A program made the position numbers and the translations under genes. A stretch of DNA of 64,000 nucleotides from Prosopocoilus inquinatus (taxonomy: Eukaryota; Arthropoda; Insecta; Coleoptera; Lucanidae): the NCBI GenBank assembly GCA_036172665.1, contig CM069877.1, positions 23,523,001-23,587,000 of the forward strand, read 5' to 3'. Position 1 is the first letter of the stretch, and each line of letters begins with the position of its first letter. Positions 1 through 64,000 of this stretch are shown here, in pieces. Under the pieces are notes generated by a model, which was not told where the DNA came from, made no database searches, and worked only from the letters and a program-made list of their open reading frames with translations.

Positions 1-376
1 ACAGATAAAATAGCGACATCTTACTATCGCTTTTTGGCCTGACATTGGAGTAGGATAGACAAATTGAAGCGGGATTTGCTCCTAATAAGTCCCCCATGCA
101 AGGCGGCCATGCTTGCTGTCAAAGCATAATGAAAATTTTTAGAAAAATTTTGTGCCCAAGCAGGGCTGAAACAGCTGTCCAGAGGCTGCTCGAGGTTTTC
201 ACTGCAATCAAAAACGATTTGCACAAAATTTTTCTAAAAATTTTCATTATGCTTTGACAGCAAGCATGGGCGCCTTGCATGGGGGACTTATTAGGAGCAA
301 ATCCCGCTTCAATTTGTCTATCCTACTGCAATGTCAGATCAATAAGCGATAGTAAGATGTCGCTATTTTATCTGTT
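1..376. repeat. Truncated hammerhead-retrozyme foldback
   Basis: Two inverted arms (about 1-150 and 213-376) end in the same ACAGATAAAATAGCGAC sequence and belong to the family that forms the tandem array at 32.1-33.5 kb. Between them a direct copy keeps only the 3' half of a hammerhead ribozyme: helix II 3' strand, GAAA, the CAGCTG helix III hexamer, the GTC cleavage triplet and the 3' helix I strand (about 155-197). The CTGAAGA core half is missing, so this copy cannot self-cleave alone. The left edge is cut by the window, so no target duplication can be checked. Confidence 0.8.
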
Positions 377-746
377 CAGTAATTTTTTTTATTATAATGG
401 TATATTTTTCTTGAATTATTGTATTTTTTAGCAGTAAGTGACGAGAAAACAAATTTTTTTATTGAGTTATAACACTAACAGATAAGTAACATGATTTTTT
501 TAAATTTTAGATAAAGTTGGCCATGAAAAGCAAAAAGAAGACGAAGTGGCGACCTACAATAAGAACAAAAGAAGTTATTGGAAATTATGTAGTAAATTTT
601 TATGTAGTGTATCTTTCTACGGCCTCCATTTATCTAAAATTTAAAAAGTCACATACAGTACAAACAAGTAACAAAGAAATTAACAAAATTAACAAAGCAA
701 ATGAAAAGTATCCTTACTATTGCAAAATTGTAACATTGTAAAATAA
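377..746. other. AT-rich spacer, no convincing gene
   Basis: A short open frame (517-741, +) follows an acceptor-like TTTTAG, but it has no recognisable domain and no downstream donor. It lies in what is probably a UTP25 intron. I see no other feature here. Confidence 0.4.
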
Positions 747-1815
747 CTACAAAGCTTGTTCAAATTGCCTGCCATTCATGCGGAGGCAATTTCTTATTCG
801 TGATACAACACCCTCTCTGGTTGCTCGTCGTATTTCCATGGGATTGAAATTTGGAAAGCAATTTATAACTCGATTTTCGAGATCTTGCCTATCATTTACA
901 GGTTCACGATAAACCTCCGATTTAATTTTACCCCACAGATGGAAATCCAATGGCGTAAGATCAGGTGATCGCGGGGGCCATCTCAAAGGACCGTGGCGTC
1001 CTATCCATCGATTTGGAAAAAGTTCGTTTAACTGCTCTCCCACTTCCTTAGTACTGTGTGCTGGAGCTCCATCTAGCTGATACCAACAATTAAAATAAGC
1101 ATTTAATGGTAAATTTTCTAAAAAATTTGTCACCACTGTTCTCAAAATGTCTAAATAACGACGAGATTTTAGATTTTCGTTATAAAATTAGGAACATCTG
1201 TTATCCTTCAAAATTACAAAAACCTTAAAACTAAATTTATTTTGGAATCCTCTCTCTCTCTAATAAAATGTGGATTTTCCCTTGCCCATACGTGAGAATT
1301 CTGCCTATTTAAAATTCCTTCATGAGTAAACTTAGCCTCATCTGTCCAAATGATCTTCTGCATGAAATGGTGGTCTTCTTGATAATGTGTCAAAAGTGCT
1401 TCACAAAATCGCATTCGAATCGCCGGATCTTCTGGTTGCAAAGCGTTATCAGTAACGAACTTGTAATCATGTAATTTATGCTTGTGCAGAATTCTTTGTA
1501 TGGATGAAAGTGCGACATTTAACTCGTGTTCAGCAGCGGCGATAGATGCTCGCGGATAAACTTGAAAGAATGCCAAAACAGAAATTTCGTTTTCTTCATT
1601 GCCAGTTACAGGGCACAACGAAGTTTTCTTTGGTCTAACGGTACCACTTCTTAAAAAGTTACGTTCATACCTTTTAAATTTTTTTCGGTCATTGGCGGTA
1701 ACTGCGGATACATTTCATTAAATCTTCTACATGTTCTCGTAACAATTTTATTGCATTCTCCATGAATGTAAAATACATTTAATAATTGTTCATTAGAATA
1801 ACCAAAATTATTCAT
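747..1815 (-). pseudogene. Broken Tc1/mariner-like transposase with DUF4817-type head
   Basis: Read on the minus strand from an ATG at 1815. The first ~45 codons resemble the insect DUF4817 helix-turn-helix head (a YIHGECN-type stretch, then R..N..YP). A frameshift near 1660-1680 leads into the next part, which holds WTDEAKF (first catalytic Asp) at about 1285-1330. Then 1145-1214 has another frame change with sequence lost. The last part holds QLDGAPAHS (second Asp), RWIGR, and WPPRSPDLTPLDFHLWG (third acidic position, 36 residues after the second). This is the cut-and-paste DDE enzyme class often called Tc3-like or SETMAR-like in insect annotations. With two frame breaks it is inactive. It sits antisense in what is probably a UTP25 intron. 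I found no clear terminal repeats. Confidence 0.85.
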
Positions 1816-2085
1816 TGTTCTTTTTATCATTCAACAAAGTTTACGTATTGTTGTTTAACAAAAACGTCAAACTAACAAAGAAAATTGTTTGTCATGGCAT
1901 GCTTATGTTTTTAAGACGCTCGTTTATGAAAACAATAAACTTACGGCATAACGGCATTAATTTCATTAATTACCCAAACAAAATAAAGAACTGCTGATAA
2001 CAAGAAAACTACTGCAGATAGGTATAGGGAATACTAATACTAATCGATGTAGAATTTGATTCTTTGTCTCATGGTGTAAAAATAT

Positions 2086-2603
2086 ACAGGGTGTTCCATT
2101 TACGAAAATTGAATTTTGGGCAGTTAAACATGATGAGGTTCGACACCATTTTATGACCTGCCTGTGATTTTTTCAGGGATAATTAGGACACTATTTGAAA
2201 GCCTGAAGATAGTACCTCAAAACGACATGCCACCTGAATTTCTAAATTTGAAAGTGTCATAAATACAATCTCTTCAATGAAAGCTGACCAAAACAATTTT
2301 TTAGATAAATCTCCAGATATCTCAAAATCGGTTACATTTAAGTATAGGGAAGCCTTAACAATTTTTACTTAGACTAATGCGTAGAATCAGAATTTGCAAT
2401 AAAAAATATAGCATTCCATTTAAAATACGAAAGTTAGTGGCGACTTCCAGTATAACCGGAAGGGATATAAAAGTGAAAATATTTTAGTCTCAAAGATCAC
2501 CTGATCACCTTCCGCCGTGGCAGCCTGCTAAGTTTCATATTTTATTATATATTTCCTTCCTCGAAAACTTTTAACAGGCCACTCAACTTGGGAGACCCTG
2601 TAT
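2086..2603. repeat. Ends of TACAGGG-type TA-flanked MITEs
   Basis: Left edge reads TATACAGGGTGTTCCATTT; right edge, inverted, reads TACAGGGTCTCCCAAGTTGA. Only the first eight bases match, so these are two subfamilies side by side. The right part (about 2405-2603) is an inverted relative of 47781-47945, sharing a CTTCCGGT..ACCGGAAG palindrome. Such ends are typical of mariner-type MITEs that insert at TA. Confidence 0.6.
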
Positions 2604-2723
2604 GCTCACACGAAAATGTGCTAATTTTAACATAAAAATACGGTATGGACCCCACAGTACGCCGTCAGTGTTCTTATTTTCAACAGTGTAATTGTTTGAT
2701 GTGAATGTGAAAGTAATTTTTAG

Positions 2724-3220
2724 GAAGCTAAAGTTGCCAGAGCAAGAGATATGTTCTTCCATGGAGGCGCCCACTTTCTGTTGTACACTGAGAGGTATCA
2801 CTTTTATAACCGGATTAGAATTAAAGGGATTCGTCACATCGTTTTTTACCAACCTCCCAACTTTCCGCATTTCTATTATGAAATTTGCAATCTCATGCAG
2901 GTAAATTTTATTTTAAAATGAATATGAAATTTTAAACTTCTTTCTTTCTTGAAAGTATTGTACAGTAAAAAATTATACTCCTCTTTCAAACGAGAAATGC
3001 TTGATCTTTTCCTAAAGTTTTGATTATAAATTTAAGTGAAATTTGTTTACAGGAGGCTAATATGAACAAGAAAATTGGTAGCATGTCGAACATGACAGTG
3101 ACTGTTCTTTATTCAAAATACGATGTCAATCAACTGGCTGCCATTGTTAGTTCTGAGCGTGCTGCTAAGATGTTACAGTCTGATAGAAATGTTCATATGC
3201 TAGTAACGGATGGTGATTAA
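2724..3220 (+). CDS. UTP25: UTP25 (DIEXF) C-terminal exons
   Basis: Two exons joined in phase 0: 2724-2900 (after acceptor TTTTTAG, before donor GTAAAT) and 3053-3220 (after TTTGTTTACAG, stop TAA at 3218). Intron of 152 bp. The joined 114 codons carry hallmarks of the UTP25/digestive-organ-expansion-factor C-terminus: ARARDMFFHGGAHFLLYTER, then KGIRHIVFYQPP and HFYYEICNLMQ in the first exon, and TVLYSKYD, LAAIVSSERAAKMLQ and a HMLVT end in the second. UTP25 is a DEAD-box-like protein without helicase activity that acts in the nucleolar small-subunit processome for 18S rRNA maturation. The rest of the gene (about 600 residues) must lie to the left, outside the window; the intron just upstream is full of transposon remnants. 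The assignment is from remembered family motifs; the exon structure is seen directly. Confidence 0.85.
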
Positions 3221-3239
3221 ATGTATTTTGTTCAAAATA

Positions 3240-4015
3240 TATTTACAATAGAAGCAATGTTTTATTGCTTTATTTCTTTTGTGTAATTTGCTACTTCCCT
3301 TTCCGACTTACCTGCAAAAACGTCCAATCTTACCCGTTGACCTTGTGCGTCGCTGCGCGTTTCCGACGTTTTCTTGGCGTCGAATGTGCGGGTATAATTT
3401 ATTCAACTTATTTATATCGAAGAAGGAACGTATTTACAATATGTACAATATTTACAAATGATGAAGAGATGCAGCTGTTGTCGGGCTTGTCGAACGTAGT
3501 GATGACTATTGGACTGGGACGCACTGGCACCTGACGATGGTGTTCAAGGGACTGCTTTTCTGTTGTGTTTGATGAGATGAATATTTACAGATGATTGTAA
3601 CTCTTCAGAAGGCGGTCGAATCCAAAGGGATAGAGTTACCCACGTACGCTTCTTGGATGGCTGCGTGCTCTGGTGCGGTGAATTACTGGAGGTTGCAGTC
3701 TTCGCGGGCACGAAGCTGCGGAACTTGTAGACACGACCCTTACTTAGCTGGGGGACTGTTTGTGTAAACAGCGTTAGCTGGGGTGTACTTGTAGATGTGA
3801 GGGTTCGCCTGACTACAATAATTGAGCGCGGGGCGTATGTATGCGCACAATAACCTGACTACAGTAACAGAGCGACAGGGCCATTGTGCGTGTATGTATG
3901 CTAGCGTTGGAGAACTTCAGACGCATTGTGTGGTGAGTAGTTGTCAGTGTATGTTCTGAACAAAAACTGATTTGAAATCGCTTTTGCATCGGTATTTATA
4001 TCCGTCCACAATGTA
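3240..4015. other. CpG-richer block, possibly an LTR or promoter read leftwards
   Basis: After the UTP25 stop the DNA becomes richer in CG dinucleotides and GC than its surroundings. On the minus strand a TATA-like GATATAAATACC lies at about 3991-4002. No long coding frame with a known domain was found. It may be a solo LTR or a transposon untranslated region; I could not find matching TG..CA ends. Confidence 0.3.
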
Positions 4016-4019
4016 AAGA

Positions 4020-4220
4020 ATGAATGTAGATCATTCATTAGTGAATAATCATAATTTTGATTTTGATAATACTGACATTTTGTACAGTGAATCTAATGTT
4101 TTTAAAAGACGTTTCATAGAAATGTGTAAAATTAAAATGTCTCTAAATTCTATGAATAAACGTACGGACTTTGAAAATTTAAATGACATATTGAAATTAA
4201 TCAATATGGCGAAATTGTGA
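4020..4220 (+). pseudogene. Penelope-like C-terminal tail remnant
   Basis: A 66-codon frame with the pattern FDFDNTDILYSESN..KRRFIEM..I, then LNSMNKRTDFENLN, resembles the stretch that follows the GIY-YIG nuclease at the end of many Penelope-like polyproteins (H.FDF...I...E....KR...E...I......N...D...L). Nothing upstream continues the frame, so it would be a 5'-truncated fragment. The match is by pattern memory only. Confidence 0.45.
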
Positions 4221-4295
4221 ATAGACGTGTGTGCTGAGCTCCGTTCAATATCGCTTATTTATCGTAAATACAAGAGCATTTGTTGAACTTTTTGT

Positions 4296-4895
4296 GTGTG
4301 CGTGTTTTTCCTCATGATGAGTAACACAGTTGTCAACAGCGAGCGTTCCTCCCGCGCAAAAATCAAAGAACAGCAACAAAAAGATGACGCACTACACGAC
4401 CAGGTACGCTCAATTGTAGAAAAATTTATTTCAACGCCGTCATTCTTAAGAAGCCTCGTCGAAAATATCACCGAAGGTCTTTTAAAAACACTTAATGAAA
4501 AAATTAGTAGTTACGAAACTGAAATTCAGTTGCTGCAGGAAGATGTTACTTCATTGAATGAAAAAGTTGAAGATATTACTGTCGCTACCGAAAGCCACGA
4601 ACAATATACATGTCGCAACAATATTCGCATTTTCGGTATTAAGGAAAGTCAAGGAGAATGCATCGACGAAATTGTTTCTGATTTATTTAATAACAAAATG
4701 GGCCTTAATATTAATTTGGAGTCCATCGATAGATGTCATCGCGTAGGACGCCTTCAAAATAACGAAAACAAAATTAGGGTCATCATTGTGAAATTTGCAA
4801 CGCACCGTGTTAAAGATATTGTCTTTAAAAGTAAGAAGAAACTGGCAAGGAGTGGCATCACTATCAAGGAGGATCTAACTTCACACCGAATTTAA
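4296..4895 (+). CDS. LINE ORF1 protein (coiled coil plus RRM-like)
   Basis: 199 codons from 4296; the true start may be the ATG ATG pair at 4314-4319. Residues about 20-100 are rich in heptad-like E/K/L/I (a coiled coil). The following YTCRNNIRIFGIKE is the start of the RRM-like domain of L1/CR1-type ORF1 proteins, and RCHRVGR lies further on. Such proteins bind the element's own RNA as trimers. The frame is intact, but the partner ORF2 downstream is truncated. The 5' end, GAATAGACGTGTGT at about 4219, recurs at 7047, which suggests the start of the element's 5' UTR. Confidence 0.75.
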   Translation: MCVFFLMMSNTVVNSERSSRAKIKEQQQKDDALHDQVRSIVEKFISTPSFLRSLVENITEGLLKTLNEKISSYETEIQLLQEDVTSLNEKVEDITVATESHEQYTCRNNIRIFGIKESQGECIDEIVSDLFNNKMGLNINLESIDRCHRVGRLQNNENKIRVIIVKFATHRVKDIVFKSKKKLARSGITIKEDLTSHRI

Positions 4896-5061
4896 TTACA
4901 AAAATGTGTGGTCAAATGATGGAGTAATTTGCATAAAATACAATTCCCGAATTTATCATATTACAAATGACAAAAATCTAAGCAAGATTTAAGTTTATGC
5001 TTTTATTATTGTTACATTTTTGATAGAAATGTTTTCCCTCTCTTTATGATGTCTCGACTTC

Positions 5062-5667
5062 TTGTTTACATTTTTTCTCACACACTCATTTCTTATCTTT
5101 TTATTCTTTATCAACTCGGTACTATCATTTATAAAAAAAGAAATTAAAAAAAATACATCAGATTCAATGCCCGATTTTAATCTTAGATGCGCTCATATAA
5201 ACATCAGGTCGTTAACTAGACATATCAGCGAATTTAGAGAATATTTAAGTAACTCAGATTTTGATATTATTGCTGTGACCGAAACATGGCTCACGCCAAA
5301 TATTACTGATTTTTTTATTGCCATTCCTGATTACCTTTTCATGAGATGTGATAGATCGGATGGTCGTAGAGGTGGCGGTGTAGGTCTCTATTACAAACGG
5401 ACTTTTGATTCTTTTCAAGTGGCATCGGCTTTGGATTTGTTTTCAGAACACCTTTGGATCGGCATTAAGATTAATCAAACTAAAATTCGTGTTGGTGTTA
5501 TATATAAACCCCCGCACATTAACTGTACCCAATTTTTGCACTCCTTTGAAGATACGGTAACAAATTTCCTTTTAGATTGGGACCACATTATATGTCTGGG
5601 CGATATGAATATTGACTACCTAAACGCTCATAGTTCAGCATGCTTATTACTTATTATACCAATCTAA
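5062..5667 (+). pseudogene. LINE ORF2 remnant: APE-type endonuclease only
   Basis: 201 codons holding the apurinic-endonuclease-like domain of non-LTR retrotransposons (CR1/Jockey group): HINIRSL (Asn), VTETWL (catalytic Glu), RRGGGVGLYYK, VGVIYKPP and CLGDMNID (Asp/Asn pair). The likely real start is around the MPDFNLRCAHINIR stretch. The frame breaks after the endonuclease at about 5640-5667 and no reverse transcriptase follows, so the copy is 3'-truncated or internally deleted. It pairs with the ORF1 gene 167 bp upstream. Confidence 0.8.
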
Positions 5668-5689
5668 ATAATTCCGAAAAAATAGTTTT

Positions 5690-6235
5690 AAATTTAGCGA
5701 GCGATAAGTGCGAGCAGCTTGGGCTAATAAACGCTGAAATATAGCAGTAAAGTTATTTGTTAAAATAAATGTTGTAGAGTAATATTAGTGTATTCTCTGT
5801 TATGTAAGCTGTAAACGATCGTGTTTTTATTAATGTGTTTGAAATTATTTGACGGGTATTATCTGCCAACCCCAAAGCCATAGTAATATTAATTGTTACC
5901 GAGCCATAAACAAACCTTACGCCGTGGGATGTTTACGGGCCAATACGCGTCGATGTAAGATCAGTAAATCACGTTACCTGCACTAACTAAGGTACGGCAA
6001 TACAACGACAGACATCAAATGAAACTGGTTTTGCCAAGTGAAATTTCTTAGATATCGAACTTTAAACTTATATTTGAAGAAGTGTGTATTTCTATTTATG
6101 TTTTTAGCTTATCTAATGTTTCGACAACCCTATTTTGTATTTTAGAATTTTATTAATAATTTATATAACACTATGTTACACGTTAATCTATTTGTACGTT
6201 TCGGTAACTACGCATATGCGTTTGATTTGCTTGTA
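5690..6235. other. Noncoding, no clear feature
   Basis: AT-rich sequence. The TTTAGCGAGCGA stretch at about 5693 recurs near 12420, which marks a dispersed repeat. I see nothing else. Confidence 0.3.
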
Positions 6236-6420
6236 AACTTGGCAACATTCCCTGGAAGTGACGTTAACGGGCCGTTTGAAATCAATGCTTTTCATTGGCC
6301 TGTTGTAACCACGTTCGTCCGCGTTCTGTTTTTCGATTGGCCCGCCATGTTTGCTTAGAAGGCGAATTCCGGCGGCCATGTCTGGCGACTCACTTTACTT
6401 TACGACACGGTAGGGCATGC
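6236..6420. promoter_or_regulatory. Possible promoter: two CCAAT boxes and a YY1-like site
   Basis: Two ATTGG cores (6294 and 6336; CCAAT on the minus strand) lie 42 bp apart. Next to the second, at 6341-6352, the minus strand reads AAACATGGCGGG, a YY1-like site often found at housekeeping promoters. The block is more CG-rich than its surroundings. I cannot see an exon it would drive; it may also be a transposon end. Confidence 0.25.
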
Positions 6421-7171
6421 ACTATTTCGTTAAATATGAGAATTTGTGTAAAATTGTACAAGATTCACCTAAGTAGTAGACTGCTTTTACTATAAGAAGT
6501 ACATAATGCGCAGAGACGAGTTTTCGTCTGAGAAGCCTACTTTTAAAATTTAGGTGAATTCGGAGTACAGGAGCGGGGTATACGCAGTGAAAGTAGTTAC
6601 CCAAAGCTGCCTCCAGCTTTAGCTTCAGTGGTTAGGTTTATTGCACATTTCTTGTGTTCTTTTGTTGTGGTTTTAATTGTTTTGTTTTCAAATTAGTGTT
6701 CTCCTCACAGCAAATTGTTTATTCCTACTTGTTCGAGGTCAGAAATTATTTTCAATTATTTCCTGACAACTATAATGTTGGAAACATTTTCGCTCGAAAA
6801 CAAATATATAGCAGTCTGATAAATAACGTTCGGAATGTTATTGATATTGTCCACAATAATAATAATTATTTGCTTAAATATGCTGCATTTAATATACAAA
6901 AATATATTTTTATTTATTTTCCTGCCCCTACACTTCACATGGAAATTTGTATGCCACTGCTCATCAGCTGTTCGTAGCCCGCCAGTCAGATTTCGATTAA
7001 TCATCATGTACTTCTTATACTGAAATGAGTCTATAAATGGTGCGCACTGAATAGACGTGTGTCGTGTAGCTCCTTTAAAGTAATCAAAATTAATAAATCT
7101 AATTGCTAATTATTGTGATACGAGTTGTGAATCTTCTTGATTAAGTACTAACTGCTCTGTTATTAATAATG
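6421..7171. other. Noncoding; LINE 5'-end fragment at 7047
   Basis: Mostly AT-rich sequence with no supported gene. At about 7047 the GAATAGACGTGTGT sequence that precedes the LINE at 4.2 kb recurs, followed after a MITE by a short frame at 7385-7500 that may be another ORF1-like fragment. Confidence 0.35.
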
Positions 7172-7359
7172 CACTGAGAAAAATAATGTGTTGATTCAGT
7201 TGTGTTGTTTATATACATCCCAAAAGTGATGTTAATTTAACGTGTTTTCTGTTGATTGAACACTAATGACTTGGGTCAACAGAAAACACGTTAAATTAAC
7301 ATCACTTTTGGGATGTATATAAACAACACAACTGATTCAACGCATTATTTTTCTCAGTG
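7172..7359. repeat. Palindromic MITE with ~84-bp arms
   Basis: Starts CACTGAGAAAAATAATG and ends with its near-perfect inverse CATTATTTTTCTCAGTG. The arms run to a loop of about 20 bp around 7256-7275. It lies inside the LINE-like fragment that begins at 7047. I could not find a clear target duplication. Confidence 0.85.
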
Positions 7360-8159
7360 TGCTTCTTACCAAGAGTCAACGTGAAGACGTCGCCGATACC
7401 AATGTCATAGGTCCGGATTTAACTGTTTTGACTGAGGGTCTGAACTCCATTAACGAAAACTTGAATTTAGGTAGGAAAGTAGCAATACTGGGTGTATAGT
7501 TTAAAACGCCGACCATTGAAATACTTATAAAAAGAAAATTTCTAGTGACGAAATTATTAAAAATAAAGGTACGTAACCTTATATCAGTAGAAAGCTACAT
7601 TTAAGTGCTATACATTTCTGAAATAAAATGTAGGCCGTTCCATTAAAAAAAATGAGATACCGAATGTTTCGTAAGTATCGATCGCTCGGTATAATGCAAA
7701 AAGATATCTTAATTTTGTTCACATTTTCATAAAGGCCACAGTCCTAAAAATATCGTGTTAGATTTTCGTTCGTCTGTGTTATCTCAGTAATCAGAAATTC
7801 ATATTCAAACCGACTGAATTTTTGCAAAATTCTTTAAGAGAAAAAAATTATTTTACGAAAGTTATTCAATGAAATCAATATATATGTTTATACCGTTGTA
7901 ATCAGCTCACTGTGGCGCATCCAAATTTCTAAAAATATACAGGGTGTTCCATTAAAAAAAATTACTTTTCACGAACCACCATTTTTCTGATCACTCTGTA
8001 TAGTTAAAAATAATTTTACAATATGTCGCGTATTGTCTAATATAAAATTCTTTATAGACTTTTTTCCCATAAGCATCACAGAAGAAATACGCATCGTTGG
8101 GCCACCCTGTACTTATAAATAAAATTTTTTATGGGTGTGCGGGGATTTATTTAAATTTC
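7360..8159. other. Noncoding with one TACAGGGTGTTCC MITE end
   Basis: At about 7936 the TATACAGGGTGTTCCATT end seen at 2086 recurs. A short LINE-like frame at 7385-7500 precedes it. Otherwise nothing supported. Confidence 0.35.
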
Positions 8160-8560
8160 CCGGCCTTTTCCTTTAACAGGGTTCTGCATTATTATTAATG
8201 TACTTATGTCAGACAAATACAAATGGCATAACATGACACCACTTTTATATGCAAGAGGCAGCAGTCTATTTCCTTCCTTGTCTGTGGTTGGTCTATGGCA
8301 GACCTTAGCGTGGTTGGGGAACATGACGGGGTATATCCCCTTTCTTCGCGATATTAGTTGCGCGCTTATTTCAGCAACCAATCACACAGGGACCTTTTTT
8401 GTAAATTCTATGTGATCACACTTGTTTGTTAATGGATTCATTATTACCATCGATGGGTGGGGGATACTACAAGCTGGCTCTTCTCGTATTTTATGCCCAG
8501 GTTTGGTCTATGGTCTAAGGTTGCCACTATTTCAAGATCAACGGCGGAGCAACGTTGGCC
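8160..8560. repeat. Dispersed repeat, related to 26.4-26.6 kb
   Basis: Shares with 26538-26585 the segment around ATCACACTTG.TTGTTAATGGATT, and with 35755 the ATACTACAAGCT..CT block. No coding frame spans the copies. Class unknown (SINE-like or MITE). Confidence 0.5.
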
Positions 8561-9834
8561 GAGCGTGGCGCTGACGCAGTAATTTGACACCCAGCGACGT
8601 GCAAACAACCACAGACAGTTGAATGAGTAATGTAGCCTAAGGTTCTAATTCGACAGACTTCGTGTTCAGGTAGCGATATTAGTGATTTTTTCTATATATG
8701 CTTGTCGCACAATAATCTCGTCTAGGGATAAAAAGACTCAGTTGAAAGTTTGTTTAATCAAAGTGACGTTTTACAAATGGTATCTTACTATGGCTGCGGA
8801 GAATAACATAATCTAATTGCTAATACATTTTTGATCAGACATAAACTACTACCATCGTAGTAAACAGAATTCCTTAAAAGTGTTGATTTCCTTGTTGCTC
8901 TTGCGACACTTGTATTTGTTATCTTTGTTACACAATAATCTCGGAATGGGAATGTGATGACGTTACCTGAACACATAAGTGTGTTAACTTAATGACCTTA
9001 ATGTAGTCTGCATATTACTCTAATTTCTTTTCTATTACACCGCAAATATTACTGCTAGCAATACTGTCACCAGTGTCATGTCTTCTGTCAACCGTTGAGT
9101 AAGGTGTTGTTTTATTTGCGTTATTTATTGGTTTCATTGCAAAAATAATTTCTTTTCAGGACTCATTTACGATGTTATGGTCTTTATGTTGCATTACAAA
9201 ATGATGTTTGATGTTTATATTGAAGCAGATTTGACTGAAAATTAATTTTCGTAACAGTTCAAAAGTCACGGGAGTACCGAAACTGCTTGGAAGAGTTTAG
9301 AACTCAATTTGCCGCTGTATTGTTGACTATAAAATATTTGAAGACAATCTGCATTGATAAGTACAGATTTTTCGATAACCTGGAGGATCTTCTGAAGAAC
9401 AGTCAATTATGAAAACATACTGCTAAAGTTATGGAAAGTGCAATACTTGCAGTGGAAAATGCTCCATACATCTTTATTCGCCCGTTAACACAATCAATTT
9501 GATTAGTTTGAGCTTTCGGTTGGAAGGTGCCACAAATTATTGACATTTCAACTTCTTATGTAAAAAAATATTTAATTTGTGAGTCAGTTGTAATTGATAT
9601 TCTTCTAGATATGTTTTATATTAAGTTGACATTTTAAAGTTAGGTTACGTCCAATTTTAACACTGTGACAAACGTTTTTCGAAACAAAAGATTTTTACAG
9701 GTAATGCTACCGGATTTCCAAACGAACACTTTATTTATTTATTTTTGCGTCACGGTGTTTTACCACCTCTACGCCTCCCTTGAACGTACGAGTGGTGATA
9801 GAACTCCTGGCAATTTTCGTTTATCAGTGAGGAT
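8561..9834. other. Noncoding, no supported feature
   Basis: Several short frames, none with a recognisable domain. I see no strong repeat within it. Confidence 0.3.
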
Positions 9835-10654
9835 AGGACTGGTATCTGTTCATGCCATCGTTTCAGTAGCGCCGTAAAAATGCACCAAATAGGCATGTCG
9901 TGTAATGGGATTATTAAATAAAATTCGACGTTCCTGCTGTATCATGCAAGGTGGCGAAATATTCCGGAGGTAGGGGTGCAACTGCTAAATACTAAAATGT
10001 GTGGTCCCGATCCGTATTTATTAGCACACGCTGTGGGACCTTTGGAAGTGGTTCCGTATTGCGTTCACCAGTAGCAGCAGCGTTGTTCTCTAGCGCCCTT
10101 AATTTACCATTTAACCCACCCCTTTCTCCTTCTGAGTATAGCTTCAGGACAACTATTGAAATTACAGCACGACTTGCCATCAGGCATCATAATTATCCAG
10201 GAGACTGACGTAATGGTAGCGATGGCAACTAAAGCAACTCGTTTTTTCGAAATGTCAGTTTGTATTTCAATACCGTAGTAAGCGTAGCTTTCGTGATTTA
10301 GTGACCTTATGTCCAAGGCACACCGTGGTCGAAGGGTTTCCATTAGATTTTCAACCAAACATAAAGTGTAAAACCGATGCGAAATGGATCCCTTTTAATT
10401 AAAGGCGGTTGTATTAACACAAATTCACACAGAAGGCGCCAAAGCTGTTCACCGCCGACGAGGTCGCTTTGGGGATTCTAAAGATGGTTGCCAGAAGCTA
10501 AATGACCGGTACCTGGTACCCCTCTAAAACAAGAGGACGGCACCCACATGACCATTTTAGACGATGTTGCAAACAAGATTTTCAAACACTCAGAAACGAA
10601 AAGTAGCTGCTTAAGCTCCTATTACTGAATGAATATAGAACTTATTATAATATA

Positions 10655-11964
10655 CCGGGTGTCTCAAGATGGGCGGCAACCGGTGGTATATAGCTAACCG
10701 TAATACCTACAGTTTCGGGAGAAAAAAATTATGGTAAAAGCGCCCAAGAGAAATTCAAAGAAAATATTTTTAAGTATCTGAGTTGGCCGCAAGGGGGCGC
10801 AATCAATAGGCTCAACAATAAAAATTAATTTTACTAGCAAAAGACTCAGAATAAGGTGCAGCTTTGATAGCGCCATTAGAAAGCTGAATTAATTCCGTAC
10901 AACTTTCATTTTTGACTTATTATCGTATCACCGTTAATAAGGGCGCAGAAAATATTTGAATTATTTACTTTAAAAAATATCATAACTTCTGCACTCTTTA
11001 TCGGAGATTAAAGAACTTCGGCTCATTTGAAAGAAAATTTTAAGCTGATTTAAAGTTTCTATTTAACGACTACGGCTAATTTGTTAAGAAGTGGCTAGAG
11101 GGGGTTATTTACGAAAGTTTTTTAGTTTTCAAAAAAAAAAAAAAATTAAATGGAATTTTCAATCATTGTTGATTACAATGTATTTCATAAATGTTCAAGG
11201 TGCTTTCCGTCGTTTAATACTTTATTGTTCGTTACTTTTATTTAGTGCCTGTGTTTTTCTCATTTATTTGTTTGTTTGCTGTATTATCCTGTTATTTAAA
11301 TATTAGGCTCTCAAAAACAATCACATAGATTTAAACAGAATAATGTCTTTCTGTTTACCTTAAAATGAAAAGTGGTATTCGATAGCATTTGTTTAAGCTA
11401 TTAGATTCGTTTTTATCTTCAGTTAATAGACTGATGATTGGCTTCTTTGTAAAAGAAATACCCCTTTCCATTTAAATTTTTTTAGAAAACAGAAAAACTA
11501 TTACTTTTGCAAATAGCGCCCTCTAACTACTTTATAACAAAGTAGCCGGAGTCGTTCAGTAGAAACTTTAAGTCACCTTAAAATTCCCTTTCAAATGAGC
11601 CGAAGTTCATTAATTTCCGATAAAGAGTGCAGAAGTTATATTTTTTAAAGTAAATAATTCAAGTGTTTTCTCCACTCTTATTAACGGTGATACGATAATA
11701 AGTTTAAAATCAAAGTGTGCAGAATTAATTCAGCTTTCTAATGGCGCTATCAAAGCTGCACCTTATTCTGAGACTTTTGCTAGTAAAATTAATTTTTATT
11801 GTTGAGCCTATTGATTGCACCCCCTTGCGGCCAACTCAGATACTAAAAAAATATTTTCTTTGAATTCCTCTTGGTCACTTTTACTATATTTTTTTTTCTC
11901 CTGAAGCTGTAGGTATTATGGCTAGCTGTATACTGCCGGTCGCCGCCCATCCTGAGACACCTGG
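10655..11964. repeat. TA-flanked foldback element with ~500-bp arms
   Basis: Left end CCGGGTGTCTCAAGATGGG and right end CCCATCCTGAGACACCTGG are inverted and each flanked by TATA, fitting TA insertion. The arms run inward about 500 bp to either side of a ~350-bp centre. No transposase. Inner arm landmarks are CTTTGATAGCGCCATTAGAAA and its inverse near 11737. Confidence 0.85.
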
Positions 11965-12029
11965 TATATAAAACCGCAAAAGAAACGAAGTTTTAAATAT
12001 AATCAAAATAATCAAGACTTCTCCAGAAA

Positions 12030-12180
12030 CGGCGTGGGCGATTTTAATACTGCAATTCTGAGCTTGATTTTAAACGTTGTAAGATACTTACGACCTGTAC
12101 ATTTAAATGGCACGTTCACACTTTACGATCCTTACGCTCAAGCTCAGAATTGCAGCATAAAACTTAAAATAAATTCGCTA
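12030..12180. repeat. Small imperfect foldback
   Basis: TACTGCAATTCTGAGCTTGA near 12050 recurs inverted as TCAAGCTCAGAATTGCA near 12137. Likely a short MITE. The rest of 11965-12900 holds no supported gene. Confidence 0.55.
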
Positions 12181-13048
12181 TTTGGACAAGTAGCGCTATT
12201 TATTAGTCAACCGGACTTTCTTTGCGATTGCTGAAAATGTTCGCAACTGTTCTATGTTACAGCGTGTTCGAGGAGCCACGCCACCTGTACCTGTACCTGT
12301 ACTGTATTGAATGTTCCAGCAAGTACGCGAAGATTTCGGGATGCTTCCATATGTATCTGGAAGCTGGAGAGTTAATTGTATAAGCGAAGATTGGCGCGCG
12401 ATTTGAAAACAGCTTAAGTTTAGCGAGCGAAAAGTACGAATATTTTGACTAGTAAATAGTATTGTTTTCATACACACACAAAATATAGTAAGTTTATTCG
12501 ACACGTATAATAAGCATTCATGATCTGGTGAAAGGTGGAAATGGTGATATGTCACTTCTATGTCACTTCTATCAGTCTTGGTCAATCATGGACATTTCAG
12601 CGAAAGGAACTTACGCGGCAAGAGTTGTTCTTTATTGCTCTGAATTATAGGCCATAATTATTTATTGTCAATCACTACGGGCCGGGGCCACATATTTTAC
12701 GCGGTTCAAATTCTAATGAAGCGGGCAATACAAGATACTAGAGCGCAGTATGAATGCAAAGGCGAGAGCTGCAGAGACAATTACCGCCGCTATAGCAATG
12801 GTTTTATTCAATATAACAGAAACAAAGCGATATTATCGTAATAACAAATTACAGTTGTGCAGTCAATTCCCTTGTTTCAATATATCAAGATTTTCAGAGT
12901 AATTAGTTGACCAGTTGTAACCCTATTTCCGGAATATTTCGTCACGTTGTGTCATACAGCAGGAACGTCGAGAATTCGGTATATATTTATGACGCTACTG
13001 AAACGATTGCACGAACATATGCCAGTCCTATCCTTAACAATCACATTC

Positions 13049-13825
13049 ATTAAGATGCCGGTAATTACTTTTTTTAAACCTATAAAAATAATTAATATAA
13101 AATTAAAAATAGAAAAATGACTCCATTACGAACTACATCTCTGCTTGGTTTGCGATAGGCAATTTCCGCCTAATACAAGTGGGAGTTACGAGTCGTCTTT
13201 CTCTCTCTTTGTTTTCTAAGATGTCAACTTCGTTCTGAGTGGGTAATTTGATATTCTAAATTACGTGGATTCCTAAATATTTGATATTTGCAAAATGTTT
13301 GTACAGAGTGATTTAATGAAACCATTACATTTACGTAAGTTTTATTTACGAATTTATAAATAACTGTCATTATACATTTCAATAAATAAACTGTAACAGT
13401 CAAATAATTTAATATAGCATAGGAAGTTACGAGTAAAGAAAAACAATATGTATTCTACTTTTTATCTTCTCTAAAGTATAAACATATTGTATATGTTAAG
13501 ATATCTCGGGGTTAATATCAACAAAATCAAATTTATCATTTCAAAAGCTTTCTATGAAAAAGTTTCTTGTATAGTAAACTTCTACGGCCAAGATCTTGGA
13601 AATCTAACGTTGACAGTTCAGCTTCAGTATTCAAATCGGCTACACCTTCAGTCGTTGTTGTGATGAATACGTTGTCTTCGTAACCTGAAGTCGATATGGG
13701 TGGAATTATTTGCTTTCCTGCACATAAACATTAATTAAGTATTATAATAAGTAACTGATATCAAAATAATTAAGATTAAATTAACAATAGCATGTGAAAA
13801 TGAAAGAACTCAGAATTTGAAAATA
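13049..13825. other. Noncoding, no supported feature
   Basis: AT-rich; short frames only. Nothing recognised. Confidence 0.3.
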
Positions 13826-13827
13826 TA

Positions 13828-15382
13828 CAGGGAGATTCAGGCAACCCATTCATTAAAAGTTTACGGACTTCCTCTTTGAATTTCTATTTCATGTTTTGCG
13901 GTTATAAGTTAGCGATATGGATCTATTAAAATATAATATTTCCAACCTTCGGGCACTTCCGCTTGTACCGGAAGTTGCTGTCAATTTTCTTATTTTAAAT
14001 GTAATATCCCATTTTTTATTGCATTTCTGAAATCTCCATGAAGTTCTAAAAATGTTTTGTGTAATATGTGATACAAGAAAAATTAGTCGTTTTAGAGATA
14101 TTTCCATTTTTTAAAAAAAGTTCAAAGTTGCATTACCTTGTTTATGATGCTGCCATCTTTGTGTAACAAAAGCCATAATTTCAATTTGTGGCCTATGCTC
14201 ATAAACTTTCAGGTCATACCTAATTTTACACAAAATTGTTTACTCGCTGGTTGAAAAGTAACTTCTATTCGAACTGATTTCAACTGTCGAAAAGTCATGT
14301 TTTTTAAATAGAACATCCAGTATATTTTTATACCATAAGAATCAGAATTAAATGTTTTTTCGAACTGTATTAGCATTCCCTATACCCATCTCTTATATTT
14401 CTCTTTCTATTCATGATTTTCTCTTTACACATCAATTTTCTCACTTTTCAGTATTATTCCTGAATAGTGTGCTATGAAAATTGAACAAACTTAGGTTTTG
14501 AAATTAATTTCTGGCTGTAATTTCAATTTCTTTTTAAAAACCGATAAATAATATTTAAATATACATCTATCATCTGAACTTTTTGTTTACATATGCCGCA
14601 TGTATTAGAATTCTTGGTATGACTATTTACACATTTACAAGGAGATATTTACACTTAAGTACAAAATTTTATGAAAACTAATAAATAAATCAGAAATATT
14701 AAAAAAAATACACAAATTGTTGGTTATAATATTGGCTCTATGTTGTCCTCGGCTATTATTTATTAGTCTTAACTTTCTATTGTATCTAAGTAATAACGTA
14801 TTTTCCTCGATGTAACAACTTTTTTTTATTAACTTCTTGAATTGTCGATTTTTTTTTATCATCAAATACATTTAATATATCTGTGTTTGATTTTTCATTT
14901 TTTGGTTTTTCGTAGCGATTAAAATGCTTTTTTTATTCCTATTAAACGGATGATTTCAATAACTATAATTTCTCTAGTTTACGTAGCCCACTATTCAAAA
15001 ATAATACCGAAAAGTGGAAAAAAATTACGTGCGAAAAATAAATCATCGATAACGAGTGAACTATAAGAGATAGGTGTAGGGAATGCTAATACAGGACGAA
15101 AGAACATTTAATCCTGAGTCACATGGTATAACAATATACTAGGCGTTCCATTTAAAAAACATGACTTTTCGATAGTTGAAATTAGTTCGAATAGATGTTA
15201 CTTTAAGTGTAAGTAATTAAGTGCAAAACTGGATATAATCTGAAAGAATGTTACTGTAGCCTACTACAGGCCAAAAATTTTTGATAGGTCCATACCGTTA
15301 ACTTTTAACTGCAAAATATGAAACAGAAATTCAAAGGAGAAGTCCGTAAACTTTTAATGAATGGGCTGCCTGAATCTTCCTG
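13828..15382. repeat. TA-flanked foldback, TACAGGGAGATTC family, copy 1
   Basis: Both ends carry TA then CAGGgAGATTCAGGCAACCC or its inverse, followed by CATTcATTAAAAGTTTACGGAC. Inverted arms extend several hundred bp, the right one with an internal deletion. It contains a CTTCCG..CGGAAG palindrome. A full relative lies at 52401-54097. No transposase frame. Confidence 0.8.
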
Positions 15383-16277
15383 TATAGTAGAATTAGTGAC
15401 AGGAATTTTATATTTTCCTTAAAAATATACACAAATTTACTAATAAACAGTTTCCGGTACGGTAATATACAGGTAATATACAGGGTGTTCATGGGAAGTC
15501 GCTACAATAGCTAACTTTCTTATTTGTATTTTTACGAAATAACTTAAATTAGAAAAGTTTTAGGACCTTTCCTCCTTGTTTTTATGGTACTTTCGGAAAA
15601 ACAAATGACAATCAGGTTTTCGAGATTTTCAATTGTTTTCAACTTTTTTTAATGGAATGTTAGATTTTTATCATTGCATCGCGTTCAGGATGTTAAATTA
15701 ATTATGTCTCTAAAATATCTCCCAAAGCCTACTATTTTAGAAATGATTTGTAACAGAATCTTGGTGTTCACGGAAAATGGCTACAATAGCTAACTTTTTT
15801 ATTTGAAGTTTCACGAAATAGCCTAAATTAGAAAAGTTTCAGGACCTTCCGTGCTCGATTTTATGGTACCCTTGGAGAAACAAATGACGGTCACGTTTTC
15901 GAGATTTCCAATTGTTTTCAACTTTTTTAAATGGAACATTATGCTTTTTATCATGACATAGCATTCAGGATGTCAAATTAAGTATGTCTGTGAAATAATA
16001 TCTCTCAAAACAGAATATTTCAAAAATAATTCAGTCTTGATCTTCGCGGGAAGAAGTATATCGTTACGATAGTTTTTTTATTCACGAATACAATATGGTT
16101 TGCTTCAAAACAAGAAAATAAAGAAAGTGTATTGTGGCGAGCCACTCAGCACTACATCACACTGAAGGCGTCAATAAGTCGGTTCGCTATTATGCGTCAT
16201 CGGCCGTCACGCCACCATTGAACAAACTCGAATTTTCCAGCGTTGGAAAATTCGAGAGGGCAGCAAAGGATATAAAA

Positions 16278-17193
16278 CCCAAAGTAATCCACTTCAACCG
16301 GATAGCCCCTTACCATGAAGAAGCAGATGAAGGGACAGTACAAAGGGCACAAGTTTCCGAAGTGAATTTCGAAACCTTCATGTCTCATCACGCTGAAGGA
16401 AGTAAGGCACGGTTTGGAGTGACCACGGAGAAGCAACAAGATCTCTTTAAAGTGCCACTGGAGTACAATCTGGCCCACTGCGTAGCAGAAGACCTAAAAT
16501 GTCCAAAGGAATTGCTCAGGTGTTTAGGAAGAAATTTGGCCAAATCGAGGAGCTCCGAAGACAGCATTCCGTGGTAGGCAAGAGCTTGCAGAACATTGAT
16601 TCGACGGCAGATCGGAGGCGCCACGTGCATTATTTAGTCACTAAGAAGACATCAAGCGGTAAACCTGACTATCAAAATATGTGGAGAGCCCTATATAGCC
16701 TGATGAGACAGCTAATAGAGAACCACCAGATGAAGTTAGCCATCCCCAAATTGGGCTACGGATTGGACGGACTAGACTGGAGAGTAATCGAAGCATGCTG
16801 GAAGTCATCTTCCATAGAACGGGAATTGAAGTCCTAGTCTGCAGCCACCACCCACAGGCAACAGTCAGCAACAGCAAAACCGTAGACTGCTACTTCTTCC
16901 AGACGGGAAGTTGCAAGAATGGCCCAGCTTGTAGATTCCGACATCCTCCTTCAACACTATCACCAGGAACATTTCGAGAAGAAACGTTTTTAAGAAGGGG
17001 GCAGTGTGGCGAGCCACTACGTCACACTGAAGGCGTCAAGAAGTCGGTTCGCTATTATGCGTCATCGGCCGTCACGCCACCATGGAACAAACTCGAATTT
17101 TCCAGCGTTGGGGCAGCAAAGGATATAAAATCGCCCGGGGTGGACTCAGCAGTCAGTCGAATTCTAACAGCGATCGTCGAAGTTAGATTTTAA
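16278..17193 (+). pseudogene. Gypsy pol end with TARG1-like macrodomain and CCCH finger
   Basis: Three overlapping frames read as one protein broken by two apparent single-base deletions (near 16498 in an A-run and near 16792). Order: integrase C-terminal end (KVIHFNRIAPYHEE); linker; macrodomain of the TARG1/OARD1 group (DLFKVPLEYNLAHCVAEDL, then KGIAQVFRKKFG, YLVTKKTS, PKLGYGLDGLDW, EVIFHRTGIEVLVC); then a CCCH zinc finger (Cys-x7-Cys-x5-Cys-x3-His, 16888-16944). Human TARG1 removes ADP-ribose from glutamate using a Lys in ITKK and an Asp in GCGLD; both positions are kept here (VTKK and GYGLD). The CCCH finger would bind RNA. No stop precedes the 3' LTR: the frame runs through the polypurine tract into the LTR and ends at 17191-17193. 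Family role is known; its use by a retroelement is inference. Confidence 0.8.
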
Positions 17194-17310
17194 TGTGTAA
17201 ATAAATTGTTACAAATAAATTAGATTGTAAGCATTATTAAATTACGGTTAAGTTTTTACCAAGTGTTTTATTCGTTTAAATAAATAAATTTAAACCCTAG
17301 AAACGTAACA
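17005..17310 (+). repeat. Gypsy 3' LTR
   Basis: 306 bp from TGTGGCG to GTAACA. TATA box GGATATAAAA at 17121-17130 and polyadenylation signal AATAAA at 17200-17205. The matching 5' piece at 16133-16277 carries a ~14-bp insertion (AAAATTCGAGAGGG) and is otherwise close, so the insertion is not very old. Confidence 0.9.
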
Positions 17311-18294
17311 GTATTCAAACTGTCAGACCTTTGTGAACTGTCATGATTCAAAATTTGTTTAAATTTAGTTCAAACTAAAAACCCTTGTGTCAAATATTGA
17401 AAGCGCGACATGTTAAAATATGTAATACCATTATTTACCAAATAATTTATAAAATAATAGAGTTAGGAGGGGAATAGTTTAGAGAAGCACTTAATTTGGC
17501 ATCCTGAACACGATACGCTGATAAAAAATATAATGTTAAAAAAGTTGAAAACAATTGAAAATCTTGAAAACCTGACAGTAATTTGTTTTTCCAAAGGTAC
17601 CATCGAGCAGGGAAGGTCCTGAAACTTTTCTAATTTAAGCTACTTCGTGAAACTTCAAATAAAAAAGTTAGCTATTGTAGCCATTTCCCGTGAACACCAA
17701 GATTTTGTTACTAAATCACTTATAAAAGTAGTAGGCTTTGGAAGATGATATTTTAGAGACATAATTAATTTGACATCCTGAACGCGATACAATGATAAAA
17801 AACCTAACATTCCATTAAAAAAAATTGAAAACAATTGAAAATCTCGAAAACCTGACAGTCATTTGTTTTTTTGAAAGTACCATAAAATCGAAGAGGAAAC
17901 TTTCCTAATTTAAGTTACTTCATAAAAATACAAATAAGAAAGTTAGCTATTGTAGCGGCTTCCCATGAACACCTGTATTATATACAATCTGTTTGAATTT
18001 AGCTGTCGCAGCAGATATCTCAGCTACTGTTAAATACACTGCAAAATGTTATAGAAAGAAAGTTGTTCTATACTTAATTTTCTATTATCTGCCTTAGACG
18101 GAAAAACAATTGAACATTAAATGTGTTAGATATAGCAAATACATTCAAAATTTTAAATGAAACGTACCCAATTTTATTACGTTTTCTAAAACTGTAAAAA
18201 ATTCTCTTTACAAAGATATATCACACGTCGTCGTAACCAAAACAAAACATAAATCGATAATTAAGTAACTAATGCGTACTTATGCAGCAGATTG

Positions 18295-18423
18295 AGGTCC
18301 GGTATTATAAAGGCAAGTTAACTTTAACTATTGGTTTATTTCCATGGTAACAATTGTGAACACAAATGTTGTTATGGCAATAAATTGGGAGTTAAAGTTA
18401 ACTTTCATTTATAATACCGGGCC
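18295..18423. repeat. Palindromic MITE, AGGTCCGGTATTATAAA ends
   Basis: Left AGGTCCGGTATTATAAA..GTTAACTTTAACT and right AGTTAAAGTTAAC..TTTATAATACCGGGCCT are near-perfect inverses over about 35 bp. Confidence 0.75.
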
Positions 18424-18639
18424 TAAGAGTTTTATTTGAAAAAGTACCGTTTCCAGTAACAATTTTTGTTGATACTTCATGACAACATATGCTATTCAAC
18501 ATAAATACAACACAACAATATGAACAAAGTAACAATAAATTAATATGTAAATTAAGTTTGAAATTTCAGTTCATAATATCTAGAGGTTTTGTTCAAAGTG
18601 GCCATTCTTTGTAATTAACAGCCACTTCGTGCTACTTAG

Positions 18640-18765
18640 GCCCGATTTCTTCATCTACGGATAAATTTATCTGCGAGGTAGTATCCTCGGAAATTATTAT
18701 CGATACAATGGTTTCCAAGGATAATTCCTGGCAGATAAATTTATCAGGAGCTGAAGAACTCGGGC
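18640..18765. repeat. Palindromic MITE, GCCCGATTTCTTCA ends
   Basis: Left GCCCGATTTCTTCA.CT..GATAAATTTATCTG, right CAGATAAATTTATC..AG.TGAAGAACTCGGGC. Near-perfect hairpin with a short centre around 18700. Confidence 0.75.
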
Positions 18766-19370
18766 ATTAATTAATTTATTGTTACTTTGTTTATGTTATG
18801 TTGTATTATGTTGAACAGCACATGTTGTTAAGACAGTAAATAATGAGGAACATTATTCAATTGGAACCTGAAAAATAATTTCATTTGTTTCACCGCCTAC
18901 TTTTTCGAATGAAGCTCTAATCAACGTAACCATGCATTTGTTAATTAACGATTTATGTTTCTAATTAATTAGTTAACTATGGCTTGTGACATATCATTGT
19001 AAAGATAATTTTTTGCAGTTTTAGAAAACGTAATAAAATTGGATACATTGCATTTAAAAATTTGAATTTATTTGTTACACCGAACACATTTGATGCTCAA
19101 TTGTTTTTCGCGATTAAGGCAAATAATAGAAAATTAAATGTGGAACAACTTTGCTTCTATAACTATTTGTCGTACCGCTTACAGTAGCCGACATATCTGC
19201 CCTGACAGCCAAAATGAAACAAACTGTATACAGGTGTCCCAACAGTGCGTTTTCGGGCTATATCAAGATAACTACTGTAGCATAAAATTCTCTTCTACTG
19301 TACAGGGCGAATCAAAACATTGGTACTGGATAATCACAAAGCAACACAAAACCTGTGGCTGTAATCCAAA

Positions 19371-19559
19371 TAAATAGTGAGAAAACCCCTCGACCACATT
19401 AATTCACTGAAAGCGAATACGTATTTCGGTAACGAAGTTACCATCTTCAGCGCTAAACTGATTTATCATCAGTTTAGCGCTGAAGATGGTAACTTCGTTA
19501 CCGAAATACGTATTCGCTTTCAGTGAATTAATGTGGTCGAGGGGTTTTCTCACTATTTA
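19371..19559. repeat. Near-perfect palindrome from a Penelope-type terminal repeat
   Basis: About 92-bp arms with a 5-bp loop near 19463-19467, flanked by TAAATAG/CTATTTA. Each arm carries the CTGAAGATGG..CCGAAATACGTA block typical of Penelope-like terminal sequence, and so a hammerhead-like motif on each strand. Confidence 0.85.
19476..19518 (+). ncRNA. Hammerhead-like motif (type I, Penelope class)
   Basis: Helix I AGCG (19476-19479) pairs CGCT (19515-19518). Core CTGAAGA at 19480-19486, one extra T, helix II GGTAAC/GTTACC with a TTC loop, GAAA at 19503-19506, then helix III TACGTA and TT at the cleavage position. The helix III loop ACGU is self-complementary, as in hammerheads that work as dimers. 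Oddities: the extra base between the core and helix II, and U rather than C at the cleavage site, both likely to lower activity. A mirror copy lies on the minus strand in the left arm (core at 19444-19450). Confidence 0.55.
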
Positions 19560-19790
19560 ATTGGTACTGGATACAACTTTTTAATTTCAAATGGTGCACC
19601 CTATATATGATGTTAAATTTGGACTGCCCATTTTTTGTTTACCATAATTTACGCCTAAATCTAATCGGTCTGGAAATATTTAACATTTTATCTAAAAATT
19701 GGCATTTGCAGCCATTATTTTATTTGTTCTTATTTTATTTATTTTTAACTCAAAGAAAAAGATTTTTGGTACAAGTGTAGTTGATACTTA

Positions 19791-20882
19791 AGGGTAATAT
19801 AATATTACCGTTAATTTTGAGGGTTAACCGTGACAAGGGGCGAAATAATGGAATATCATATTTCATTACATGTCATGCAAAGTTCTCGCGTCTCGCGGTG
19901 CCTCCGGTACTGATTTAGCGTCTAAAGTCAAGCGCAATGGATGCGCCGCGAAGCCTAGGAAAAATTGCTGAAAGGAATATAAAAAACATGTACAGTATGT
20001 ATCGAGTCTTCATTAAATAAAGATACATGGGTTTTCTGGCACAAAAGATGATTTCATTTAAATAAGAAAGAAGTAAATGAAGATATTACACTATACTGGC
20101 GATCTATTTTTAGATTGTTTATGTCAGGTTTACTCCCGGACTGGCGAAAGCTTTCCAGAATCTGGGCACGACGTTGGCTGCGATCCCGCAAAAGCTCTCC
20201 GTACAGCTTTCGCTCATATGAGTCATTCGCTAAACTTGGCGCGAAAGGCGATCAATCACATGGGAACTTTTCAGACAGCGATGCTCGTTACACTTTTCTC
20301 CCCTACCAAAAAAAAAAAAAAATTGGTATACTGGGTGTTGGAGGGTGTAAACTGCATCCAGGAAGCTATTGAATTTTGATGGCTGGTGTCAAAATTTTCA
20401 CAAGGAAATCAGTCGATCCAGAACGACGTGGCTTGGTGATTATTGAACGATGTAATGCCTTGTTAATATTTTGGCGTTTCTAATTTTTCCAATACCTGGA
20501 GTATTCGCCAAATTCATCGGATCCAGCCGACGTACTCATCAATCAGTGGTGAATCAACTTCATCCCTCACCAACAATGATCATCGAGCCAGTCGACGTCC
20601 TTCTGGATCGACTGACTTCCTTGTGAAAACTTTGACATCAGCCACCACAATTCAACAGTTTCGTGGATCCAGTTTGCACCCTCCAAGGTACCAGATTTTT
20701 TTTGGAGGGGGAAAAGTGTAACGAGCGTCGCCGTCGATGAGACATGAAAAATTCCCATGTGATTCGTCGGCTTCCGTGATTAATTATTTATTTGTTAACT
20801 TAGTAATCTCTATGTTGACTATTTTGGCTTTGCCCCTTATTACGGCTAACCTTCGAAATTAACCGTAACAATAAGCCATTAT
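19791..20882. repeat. Foldback with outer and inner inverted arms
   Basis: Outer arms: ACCGTTAATTTTGAGGGTTAACCGT..AGGGGCGAAATAATGG (19805-19850) against its inverse at 20822-20882. Inner arms: 20254-20449 against 20571-20764, sharing AATCACATGGGAA, GTTACACTTTTC, GGAGGGTG and GGAAGTCAGTCGATCC-like blocks. Short frames here are not conserved between arms. Confidence 0.7.
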
Positions 20883-21403
20883 TAAATGTATTTTTATCGT
20901 TACAGAGTGATCATTGTAGTAAACAAAATATTAGAAATTTGAAAATGACAGAAGTCAATTTTCTTAAATAACATGCCCTTTATTTTTCCATCCTAAATTG
21001 ATCCTTTAATAAAGTACTTTCATTTTTTTACTTCACGTCTTATACCTATCTGCAATATTTTTTGAGAGCCTTATATCCATTACACAGGGTGTGCCAATAG
21101 TGCGTATTCGGTGGATAGCGCCTATATTAATGCAGATTTTTTAAATCTGTTTTCGCTATTACTTTCTGTGATATAGATGTATGATTTAAAATTAGTTACA
21201 ATGATACAGGGTGTTCTGTGTGGTTGTGCCAGACCAAAGTTGTGTTTTTTTTTTAATTGAACGTACTGTATATTATGATTTATTTCGATTCGCCTTTACG
21301 AGTAGATAAATTTATTATAAGGATGTTATGTACCTAAACCTAATATTTTTTGAGATATTGACATTTCAATGTAAAAAAATGCTATTATTTGATGTTTTAT
21401 AGA
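20883..21403. other. Noncoding; several TACAGGGTG-type ends
   Basis: CACAGGGTGTGCCAATAGTGCG at about 21083 and ATACAGGGTGTTCTGTGTGG at about 21206 look like termini of TA-inserting MITEs. No gene. Confidence 0.4.
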
Positions 21404-21735
21404 TTATATGTTTATTAAAATTCGGCATTTAAATTCTACAGTAACGTTACATAACCTCTTTAGAGCAGAAAACAATTTCCACCTCGAACATATTCCTATT
21501 ATTTTACACAGGGTGATTTAAAACTCCGACGTTTATTTTACTCGGTTAGTTTAAATGAAAGACCTATATTTTATTATTAAATTTAACAGGTCTTTGTTAA
21601 AGCTTTACAGTAGTATAGGGTTCAGTTTGTGTTACAAAAGAAACATACACACAGCAAGACGTCAAATTCGCAAATTCATAAAACAGCATTTCTTCCATCT
21701 TCCAATGGAATATTTTGTGTATAATTTAGTTTATT
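21404..21735. repeat. Dispersed repeat, direct relative of 28783-29058
   Basis: Shared landmarks in the same order: TTTATTAAAATTCGGCATTTAAA, CCTCGAACATATT..TATTATTTTACACAGGTGAT, TTTATTTTACTCGGTTAGTTTAAATG and ATATAGGGTTCAGT. Likely a MITE or LINE tail. Confidence 0.7.
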
Positions 21736-22078
21736 TTAATTAAAAAATCTGTATTGAAACTGTTTATACTTTTTAGTCTGTTAAAAATATGCATTTATTT
21801 GATCTCTAACATAAGAAACCGTATGGATACTTTTAGTTAATACGACCCTAGCTCCAGCCTTTCGGGTTTGTCGCGGAGGCGTAATGGTTGCTAATTATGA
21901 TTAATTGTGATTGCGACCGACTTACTACATGTTCGAAGTTCGAAGCAATTTTCACAGAACAATAACCGACAGACGAAAATTCCATCTCTCACGTAAAATA
22001 TACATTGGCATTGGGGATCGAATCCACGCCTGAAGTTGTCCCCCCTCCCTCCAATTGTCAGTTCCGTTGCCAGCAAAA

Positions 22079-22550
22079 CCTAACATTGCAGTAGGATAGA
22101 CAAATTGAAGCGGGATTTGCTCCTAATGAGTCCCCCATGCAAGGCGGCCATGCTTGCTGTCAAAGCATAATGAAAGATTTTAGAAAAATTTTAGATCAAA
22201 AAGCGATAGTAAGATGTCGCTATTTTATATGTTCATCATTCTTACATCGCATTTGCGAATAAATAGGGCAAGTCGTTTTTGGTCTGCAGTGGGAATGTCG
22301 AGCTACGTTTCTGCTGAAGAAGCCCCAAACAGGGCTGAAACAGCTGTCCAGAGGCTGCTCGAGGTTCTCACTGCAATCAAAAACGATTTGCACAAAAAAT
22401 TTTTCTAAAATCTTTCATTATGCTTTGACAGCAAGCATGGCCGCCTTGCATGGGGGACTCATTATGAGCAAATCCCGCTTCAATTTGTCTATCCTATTGC
22501 AATGTTAGGTCAAAAAGCGATAGTAAGATGTCGCTATTTTATATGTTCAA
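22079..22550. repeat. Hammerhead-retrozyme foldback, copy at 22 kb
   Basis: An inverted, truncated arm (about 22079-22193) is followed by a direct unit with a complete hammerhead and then the same arm in direct orientation, ending TCGCTATTTTATATGTTC. The architecture (truncated inverted piece, then direct copy) is common for Penelope-type insertions. No clear target duplication. Confidence 0.8.
22298..22362 (+). ncRNA. Hammerhead ribozyme, type I
   Basis: Helix I TCGAG/CTCGA and TTCTG/CAGAG (with a T.G wobble), core CTGAAGA at 22314-22320, helix II AGCCC/GGGCT with loop CAAACA, GAAA at 22337-22340, helix III CAGCTG, cleavage after GTC at 22348. All invariant core positions are present. Outside it CAGTGGGAA pairs with TTCTCACTG, extending helix I. 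Compared with the 32-kb copies, one outer pair has changed T-A to C-G on both sides, and the helix II loop differs only in an unpaired base. Confidence 0.85.
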
Positions 22551-23382
22551 ATATTTTACGATTTGAAGCTTTAATAATTATGCTATGCACCCTCAAAGTT
22601 GACCGTTTCGTTACCGGTGAAGAATCCCGGCATGCTTCCATAATACAATAAAATATACCTATATTGCGCTAACTTTTTGCAACTTATTTCATATTACTAA
22701 AATGGCCACTCTTCCTACTACATAAAAATAAATTATTGATGTTTCAAGTGTATTCATTAATTCTCTAGAATTATTTGATTAAACACATTACTAAAATTTT
22801 AAAAAATAACTTCGAGTAAATTTTTAACGATTAGCAGGGTTTATCCCAGTCAATTTCTCTTACACATATGGAAGTTCGTTTAATTTTCTACAAAATGCAA
22901 TAAAATGTATACATTTCGATGCAATTCTATGTGAAAACGAGAAAAGTTCGAAGAGAGGTTGGATTACTGTTTTCTAACGCGGAACGTAATTGCCCGTTAT
23001 TTACATTTTTAAACATTTATATGTGAGCAAATATTATTTAGTGATAAGAACAAATAGTTTTCTATGTTTTTTATAATAAATTTCACCTTGGGTTAACCAT
23101 AGACCGCTAACTTTTATTGAAATCAAAATAAGTTGTTTTCACGGAAATTACGGTTGACCACAATTATTTTTATTTTTTTATTAATCAACAATATGTAAAA
23201 TAACAATTATCCGCAATACCTACTTGGTGTCGAAAATATTTTCTATTATTGAACAAGTACTGATAATTTTCTTGAGGTTTTATACATAAAAAAAGGCTTT
23301 GACGAAAACTGAAACTTTGCAAATCACTTTGTCGAAGCCAGTCGTGATATGTGTTGTTATATTGCAATCAAACACGTGAAAA
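22551..23382. other. Noncoding upstream of Transib remnant
   Basis: AT-rich. It probably includes the 5' untranslated part of the Transib element, but I found no CACWATG terminal repeat. Confidence 0.3.
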
Positions 23383-25088
23383 ATGAATTCTATAACCATC
23401 AATAAACAAGAATTATGTATTGCTTTCATGGAGCACGGAAAGCATATATCTACGGCAGAACATTACATACAAGAAAAATTTCCTAATCTCAGTGAAACAA
23501 ATTTCATTTGCGTGATGGTCAAAATTCAGAAGTATATTTTACCACAATTCAAGCAAAGGTGGAATGGAGCTAGAAGGACCAAGGACAAATTTGGAGAATT
23601 TAAGCATTCTGCCGTGGTTGATAAGGTACGCTTTTTATCACCCAAAGATTTAAATATATTACATGAAAATTTAGTAGAAGAAAAAATATTTGTAGTACCT
23701 TATTCACACGACGAAGCTTTAGCTTTATTTCTGGATTTAGATTTAACAAAAAGTCAATACGAATACCTCAGAAGCTGCATGATAAGCAAAAGTCTTCCGT
23801 TACTCGCGTCTTATAAGCTAATATTGGAAGCTAAAAAAGCATGTTATCCGGATCATGTCGAGGTAACTGATATAAGTGTCAAAGTAAAATTACAAGCTCC
23901 TTTAAATCACACGGCTAAGAGATTATTAATGTTGCATTCTCTTAATCTAAACAAGGATACCCAATTGATTTTATACAGTAAATGGTTAGTTGACGGCTCT
24001 TCTGGTCAAAGCGAATACAAATTTTGTCAGGCGAAAGTTAACTAATATCAGATTCAAATCTATTGATATCCTCACTTGTACCACTGAAGCTTATTAACGA
24101 AAAAATAGCAGTGTTGTATGGGAAAATCGTACACTTTCATCAGTCCGCTTTTGTCGCCCTATTCCTAGAGTTTGCAAAAGAAACTCCTGAGAAAACTAGA
24201 AGTGTAGTGGAGGAAATTGATTTACAAATTCTTGCATAGAACTCAACGAAAAATCGTATTCTGTAAAACACATTTTATATTTGACTATGATAGATGGAAA
24301 AGTGGTTTAAGTTTTAACAAATACACCATCAAGTGCCACGTGTAATGTTTGTTTAACAAAACCTACAGAAATGAATGATCTTACACGTCAAAGGCCAGAA
24401 CGAGAAGAAACATTCCGATTTGGACTCTCAACTCCGCATGCTTGGATTAGGTTTATGGAATTAATTCTTCATATATCATACAACTTATTATTCCAAAAAT
24501 GGTCTGCTACTACAGAGGAAAAAACAACTTGTGCAGGAACGTTTCCGTAACGAATTTGGTTTGATTATAGACAAACTTTGGCGAATCAGCGAAAATAGTA
24601 ATGACGGAAATACCGCAAGAAGATTCTTTGCGAATTATGCTTGTACATCTGAAATCACTGGAGTAGATGAAACATTGATTAAGAGATGTTATATAATTTT
24701 GCAGACACCGTCAAGTGGTATGAAAATAAATGCAAAAAAGTTTGGTGAATATACACATACTACAGCTAATTTATACGTAAATACGTACAATTAGTACTGT
24801 ATGCCCTCTTCAGTGCACAAGGTTCTTATGCATGGAGAGAGCATAATCAGGTATAACGCCATTCTGCTTCTCGGACAGCTGTCTGAAGATACTCAAGAAT
24901 CTCGAAACAAAGATTATAGGAAATTCAGACTACATCATTCTAGAAAATGTTCCAGATCAGCTACAAACGAAGACATCTTTCATCATTTACTTTGTACATC
25001 TGATTCCTTTATAACAAGCATTAGAAAGCAATTTTCACAGAAACACATAGATCTCGATGAAGAAGCATTAGCTTTACTGGAAGATTAA
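23383..25088 (+). pseudogene. Transib transposase remnant (RAG1-related)
   Basis: Three open frames plus broken stretches read in order as one Transib transposase. 23383-24045 (220 codons) holds the N-terminal part and KWLVDGSSGQSEYK, whose Asp (codon at 23992-23994) matches the first catalytic Asp of Transib/RAG1. 24046-24530 holds SSLVPLKL, a stop in ILA*NS, and GLSTPHAWIRFMELILHISY. 24531-24794 holds NDGNTARRFFANY and TGVDETLIKR. 24801-25088 holds the MPSSVHKVLMHG and LLGQLSEDTQESRNKDYRKF region with the catalytic Glu, and ends SDSFITSIRKQF. Transib is the DNA-transposon family from which RAG1 derives. At least three frame or stop breaks make it inactive. Order and motifs are clear; terminal repeats were not found. 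Confidence 0.88.
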
Positions 25089-26439
25089 AATTATTCCTTC
25101 TCATTTTCCATAAAACTCATAACCTTTTTTCATTATGTTTTAGTGCACATTTTGATTTTTTATTGTAAAAATCATTACTATAATTATTATATTACTATTT
25201 GATATTCTTTTGCATTAGTTTTAATAAGAATTTGCGTCTCCTGTTCACGGCAATTGCCAATAATTAGGTTACTGTAGATCTTTAATTTTTTTTAATAAAT
25301 TACTCAAGTTTCTGTGGTTTTTCATTGCTCATATGAAACTTTAACCCCTTTTCATTAAGAATACAAAATTTGATAACGATATATCAATAAATAGCGAAGT
25401 TACAGATTTTTGGTCAGCAACATTGCATTTGGCACCATAGTGGAACGGCGCGGCGCCGCGAAGATACCTACGCACACTGCAAGCGAAACTTCGCTGGGGC
25501 CATAAAAGAAGCCGTAAATAAACACAATTTAACATCATAAAGATTCCGAATTTCTGAACCGTTTTACTGGCACACCTAGCTCGTATTACGACAATTTCAG
25601 TTGCGTTAATAATTTTTGTAAATGCACTGTGACCTGAATGATAAAAAAATGTTAGATAATAAAAATATTTCCAATATAAAATTAATTAATTAATTTAACT
25701 ACTCTTTAACTGCATCCAACACACATAATTAGTGCAGCCTGTACCTTGCTTTGTGCGTAAGGATAGAATTTTATTTGATTTGATTTGCGTGTTACGACCT
25801 TCTCAAGTCTACGAATATTAAATTTTTGTTTATGAGGCCACTTACGACGCGTGTGCCCCGTTTTAATTGTGTATCGCGCAATAAATAACTTTAGGTACTA
25901 AAAAGCAATTTTGTCTGTTCCATACTCGTTAGATTTAGAACGTCGGAAATCAAGGAAACCAAGAACGCTGTTTATTTGAATTAAAGTTGAAGTTGACAAT
26001 TTGCTGCAATAATTACGTTCTAAAAAATTTTTCTTTCATTGTAGTCTGCGACCGATAATACATACATAATTTATACTTTACATAATTTAGGTATATAAAC
26101 GCATAATCTCGTTCATCAATAGTACTTTTACCACACAGACAAAAATCGGTAGCCAGCCGTCGCTAGCTGAAACACGCTCACGTGGCTTCGCGCAAATATG
26201 ACATAATCGTGCCAGGCTACAGTGCAATAAATGTGGCGGTATTATTTTTACAAAGAAATCATAAATGGATCATAAAAACTCCTCGTCTGAATCCTTTCTC
26301 GAGTCCACGTGGACTAGTTTACGCTTCCAAATTATTAGCCAATCACGTGACAAAATTCAGAAATTATAACCAATAGTGTTCATCCATTTAGACCAGAGCA
26401 AAATAATATTTTCTCCGCGTGGTCCTAGGGTGCGACAAC
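25089..26439. other. Noncoding, CG-rich patch at 25.44-25.50 kb
   Basis: A short GC block (GGCGCGGCGCCGCG at about 25446) and a GCGAAACTTCGC hairpin follow the Transib remnant. The 26.1-26.3 kb part is also CG-richer. No exon could be supported. Confidence 0.3.
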
Positions 26440-26660
26440 CTTTAAGCGTTTTTTTACTATGGCGCCTGTGTGCTTCGCATACGCCACCCACCGGCCTTGG
26501 TTGCCCCGCTAATCACGACAACTAATGCGACACGAACATTTTTTGTGACTTCCATGAGATCACACTTGCTTGTTAATGGATTTATTCAGACCGTCCAAGA
26601 GAAGAGATACTACGAGCTGCTCTTCGGATTTGTATGCACACGTTCGTTTTAATGTGTTAG
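26440..26660. repeat. Dispersed repeat, related to 8.2-8.5 kb
   Basis: Contains the ATCACACTTG.TTGTTAATGGATT segment and a CTACGAGCTGCTCTTCG block parallel to CTACAAGCTGGCTCTTCTCG at 8467. Unknown class. Confidence 0.5.
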
Positions 26661-27767
26661 TTTACAGTTACTCCCGTAGTTCCCTTGCTACCCTGAGCTA
26701 CGCAACCTGCGAGTCTGGACGTCGACAGGTCGTGACATGCTGGATACGACAATCTCGTGTCAATATGTGTAATCAAGCTAATCGAGGCTGTTACTACCAG
26801 CGTCAATAAGGGGTTAGTTACCTTACAGCGGTCTAGATTAGGATGACTGCGACTATACTATGCTTGCCAACAACATCTGGATAATTTTCTGCATACATTT
26901 TTGAATTATTTTATTACTTTAAATAATTCATCTTGCTATTCAGATGCTGTTTCTACAGTGAGGTAAAAACATAGAAATACACAAATTAAGGTGACCATAT
27001 TTCTTTGAAACGAATTTTTAAACTATAAATATAAGTACTATAACAGTAGTATAACATGATTTTTAAGTTCAGTACAACTTTATGGCAGTTTTACTAAAGG
27101 ATAGATATTTAAGGGACATATTTAAAGCAGACCACCTGAGAAAACAGAGTTTGTCCTTTCTAAGGAGATACATATGGTTATTTCACAAATGGACCTACCC
27201 ATTGGAGCGACAGTACCTATAGCTGCTTTTCCTGTGTAGAAACTTGGGTATTTGGGATTTCTGTTGCTGGTTATCATCGTTCACCTGACTAATGATAATC
27301 AATAAGTTTCGAACGACGAAAGTCAATGAGAGCAATCCATAAAATGCCAATTCTTCAAATCTCCAAAGCAGCCAAAGCAGGAAAAGCAGCTTTATTCATC
27401 ATATTTACATATTACACATCCCAGATATTTTAGTGGGCATAGTACATGGGTTCATTTCTCTATGGTTACCGGGCTTTTCATTGTCAGAAATAACAAATTT
27501 CAGAATCAGATGATTGACGATTTGACCTTCTTCTGTTTGAAAGTCATCATTGACAACATGTTGATAGTCTCTACGAACATGTGTATTTCCATCACTTAAA
27601 TCAATTTTTGTAAATTAAAAACACGCTCGAACTGTACTTACTACATCAACTAACATTAGTATAAATTAATATTAAAAAAATATTTCTTAACTTTAAAGGT
27701 CCAGACTTTCAGTTGTCAGGAACATGCTCCTTAACTTCGTTCAGTACGCCATGCACTCGGTATGTAT
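26661..27767. other. Noncoding downstream of the InaF-like gene
   Basis: This is 3' of the minus-strand gene at 27.8 kb. No domain or strong repeat seen. It could hold its 3' UTR or further exons, which I cannot define. Confidence 0.3.
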
Positions 27768-28127
27768 TTAGGTAAAATTTAAACTAACTAGTGAAACTAA
27801 AAGAAAATACCAAATACCATTTTGCAGTGGGCACACGCAACTCTCAGGGATGGCAGTCTTCATTTTGTGGTAATTAATTTCTTTCTCGTAGCCATTCCAC
27901 AGAAACACGTAGTAAAGCGACAACATAATAGCCGCCAAAGACACGAAAAAGACATACGCTACCACAGTCAACACTCTGATCAATTTCTTCTTGTGCTTGG
28001 GCTCGTACAATCTATCTTTGGATTCTTCACCGGCGAATTTGACGCTCGTATCAAGACTTGACGTCTTGGTCCACTGTTGCGGTTCACAGTTGAGTTTGAG
28101 GCTGTTGTTGGAAATTTTGCACGACAT
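27768..28127 (-). CDS. InaF-motif single-pass membrane protein
   Basis: 119 codons from ATG at 28127. Residues 1-45 are hydrophilic, KHKKK (44-48) precedes a transmembrane helix at about 50-77 with the InaF motif (LIRVLTVVAYVFFVSLAAI, then LSLYYVFLW). The positive cluster before the helix predicts a cytoplasmic N-terminus. InaF-motif proteins are small membrane proteins; Drosophila InaF-D is needed for TRP channel function in photoreceptors, and INAFM1/2 are the vertebrate members. The tail after about residue 85 looks poor (ends in a second hydrophobic run) and may be read-through into an intron; GGTATTT after ..CTGCAAAAT would be a weak donor. A paralogue lies 16.8 kb away on the same strand. 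The family call rests on the motif; function here is inference. Confidence 0.75.
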   Translation of the reverse strand: MSCKISNNSLKLNCEPQQWTKTSSLDTSVKFAGEESKDRLYEPKHKKKLIRVLTVVAYVFFVSLAAIMLSLYYVFLWNGYEKEINYHKMKTAIPESCVCPLQNGIWYFLLVSLVSLNFT

Positions 28128-28170
28128 ATTACCGCCCGAAAACGGCGCGCCGAACGAGAGTTTAATTATA
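28128..28170 (-). promoter_or_regulatory. CG-rich start region of the InaF-like gene
   Basis: Directly upstream of the ATG the minus strand reads CTCGTTCGGCGCGCCGTTTT, a small CG-rich patch in AT-rich surroundings, with no splice acceptor before the ATG. This fits a short 5' UTR and a TATA-less start. Position of the start is inferred. Confidence 0.35.
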
Positions 28171-28782
28171 AATTGATGTCTGGAAATTTATTTTCATTGT
28201 TTACGTTAAACAAGACCGACTCACAATCTGTCATCGTAGGTAGAAGGCGCAAATTTGCGTTTGATACGTGAAATTAGGACACCGTTTTGGTTTCGTTCGT
28301 TTTGTAAATCAATAGCGTCCGCTGGATATTTAGCCATTGCGCATTCTCTGCAATTTGATTTTTTCCGCCTCGTAAACGTTACAGAAATATCACGCCTGGT
28401 GTGCGAGTTCGTCGATTGAATTTTAAAAATAACTCACGGTATTCGAAATATGGAAAATTAATTTTATGTTTAAAGCATTTCTCTCTTGGGATCAACTGAA
28501 TTATACTCTATTTTTTTTCTGATAGGCAGTAAACGCGAAGTTGTAAAAGAACTTGGCTGTCCTATTAGTTCGTTATTTGTGTTCTTTTCTTTATTTTATT
28601 AAAACAGCAACTAGTTAATAACGATTGGGATCAAGTTTGAAATTTTTTGTCGTCTGCTATTTGTGTAATACGTTATACTAATCTGTATAATAATCTATAA
28701 AAAAAATACAGTATAACTAAAAATTTCTTTCTATTTTGTTTTTAACTATAATTAATTGTCAACGAACAACAGCAATAGATGT
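28171..28782. other. Noncoding upstream of the InaF-like gene
   Basis: No repeat or exon that I can support; likely promoter-proximal sequence. Confidence 0.3.
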
Positions 28783-29058
28783 TTATTAAAATTCGGCATT
28801 TAAAGTTTACAGAGAAGATAATTTCCATCTCGAACATATTTCTATTATTTTACACAGGTGATTCATAACCCCGATGTTTATTTTACTCGGTTAGTTTAAA
28901 TGGAACACCCTATATTTTATGTCTGAATTTAAAAGGTCTTTGATTAAGCTTTACAATGATATAGGGTTCAGTATGTATTGCACAACAAACCTACACACAG
29001 TAAGATGTCAAAATTGTAGATTCATAAATCAGCATTTATTCTATCTTCCAATTTTTTA
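28783..29058. repeat. Dispersed repeat, direct relative of 21404-21735
   Basis: Same ordered landmarks as the 21.4-kb copy, with small deletions; contains GGAACACCCTATA, the inverse of a TATAGGGTGTTCC terminus. Confidence 0.7.
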
Positions 29059-30230
29059 AAAACAGTTCAAAACAAATTTAGAATAGTAGTTTACACTTTT
29101 TAGAAGTAGGATAATCCAGAAACAACGAAGCGGTTTTGTTTTTCAAAGATTTAAGGAAATAGTTAAATTTTGATTTTAAGGCGCTGACTTAAATTTTGCA
29201 TCCCGTCGGCTTGACTTCTAACTTCGCCACTGACTACTGAACACAGCAGTTGAAACGGTGTTGAACTAATTTGATTGCCTTCAAAATAAAAAAAAATACA
29301 CAGAAAAAATGTACAGTAAAAAAGTGCTGCAATTTTTAATAAATTGGATATCGCTATACAAATTACGTAATTGTAGTTCAATGTGCTACAATTTCTAGTT
29401 ACCCTCTATTTTACTACATTTTTTTTCTGTTCATATTTAAACTATTTAAGATGTTCAAGTAAAAGTTGTATCTTTTTAAAAACCCTTTTCAACGATATCC
29501 ATTCTCTCATTTAAGATTTCAAAGTTGGTCTCTGTTACACTTATTTTCGGTTGATCTTGAAATATCCTTAATTATGACGCCATTAAATACGACATGTACT
29601 CTTTTGTTATTAATATTTTTTTCGCAACTTCCTTCGATTTCATATTTTCGAGAAGAAGGGGTGAGACGGGTGGTCTAAATTACGTAATCATCAGAAATAC
29701 GGAATTGAAAGGTTGAATAATTGAACATCAAGAGCATGACCTATTATTACCTATGCAGCAAAAAAGGAAAAATTTACGGGCTGGTCAAAATACGTTGTCC
29801 AACCTTGTTATATTAAACTGCCCGAAACTCAGTTTTCTATAAGTTTTTTTGTTCTAATAGAAATAGGTATAGGAACTGAAATGACGTCACGATTTATTTG
29901 TTAGTTGTGAAATATATTTAAGTTCGTACATGTCAAGCTGTTTTCTGTTTCAAAGCAGCTTTTAGACGTGTTCCTTTGTCACTTCTGAGTTTTACGTTTC
30001 AAACACAAATAATTGGAACCTTTTATCATCAAGAAATTTTGGGATGTCTTGTGACGAGTACTGAGAGTGAGATTATTTATTAGTCTGTACCAATGGCGTA
30101 ACAATAGGGGTTGCGAGGCAACCCGATGCGCGATGCCACGACGCCACGAGTTTCTTATAATTTCCACGATCATGGCTTGCGGTTGAATTTATAACCAAGT
30201 CGCCGGGGGTGCTAATTTGAACTTTAATTA
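29059..30230. other. Noncoding; hAT-like GGCGTA fragment at 30.1 kb
   Basis: CAATGGCGTAACAATAGGGG at about 30091 resembles the CAGTGGCGTAGCTATAGGGG terminus seen inverted at 43732-43756. No gene supported. Confidence 0.35.
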
Positions 30231-30467
30231 CAGTTGAAAACAACAAAAAAGTTGACAAATTTCAGTTTCTTGTAATTATTCTTTCTTAAAATGCCGTAGA
30301 TTAAAGACGAATTCACAGATCCTACCAAAGTTTTAAACTTGTTAATTTTGCTTTTAAGCTTTTAAAATCTTTACATGTTATCTGTGAAGTTGTCTTTAAT
30401 CACTGCAATTTTCAGAAAGAATGATTACTGGAAACTAGTTTGTATACTTTTTTTTTGCTTGCGACAG
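30231..30467. repeat. TACAGTTGAAA foldback MITE, copy 1
   Basis: Flanked by TA; left CAGTTGAAAACAACAAAAAAG, right inverted with decay. Inner GTAATTATTCTTTCTTAAAATG and TTCAGAAAGAATGATTAC are inverse. Relatives at 45891-46120, 48537-48768 and 51219-51448. Confidence 0.7.
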
Positions 30468-32018
30468 TAGATGTCAAAATTTCAAAAAGAATATCACATT
30501 TTGGGAAATTGAAGGGCCTGGAGTGTTTACAGCTTGACAATGACAGCTATCATGGCGTTGATAAATGTAATTTGACATTAGGTGTGTTCGTTTTACTTTC
30601 GACTCAGATCAGTAAATATCCTGGTAAATATCAGAAGTGAGGTAAGTTTTGCCGAGTTAAAACGTTCTAAAAAAAAACAAGTTAATTCCACTGACATCGC
30701 GCAAATTTCAAAAGAGACATTTGGCCATTACATACACATGCATTCTAATCTAAATCCCTATTTGATTGATTCGGAGGTAGCTCACAAAATCTCACCAACG
30801 AACGCGTAAAAAAAAACATACAAATTTCCAAGGTTACTGAGTGCCGCTGAGTTACTCTGAGTTTTGCGGTAAAAAGAACACACCTATTGGCGCTGAATAT
30901 TTCTGATTAATTTATCAAAAATCAGTTCGTTAAGGCTGTATGCTCGCTTAGAGGGGCTGGTAAGTGAGATTACATTAGTGGGCAACAAGTTTAGTTGTGC
31001 ATGGTAATCATAGATGCCGCTGTAATCGAAATAGTTTAAGGTTGGCACTAGTAAAACTAGTAGTTTTCGATATACAAGGAATTTTTATTGTTTGAGGTTG
31101 TACTAGTGGATGAAAGCGTGTGATTAGTGTTTGGTTTGTTTAAGATTGTCTGTTTTTTTGAGTTTGCTATAATCTGTACATTTGTGTTGTATCTGATTTT
31201 TTAATCGGTAGGACCGATATTTGACTAGTAGCGGTATGAAAACATGAGGGTTAGATCTTAGTGTCCCCTGTGGAGTGTAACGACAGAGGTACGTAATTGA
31301 TAATTGTGAGTTTTAAATAAATTGATAATAAGTGTGTGCATCGAACATGGTACCTACTGTATGTGCTATATTTGCAGATTTTTTACGCCTGCAGATGAGC
31401 GCATCGAGAAGGTTTTGCTGAAAAGAATCAGTAGGTAAGATCTCTCAGCAAACCATAGCCAATATAAAGAAAGGCTAACCAGTGTGGGATCAAGCAGGAT
31501 GATTAAAAAGATTTTCTTTACCTAAATTGCATTTGCCAGGTAGGATGTTGATCTTTATTACATGTCTCCAGGATTGGTTTAATATTATGTATAATACAGC
31601 AAAGCATGAATTCAGATTTCACGTTTTGACATAAAATTTGACACTAATTTATTTAGTACTATGCAGACCTGAACTACAAAGCATGACATTGATTTCAAAA
31701 ATGTTTGCTGCATTAAAAGTAAAAATTTCAGAGTTTAAAGGTCCTGCCACTCAGGAAACATGTTTCTCTTATCCTAATGTAAAACGAAGAATAATTACAC
31801 CTCAGAAAATAAGAGGTATGCTATTTCCAGATAGAGAAAGAGTTAGACATTTAATTTATTTAAGGTGTCTGGTGTCTGAGCACTTCCACACTGAATTTTA
31901 TTTTTTCTAAGTTTGAATAATGTGCATCATGTGCTTAATTTCTAGAGCCACGTTTGTATGCACCTCTGACACTGTGATACAGACATTAAAAGCCTTTGTG
32001 ATTGTTTCTTCTTATTTA
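30468..32018. other. Unassigned region with weak exon-like signals
   Basis: A ~39-nt stretch at 31396-31434 lies between CTGCAG and GTAAGA and would read DERIEKVLLKRIS in one frame. A frame at 31638-31910 follows, with no known domain (KGPATQETCFSYPNVKRR near its middle). These could be exons of an unknown gene or of an old transposon. I do not recognise either. Confidence 0.25.
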
Positions 32019-32472
32019 GGGGCATTCAACGGATACAATCGATTCACAATCGATTTATGATTACATACAGTTTAGCGTTCAACGTATATGAATCGATTCA
32101 ACATCGATTGTTAAATTTTTAACAGATAAAATAGCGACATCTTACTATCGCTTTTTGACCTGACATTGCAGTAGGGTAGACAAATTGAAGCGGGATTTGC
32201 TCCTAATAAGTTCCCCATGCAAGGCGGCCATGCTTGCTGTCAAAGCATAATGAAAGATTTTAGAAAAATTTTGTGCAAATCGTTTTTGATTGCAGCGAGA
32301 ACCTCGAGCAGCCTCTGGACAGCTGTTTCAGCCCTGCTTGGGGCTTCTTCAGCAGAGACTGCAATGTCAGGTCAAAAAGCGATAGTAAGATGTCGCTATT
32401 TTATCTGTTCATCACTCTTACATCGCAAATGCGAATAAATTGGGCAAGTCGTTTTTGTTTGCAGCGGGAATG

Positions 32473-32537
32473 TCGAGCTACGTCTCTGCTGAAGAAGCCC
32501 CAAGCAGGGCTGAAACAGCTGTCCAGAGGCTGCTCGA
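32473..32537 (+). ncRNA. Hammerhead ribozyme, array unit 1
   Basis: Helix I TCGAG/CTCGA and CTCTG/CAGAG, separated by internal loops CTACGT and GCTG suited to loop contacts. Core CTGAAGA at 32489-32495; helix II AGCCC/GGGCT, loop CAAGCA; GAAA at 32512-32515; helix III A-U and C-G with a self-complementary AGCU loop; cleavage after GTC at 32523. Outside, GCAGCGGGAA (32461-32470) pairs TTCTCGCTGC (32540-32549), and a TCGTTTTTG/CAAAAACGA stem follows, so the RNA is a long rod. All core bases fit the family consensus. Confidence 0.9.
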
Positions 32538-32783
32538 GGTTCTCGCTGCAATCAAAAACGATTTGCACAAAATTTTTCTAAAATCTTTCATTATGCTTTG
32601 ACAGCAAGCATGGCCGCCTTGCATGGGGAACTTATTAGGAGCAAATCCCGCTTCAATTTGTCTACCCTACTGCAATGTCAGGTCAAAAAGCGATAGTAAG
32701 ATGTCGCTATTTTATCTGTTCATCACTCTTACATCGCAAATGCGAATAAATTGGGCAAGTCGTTTTTGTTTGCAGCGGGAATG

Positions 32784-32848
32784 TCGAGCTACGTCTCTGC
32801 TGAAGAAGCCCCAAGCAGGGCTGAAACAGCTGTCCAGAGGCTGCTCGA
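32784..32848 (+). ncRNA. Hammerhead ribozyme, array unit 2
   Basis: Same sequence and fold as unit 1; predicted cleavage after position 32834. Cleavage at units 1 and 2 would release a 311-nt RNA. Confidence 0.9.
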
Positions 32849-33101
32849 GGTTCTCGCTGCAATCAAAAACGATTTGCACAAAAAAAAAATTTTTTCTAAA
32901 ATCTTTCATTATGCTTTGACAGCAAGCATGGCCGCCTTGCATGGGGAACTTATTAGGAGCAAATCCCGCTTCAATTTGTCTACCCTACTGCAATGTCAGG
33001 TCAAAAAGCGATAGTAAGATGTCGCTATTTTATCTGTTCATCACTCTTACATCGCAAATGCGAATAAATTGGGCAAGTCGTTTTTGTTTGCAGCGGGAAT
33101 G

Positions 33102-33166
33102 TCGAGCTACGTCTCTGCTGAAGAAGCCCCAAGCAGGGCTGAAACAGCTGTCCAGAGGCTGCTCGA
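33102..33166 (+). ncRNA. Hammerhead ribozyme, array unit 3
   Basis: Same sequence and fold as unit 1; predicted cleavage after 33152, releasing a 318-nt RNA from the unit before it because of a longer A-run. Confidence 0.9.
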
Positions 33167-33412
33167 GGTTCTCGCTGCAATCAAAAACGATTTGCACAAA
33201 ATTTTTCTAAAATCTTTCATTATGCTTTGACAGCAAGCATGGCCGCCTTGCATGGTGAACTTATTAGGAGCAAATCCCGCTTCAATTTGTCTACCCTACT
33301 GCAATGTCAGGTCAAAAAGCGATAGTAAGATGTCGCTATTTTATCTGTTCATCACTCTTACATCGCAAATGCGAATAAATTGGGCAAGTCGTTTTTGTTT
33401 GCAGCGGGAATG

Positions 33413-33477
33413 TCGAGCTACGTCTCTGCTGAAGAAGCCCCAAGCAGGGCTGAAACAGCTGTCCAGAGGCTGCTCGA
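33413..33477 (+). ncRNA. Hammerhead ribozyme, array unit 4
   Basis: Same fold; predicted cleavage after 33463. The unit ends 50 bp later in an A-run, so no full-length RNA lies downstream. Confidence 0.9.
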
Positions 33478-35277
33478 GGTTCTCGCTGCAATCAAAAACG
33501 ATTTGCACAAAAAAAAAAAAAAATTTTCTTGTTAAATTTTTAATCGTCAAAATTTTACGATGCAAGTGATGTGATTAAATATGGCGTCGAAGTGTCATTT
33601 GCTGTCAAAGATAAGAAGTGGTGTGGTTATGTGTGCTAGTTGTTTATTTCAGAAATAAGTAAAAAGAGACTTATGCTCTTTAATAAAATGGACCTTAGAA
33701 ATTATACCTTGTGCAAGTGGCTATATTTGCATCTTACGAAGAAATACATCATTTAAAAGTGCTATTATTCCAGTTTTATGGGATTACTTTGAGACATGAA
33801 AGACAGAAATTACAAGGAACGTGAACGTTAATTTTGAATGAAAAAAGCGATTCAGTTTGTCACATCTGATCAAATCGACCGAATATTTCTCCCTCATTAT
33901 GAGTTTTAATTACTTTAAGGTATTTTGCCAAGGTCTGCTACCAGTTTGAATTAGGTAAGTAATATATTTAATTTTAAACTCAAAAATTAGCGCCTTTTCC
34001 AAACGTGTACCAACTATCACTTGGGATTCCGTTCCCCGTTTGACATTTGTAAATTGCAGTTGTGTGTGAGTAAAATATTCGTGTTTAACCTTAATTTTAT
34101 TTTGTAGATGTTTCATATGGTCCAATGGAATATTCCTAGCCAAACTTCACCAACTCGAATTGTAGTAAAGTTTGTCATGACATTGCAAGCAATTTCTACG
34201 CTGCTGCATGTTCTCTGAATACTTATATTACAAACTAGCCAGGTGCAGAAGGGATGCTCAAGATTATAAATATGAACTTCTTCAGTGGTTCAAAATGAGG
34301 TGAAGGTAAAATGATTGGATTTGTTCATATAATTAGATAAATTAACCCGTTTATATAATTTTCATACACACATTCTTTTGTTACAGATGTTTTAGAGATT
34401 ACTGCTTTACTTTCTTGAAGCAGTGCGTTTTTGGCAACAAATTATATGTGACATCCTTTTCATCTAAAGAACAATAACTATTTCGTATTCGTTTATTAGT
34501 TATATGTGGATAATGAAAGGACGTTGTAAATTTGTTTAAGAAAAAAATAATGGTTGTTGAAAACTGGAATAAACAATAATTATGTATAAGCACGATGGAC
34601 AATATAACAGGTGACCCAACCAGAGTATTCGGCTGTACGTTGGTATGTGCAGGAAAGCATATGGTCAATGTGCAACAGCGATAGCTGAATGCAGGGAAGC
34701 AAAACATCATTGTGCGAGAGATAACTGTGCTTAATCCTTCAGCATGAGATAACATAAATTATTTCTTACATTTGTGTGCCCCAACTGAATGTGCCATCTT
34801 ATTGCTTTATAATCCTGTATCGTGTGTAAAAGTAATATGTGTGAACGCACGAAACACTTAACTAATAAAGTATTACGATCTCCATGACTTCATTTCGATT
34901 AAATATAAAGGTGCATTAGCGCTGCATACACAAGATACATTTGGTTGATGTTATATGCGCAGACACAACACATTTGAAAATAGTTTGCATGAATGGTCAA
35001 TGTATATTGTGTACAATGTCCTAATTAATAATTACAGATGATTTGAATGCAGTACATCAGATCTCAATTAGAGAATAAACTTTCTATTTTGCAATTAATT
35101 TGCAACTTCATTTTCAATACTTAATGCAACTATTCCTGGTTAGAGGTTGTAGTTCACCTGTCACGATAAACCACTGACGTTTATAATTAATCGGTTTATT
35201 TGTTGAATGCCCGTAGTGCGTTTATGAATCGATTCGATCCGATTATAATTAATCGATTTGTTTGTTCAATGCCCTTA

Positions 35278-37030
35278 TTGTATCTTGAATAATATGAAAT
35301 ATAAAGACTTTACCTTATTAACAAGATAAATATGTTTGTCCGTGGGTCTGTACATTTAGTTACTTTAATTTTAGTAAGTGGGCGTGGATATGGTAGGTCT
35401 CAAACGCAAATGCTGACTCGCATGGCAGAATATTTCTAGGCAATCAAAATTTACAGGAGGCGTGCAGACAGGCCATCACCATTTAACTGAAAAGAAGGAT
35501 GACCAGAAAGTGAATGAAAAAGTTAGGGCTGTCATTTAAAAGAATGACGTCAAAACGGAAAATAAATGCCGACTAAGAAAAGATTTTTGCATTAAGGTCG
35601 TCAAATGGCGTTAATTTAAAGTTTACTGGTTTTAGAATCTTGCAAAAAACATGAAATTTTGTCCGGAACCTAGTCCTAGTTTTTACATTATTGAGATGGA
35701 AACTCTAGGTAATCCATTTTTCTCGTAATTAATGTCATTAATCTAATATTAAGGATACTACAAGCTCGCTATTTTCGTATTTTTTGCCACGTCTGCTTTA
35801 TAATATGCCGATAAGCATTATTGTGAAACTCGTCAAAAGTTGCGTAAAGCTAGAAGCTATTTAGATAAATGTACCTTTCCAAGCATGTTTCATTCCACCA
35901 GTTTGAACATATTCTGTGATAACTTTTTTAATTAAACCATATTTTTGAGTAATGGATCTGTGTTTATCACATTTTTTTGTTGTTTTGATCTAGACTATAC
36001 TTACACATGTTAAAGTGTGTAAAGCTTTTCTTTTTATAAACATCTTATACATTTCAGAAATCAGGGAAAAAGGTTCTTTTAATTTACATAATGCACAAAG
36101 TATTTGTTCTACAAAAAAAAAAAAAAAACATTTCTTTCACCACTTAGCAGCGTGCATTTATTTTTCTTGATAATGATAACTCCCAAATAATATGTTTGTA
36201 AAAAGTTCCACAACTACTGTATTTCAAGTTCCTGAAATGAAATTTCCAGAAAGGATGCTAAGTGCTAAATAGAATAAAATCCTTGAATATTTGCATATAT
36301 TTATATTAATATCTTTGTTAAACTATTCGAAGCAAATTTTCCGCAATAATTCCCTGCACATATTAACATATTCGAATTATTTTCGACAAAATTGCAAAGA
36401 AAATATTTTTGCGTCAGTTTTTCTGGATATTATTTATTTTGAGATCCATTTTCGCACACATAAAAAAGAAATAAAAAAAAATCTAAGCGCGTCCCGAAGT
36501 TTTACACCACAGTTTGTTTAGAATTCAAAAAGTAACCAAACGTGAAAAAATAAATATGTACCCTCGAAGGTCAACGTGGGTCAAAAATAACTCTTTGGTG
36601 CACTACGAGAATGCGACAGTCCCAAAACCATCACGTTCTTCAGGTCTTTAAAATCTGTTTCTGGTTTCCGATGTATTTTAATATAAACTCACCGACCGAG
36701 TATACGAAATATCTGCAAACTGAATTTCACATTCTTTTGAAGTAGAAGTGAACAATACAACAAGATATTTTGAAAGGAACATCTTCATCCTTAAGGGTCG
36801 TTTCACAATCACTTAACCATCTCTCGCGGGGCAAGGGTGCAGGACGTAGCACACAGAAGGCGGGGCTACAAGGAGATGCCAAATCACGCGAAATAGATTC
36901 ATCGTGTACTATCGTTGAAAATCGTACGATTTTCAGAATTTTTGCAGTTTTACCAACGGCTTTTCCTTGAGTTTTATCGCGAAAATTTAAAATTTATTAC
37001 AGAGAGGGAGAAACATGTATTCGGAAATGA
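35278..37030. other. Noncoding, no supported gene
   Basis: AT-rich. ATACTACAAGCT..CT at 35755 is a fragment of the 8.2-kb repeat. CACAGAAGGCGGGGCTACAAGGAGATGCC (positions 36850-36880) has an inverted relative near 40430-40455. Nothing else recognised. Confidence 0.3.
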
Positions 37031-37038
37031 AACGAAAC

Positions 37039-37936
37039 TAGGGCTGCGAGAATTTATCGATATTATCGATAATATCGATAATTATCGAATAACGATTTTT
37101 CCATTTAAGATATCGATAATATCGATATATGTCGGATTTATCGATATTATTGTTGGTATCGCTGTATCGATATTATCGGTGGTATCGATATTATCAATAA
37201 CGTAATTTTCCTGAAAATATTAATAATCAATCACATTTTATTACCTATTTCAGTTTTTACTAAAACTGTTATTGGAAAATTTATGCACGTCATAATTATT
37301 AATTTTTGGATCGTTTATTTTTAAAGATCAAAACCATTTAAAGAAAGTAAATTACTAATTATATCGGGTACCGTCGCTATTGTATTCTGTGGCGTTCAAA
37401 TCAATTCGCCTAATTCGCACTAAACCTCAGTTTTCATATATGGCAAGTGATCATGACTCACGGTCACGATATAAAGAAAATTTTTAAATATTTCAATTAA
37501 TTTTTAGTCTAGTCAAAGTTTATAAATATCAAAATGAAACTAAAATTTTTTTAACGTTCGTGGAATTGACACTTATTCGTGTGGCCCCTTCTTCACACAT
37601 TTTGGCACGAAGACTGTTCTTTTTTGCTTTGAATTTATATTGTTATAATTGGGGAAAACAATGAATTCTGATTCTGATGATACGCGATTTCATAATTTCA
37701 AGAAAAGTTATGAAATAATATTTCTGAAAAATCAAAAAAAAAATAATAATTAGAAAAGTTTCAAATTTAAAAAACACATTGCTAGCAAAACTACCTCGTA
37801 CCAAAATGTCTGAAAATGCACTTGTCCGACTTGTTCGATATTATCGATATATGGATAAATATCGATATATCGATAAATATCGATATTTTTTAATTATCGA
37901 TATCCGATATCGAAAATAGGATATCGCGCGCCCCTA
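37039..37936. mobile_element. hAT-like MITE with TATCGATA subterminal arrays
   Basis: Perfect 8-bp duplication AACGAAAC (37031-37038 and 37937-37944). Ends TAGGGCTGCGAG.ATTTATCG and inverted TAGGGGCGCGCGATATCC. Both ends are packed with TATCGATA/ATATCGAT palindromes over ~150 bp on the left and ~90 bp on the right. TAG..CTA ends plus 8-bp duplication place it in hAT. No transposase. Confidence 0.85.
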
Positions 37937-37944
37937 AACGAAAC

Positions 37945-40900
37945 ATAATAGTTATTCTGTCGGTAAGTAAACATGTTTAAATTCGGTCTTTTATCTTCTT
38001 TCTAAGTTAAATGAATTTAATTTAATCCGACAGAGATATGGCAGTTTTGTTAAAAGGAAATAAGATCTTTCATAAATGCAAGGTAATTTTCTGTACAGAG
38101 TGGTCCAAAAGTAATGGGACGCGGAGCAATAGCTAAATAATAAAGAATATTAATTGTTGCTTCAGATATTTTATTATTCAGCAAAAATAATATATAATTT
38201 TCATAATTTTTACGTTTTTGAAGCAAGGTACACTTTTAGGAAAATATTTTTATTCATAACTAATATGCATTTAAATAACATCTAAAAACTCTAATCTGTC
38301 CCTGTTAATGACATTTGAATGTCATTCATAAAAATTCTGTAAAAATTATTTTATAGCTGCCTAAATGTGTTTTTTTTTTTTCATATTTAATTTACATGTT
38401 CAGTCAATTAAGCAGGCAGAATATAAGACGGCCATGAATTATTCAAATAAACTTGCTAAGAGGCGTTTTCATGAAACGACTTTAATTTCAAACCACATTA
38501 CAATATACAAAAAAAAAAACAAATAAGTAGGTAGTTATTTGTTAAACAAGACGGTACAATTGTGTGATCATGATCCCAGTAACTAGTGTGGATTGTTGTT
38601 AAATTGTTGAAAATTGTTATTTTATTTACCTTTGCTGTTAAAATTCCGTTTTATCGACTGTTTTGAGTTGGTCAAAGCAAACTTTAACGTTTGCTATTGA
38701 AAAAAAAAGTAGTTTTACATTTTTATAATTTAAGTCAAATTCTATTATTAAAAAAGCCCTCAAATTCTGTTTAAGTCAGTAGAACTAAGCCATATAAAGA
38801 AATATCTTCTGCAAAGTAACATTTACAAGGTCGTTGCGAAATTAATTCATTAACGGGAATAGAGAGATATTTAAATATATATTAATTATTTATAATAATT
38901 ATAAAAGGCACCTTGCATCAGAAACAGAAAAAATATGCAAAAATAATACTTTTCGGGGTAAATAATGAAGCAATACTTAATCTTTCTTATTTTTTCAAAT
39001 TATAAATTTTGGTAGTTTCCGCCCTAAAAATATTAAATATTGAAATTAAGATTTAGTACCTGAAATTTTTAGAATATTCTAAAAGTTGAAAAATTCAATT
39101 TTAACGGTATATTAAAAAAATAAGTTGAAACTAACTTACGTTAAAAAAATCTCGTTGAAATATAAATTAATTTCGAATAAAATCACTCGGTATATCTGTT
39201 AGGAGTTAAAAAGGTTTTCAGACAAGTAGAAATTATTGCCTTAAAAAGTTTCCTCAAAAAATCAAAAATAAAGATTTTTCCCATTTGATGCCGACATTTT
39301 GGCGATCACTGTAGGTGCAATACGTGGTAGCCACTATTTGTACTAATGTCGATTTCATAAGTTGTACAGATATTAATCTGGCCCAAAATAAAAAATTCGA
39401 TCTGCTTATGCCAGATTGGGATTACTAGAAAAATGTTATCAGAAAATTAAGTGATGAGACAAAATGTTATAAAGAAAATGCCTTGTGAAAAATTGTCTCA
39501 AATTTTCTCGTGCATGTAACAGAACCCAAGAGCAAATTTTATTTGTTTAAATATTTCTTATGGATATAAAAAACATTCTCTTATAGCTGAATAAATGAAT
39601 AAACTAATCACTTGCAAGAGCTAAATACCAAACGCCCAATTGCCGCTTCTAACTAGAAAATGAAAAATCTTGTCCATTTTGTCAGAGGAGCAAGCGACAC
39701 ATTTTAGGCGTTTACGATAATTGGAGAGCTCTATGGATCGGGGTAGAAAAGTAAGATAAAATGAATGCGTTTAATGCAAGTAAGAATGAGACAATAGATT
39801 AACCGGTATATACCGCTCCAATTACAAAACCTATTGGAACCATATTATTATTTTTTTTTTCGAATTTTAAATAGGTACCATTTTGAGCCACACTAAAAGC
39901 TGCTCACTGTTTCTGTCCTGTTTATATTTGGTTATCGAACATACACAAAACACACAACTATTGGCACAAATTTTTTAAACTGCAAAAAATTTTCCCAAAT
40001 GGTGTAACTTTTTGCCGTTCATTGTATACAATTAAAATAAAGAAAACAGCGCTACTGAATGTTTGTTTGTTTCCTTAATTTATTGGAAGTTAACATGACT
40101 TCAAAAGAGTAAAAATGTAAACATCGTGGTAAATATGACTGCTCGCGCCTTCTGGTTTTCTCGAGATCACATGCAAAGGATTGTCTTTCAAATATAAGTA
40201 CCACTCAGTTTACTTATACAATACTGTTGCGTTCAAAAACTGTAACGAAAGAGCTTTGGGCGTTTAGAACGAAAAAAAAAAATATACAAAATCACTTACA
40301 CATTGAGAGAAAGAATTTTACCCAAAGTGCGCTTTTTTTTCAGTTTCTGAACGAGCCCCCAGGTCAGAGAATTTTAGGCATACCGGAAATTCCTCAGCCG
40401 TAAAATGTAAAATAAAAATAAGTCCCGCCTTCTGTGGCATCTCCGATTGCTTTCGATAGAGCGCAGCAGTTTGCAACTACTAATTATAAAATTTCGTAAT
40501 TCATGTTTTATTTAAATATTATGGCCTTGATTAAGTTTCTGTTGCTGCAGATCTTCATAAAATTAGTTGCTTTATCTCGGAAAGTTAATTTTAAGTTGGA
40601 AATCGACTTCTATAAGTAATAGAAATTATAAAAATTATTAGAAAATATTAAAAATGACTTTCCGAAATTCCTTATTAAAAAACAAAACGAAAATTTTAAA
40701 ACTATTCGATGATCAGATCAGTAGTTTTAGCGTAATTCTTGAACTAGGAAAGTGGCATAATGATGGCGACTGAAACGGGCTCTTAAGAGAATATATTGAA
40801 ATAAACTGTGTGAAATCAGTTCCAGTGCTTAATCTAATTTCTTAATTTTAACAGTTTCTGCTGTAATCACAGCGTCTATTACCTGTGCAGTTCAATCTAC

Positions 40901-42210
40901 TATACATTATTATCGGGGGAAAGAAATCGGCTATCCTTTCCCCTCCCACTCAACAAAAATTAGATACGTCGGAACCAGGAAGGAGTAAATAGTACATTCG
41001 ACGTAAAAAACGTTCAACACTAAGTGAGCCGAATTCTTTTCCCTGATTATTATTTTATAAACCACATTGCGATTTATTTAATTTTGTGACGACATGCGCC
41101 AGCATAAAAGAGAATGTGGCTCACTTAAAGAGGTAGATGTTTATTTATGTTGTCCCATAGGTGGTCTGCATTTACTTTTGCTTACTCTACGTACTATGAT
41201 GCTCAACTTAAATCATACTCCTGCAACCTGCATGCGAACCACAAGCATAAGAAGATTCAGCGTAAGGGCTACAAAACTGGGAAATGGTATCATTTAAGTT
41301 GAGCATCTTAGTACATATATCGTGTCATCATTTAATTCTCTATCCCCGTGATCTGCGACATACCAAACCAATTACCTAAGAGTTGGTTAAAATTCATTAA
41401 ACCTCTTGTTTATTGATAAAAACTACTTTATAAAAGCAATAACCACATTTAACGTTGCCGCAGTCCTAACAATCATCTGTGTTGTTAACTAACTATCAAG
41501 TAAAACTTGGTCACGTGGGTTACAATCAATTATGAAGACCCTGTACAGGTTTTTTTTTAATATTTTGCACTCTATCTAGAGGGTTTATTTTAGGAGGCAG
41601 AGAAAAATTTTAAATACATAAGTTGTAGGGTATTATTTCTATTATCTTTTAGAGTTATCATAATAAACAAAAGTGTATCGAAAATTGGAGAAAAAAATAT
41701 AATTTTTGTTTTTTGAGATTGTACAGGGTGGATTAATTTCGATGTCTCTTATGGACATCTCCGTAACTATAAGTGATAGAAAAAAATTAGTGGCCAAGGC
41801 TCGACCTCATTTTTGGAGATCAAGTCAAAAGCGTAAACAAAAATTGACTATCTTCTTTTGTTTTCAAGTTATACTTTTAGGAATATATTTCAGTGGTGTA
41901 GTTGCTTTTTTAATGTTTACTTAAATTTTCAAGTTATAACATAAAGTTACATTTTTTAAATAGAAATCATAGTAGGCAATGCCCTCATTAAATAGAATTT
42001 TTTTTCTGTTTTCAAAAATATATACTTTGTTGGGTTTATTTCTTATAATTAATAGGAAAAACTGTCATTTTTATTATTATCCTTGCGTAAATATCCGTCT
42101 CAGTAGGCTGGGTTCAATACGGAGCCGATTTTTTATTTTATTAAATTTTATTTATTCGAAATTGTTTTCCGTAACGTTATTTCTTTTTTTATCGTCTTAG
42201 CGCTTTTCAG
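37945..42210. other. Long AT-rich stretch with MITE ends only
   Basis: ACAGAGTGGTCCAAAAGTAATGG at about 38096 and ACAGGGTGGATTAATTTCGATG at about 41724 are TA-type MITE termini. A block at 39765-39830 (GCGTTTAATGCAAGTAAGA..ACCGGTATATACCG) recurs at 47940-48000. A short inverted pair GATGCTCAACTTAAAT/ATTTAAGTTGAGCATC flanks 41199-41312. No gene supported. Confidence 0.4.
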
Positions 42211-42214
42211 TTAC

Positions 42215-42965
42215 GGCTTACGGTAACAGATGGCACCACAAATATTTATTTTTTATTGAAAAGCTCCAGACAACCAGCGCTAAGCACGCTTCAATTGTTT
42301 CTCAAACATTTTCTTGGCGAAGAATTTTTTAACAGCTGCTTTGAAAATGTTTTCCGGAAATTAAAGTGAACAAAACTAATTGCGATACAGATTACCAGAT
42401 GGCGCTGCTCAAATGGATTATCCTATTTCTAAAAAGTGACAGGAATTGTCGAAATTTTAGGTTAGAAAACTGAAAACTGGTACTAAGCGGAGATACGCTT
42501 CAATTATTTCTCAAACAGTTTCCTGAAGAAGAAATTTGTTTTCAATTGTTTTTAAACTGTTTCGCAAAATTAAAGAGAACAATATCATTTGTGACTACAA
42601 ATTAACAGATGGCGCTGCATTTGAAACTTCTTTTATTCTAGCTATTTCTGCTGAATTTCATTTAATAGAAATTCTATTTTGAACGTTACTTTCTGAGTTT
42701 TGTTAGCGTTAGGCTTTAGTCAGTTTTGAAATAGTTTCTCCACAAATAAAGAGGACAAAGTTACGACGAGTTAACAAATGGCGCCGTAAATTTTCGTAAA
42801 TTTTTTCGCTTTGCGTTCAAAAATATTATTTATTCGAAGTTGTTTTCAGGACACTGTTTTTGAACGTTCCTAACCTAACATTTCATTTTTTTAAAGTATT
42901 TCCCAGAAAATTACAAATTTCATTTCATGCGTTTATTAATAGATGGTGCGCGCCATCTATTAATA
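42215..42965 (+). repeat. Degenerate tandem units with AGATGGCGC motif
   Basis: Four diverged units each hold a A.AGATGGCGC-like box: ACAGATGGCACC (42227), CCAGATGGCGCTGC (42399), ACAGATGGCGCTGC (42606) and ACAAATGGCGCCG (42772), about 165-210 bp apart, each preceded by AAA.TAAAG.GAACAAA. A GCGCGCCATCTATTAAT palindrome closes the run at about 42947. The box also occurs in both arms of the giant inverted repeat (46615 and 50716). Confidence 0.5.
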
Positions 42966-44356
42966 AACTCATTCGAAATTAAGATTTTGAACTAAACATG
43001 TCTAAGGAATTCAGAAGTCTTAAAGGGAAAAAGGAAATTTTTATGTTTTTTGCCAAAATCTAGGGAAATTTGAACAAAATTCTTTGAAGGAAAAAATATT
43101 ATTTAATAAGAGAAATAAGATAAAAAATAGAATAGGTTGTGATGCTGCCTCTATTAATACATAACTTACTTATAACCAAATTTTGTTGCAAATCTAAAAA
43201 TCTAAAAATAAGCAATTATAACTGTTTGCAGCGAAACCCTCGAGCAGTTATTTTTTTGTGATTTTAAAATTTTATTGATTTTTATATACGCCGTGTGCAA
43301 TGTTTATCGCAATAAAAAAATTAAGGGAAGTGTTTTTTATACTCGTCCCGCTCTGCTGATTTGTAAGTTGCCTACCTTAAAGCTAGGGAAATCTAGGGAA
43401 ACATAAATCTAGGGAATTTGCAAAATTTCATCTGGCAACCCTACCCTTGACTATTCTTGGCGTTTTCCAGTTGTTTTGAAATTGTTTTCCTGCAATAATA
43501 TTTTGAAACTTTTAATTCGATTTGTTTGATTCGATCTTTTTTCATTTTCTGCATTTGAAAATATACACTTTGAAGTGTAATGGACCTTATAACTAAGTTT
43601 TCACTTTTCTGAGTCAGTAAGTCTGTTCAGAAATTAAGAAAACAAAACCATCTGCATATTTGTGTGCTAATCAAAATTTTGTTTTTTTACTTTAGGCTTC
43701 GAACAGGCGCCGGGTTGTTTTGCAATCTCTGCAACCCCTATAGCTACGCCACTGCCTGTACAACAACAAAAACTTACACTAAATTGAATTACATTTCAAT
43801 AACAAAACAAAAACATATTAAGTAACTTTCGATTTATTTCTGAAAGCTTCCGGATTAGACACGCGAAGAATTTTAACGCACGGTTGGAATTGTTGCACTG
43901 CAAAAATAGATTTGATTGAGCACAAACACTTCAGGCTATGATGTTTCTCCGTGATAACGTTAACAAGATTTATTCTAACAAAAAAAAATACGATAAAAAC
44001 ACGCCGCATTATGTGTCAATCATGAGACTCGGAACATGCGGTTCGATAAATAAATTCGCAATGTGAATGCAACAAAAAGAAAGTAAATTACTTTCTACAG
44101 TTCCTAAGACCTTCCGATGGAAATTTAAATGTAAACTTCATTTTTACTTTTACTTGAAAATGATTGCTTTTAATAAATTAACACAATCTCTTTAAGATAA
44201 AGGTTGTAACACAGCTGAGGTTGGTGTTCGCAGTTAGTCGCGATCTTTCAAGTTTTGTAATATCTGCACTTCGTGCGCATGCTATACGTTCACGGTTTAC
44301 AATGACAGCGACCAGTTGCGACTGCGAACTTCAAGTATGTTTCAGCCTTAACTCAC
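42966..44356. other. Likely intron of the InaF-like gene, no exon found
   Basis: Lies downstream of the donor at 44356-44351 on the minus strand. CAACCCCTATAGCTACGCCACTG (ends near 43756, split here from its inverse) is a hAT-like terminus. No exon recognised. Confidence 0.35.
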
Positions 44357-44885
44357 CTTCTTTCTGAATTTCAATCGTCTTGTTCTTGGTTCCGTTTAAG
44401 TTTTCTTCGGTGTTAAATGTGGTTTCATTAACTAGAGTAGCTTGTCTCTCAAATTTCTTAGTCGACTGTGTGTAATTTTTATCAATGAGTTCCCCTGACA
44501 GACTTTGATTGTTTGGAAGTAACGCACCGGCAGTAGCGTTTCCAGATAAAAGAAGCCTTTTCAATAACGCATCGAACTCGACATCGGTAATATTAGTTTT
44601 GCCAGTTGTAAAGGTGCCATTAAAAATTTCTCGTAGCTTATCGTGAGTGATCTCGTAAGGTTCAAAGTTTTCAAATTGGGGTGCTTTTCTGGATGCCAAA
44701 GTCGGCTGCCCGTCCCACATGAATATGTAATAAACCGACAGAAGTATGGCCGCCATTGATACGCTCAGAACGTACGCCAGAACTGTCAGAACTCGCACAA
44801 TTTTGGGCCTAGATTTTGGTCCGATGTAAATATCTTCTTTTGCATTGCTGTCTTCGGAAGTCTCGTTTTCTTGTTCATCCGGCAT
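44357..44885 (-). CDS. InaF-motif protein with N-glycosylated tail (first coding exon)
   Basis: 176 codons plus one base from ATG at 44885 to donor GTGAGT (44356-44351), so the protein continues in an unseen exon. The ATG follows an acceptor TTGTTCTAG, so a 5' untranslated exon lies upstream. Residues 1-25 acidic, RPK then a transmembrane helix at about 29-56 with the InaF motif (KIVRVLTVLAYVLSVSMAAI, LSVYYIFMWDG). Basic residues before the helix predict N-in. The segment after it holds eight N-x-S/T sequons (NGT, NIT, NAT, NQS, NYT, NET, NGT, NKT), which fits an extracellular or luminal side. Shares the motif core with the gene at 27.8-28.1 kb on the same strand. By family it may assist a channel or receptor complex; the partner here is unknown. 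Confidence 0.82.
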
Positions 44886-45890
44886 GTTCTAGAACAAATA
44901 GGTAAGAATTTGAAAGATGAAAATAAGTTTTCAGTGGTCCTAAAGCTACGAGCTAACCCCGTTCTGAATTAGTGATGCGACGAGTCGAGTAGACTCACTA
45001 TCAGAATCGATTCTCAAAGGTACTCATTGTACTCGAGTAACTAATTCTGTGAACCCGAGTCAGCAGTACTCGAGTCGACTCGAATACGATACAAGTACTC
45101 GAGTATCGACTTTAGAATTTGTAGACTCGAGTCCCAAAGGTATTCGTTCTACTTGAGTAACTATTGCAGTGACACCGAGTCAGCGAAACTCGAGTCATCT
45201 CGAGTTCGATTCAAGAATTTCGAGTACCGGCTTTAGAATTAAATAACGAGTCGAGTAGACTCGATGTCAGACTGGATTTTATTGGATTCTCTTTATAGAG
45301 CCTCCTTGTCAGTTGGTAACGAGTGAATGAGTACCGAGTTTAGAATTGAGATTATGCGTGACAAGTTTCATTCGTTTTAGAAGTACTATGCTTTTGCTAA
45401 AACAGTCGACTGCCGCAATAACTTACTGTGACACTCAGACGCTTGATATCGGGGCGGCTTGGCAGCGGTCATTGTTTTTTTTTTATATTTTATGAAAAAG
45501 ATTACATAAAAAATGAATAAGTTCTAAAATTTCAAAGGGAGTACAGTTTTTTGTAACTGAAAAGGCTGTTAAATATTGTTAAATAAAAACTGAAAACTCA
45601 TACTCATTTAATGAATAATTTGTGGCTCTATATTCTATATTTTGTTTTCTTTTAAAGAAAATAATTTTAATCCAACTAAACATGCAATTACATAGTAAAT
45701 AAGTTTTTCTTTTTATTTTACACAGAGCCTGCACACTTTATTATGAAACTTAGCAAATAATATTACATTGTTACAAAATTTTAAATTTATCTCAATCGCC
45801 AGAATACATTAATAAAGAAAACACGTGACGATCGTAAATCAAGTAAAATATAGAATGAACTTTGTTATTTTAAACGGAACGTTCAATATA

Positions 45891-46120
45891 CAGTTGAAAA
45901 CAAAAAAGTAGACAAATTACTGTTTCCTGTAATTATTCTTCCTCAAAATGCTATAGAGTAAAGCCGAATTCACAGATTTTACCACAGTTTTAAACTTGTT
46001 AATTTTGAAAGATTTTATCTTTGTTTAAAGTTATTTATGAAATCGTCTTTAATCACTACCATTTTCAGAAAGAATAATTATAGGAAACTGTAAATTGTCT
46101 ACTTTTTTTGCTTTCAACTG
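45891..46120. repeat. TACAGTTGAAA foldback MITE in left arm
   Basis: TA-flanked; CAGTTGAAAACAAAAAAGTAG and its inverse CTACTTTTTTTGCTTTCAACTG at the ends. Present before the arm duplicated, since both arms carry it. Confidence 0.8.
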
Positions 46121-47460
46121 TAAAGTCGGCATATATGGAATACCCATTCTTTGGGCCGTCATAAATACTGAACTAAGATACTAAATACTCAGATATTTTA
46201 ATTAAAAATACTTTATGTTGTTTTCCAGCGGTTATATATAATAAATTTAAGAAATACATATTTTTGGGGAAAATTCTCAAACAAATTAAAAAAACTGCAT
46301 TTTCATGATATTATTTAAAATGGCGGATAATATAGAATATGAAATGATGATATGAAATAAGAGAAAATATGCAATACTTTAAGTTAATAAGGTAAAATAT
46401 CAACTGTTGTACTAATCTACACTATAACAAACTAACTTTGGTGTAATTTTAAAAAATACGCCAAAATACATTTTTCTCGTACCGCGCGAAAACTTCCAAA
46501 ACGATAAATTCACAAAATCATGTACTGTAAAGTTATGCAGTCTTACCAGCTAAGAACCTCTGTAGTAATGACCTATAACACCGAAACTCATGTTAATGCC
46601 AGAGTCGTTTAACAGATGGCGCTTCTTATTTCAAAAATACTGTGTATTTCATATTAGCCCGATCTATTCCATATATGTATGCTAACTTTACTCTACATAT
46701 TTTCTTGGATTAAAAAAAAAATACTTAATTCCTAATTCAAAATATAGGTACATGTTTATGTTGTTTTGTTTATTTGCATTTCCATTTTTTTACGATATTT
46801 AAGTTTAAAAAAAATGTGTATTTATTTTAGTAGACCTTTGCATTAACAAGAGTTTTTAATGCGTAACAGGAGCTAATTGTAATTAACAGACAAAACGTTA
46901 ACAGCTAGAACAAATTAACATTATACAGAAGATCAAATTAAAGAATTTTTCTTAATAAATTTTAGGGAAAAATCAGTAACTAGAAAGTTATAAGAGTTTA
47001 ATGTGAAATTAATTAACAAGTAAAAGTTACTACTTGTAGTAATATTTTACGTTTTAAATTTTGGTATTTACAACCATTTAAAAAAAATCTAGTCTCGTAA
47101 AAGTTACGGATATTTCATTTTTGTGTCAATTAAAGAAGAAATTAAGAAACTTAACTCACTTTTTTAGGGTTTTGGTCAAAAACGAATTAAGAGAAAAGCT
47201 ATATTTTGATCTTGTACAGCTGCCCTATCAATCTCCTCCGTACGTTATAAAATAAATTAATAAAAGTAAATCAAACCCTAATAATTTCAAGCTCAAATAT
47301 CATGAAAAGTATGAAACCAAATAAAGACAAACTACAAATTGTTGGAATTAGGAATCTTTCTTAATTCAAAAAAATATGTTGCGAGTAGAACATGAATGCT
47401 TCTACGGACGTCATCCATGATTGAATTGGCTACCGGTTGAAAACACGTCATTATTATTTC

Positions 47461-47529
47461 TTCCACTGCCGTCATTTCGCCCTTCATTGTAGAAGAACCT
47501 CCTCAGGACTGATATTGCTGGCTGTAGCC
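47461..47529 (-). other. Degenerate hammerhead-like block, with 30-bp duplication
   Basis: Minus strand: CTGAGGA, one extra G, then GTTCTTC/GAAGGGC as helix II around TACAAT, then GAAA. Helix III and the cleavage triplet do not fit. The right-arm copy (near 49828) has CCGAGGA, which breaks the core. A 31-bp piece ending CTGGCTGTAGC is duplicated just inside the left arm (to 47559). Probably a Penelope terminal-repeat relic. Confidence 0.35.
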
Positions 47530-47780
47530 ACTCCTCAGGACTGATATTGCTGGCTGTAGCATGGTGGGGGTACACTTCCCCGCTAATGTCCATCCCTGAA
47601 CTAAATTTACAACTTTTTCTCTACCTTTGGTAAGTAAATAAGTTTTTCTCTTTCATTTTGGCGCAGTATTTGCAATGAAGAGTTGATTCTGTAATTTAGC
47701 ACAAATAAAAAATCTGAAGCTTCACTATAAAAAATACTAATATTTTAGAAAAAAAACTGTAAAGCTTAAAGTTATGAATA

Positions 47781-47945
47781 TACAGGGTCTCCTGAGTTGA
47801 GTGGCCTATTAAAAGTTCTCGGGGAACATTCTGAAAATTAACTGCCCTAGGAGGAAGTGATCTTTCAGATTTTCATTTTCACTTTTATATCACTTCCGGT
47901 TATACCGGAAGTCGCCATTAACTTTCTTATTTTAAATGGAATGCG
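47781..47945. repeat. TACAGGGTCTCC MITE end
   Basis: Begins TATACAGGGTCTCCTGAGTT and includes TCACTTCCGGTTATACCGGA; inverted relative of 2405-2603. Confidence 0.65.
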
Positions 47946-48457
47946 TTTAATACAAGTAAGAGTGAGATAATAGATATACCGGTATATACCGTCCCAATTA
48001 TCGTAAACGCCTATAATTTCATGATCAATGTTGAATTGATTGACATGCGTTGAACCACGGCCGTCTCTATTTAACAGACCGGAGTAGTGGCGATTTGTCA
48101 ACATTTCGTGTCGGCCTATGATCATTATTTTTGGTCTTATCGTTGATCTGTGGTAGTTCTGTTTTGTATTACTTGTTCTGTTTTTCTAAAATCTAATTTG
48201 TAACCATTTTGGGCAATTAAATTCGATTCAAATAAGTCACATTAACTTCCCCATTCTATAACTTTTTTCGAATCGAATCAGCTATTTAATACTATCGTAA
48301 TACTAATATAGTGGAAATTGTGAGTAAAATAAATTAGTTTTTTTTAATATCTACGTCTACAATTAATAATCTTTTTAACATTCTATTAAACATTTTAGTA
48401 CAGAATTAGAGCAACATTATAACGTACAGTTCAATTCAGGAAAGAAGACAAGCACGT

Positions 48458-48852
48458 CATATACTGAACTCGTCTGTTTCAAATAATTGCACTACGTTAA
48501 TCAGCACTATGTGAATTTTCATGTATCTGTAATAATGTCGAAAGCAAACAACACAGTAGACAAAAAAGAGTTTCCTGTAATGATTATTACTAAAAATGGT
48601 ATTGATTCACATCAATTCAACATTGAAAATTTTTTAAAGCTTTCGTATTTAACAAGCCTAAGGCTTTGGTAAAATTTGTGAATTTGTATTTAATGAATAC
48701 CATTTTGAGAAATAATAATTACAGAAAACGGTTTTTTTGTCTATTATTTTTTGCTTTCAACTATATATCATTAAATCAACTTCAAATACGAAATTAATAA
48801 TAGTGTTGATTAACGTTGTGTAATTGTTTGAAACAGACGAGTTCCGTATATG
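48458..48852. repeat. Foldback with an inner TACAGTTGAAA MITE
   Basis: Outer arms CATATACTGAACTCGTCTGTTTC..CTACGTTAATCAGCAC and their inverse (48803-48852). The inner MITE (about 48537-48768) has a decayed left end and CTTTCAACTATA on the right. Confidence 0.7.
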
Positions 48853-49154
48853 ACTTGCATGTATTCTTTTTTGAATTGAACAGTACTAAACGGCGTCAAA
48901 CCATTTTACGCAAAAAGTTGGTCAACTTTCAAGCCCACCATTACGGCTTCGTACTTAACTTCCGGTATATAAATAATACAACATATATGTCAAAAGAAAC
49001 ATATTCATAGTTAATGATATAATTACTTCAAATTTATCCATTTGTGGCACAAGTTATTTCCATTTTTAGGTCAGATTGTTGTTCTTTGACGCCATTCCAC
49101 GCCGCATTAATATGTGCATTATCTGCGCATGTCTCTTGAAGTGATGTTTGACAT

Positions 49155-49436
49155 AGTGATGCGACGAGTCGCAGTTTTTAAGAATCGAGTCGACTCGAAT
49201 ACTTTTATAAAAGAATCGAGTCTTGACTCGAGTCAAGAGAGTCGAGTCCAGATCAAAAGACTCGAGTACTTGGCTGAAAATCGCCGTTTGAAAGAATCGA
49301 GTCGACTCGAGTCAATTGACTCGAGTTCAGATAAAAGTACTCGAGTACTCGAATTGAACTCAGGACTCGCCGTTTTAAAGAATGTAATAAACTTGAACTT
49401 TTTTTATAAAAAATGCGAGTTTTGACTCGAGTCCAC
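49155..49436. repeat. ACTCGAGT-array fragment, separate from the arms
   Basis: Begins TAGTGATGCGACGAGTCG like the giant repeat's ends but then diverges; dense GACTCGAGT palindromes; ends GTTTTGACTCGAGTCCACA. A second member of the same terminus family. Confidence 0.65.
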
Positions 49437-51218
49437 ATTAAAAATTTCGAACATTTAACTAAACCCGGAAATATAAGTACTCATGACGTTACTTTTTTAC
49501 TGCTACTAGAATCGATAGAATAAAGGTGCAGTGTTTTTGTTTACATTTTTAACGTTATCAATACTCTTTAGATACGTATATCAAAATATGTAAAATGTAA
49601 CTTTTAGGAATTTGTTTGAATCAAGAAATTATGAAGAAAAAATTAAACAAGTGCCGATCGGAAACCCAAATGACTGATTCCGTTTGGAACCGCATCAAGA
49701 TATTTCCTACGCCGACGTTTTGCTCTTCATTGCAGAAGAAATTCCTCAGAGCTGCTAATGGTGTTCTATTGCTTCCCGTCAGTTTCAACGACTAGGAAAA
49801 AGCTACAGCCAGCAATATTAGTCCCGAGGAGGTTCTTCTACAATGAAGGGCGAAATGACGGCAGTGGAAGAAATAATAATGACGTGTTTTCAACCGGTAG
49901 CCAATTCAATCATGGATGACGTCCGTAGAAGCATTCATGTTCAACTCGTAATATATTTTTTTGAATTAAGAAAGATTCCTAATTCCAACAATTTGTAGTT
50001 TGTCTTTATTTGGTTTCATACTTTTCATGACATTTGAGCTTGAAATTATTAGGGTTTGATTTACTTTTATTAATTTATTTTATAACGTACGGAGGAGATT
50101 GATAGGGCATCTGTAGAAGATCAAAATATAGCTTTTCTCTTAATTCGTTTTTGACCAAAACCCTAAAAAAGTGACAGTTAAGTTTCTTAATTTCTTCTTT
50201 AATTGACACAAAAATGAAATATCCGTAACTTTTACGAGACTAGATTTTTTTAAATGGTTGTAAATACCAAAATTTAAAACGTAAAATATTAATACAAGTA
50301 GTAACTTACTTGTTAATCAATTTCACATTAAACTCTTATCACTTTCTAGTTACTGATTTTTTAAGTTTTATCAAGAAAGTTTATTAAGAAAAATTCTTTA
50401 ATTTGATCTTCTCTATAATGTTAATTTGTTCTAGCTGTTAACGTTTTGTCTGTTAATTACAATTAGCTCCTGTTACGCATTAAAAACTCTTGTTAATGCA
50501 AAGGTCTACTAAAATAAATACACATTTTTTTTAAACTTAAATATCGTAAAAAAATGGAAATGCAAATAAACAAAACAACATAAACATGTACCTATATTTT
50601 GAATTAGGAATTAAGTATTTTTTTTTTAATCCAAGAAAATATGTAGAGTAAAGTTAGCATACATATATGGAATAGATCGGGCTAATATGAAATACACAGT
50701 ATTTTTGAAATAAGAAGCGCCATCTGTTAAACGACTCTGGCATTAACATGAGTTTCGGTGTTATAGGTCATTACTACAGAGGTTCTTAGCTGGTAAGACT
50801 GCATAACTTTACAGTACATGATTTTGTGAATTTATCGTTTTGGAAGTTTTCGCGCGGTACGAGAAAAATGTATTTTGGCGTATTTTTTAAAATTACACCA
50901 AAGTTAGTTTGTTATAGTGTAGATTAGTACAACAGTTGATATTTTACCTTATTAACTTAAAGTATTGCATATTTTCTCTTATTTCATATCATCATTTCAT
51001 ATTCTATATTATCCGCCATTTTAAATAATATCATGAAAATGCAGTTTTTTTAATTTGTTTGAGAATTTTCCCCAAAAATATGTATTTCTTAAATTTATTA
51101 TATATAACCGCTGGAAAACAACATAAAGTATTTTTAATTAAAATATCTGAGTATTTAGTATCTTAGTTCAGTATTTATGACGGCCCAAAGAATGGGTATT
51201 CCATATATGCCGACTTTA

Positions 51219-51448
51219 CAGTTGAAAGCAAAAAAAGTAGACAATTTACAGTTTCCTATAATTATTCTTTCTGAAAATGGTAGTGATTAAAGACGATTTC
51301 ATAAATAACTTTAAACAAAGATAAAATCTTTCAAAATTAACAAGTTTAAAACTGTGGTAAAATCTGTGAATTCGGCTTTACTCTATAGCATTTTGAGGAA
51401 GAATAATTACAGGAAACAGTAATTTGTCTACTTTTTTGTTTTCAACTG
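51219..51448. repeat. TACAGTTGAAA foldback MITE in right arm
   Basis: Mirror copy of 45891-46120. Confidence 0.8.
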
Positions 51449-52400
51449 TATATTGAACGTTCCGTTTAAAATAACAAAGTTCATTCTATATTTTACTTGA
51501 TTTCCGATCGTCACGTGTTTTCTTTATTAATGTATTCTGGCGATTGAGATAAATTTAAAATTTTGTAACAATGTAATATTATTTGCTAAGTTTCATAATA
51601 AAGTGTGCAGGCTCTGTGTAAAATAAAAAGAAAAACTTATTTACTATGTAATTGCATGTTTAGTTGAATTAAAATTATTTTCTTTAAAAGAAAACAAAAT
51701 ATAGAATATAGAGCCACAAATTATTCATTAAATGAGTATGAGTCTTCAGTTTTTATTTAACAATATTTAACAGCCTTGTCAGTTACAAAAAACTGTACTC
51801 CCTTTGAAATTTTAGAACTTATTCATTTTTTATGTAATCTTTTTCATAAAATATAAAAAAAAAAACAATGACCGCCGCCAAGCCGCCCCGATATCAAGCG
51901 TCTGACTGTCACAGTAAGTTATTGCGGCAGTCGACTGTTTTAGCAAAAGCATAGTACTTCTAAAACGAATGAAACTTGTCACGCATAATCTCAATTCTAA
52001 ACTTGGTACTCATTCACTCGTTACCAACTGACAAGGAGGCTCTATAAAGAGAATCCAATAAAATCCAGTCTGACATCGAGTCTACTCGACTCGTTATTTA
52101 ATTCTAAAGCCGGTACTCGAATTTCTTGAATCGAACTCGAGTTGACTCGAGTTTCGCTGACTCGGTGTCACTGCAATAGTTACTCAAGTAGAACGAATAC
52201 CTTTGGGACTCGAGTCTACAAATTCTAAAGTCGATACTCGAGTACTTGTATCGTATTCGAGTCGACTCGAGTACTGCTGACTCGGGTTCACAGAATTAGT
52301 TACTCGAGTACAATGAGTACCTTTGAGAATCGAGTCTGATAGCGAGTCTACTCGACTCGTCGCATCGCTCAGATACAGAATAAGGCGTGGCGTAAGTATA

Positions 52401-54097
52401 CAGGGAGATTCGGACAACCCATTGATTAAAAGTTTACGGACTTCTTTGAATTTCTGTTTCATATTTTGCAATTATAAGTTAACGATAAGGATCTATCAAA
52501 ATATAATATTTTAAATTTTCGAACACTTCCGCTTATACCGGAAGTTGCTGTCAACTTTCTTATTTTAAATAGAATACTCCATTTTTTAATGCAATTTTGA
52601 AATATTCATGAATCTAAAAATATCTTGTGCAACATGTGATACAAGAAAAATTAACCCTTTCCGAGGTATTTCCATTTTTTAAAAAAACTCAGACTTGCAG
52701 AACTTTGTTTATAATAGTAGTGCAACAAAAACCACGATCTCAATTTTTGACCTGTAGTAGAATACAGTAACATTCTTTCAGATCATGTCCAGTTTTGCAC
52801 TTGATTGTTTACAGGCTAGTTGAAAAGGAACTTCTATTCGAACTGATTTCAACTGCCGAAGTCATGTTTTTTAAATGGAACGCCTAGTATATTTTTATAC
52901 CATGTGACTTAGGATTAAATGTTCTTTCGTCCTCTATTAGCATTCCCTATACCTGTCTCTTATAGTTGACTCGTTAGCGATGATTTCTTATTTAACACCT
53001 ATTTTTTTCCATTTTTCGGTATTGTTTTTAAATAGTGGGCTATGAAAACTAGAGAAATTATAATTGTTGATATCATTCGTCTAGTAGGAATTGAAAAAAA
53101 ACTATTTAATCGCTACCAAGAACCATGAAATGAATATTCAAACATTGACATATTAAATGTACTTGATGATAAAAAATCGACAACTCAAGAAATTAATAAA
53201 AAAAATTGCTATATCGAAGAAAATACGTTATTACTTAGGTACAATAGAAAGTTATTACTAATAAATAATAGCTGAGGACAACTTAGAACCAACATTATAA
53301 CCAACAATTTGTGTATTATTTTTAAAATTTTTGATTTATTTATTAGTTTTCATAAAATTTTGTTTTGTAGGTGTAAATTTCTGCTTTGTAAATGTGTAAA
53401 AAGTCATACCAAGAATTCTAATACGTGCAGCATACGGTTTCTTTTTAATGAAATTAAAATTACAGTCAGAAATTAATTTAAAAAACCTCAGTTTGTTAAA
53501 TTTTCATACCACGTTATTCAGGAATAATACTGAAAAGTGAAAAAATAGATGTGTCACAGAGAAAATCATGAATAGAAAGAGAAAGATAAGAGATGGGCAT
53601 AGAGAATGCTAATACAGTTCGAACGAACATTTAATTCTGATTCTTATGCTATAAAATATACTATATACTGGATGTTCTATTTAAAAAACAAGTCTTTTCG
53701 ACAGTTAAAATCAGTTCGAATAGAAGTTACTTTTCAACCAGCCCGTAAACAATTTTGTGTAAAATTAGGCATGACCTGAAAGTTCATGAGTACAGCTTAC
53801 TACAGGTCAAAAATTGAAATTATGGCTTTTGTTACACTAGGATGGCAGCATCATAAATGTTACATAAAACATTTCTAGAATTTCAAGAGGATTTCAAGAA
53901 TGCAATAAAAAAATGGGGTATTCCATTAAAAATAACAAAGTTGACAGCAACTTCCGGTAAAAACGGGAGTGCCTGAAAGTTGAAAATATTACATTTTAAT
54001 AGATCATTAGCGCTAACTTACACCCGCAAAATATGAAATAGAAATTCGAAGAAAAAATCCGTAAACATTTAATGAATGGGTTGCCTGAATTTCCCTG
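52401..54097. repeat. TA-flanked foldback, TACAGGGAGATTC family, copy 2
   Basis: Ends TA-CAGGGAGATTCGGACAACCC and inverse CCCTG-TA (54098). Closely follows copy 1 in both arms, but its middle (about 53050-53450) is in the opposite orientation to copy 1's (14580-14960). Confidence 0.8.
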
Positions 54098-54099
54098 TA

Positions 54100-54729
54100 T
54101 ACATTTCCCTGTTTTCCCAATAAAAATGTTGTCTTTTATAAAGAAAAAATTATCAAACTTTGTTAAACTTCAGTATTTATATTTCCAAGCGTGCTTGAAA
54201 AGTCAAAGTCAATAGATATCAACATATTGTCCGTTCAATTCATATCTGCGCTGTCAAACTGAAAGTGTGTGGGCTTGGGTCCCTAGATGTAATTGACGTT
54301 TAATTTGTTTGGGAGGGTTTGGAAACAATAGAAACAAACTCTAATTTTTGTTTGTAATTTCAGATTTTATGTTGCCTGACATAATTTGACAGTAGTGTTT
54401 GGCACTTAGGCGTAAGTTATAAGTTTTATTTTAATGAAAAATGTGATAAGATTGAAGTACCTTTGAAACATCACACTTACGTATAGGTATGTCTAATAAA
54501 GGAAATATACACCCAGTTTCAAACTAAGTCAGTACCATTGCTAACTTTCTTACTTTTACAGCTACAGAGTTGTTCAAATTAGCAAATTGGTTTGATCTGT
54601 TCCGCTCATTACAAATATGAAAACAGGAAAACAATTGAGTGCAACCTCTTCGAGATATCTTTTTTACATGTTTTCTTTTAATGGAACACCTATATATTTT
54701 CATCGTAAACGAAAGAAAATTGAATTTTA
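54100..54729. other. Noncoding, no supported gene
   Basis: AT-rich; ATGGAACACCTATATATT at about 54680 is an inverted MITE terminus. Confidence 0.3.
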
Positions 54730-54802
54730 ATAATAAGTCCCTATATACGCCATATTTGAAAAATGTCTTATAACTGAGATATGTCAACTTAAAATGAATA
54801 AG

Positions 54803-56063
54803 TAGTGCTGGCAAAAACCGATTATTCAGATATTCGAATATCCAAAAACCGATTATTTGAATATTTGAATATCCAAAAACCGATTATTCGGATATTCGAA
54901 TATTCAAATATTCAAAAACCGACTATTCGGATATTTGAAAAACTGTCTTGAATATGTTCAAAAAACGACTATTCGAAAATCGGTTAATTAAGTATTAACA
55001 ACAACTGATTTATAAAAAAACAGACTCCACTGAATTTTATCTCTAAACGCCAATTTTACAATGGCCACATATTTTTGAAATATAATTATGAATTTCGTGA
55101 TACGTTACAGGTTATAGTACAGAAGGAAATGCGATGTACTAGTGGTTTAAAAGTTTGTTATTTGCAAGACAAGAGCGCCACTAATGTTTCTGGTTTTTAT
55201 TCAGATGAAGATGTTTTCAAACATTTCAATTTTGTGCTTCTCATCTCCATTTTAAAGTATTAACTATATTTCTAATTTATAAGGACTCACACATCTAAAA
55301 CTTGACACAAACTCACTAATAATAGTTTTCGTTTTCTTTTTGCTAAATAAGATAAATGTCAGTTATTCTTGTTCTATTTAATGGACAATGTTCAAAAATC
55401 ATAAAAGTAATGCAAATATTTTGTGTTGTAAAAATTCATTATGGTACCGAACAACATCTGTACCATAAATTATGGTATTATGATCTACAATAAACTTTTC
55501 TTGAATTCTCCGAAAGACGGTTGGGTACGGTCGAAAAGGCTACTCACAACAAAAACTAAAATTATTTTAATTCTTCTTCTAATCTTTGGATTAGGTCGTA
55601 CCACTTGACCACTTATATTTTTTTACGTAATGAACATAACAGATAAGATTTCCCTTCAGTTTTTTTTTGTTTAATACTTCCAACATTTTCAATTTTATTT
55701 GAGTTTTAAATTTGCTGTCTCAAATTCCTAAGATTATCTTTAAATGCGTGAAAAAAATAGATACGTAATTGTGTACAGTTATTTGAATTTCAGGTTGGGC
55801 TATTTGAATATTTTTCATCGTTCGAATAACCGGTCATTCGAGTATCCGATTATCCAAAAACCGATATTATTCGAATATCCGGTTATCCAAATACTTGGAT
55901 GGATATTCGAATATCCGATTATCCAAATAATCGGATATTCGAATAACCGATTATCCGGATAACCGGTTATCTGGATAACTGGTTTTCGGTTTTGTTTAAA
56001 ACCTCGGATAATCCAAAACCGGTTAACCGGTTATCCAATAAACCGATTTGGTTGCCAGCACTA
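54803..56063. mobile_element. hAT-like MITE with ATTCGAAT subterminal arrays
   Basis: Ends TAGTGCTGGCAAaaACCGATT and inverted TAGTGCTGGCAACCAAATCGG. Dense ATTCGAATATCC, CCGGATAA and GGTTATCC repeats within ~170 bp of the left and ~260 bp of the right end. Flanked by (A)ATAAG on both sides, a 5-6 bp duplication. No transposase in the middle. Confidence 0.75.
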
Positions 56064-56124
56064 ATAAGAAGCGTCACCTCTTTTGCTCTAATAATATTGA
56101 TTTAATTCATTAACGACCCCTAGT

Positions 56125-56683
56125 GACGTAAAAATACGGTATTTTAGATTATTTTGTACACCCCTACGTGCATTGTATCGTATTTTATCATAACCTAACT
56201 TTATTAAAGAAAGTAGTAGCAATGCAGTAGTAGATAACGTAGTACAGCTAACGACATAAAGTTTTATCCTATGCCTTCTAAACTTGTTAAAATGGTATAA
56301 AGTTGTCTTATACGCATTTTAAAGATGTATAATATAATTTTACATCATTTTAACCATTACAGGATGAGTATAATACCATGCTATACTAGCTACGCTAAGT
56401 TATTTACTACTGCTCACTATTAAAATAGTTAGTAGTTAGTTAGGATAAAATACGATGTAATACACACAAAATTATACAAAATCATTCGAAATATGGTATT
56501 TTATAAACCTGATGTAAAGTTGCGTTTTATACGCATCTCAAAATGCGTATAATACCACCTTACGTGACTAGCTGTATTGGGTTATTCTGTACCATAGGCT
56601 AAGAAGGCTAGGTTATGATAAAGTATGATACATACACGTGGTATGTACAAAATAATCTAAAATACTATTTCTTTACATCATTA
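56125..56683. repeat. Foldback with ~75-bp arms
   Basis: ACGTAAAAATACGGTATTTT..TTGTACACCCCTACGTG and its inverse CACGTGGTATGTACAA..AAAATACTATTTCTTTAC. It and the hAT-like element sit inside a decayed outer pair (54730-54800 and 56737-56803, TATACGCCATATTTGAAAAATGTC). Confidence 0.7.
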
Positions 56684-56809
56684 GAGTTGGCTAAAGAATT
56701 AAATCACAATTATTAAAAAAAGGAGGAGAGGCTTCTTGTCAATTTTAAGTTGATATACATATCTCAGTTATATGACATTTTTCAAATATGGCGTATATAA
56801 GAACCAACC

Positions 56810-57817
56810 ACCAACCAACCGCCAACTCTTCATTAGTAGAAGGGCGGGCCTTTAACTTTGTATACCTGTGTCCACTTTGGGGCCCCGAGCTAACACTATT
56901 TGAGGACTTACCCAATTAACCCAATGTTTTTTTTTGTATCATTGATAAATGATTAAATTACTTACTGTCCTACTTACTGTCATTTAAAACATCCAATACT
57001 ATTACAAACCAACGATTTAAACTTTTGTGTAATTTATATTTTTTAATTTAATTTACATTTCTAATTTTGATACTGAATCCGCCCCTGCATCAGTATTGAG
57101 CTGGTAGCGAGTGAATGAAATTAATCATACACAGTGTTTAACAAAATACTTTTAATAAATTTAAATTTCAACCTTAACCTTTTTCAAAAAAATCATATTA
57201 GGTCTTTAGAACTGAAATTAATAGTCAAAGATTTTTATCAGAGTACAGTTTCTAATGCTCTACCTTAAAAAAAATGTTCGTATCGGATAATAAATATGTT
57301 TTTTCAGGGGTGTTTCCATTCTCAATAGGTCACAGTATATACATATACAGTGTGCCCGAATTTCGTAGGGACAACATGAGTAACTTTTGTATTTGAAGAG
57401 ATAGAGAGACGGTTAAATTAGCAAAAAGGTGCAGGTTTCAGAGCTCTTTAAGAATCCATTTTCAAATTTTACTTGTCATGGCCAAGTTGGTTGAAATTAA
57501 AAAAAAAACAAAATCTTTTGATTTCCTTTATTTAATAAAACCAATTTCAGTTTTGCTAAATTTAACCTCAAAATTTTAAATTGATACCACGTAATTTTTT
57601 TTTTGCTCTTTTAAGAGAGGATTTTAAACCAGTATCACATGTTGTGCCAAAAAGAAAAGAATCTCTTCATTGGCTAAAATTAGCTTAACATTAATAAAAT
57701 ATAAGATCAATTACGAATAAAAACACAATATACTGAATCGTGATTATGGCAATCTCACACTGAAATGCAATAAAATTCATCCAGTACTCAGTATTCCAGT
57801 TTCAGCGTCATATGAAG
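56810..57817. other. Noncoding; MITE terminus at 57.35 kb
   Basis: ACAGTGTGCCCGAATTTCGTAGG at about 57348 looks like a TA-type MITE end. No gene supported. Confidence 0.35.
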
Positions 57818-58222
57818 TGATTTTTCGCGACTAACCGGTTACGAGTGGTTAGGCGAAATAAGTGACCACTACATTTTCGTGACTTACTAGTAACTGTTGA
57901 TATGACGTCACATATGTTACTGCGGTTACTATTTTCCTAACTCGGTCAGAGAGTTGTGTCTCTCTCTTATTCTGTGAGTTCTACACAGAACCGTGGTTCC
58001 GCGTGCTAACCTCAACTTGATTCAATCACAACTTTTTTTTCTAATAGTTAAATACACAATTCATTGTTGGACTGTTGTCAAATTTTAAAATGCAACCGTC
58101 AGAAAGCTTGTAACCGTAACCGTTTCGTTTTTTCGAATCTTACTAACCGTGACGAATTCTCGTGACCGTAACGTCACCACTGCTAACCATGCTATTCGTA
58201 ACCGATTAGTCGCGAAAAATAC
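57818..58222. repeat. Foldback element, ATTTTTCGCGACTAA ends
   Basis: Left ATTTTTCGCGACTAACCGGTTACGA and right its inverse TCGTAACCGATTAGTCGCG. Subterminal GTAACCG/GTTAC repeats on both sides. Possibly hAT-like; target duplication unclear. Confidence 0.7.
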
Positions 58223-58860
58223 CTTATGATAGTTAATATAGTTCAAAAGTATCGGGTGATCAACGGAATTCATAAATGAAAGGGTATCTGTGTGAGAGGG
58301 GATATGATTAATGCTATTTTATCCTGTTTAATTGGAGACAGCGCGAAATGAATAATAAAATAATTAAATTGACAATTGTTATGTTTGAGGTTATGTTCGT
58401 GCTTTGTGGTGTGATGTTTAATGATGAAATAAAATAAGTTTGAAGAAAAAATTGGAAATTATTTTTTAAATTACAATAAATATTCAATGTGTTGTCAGTT
58501 ATCACAATTTTGACTTTACACGTAAAATTTTTAATTCCAAACCGCAAGCCTGTGTTGTCAATTTTATGGTAAATATCGTAGCCTGTTATAATAATAGATT
58601 TAGTTGATCAAATGGGTTCTTGATGCGTATCCATAGGTTTTAAATGGTGATTTTATCATTTCTAGTTGATTTTCTAGCAAATACTGATAGCTATGGCGTA
58701 AAAAGAATCTGCGATGCAGATTTTCTGTTACCACCTAACAAATGTGTTCTGCATATGAAATTGCCGAGTCCGAAAGTCGTACTGTGATGTGGATTCTGAT
58801 TTACTAAAGTGGCCACTAGAGAGTTTATATTATTGACAAGCCTTAGATGCCTTCCATTTT
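58223..58860. other. Noncoding, no supported feature
   Basis: AT-rich; only short frames. Confidence 0.3.
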
Positions 58861-59047
58861 GCCATGAATCTCACCTCAGATCAGATCAATGTCATTTTCG
58901 TTAGCACGAACAAGTAAGCTTGAATGTATATTTCGATCTGCCAACTAATGGGAGTGCTCGAGTGGCAAGCTACGAGATCGAAATCCCAGTACTTACTTAC
59001 TTGTTCGTGCCAACGGAAGTGACATGTTTATCTGATCTGAGGTAAGA
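58861..59047. repeat. Long near-perfect hairpin (MITE)
   Basis: Arm CCATGAATCTCACCTCAGATC..CACGAACAAGTAAG pairs with CTTACTTGTTCGTG..GATCTGAGGTAAGATTTATGG; the inner ATTTCGATCT/AGATCGAAAT extends it. The whole unit could fold into a single ~85-bp hairpin. Confidence 0.75.
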
Positions 59048-59497
59048 TTTATGGAAAAAATTTTCGTTGTGTGCCGCAATGTTTGGTATTGCACAATAAA
59101 AATCAAGCTATTTTTGATTCACATAGCATTTGATCTACAGACGTGAATGTTATTGTGCAATATTAAATATTTCACAATAAGATTGTATCGTGTGGGGGTC
59201 GGTTTTCGTGAATGCCAGTGAATCAGCTAAAATTCAAAAGTACTTTTACTAATTTTTAGAAAAAATTATTTAGTTTTGGCAGAAATTTACAACGAATATT
59301 TGAATTGATTGATTGATTTCAAATTTAATGTCCAATATCAAATTTAATGTCCCTCAAAAGTCTTTTTTTTATTAAAAAAAGACGCTCTATGTAGATTTCT
59401 GAGAAAATAGAAAAGCAAAATAGCAAAACAGAATAATAAAATTACATGCTGTATTTTAGTTGAATTTAAAGAAAATTAACAAAGGGTTACTACTTAC

Positions 59498-59558
59498 GTT
59501 TGTATGTTTTCTTCTCTCTTTTGTTTAATTTACATCTGATTTCCAATCTTTGTCGGTT
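59498..59558 (-). other. Candidate untranslated exon of the 44.9-kb InaF-like gene
   Basis: On the minus strand a TTGTTATTTTATAG acceptor and a GTAAGT donor bracket 61 nt without a useful coding frame. The InaF-like ATG at 44885 follows an acceptor, so an upstream exon is needed. About 120 bp further upstream a CG-rich stretch (59679-59790) ends in GCGGAG-GTGATT and could be exon 1 with the promoter. Link is inferred from strand, spacing and splice signals only. Confidence 0.35.
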
Positions 59559-59799
59559 CTATAAAATAACAAACATTAATATTTCTTTTAATACATTAAT
59601 ATTTAAATAAAATTATATTACACGTATATTTATCAAGTTTATTAAAGATTTGTTTTATGATGTAAATAATTTAATCACCTCCGCACTCGTCACTTGCGAA
59701 AATTCGACGACATGCGTTTCTTCCACTTGCGTTATCTATCTATTAAGCGTCGAGACGCTCGCCGACGTTATACAAACAAATGTGATACATGAACTTCCA

Positions 59800-60945
59800 C
59801 CATAAAATAACACATGCGCGTAAAAAAACTCTAGATTAGGAAAACCTGAAGTGAAGTGCATCAATATTAAATTAGCACAGCTCGGAGTGACATTGCAAAA
59901 CAAAAAAAAAGAACGAAACGATAAATACTGAGATTTAAAGTTTAAACAAAATCTGTCAAGCGACTAAAAGCAGAAGTAGAAAATTATTTGGCACAGCCGA
60001 ACTTGAAAACAAAGCAAAGAATTTCAAAATAAATAAAGTTAGGGTGTTTAAAAAAATAGTAAAAGGCAAATCGGTAATTTGGCGTGTAATAAACCGCTCA
60101 AGTCATTCTTTGTTATAAAGAAAATAAAATATGTTATTTATTACTTGAAAAAGTAAACTGGGGATGGAAGACAAAGCTGGAAATGTGAAGTGTAAATACT
60201 CGACATACCTAGCACGTTCTTGACCTAATACACAGAATTAGTGTTGTAGGTTTTCTTCTAAAGCTTGTTAAATATTGTACTTTTTAATTACGAATTTCAG
60301 AATGAGTACTTTATATTTTCTCTAAAGACCATTTAAATAATTTCATTTACAATTAAATTACATTTAAACAATCGTAGTAATAATAATATGAAACTAGAAT
60401 TCATTTATGTGTAGATAGATCGTACGAATTCTTGTCATTAAGGGATTCTCGTACACAGGTATGCATAATAATAATAAAAGAGAACATATTAACAAGTAAG
60501 GTATGAGTACAAAAACGTTACCCAATAAATGAAGTAGTTTTTATATGTCTACATAGTCGTGTTCAGGAAGTAATAACAAGGAAGTAAGAATCAATTACGT
60601 GTAAGAATCTTGTAAACATTTTGTAGAAATGTCATTCGTCTTCTGATAATACAATCTGTATGTACTGACATGTGCAATATATATTTTAACTTCGGAATCA
60701 CTACTTGATACTTCAGTATCGATAATACTGATATATAAAAAAGTTATAAATTACTTTCTCGAACGCCTCATTCTATATCAACATTTATTATACCAGAAAG
60801 GAAAAATTATTTCTTGACATTGATCTTTCTTTATACATTTTTTAAATTAAAATATGATATATTGGTAAAGCTAGAAGTATACAGTTTTTTCATATCTTAA
60901 ATGTCATTGCACTTGAAATAAACACTTTTCTCATCAAAAATTGTT
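59800..60945. other. Noncoding, no supported feature
   Basis: AT-rich; no repeat or domain that I recognise. It may hold promoter sequence of the gene above. Confidence 0.3.
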
Positions 60946-60949
60946 CTTC

Positions 60950-61495
60950 TATGATCTCTGGTACCTTAGCTGAAATCTTCGACACACGCATTTTAGAAGG
61001 AAAATTACCATTAACTTTAAAGAGAAGCAAAGTAAGTCCTTTATATAAAAAGGGTATGATGACAATCCAGGAAATTTTCGTCCAATTTCTACACTTCTAT
61101 GTTTTTCTAAAATTATAGAAAAACATATATTTTTAAATGTGATCAAGTATTTTGAAAACTACAAATTATGCGACTTGCAGTTTGGCTGTCGGCGTGGTAC
61201 TGACATCTGCATTTGAAAATGGACAGAGCTGTGTTGTTTTTTTTTGCAGATCTCTCGAGTGCATTCAGTTGTGTGTCGCATCCGATTTTACTTAAAAAAT
61301 TGAAAAATTTTGGTATAAGAAGTACGGTTTGAGATCTCATGTTTTCATACCTATATACCCATAGTAATAGATATCAAAATGTATATCACAATGGTGAATG
61401 GAGTTCAGAACTTGTGCTGAGGAGAGGAGTACCCCAAGGGCTAATACTTGGAATGCTCCTTTTCCTGCAGTACGTCCGTGACCTCCCTTCCTCAA
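60950..61495 (+). pseudogene. LINE reverse transcriptase fragment
   Basis: Read in several frames: GTLAEIFDTRILEGKLP, VSPLYKKG, a frameshift, NFRPIS, FSKIIEKHIF, LQFGCRRGTDIC, FADLSSAFSCVSHPILLKKL, then RRGVPQGLILG and YVRDLPSS. These are RT motifs 0 to 4 of the CR1/Jockey group (P.NYRPIS, QFGF, D..AFD.V, GVPQGS.LG). The YADD box is missing, the first catalytic Asp is kept (FADLS), and the copy is broken by at least three shifts or stops. 5' and 3' truncated, ending next to the Penelope element. Confidence 0.8.
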
Positions 61496-61538
61496 ATAAT
61501 TGAAATTAACCTCCTCCGCCCATAATAATTTTTATATC

Positions 61539-61581
61539 CGTAGATACGTATTTCGGCAGCTAAGCTGCCATCTTCAGTACG
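61539..61581 (-). ncRNA. Hammerhead-like motif in Penelope 3' terminal repeat
   Basis: Minus strand: helix I CGTA/TACG, core CTGAAGA (complement of 61571-61577), one extra T, helix II GGCAGC/GCTGCC with loop TTA, GAAA, helix III TACGTA, then TC with cleavage after the base at 61543. Against the 19.4-kb motif, helices I and II differ in sequence but stay paired while core and helix III are unchanged. The extra base before helix II is not in the textbook consensus. Confidence 0.6.
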
Positions 61582-61752
61582 CTACCAACTTGAAAGCACT
61601 AAAAAATATCTAAAAACAACCTAATCACACTGACAAAATCATAAAAATGTTAAATCTAACAACAATCTAATCATCCTAAAAGATATATAAGTCTAAATGT
61701 AAGTAAATATAAATTAATATGTGAAAATCTATAATAAACTATATACGTTATG

Positions 61753-62130
61753 TATAAATCGGAAAAAAAAATTACCTGACAGATACCTTACTAATAATAG
61801 CTAACCAAACAACACGGAAATGCGAAAATAAATAGTCCAAAGATTCCGAAAAAACTTCTTATTCTAACGAATAAATAAGTATATAATTCCCTGTTATTTG
61901 ATACCTAAAAATCCTGAAAATAAACTGTGTGTTATTTATAAATCGGGGGGGAAAAAAATATGTGAACACCTAAAATTTACCGTCAGAAACCTTACAAAGA
62001 AGAGCTAACCAAACAATACGGAAACGCGGAAGTAAATAGTCCAAAGACCCCGAAAAAACTTCTTATTCTAACGAATAAATAAGAATATAATTCCCTGTTT
62101 TTTGATACCTAAAGGCCTAAAAATCCTGAA
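61753..62130 (-). repeat. Direct duplication of ~195 bp in Penelope 3' region
   Basis: AAATAGTCCAAAG..CCGAAAAAACTTCTTATTCTAACGAATAAATAAG occurs at 61830 and again at 62034, with shared flanks (ATAAATCGG, AGCTAACCAAACAA.ACGGAAA). Confidence 0.7.
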
Positions 62131-62405
62131 AAATAAAAAATATATATATATATACAGATAAGAGCAAATCATACCCACACACCGCAAGTTAAGAGCACTT
62201 TAGGAAAATTTTATCTCTGAGAGTCCTCTCCTTATGAAATATCCAGTGCAAATGCGCTTAGCTGTCTCTAACACCCCTTTATATATGATTTAGGTAGCGA
62301 CATCTAGCGGATGATTTCTGACATAACAAGTACGACATCTAGCGGCCAATTTTTGACTTAAGGTATATATATCTAAATACGAACCATCAAATAACAACCT
62401 ACAAA

Positions 62406-63890
62406 TTAGAGTAAATCAAATAATACGGAATTAGATATTGGTCCGTTATCTGAATTCATTAAATTGTTTTTATTTTTCCGAATAAAAATAATTTCGTAAG
62501 CATTTAATTCCCTATTATTTGAAACTTCCTTAATGAGTTTTAAATTATCCTTAATAATACTATGTCCTGTATTGTAAATATGTTGTGCAACACTTGATTT
62601 CTCAAACCTATTATACCTGTAGTGACTTAAATGTTCTTTAAAACGTGTTAATATATTTCTTTTTGTTTGTCCAATATATTTACTAGTACATTCGTTACAC
62701 TTAATTTCATAAATTCCAGATATCTGTTCAACATCAACTTTATCTTTCGGGTTTCCCAATAAATTCTTTATGGTATTGTTAGTTGAAAAACCTAATCGTA
62801 AGTTTTGGGTTTTAAAACTATGTTTTAAACAAAGTTTTTTTAATCTCAAACCGGACAGAAAAATGAAGGGAAACACACTCAACACTCAATAGTAAGTACA
62901 AAGTTTTTTTAATCTCAAACCGGACAGAAAAATGAAGGGAAACACACTCAACGTTTCGCTATAGATTTATAGCTTCGTCAGGAGTGACTCCTGACGAAGC
63001 TATAAATCTATAGCGAAACGTTGAGTGTGTTTCCCTTCATTTTTCTGTCCGGTTTGAGATTAAAAAAACTTTGTACTTACTATTTTCATCGGACAAGAAC
63101 AAACTTCAATTATGTTTTAAACCTTTGGTGCAAAACGGATCGAAAGGCATTTTAACAAATTTTCCTAGAGATGAAGTTGCCGTTAAAGTGCTAGAATTTT
63201 GGACCTGTTTCCTATAGCTAATCTTCCTAATCACATTATCTACTATTTGAGGGGTATAACCGTTATGAACCGCAACATTTTTAATATAATTAAGTTCTTT
63301 ATCATATCTGGGTTTAGTAAGTGGAAAAGAGAGTAATCTATTTACTAAAAAATTTAGAGCCGCGAGTTTGTGTTGTACAGAATGTTGAGATTCATTAATT
63401 ATAAACTGGCTTGTATTTGTATCTTTACGATAAATGTCGATTTCTAATTCATTTTTGCTGTTTCTAATTATATGAGTGTCTAAAAAGGGAATCGCACCGT
63501 TTTCTTCCTTTTCGTATGTAAATTTAATACTTTCAAATTATGAATTTAATTTTCCTATAAAATCCTTCAAATCACACTTCTTGATATCAAAAATAGCAAA
63601 AATGTCATCCACATAATGTAACCAAATTCTTGAAAAATACTGATCATTATTTCTTACGTCATTTTCGAATTTACTCATAAATAAATTGACCAAAAACGGT
63701 GACAAACAGTTAGCCATTGCGGTCTCTTGAACTTGTTCAAAATACTCACAATTTATTTGAAAACAATTCTGAGACATGCAAAGAGATGTGAGCCTAAATC
63801 ATTCCTCCAATTTATCTTTATCTACATTATTAACTGTCAGTAGTTCCCGCAAATAAGTTAGTGTTTCAGGTATGGGTACACTAGGATAGG
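62406..63890 (-). pseudogene. Penelope polyprotein remnant: RT and GIY-YIG nuclease
   Basis: 63538-63777 holds the second half of the RT palm: QETAMANCLSPFLVNLFM and the catalytic HYVDDIFAIF. After a break at 63540, 63200-63520 reads EIDIYRKDTNT, AALNFLVNRLLSFPL and AVHNGYTPQIVDNVI, the usual thumb and linker. 62406-62815 holds FSTNNTIKNLLG, then the nuclease GIYEIKCNECTSKYIGQTK with R..EH, and ends in the Penelope C-terminal pattern ELNAYEIIFIRKN. The N-terminal RT part is missing (truncated) and upstream frames carry stops. A 280-bp insertion splits the linker from the nuclease. Inactive, but the domain order is clear. Confidence 0.88.
62831..63110. mobile_element. Foldback inserted in the Penelope element
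   Basis: A 12-bp duplication TATGTTTTAAAC (62819-62830 and 63111-63122) brackets it. Inside are a palindrome centred near 62986 and a direct repeat of AATCTCAAACCGGACAGAAA..CACACTCAAC. Each palindrome arm carries CTGACGAAGCTATA..TATAGCGAAACG, i.e. hammerhead core halves CTGACGA and GAAA around a helix II (GCTATA/TATAGC), on both strands. Helix I is lost at the centre, so activity is doubtful. Confidence 0.75.
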
Positions 63891-63923
63891 TATTAATTTA
63901 TATTTACTTACATTTAGACATAT

Positions 63924-64000
63924 ACTGGCTGTTTCAAATTGAGTGTGCACTGAAGGGATCTCCTAAACCGTAAGAGATACAAATTCGGTTAAATGGAAGA
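63924..64000. repeat. MITE terminus at window end
   Basis: TATACTGGCTGTTTCAAATTG marks the start of another TA-type element that runs off the window. Confidence 0.4.

Follow-up and report, generated by a model that had tools for sequence, protein, structure and literature searches.

Nearly all retrozyme insertions examined in the genome of Prosopocoilus inquinatus are head-to-head double arrays of a 311-nt hammerhead unit with two fixed, unlike outer ends. Every young two-armed insertion read (37/37) has its minus arm on the left and its plus arm on the right, and each carries one A end (unit positions 46-71) and one B end (192-211). They were probably laid down by a Penelope-like enzyme that cuts both strands of the target and primes at two internal sites of the retrozyme RNA, with a circular RNA as template and the cDNAs joined by microhomology.

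The window analyzed is a 64,000-nt stretch (C9:23523001-23587000) of the 649.6-Mb assembly, and its features are collected in Table 1. It also encodes an InaF-type protein (44331-44888), whose best named matches are beetle proteins.

Table 1. Positions of the retrozyme insertion, its parts and related features in the window
Feature	Position	Strand	Remark
Older copy of retrozyme, clipped at window edge	1..378		Locus L070
Small hammerhead element	19319-19564		Two 97-nt arms head-to-head; 14-bp TSD
Older degraded head-to-head copy	22078..22549		B end on the right (199); left end matches neither of the two sites
Left TSD TTGTTAAATTTTTAA	32108..32122		Exact 15-bp repeat of 33529-33543
Minus arm, unit positions 270 to 197	32121..32359	-	100% reverse complement of 32482-32720; unit mapping
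Fifth hammerhead core, within inverted arm	32304..32359	-	CTGAAGA at 32352 (-)
Junction of the two arms	32358..32359		2-nt microhomology (gap -2)
Plus arm of 3.7 units, running from unit position 146 to the A end	32358..33528	+	Ends in A15 TTTTC
Type I hammerhead 1	32473..32537	+	Cut after 32523
Type I hammerhead 2	32784..32848	+	Cut after 32834
Type I hammerhead 3	33102..33166	+	Cut after 33152
Type I hammerhead 4	33413..33477	+	Cut after 33463
A end, made up of the internal A tract expanded to A15 and of TTTTC	33509..33528	+	A end at unit 46-71 in 37/37 two-armed young insertions
Right TSD TTGTTAAATTTTTAA	33529..33543		Exact 15-bp repeat of left copy
GIY-YIG frame	62406-62885		Adjoins 143-aa frame

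The insertion and its hammerheads

The insertion (32121-33528) holds four complete type I hammerheads at steps of 311, 318 and 311 bp, as stated in the initial annotation and reproduced here as direct copies, the hammerheads being identical (65 nt each); the extra length of the 318-bp unit comes from a longer A-run. Each hammerhead reads CUGAAGA, stem II AGCCC-CAAGCA-GGGCU, GAA, ACAGCUGU and a cut between GUC and CAGAG (unit numbering starts at this cut). Stem III consists of two base pairs with the palindromic loop AGCU, and stem I runs on into a long hairpin. The fifth hammerhead, in the inverted arm, has its stem I shortened by the arm junction. The perfect 15-bp target site duplication (TSD) that had been claimed around the insertion is exact. 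The outer end of the minus arm is the B end (...TTTATCTGTT), with AA common to the TSD.

Two further features had been described at the edges. The inverted, truncated unit at the left is present, but it is not a one-off edge feature; it is the second arm, found systematically in the two-armed young insertions (37/37). The A-run at the right might be read as a tail, but because it lies inside the unit (33509-33523; unit CACAAAATTTTTC) and is followed by the element bases TTTTC, it is an expanded internal A tract and not a poly(A) tail. This A end would mark start site A of reverse transcription.

At gathering thresholds Rfam gave no match anywhere in the window, so the hammerheads were called from the core and stems visible in the letters themselves. 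At relaxed thresholds Hammerhead_HH9 was found on the units at E values of 0.19 and 1.5; the best match on the units, MIR851 (E 0.0019), was taken for a chance match to the long hairpin (30.5 bits versus a cut-off of 90). A regular-expression scan for other hammerheads gave 3 matches. The alignment available for compensatory changes in the hammerhead comprised only three window copies, all closely alike. In predicted folds, the best form of a single hammerhead copy mispairs the core (−29.3 versus −18.7 kcal/mol for the ribozyme form), and a cofold of two copies gives a double hammerhead whose stem III is 8 bp long. The predicted dimeric fold agrees with axolotl retrozymes, for which dimeric hammerheads have been described (PMC7229834, in excerpt).

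The unit has a GC content of 44.4% (below 50%) and contains no coding gene, the longest open stretch on the tripled unit being 96 codons; no LTR-like ends were seen on the retrozyme. Lacking an open reading frame (ORF) for reverse transcriptase (RT) and GIY-YIG endonuclease, the retrozyme is at best non-autonomous. Unit size, hammerhead type, tandem copies and TSD are in line with the original identification as an animal retrozyme, and the element fits this known (non-LTR) kind. Two other classes were considered and rejected: MITEs and other DNA transposons, because the outer ends are unlike (no terminal inverted repeat pattern) and the internal junctions differ between copies, and LINEs or SINEs with poly(A) priming, because the A tract is internal and both outer ends are fixed.

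Genome copies, outer ends and target sites

Counting the unit in the genome, as the initial annotation had suggested, gave 205 matches in 40 scored loci of 549 first-look candidates; some 200 near-identical matches in these best 40 are in line with its view of the insertion as young. With the older copy (22187-22549) as query, 122 matches were obtained in 40 scored of 1,901 first-look candidates. Selection of the best 40 favors young copies. The young set comprised 39 loci taken from the 40 scored of 549, with 42 listed insertions (37 two-armed, one clipped by the fetched edge [L050b] and four one-armed), whose arm limits were set partly by hand. The 42 exclude the old fragments of L036, L055, L058 and L062; those of L036 and L058 obey the end rule only in part. 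The older set comprised 20 loci, namely 19 of the 39 grouped from the older-copy matches plus the copy at the left edge of the window, with older copies 91-96% identical. Two counts of 36 two-armed young insertions were used: one includes L041 and omits L063b (end types and arm agreement at site 140), and the other includes L063b and omits L041 (72 arms; end positions, junctions and arm lengths).

The A end lay on the left in 21 and on the right in 15 of 36 young two-armed insertions. Among the 20 older loci, one A and one B end were found in all 12 clear two-armed insertions; judged by eye, the A arm of L072 and L076 is very short, L075, L078 and L086 are clipped by the fetched edge, and three are one-armed (L077, L087 and L089), two of which (L087 and L089) have a TSD and a B end. 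The copy at the window edge, read together with the adjoining DNA on its left, is head-to-head with its A end left (unit 60), its B end right (199) and a 16-bp repeat common to both flanks. Three of the four young one-armed insertions (L045, L047, L058 and L068) lack a TSD; L047, the only one with a TSD, merely has an A-run on the opposite side. At L041 a foreign piece of about 600 bp lies between the arms.

Outer ends differed from a uniform distribution (P = 1e-7; 72 arms), whereas inner ends were spread over the unit with no departure from uniform (Kolmogorov-Smirnov P = 0.11; 72 arms). By tenths of the unit, positions 217-248 held 12 and positions 279-311 held 13 of the 72 inner ends. The A and B sites are about 140 nt apart on the unit, and most arms (57/72) were longer than one unit, with 134 passages over the cut site in all. 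Overlaps of at least 2 nt were found at the joint in 28 of 36 insertions, versus 16.7% expected by chance; 26 of these were of 2-5 nt, and the other two were of 20-23 nt, in a self-complementary stem. Run-off at cleaved ends is not proposed as an origin of the inner ends, since with a ten-unit reference only 3 of 72 lay within 3 nt of the cut site.

A TSD was assigned in 38 of the 42 young insertions (36 exact; L033 and L063b by eye) and measured 12 or 13 bp in 31 of the 38. Flank repeats of at least 11 bp occurred in 34 of 41 true pairs versus 36 of 7,995 mismatched flank pairs; because of this and of the 205 unit matches (40 scored of 549), the array and its duplication are not a matter of chance. 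Empty target sites (n = 48; 36 young and 12 old, with L033, L063b, L070, L082, L087 and L089 omitted) lean to AAC before and GTT after, with A at −2 in 35, C at −1 in 22, G at +1 in 26 and T at +2 in 39. Inside the empty target, counting from the A side, position nine is A in 43 of 48. Such a two-fold symmetric target would suit a dimeric endonuclease leaving 3′ overhangs.

Proposed template, priming and joining

The copies themselves show outer ends that are fixed and unlike, inner ends that are spread, a TSD, a symmetric target, microhomology at the junction and shared alleles. We infer a route from unit to insertion, with its transcription, cleavage, circles, cut geometry and enzyme identity, that would run as follows. 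Tandem 311-nt units would be transcribed, and the RNA would be cleaved by its hammerheads, which would work best in pairs that form a palindromic stem III of 8 bp (ACAGCUGU). Monomers would be closed to circles, by analogy with known retrozymes. A Penelope-like dimer would cut an AT-rich, two-fold symmetric target with the strands 12-13 nt apart, giving 3′ ends on both sides, and each 3′ end would prime within the retrozyme RNA, with site A (about 46-71) serving one end and site B (about 192-211) serving the other. Copying would be variable in length, often over one turn of the circle, and the two cDNA ends would be joined, mostly via 2-5 nt of microhomology. The product would be a head-to-head double array with the A end on one side, the B end on the other and the TSD around it.

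A comparable reaction has been described for PAc, a Penelope protein of Anolis, which in purified form cuts and extends both target strands, starts at two internal RNA sites (the interval between them being the genomic tail), favors AT-rich targets and is a predicted dimer (PMC11167929). A strict division of labor, in which the two subunits of the dimer use one start site per strand and copy two circles of the same source at once, is possible but doubtful. It would explain the presence of A and B ends every time, the sharing of alleles between arms and the one-arm variants of L034, L038 and L042; its odds are reduced because in vitro the start sites of PAc show no difference between top and bottom strands (PMC11167929).

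Alleles were compared within and between arms. None of the 46 multi-unit arms was mixed for the T>C variant at site 140 (shuffles averaged 24 and never fell below 12), and the two arms agreed at this site in 31 of 33 insertions (shuffled mean, 17.8; maximum, 27); the rarer T>A allele at L062, mixed in one arm, is the source of both disagreeing pairs. Arms also agreed at sites 139 (33/33), 33 (31/33) and 238 (27/27). At L034, L038 and L042, locus-private variants occur in every unit of one arm and are absent from the other; the arms are therefore not copies of each other, and sometimes stem from two source molecules. Variants confined to some units made up 33 of 64 variant-by-arm cases (a count that omits L049 and most L042 variants as misaligned). 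Of these 33, 28 were confined to a single locus and resemble errors of copying or mutations acquired later; the remaining 5, of which 2 lie in the A-run, were seen again at a second locus. Against the explanation that we prefer, a homogeneous linear multimer could likewise yield uniform arms.

The small hammerhead element at 19319-19564 served as an internal control. It has about 39 extra bases on one arm only and is presumably of Penelope type, judging by its ribozyme form and its tail. Among the best 40 of 802 relatives (scored with a query that held the tail, so that tailed arms were selected), no locus had two tailed arms (0/40), 19 had an untailed partner arm ending at 97-106, one had a short piece and 20 had no partner that was found. 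All long arms (40/40) started at query positions 1-6, and 17 of 19 partner arms started at 1-7. A TSD of 11-15 bp was present in all 11 relatives read; the GTT side of the target flanks was not clearly visible by eye. To judge by these copies, the one-long/one-short rule is common to the small element and the 311-nt retrozyme, with the A-to-B distance about 140 nt in the retrozyme versus about 39 nt in the small element. The fixed inner end of the small element fits what copying of a linear RNA to its 5′ end would be expected to give. A circular template is favored for the retrozyme mainly because the inner ends of the 311-nt element are free, whereas that of the small element is fixed.

The same enzyme with two-ended priming might instead have copied an uncleaved linear multimer, making the hammerhead and the circles irrelevant to copying. 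In its favor, insertion by PAc did not depend on hammerhead activity, and RNA-seq showed no read that stopped at the cut site (PMC11167929); the 72 arms cross the cut site 134 times, and a single hammerhead copy is predicted to misfold. We nevertheless think it rather unlikely: the private variants that fill one whole arm at L034, L038 and L042 need a step from one unit to an array, and a linear donor would transmit some-unit variants, yet only 5 of 33 recur at a second locus. Folding back of one cDNA into a hairpin whose self-copying makes the inverted arm, as proposed for Penelope palindromes (PMC3846280, in excerpt), is very improbable here. Head-to-head palindromes are typical of Penelope-like elements, two lie in the window (62888-63084 with a 1-nt center and 19366-19564 with a 5-nt center), and the mean inner-end distance between arms was 64 versus 77 nt shuffled (P = 0.046). 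However, inner ends lay within 10 nt of each other in only 3 of 36 insertions (2.4 expected), variants occupying every unit are restricted to one of the two arms at three loci, and the outer ends are unlike in 37 of 37.

L1-type twin priming also generates inversions, and the A-rich end and the microhomology at the joint would agree with a LINE-type process initiated on poly(A). That origin seems even more remote, since the A-run lies inside the unit and is expanded in some copies only, the two outer ends are fixed, two-armed insertions are inverted as a rule, TSD lengths vary little (12-13 bp in 31/38) and the target has two-fold symmetry. Events at the DNA level, whether satellite growth by unequal crossing-over or movement as a DNA transposon or MITE, could produce tandem arrays and inverted arms, but we give them next to no weight: the arrays are bounded by TSDs, their junctions differ, arm lengths are free and the ends are unlike.

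Relation to Penelope-like elements and known retrozymes

We infer a Penelope-like helper for the 311-nt unit. Next to the GIY-YIG frame of the window lies a 143-aa frame, which, given its position, may be another part of a Penelope protein; a first look at the genome gave 2,954 candidates for it, of which 150 were scored. The 143-aa frame had no Pfam match and three distant relatives, one with PF26215 and none named Penelope; NCBIfam gave only weak matches to the two window frames, far under the cut-off. Upstream of one local Penelope-type frame (L090), a retrozyme copy has its B end at L090:816. The bases before this end resemble an RT piece by eye, and no frame of at least 66 aa was found before it. 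One idea is that the 311-nt unit might be the pLTR of a local Penelope element.

Plant LTR retrozymes have type III hammerheads, LTRs and a 4-bp TSD; they carry a hammerhead, form circular RNA and are non-autonomous. The element described here is like them in its hammerhead and non-autonomy and differs in hammerhead type, LTRs and TSD length. Metazoan non-LTR retrozymes of coral, mussel and axolotl share with it the type I hammerhead, in which stem III is very short and the tetraloop palindromic, tandem units of 150-450 bp with GC below 50%, a TSD above 4 bp (15 bp for the window insertion) and co-existing Penelope-like elements (PMC7229834, in excerpt). Head-to-head arms with two unlike fixed ends go unmentioned in the passages considered, and the words “inverted,” “orientation” and “opposite” are absent from its main text. 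In the literature searched, with subscription journals mostly outside its coverage, we found no published head-to-head architecture for retrozymes, no head-to-head hammerhead-ribozyme retrotransposon and no beetle retrozyme.

Penelope-like elements share with the retrozyme head-to-head copies, a tail on one end, AT-rich targets and a TSD (PMC11167929; PMC3846280, in excerpt), as well as a hammerhead, two internal start sites and extension of both strands (PMC11167929). In a rotifer, head-to-head inverted pLTRs, one of them tailed, have been explained by self-priming (PMC3846280, in excerpt). The retrozyme differs from Penelope-like elements in having no long ORF, a 311-nt repeating unit and free inner ends. 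Its A-to-B distance compares with 30-40 nt, and its TSD of 12-13 bp with 8, 9 and 10 bp, in the published Penelope-like elements (PMC11167929; PMC3846280, in excerpt).

Mobilization of retrozymes by Penelope has been proposed from common features and co-existence, and the mobilizing enzyme of animal retrozymes and the route from circular RNA to insertion were left open in the same excerpted source (PMC7229834). The genome copies reported here are records of single events, preserving the two RNA start sites, the staggered and symmetric geometry of the cut and the way the ends were joined. Free inner ends set a circle-like template apart from the linear one suggested by the fixed inner end of the small hammerhead element, and the Penelope hypothesis thereby becomes testable at base resolution.

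Small hammerhead element and other features of the window

The minimal hammerhead element at 19 kb, which we take to be of Penelope type, is flanked by a 14-bp target-site duplication (ATTGGTACTGGATA), carries a tail of about 39 nt on its left arm only, and had 802 relatives in the genome (first-look count). The two ORFs with InaF motifs are probably host-gene exons, and the two ORFs at 747-1714 resemble a broken mariner-type transposase.

Features of the window
Feature	Position	Strand	Remarks
Two ORFs	747-1714	-	
Minimal hammerhead element	19319-19564		two 97-nt arms, head-to-head
ORF with InaF motif	27768-28187	-	Pfam PF15018
ORF with InaF motif	44331-44888	-	Pfam PF15018
Hammerhead motif CTGAAGATGGCAGC...GAAATACGTATC	61544-61584	-	resembles motif of 19-kb element
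GIY-YIG frame	62406-62885	-	one side of palindrome
Perfect palindrome	62888-63084		98-nt arms, 1-nt centre
143-aa frame	63106-63537	-	other side of palindrome

Loci outside the window

At one locus (L041:2068-2685), approximately 600 bp of foreign sequence was trapped between both arms of an insertion of the 311-nt-unit retrozyme; at another (L090:816), the B end of a retrozyme copy, one of its two unlike outer ends, lay upstream of a Penelope-like frame. A hammerhead-like core of a different sort (CTGATGAGGCCCCAATTAGGGCCGAAA; L035:3150-3450, minus strand) lies in sequence that, on visual inspection, resembles a SINE.

Palindrome beside the GIY-YIG frame

The palindrome holds another hammerhead-like core and is separated by the GIY-YIG frame from the minus-strand hammerhead motif. 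By eye, adjoining coding bases recur in its inverted arm, the pattern that self-priming would give.
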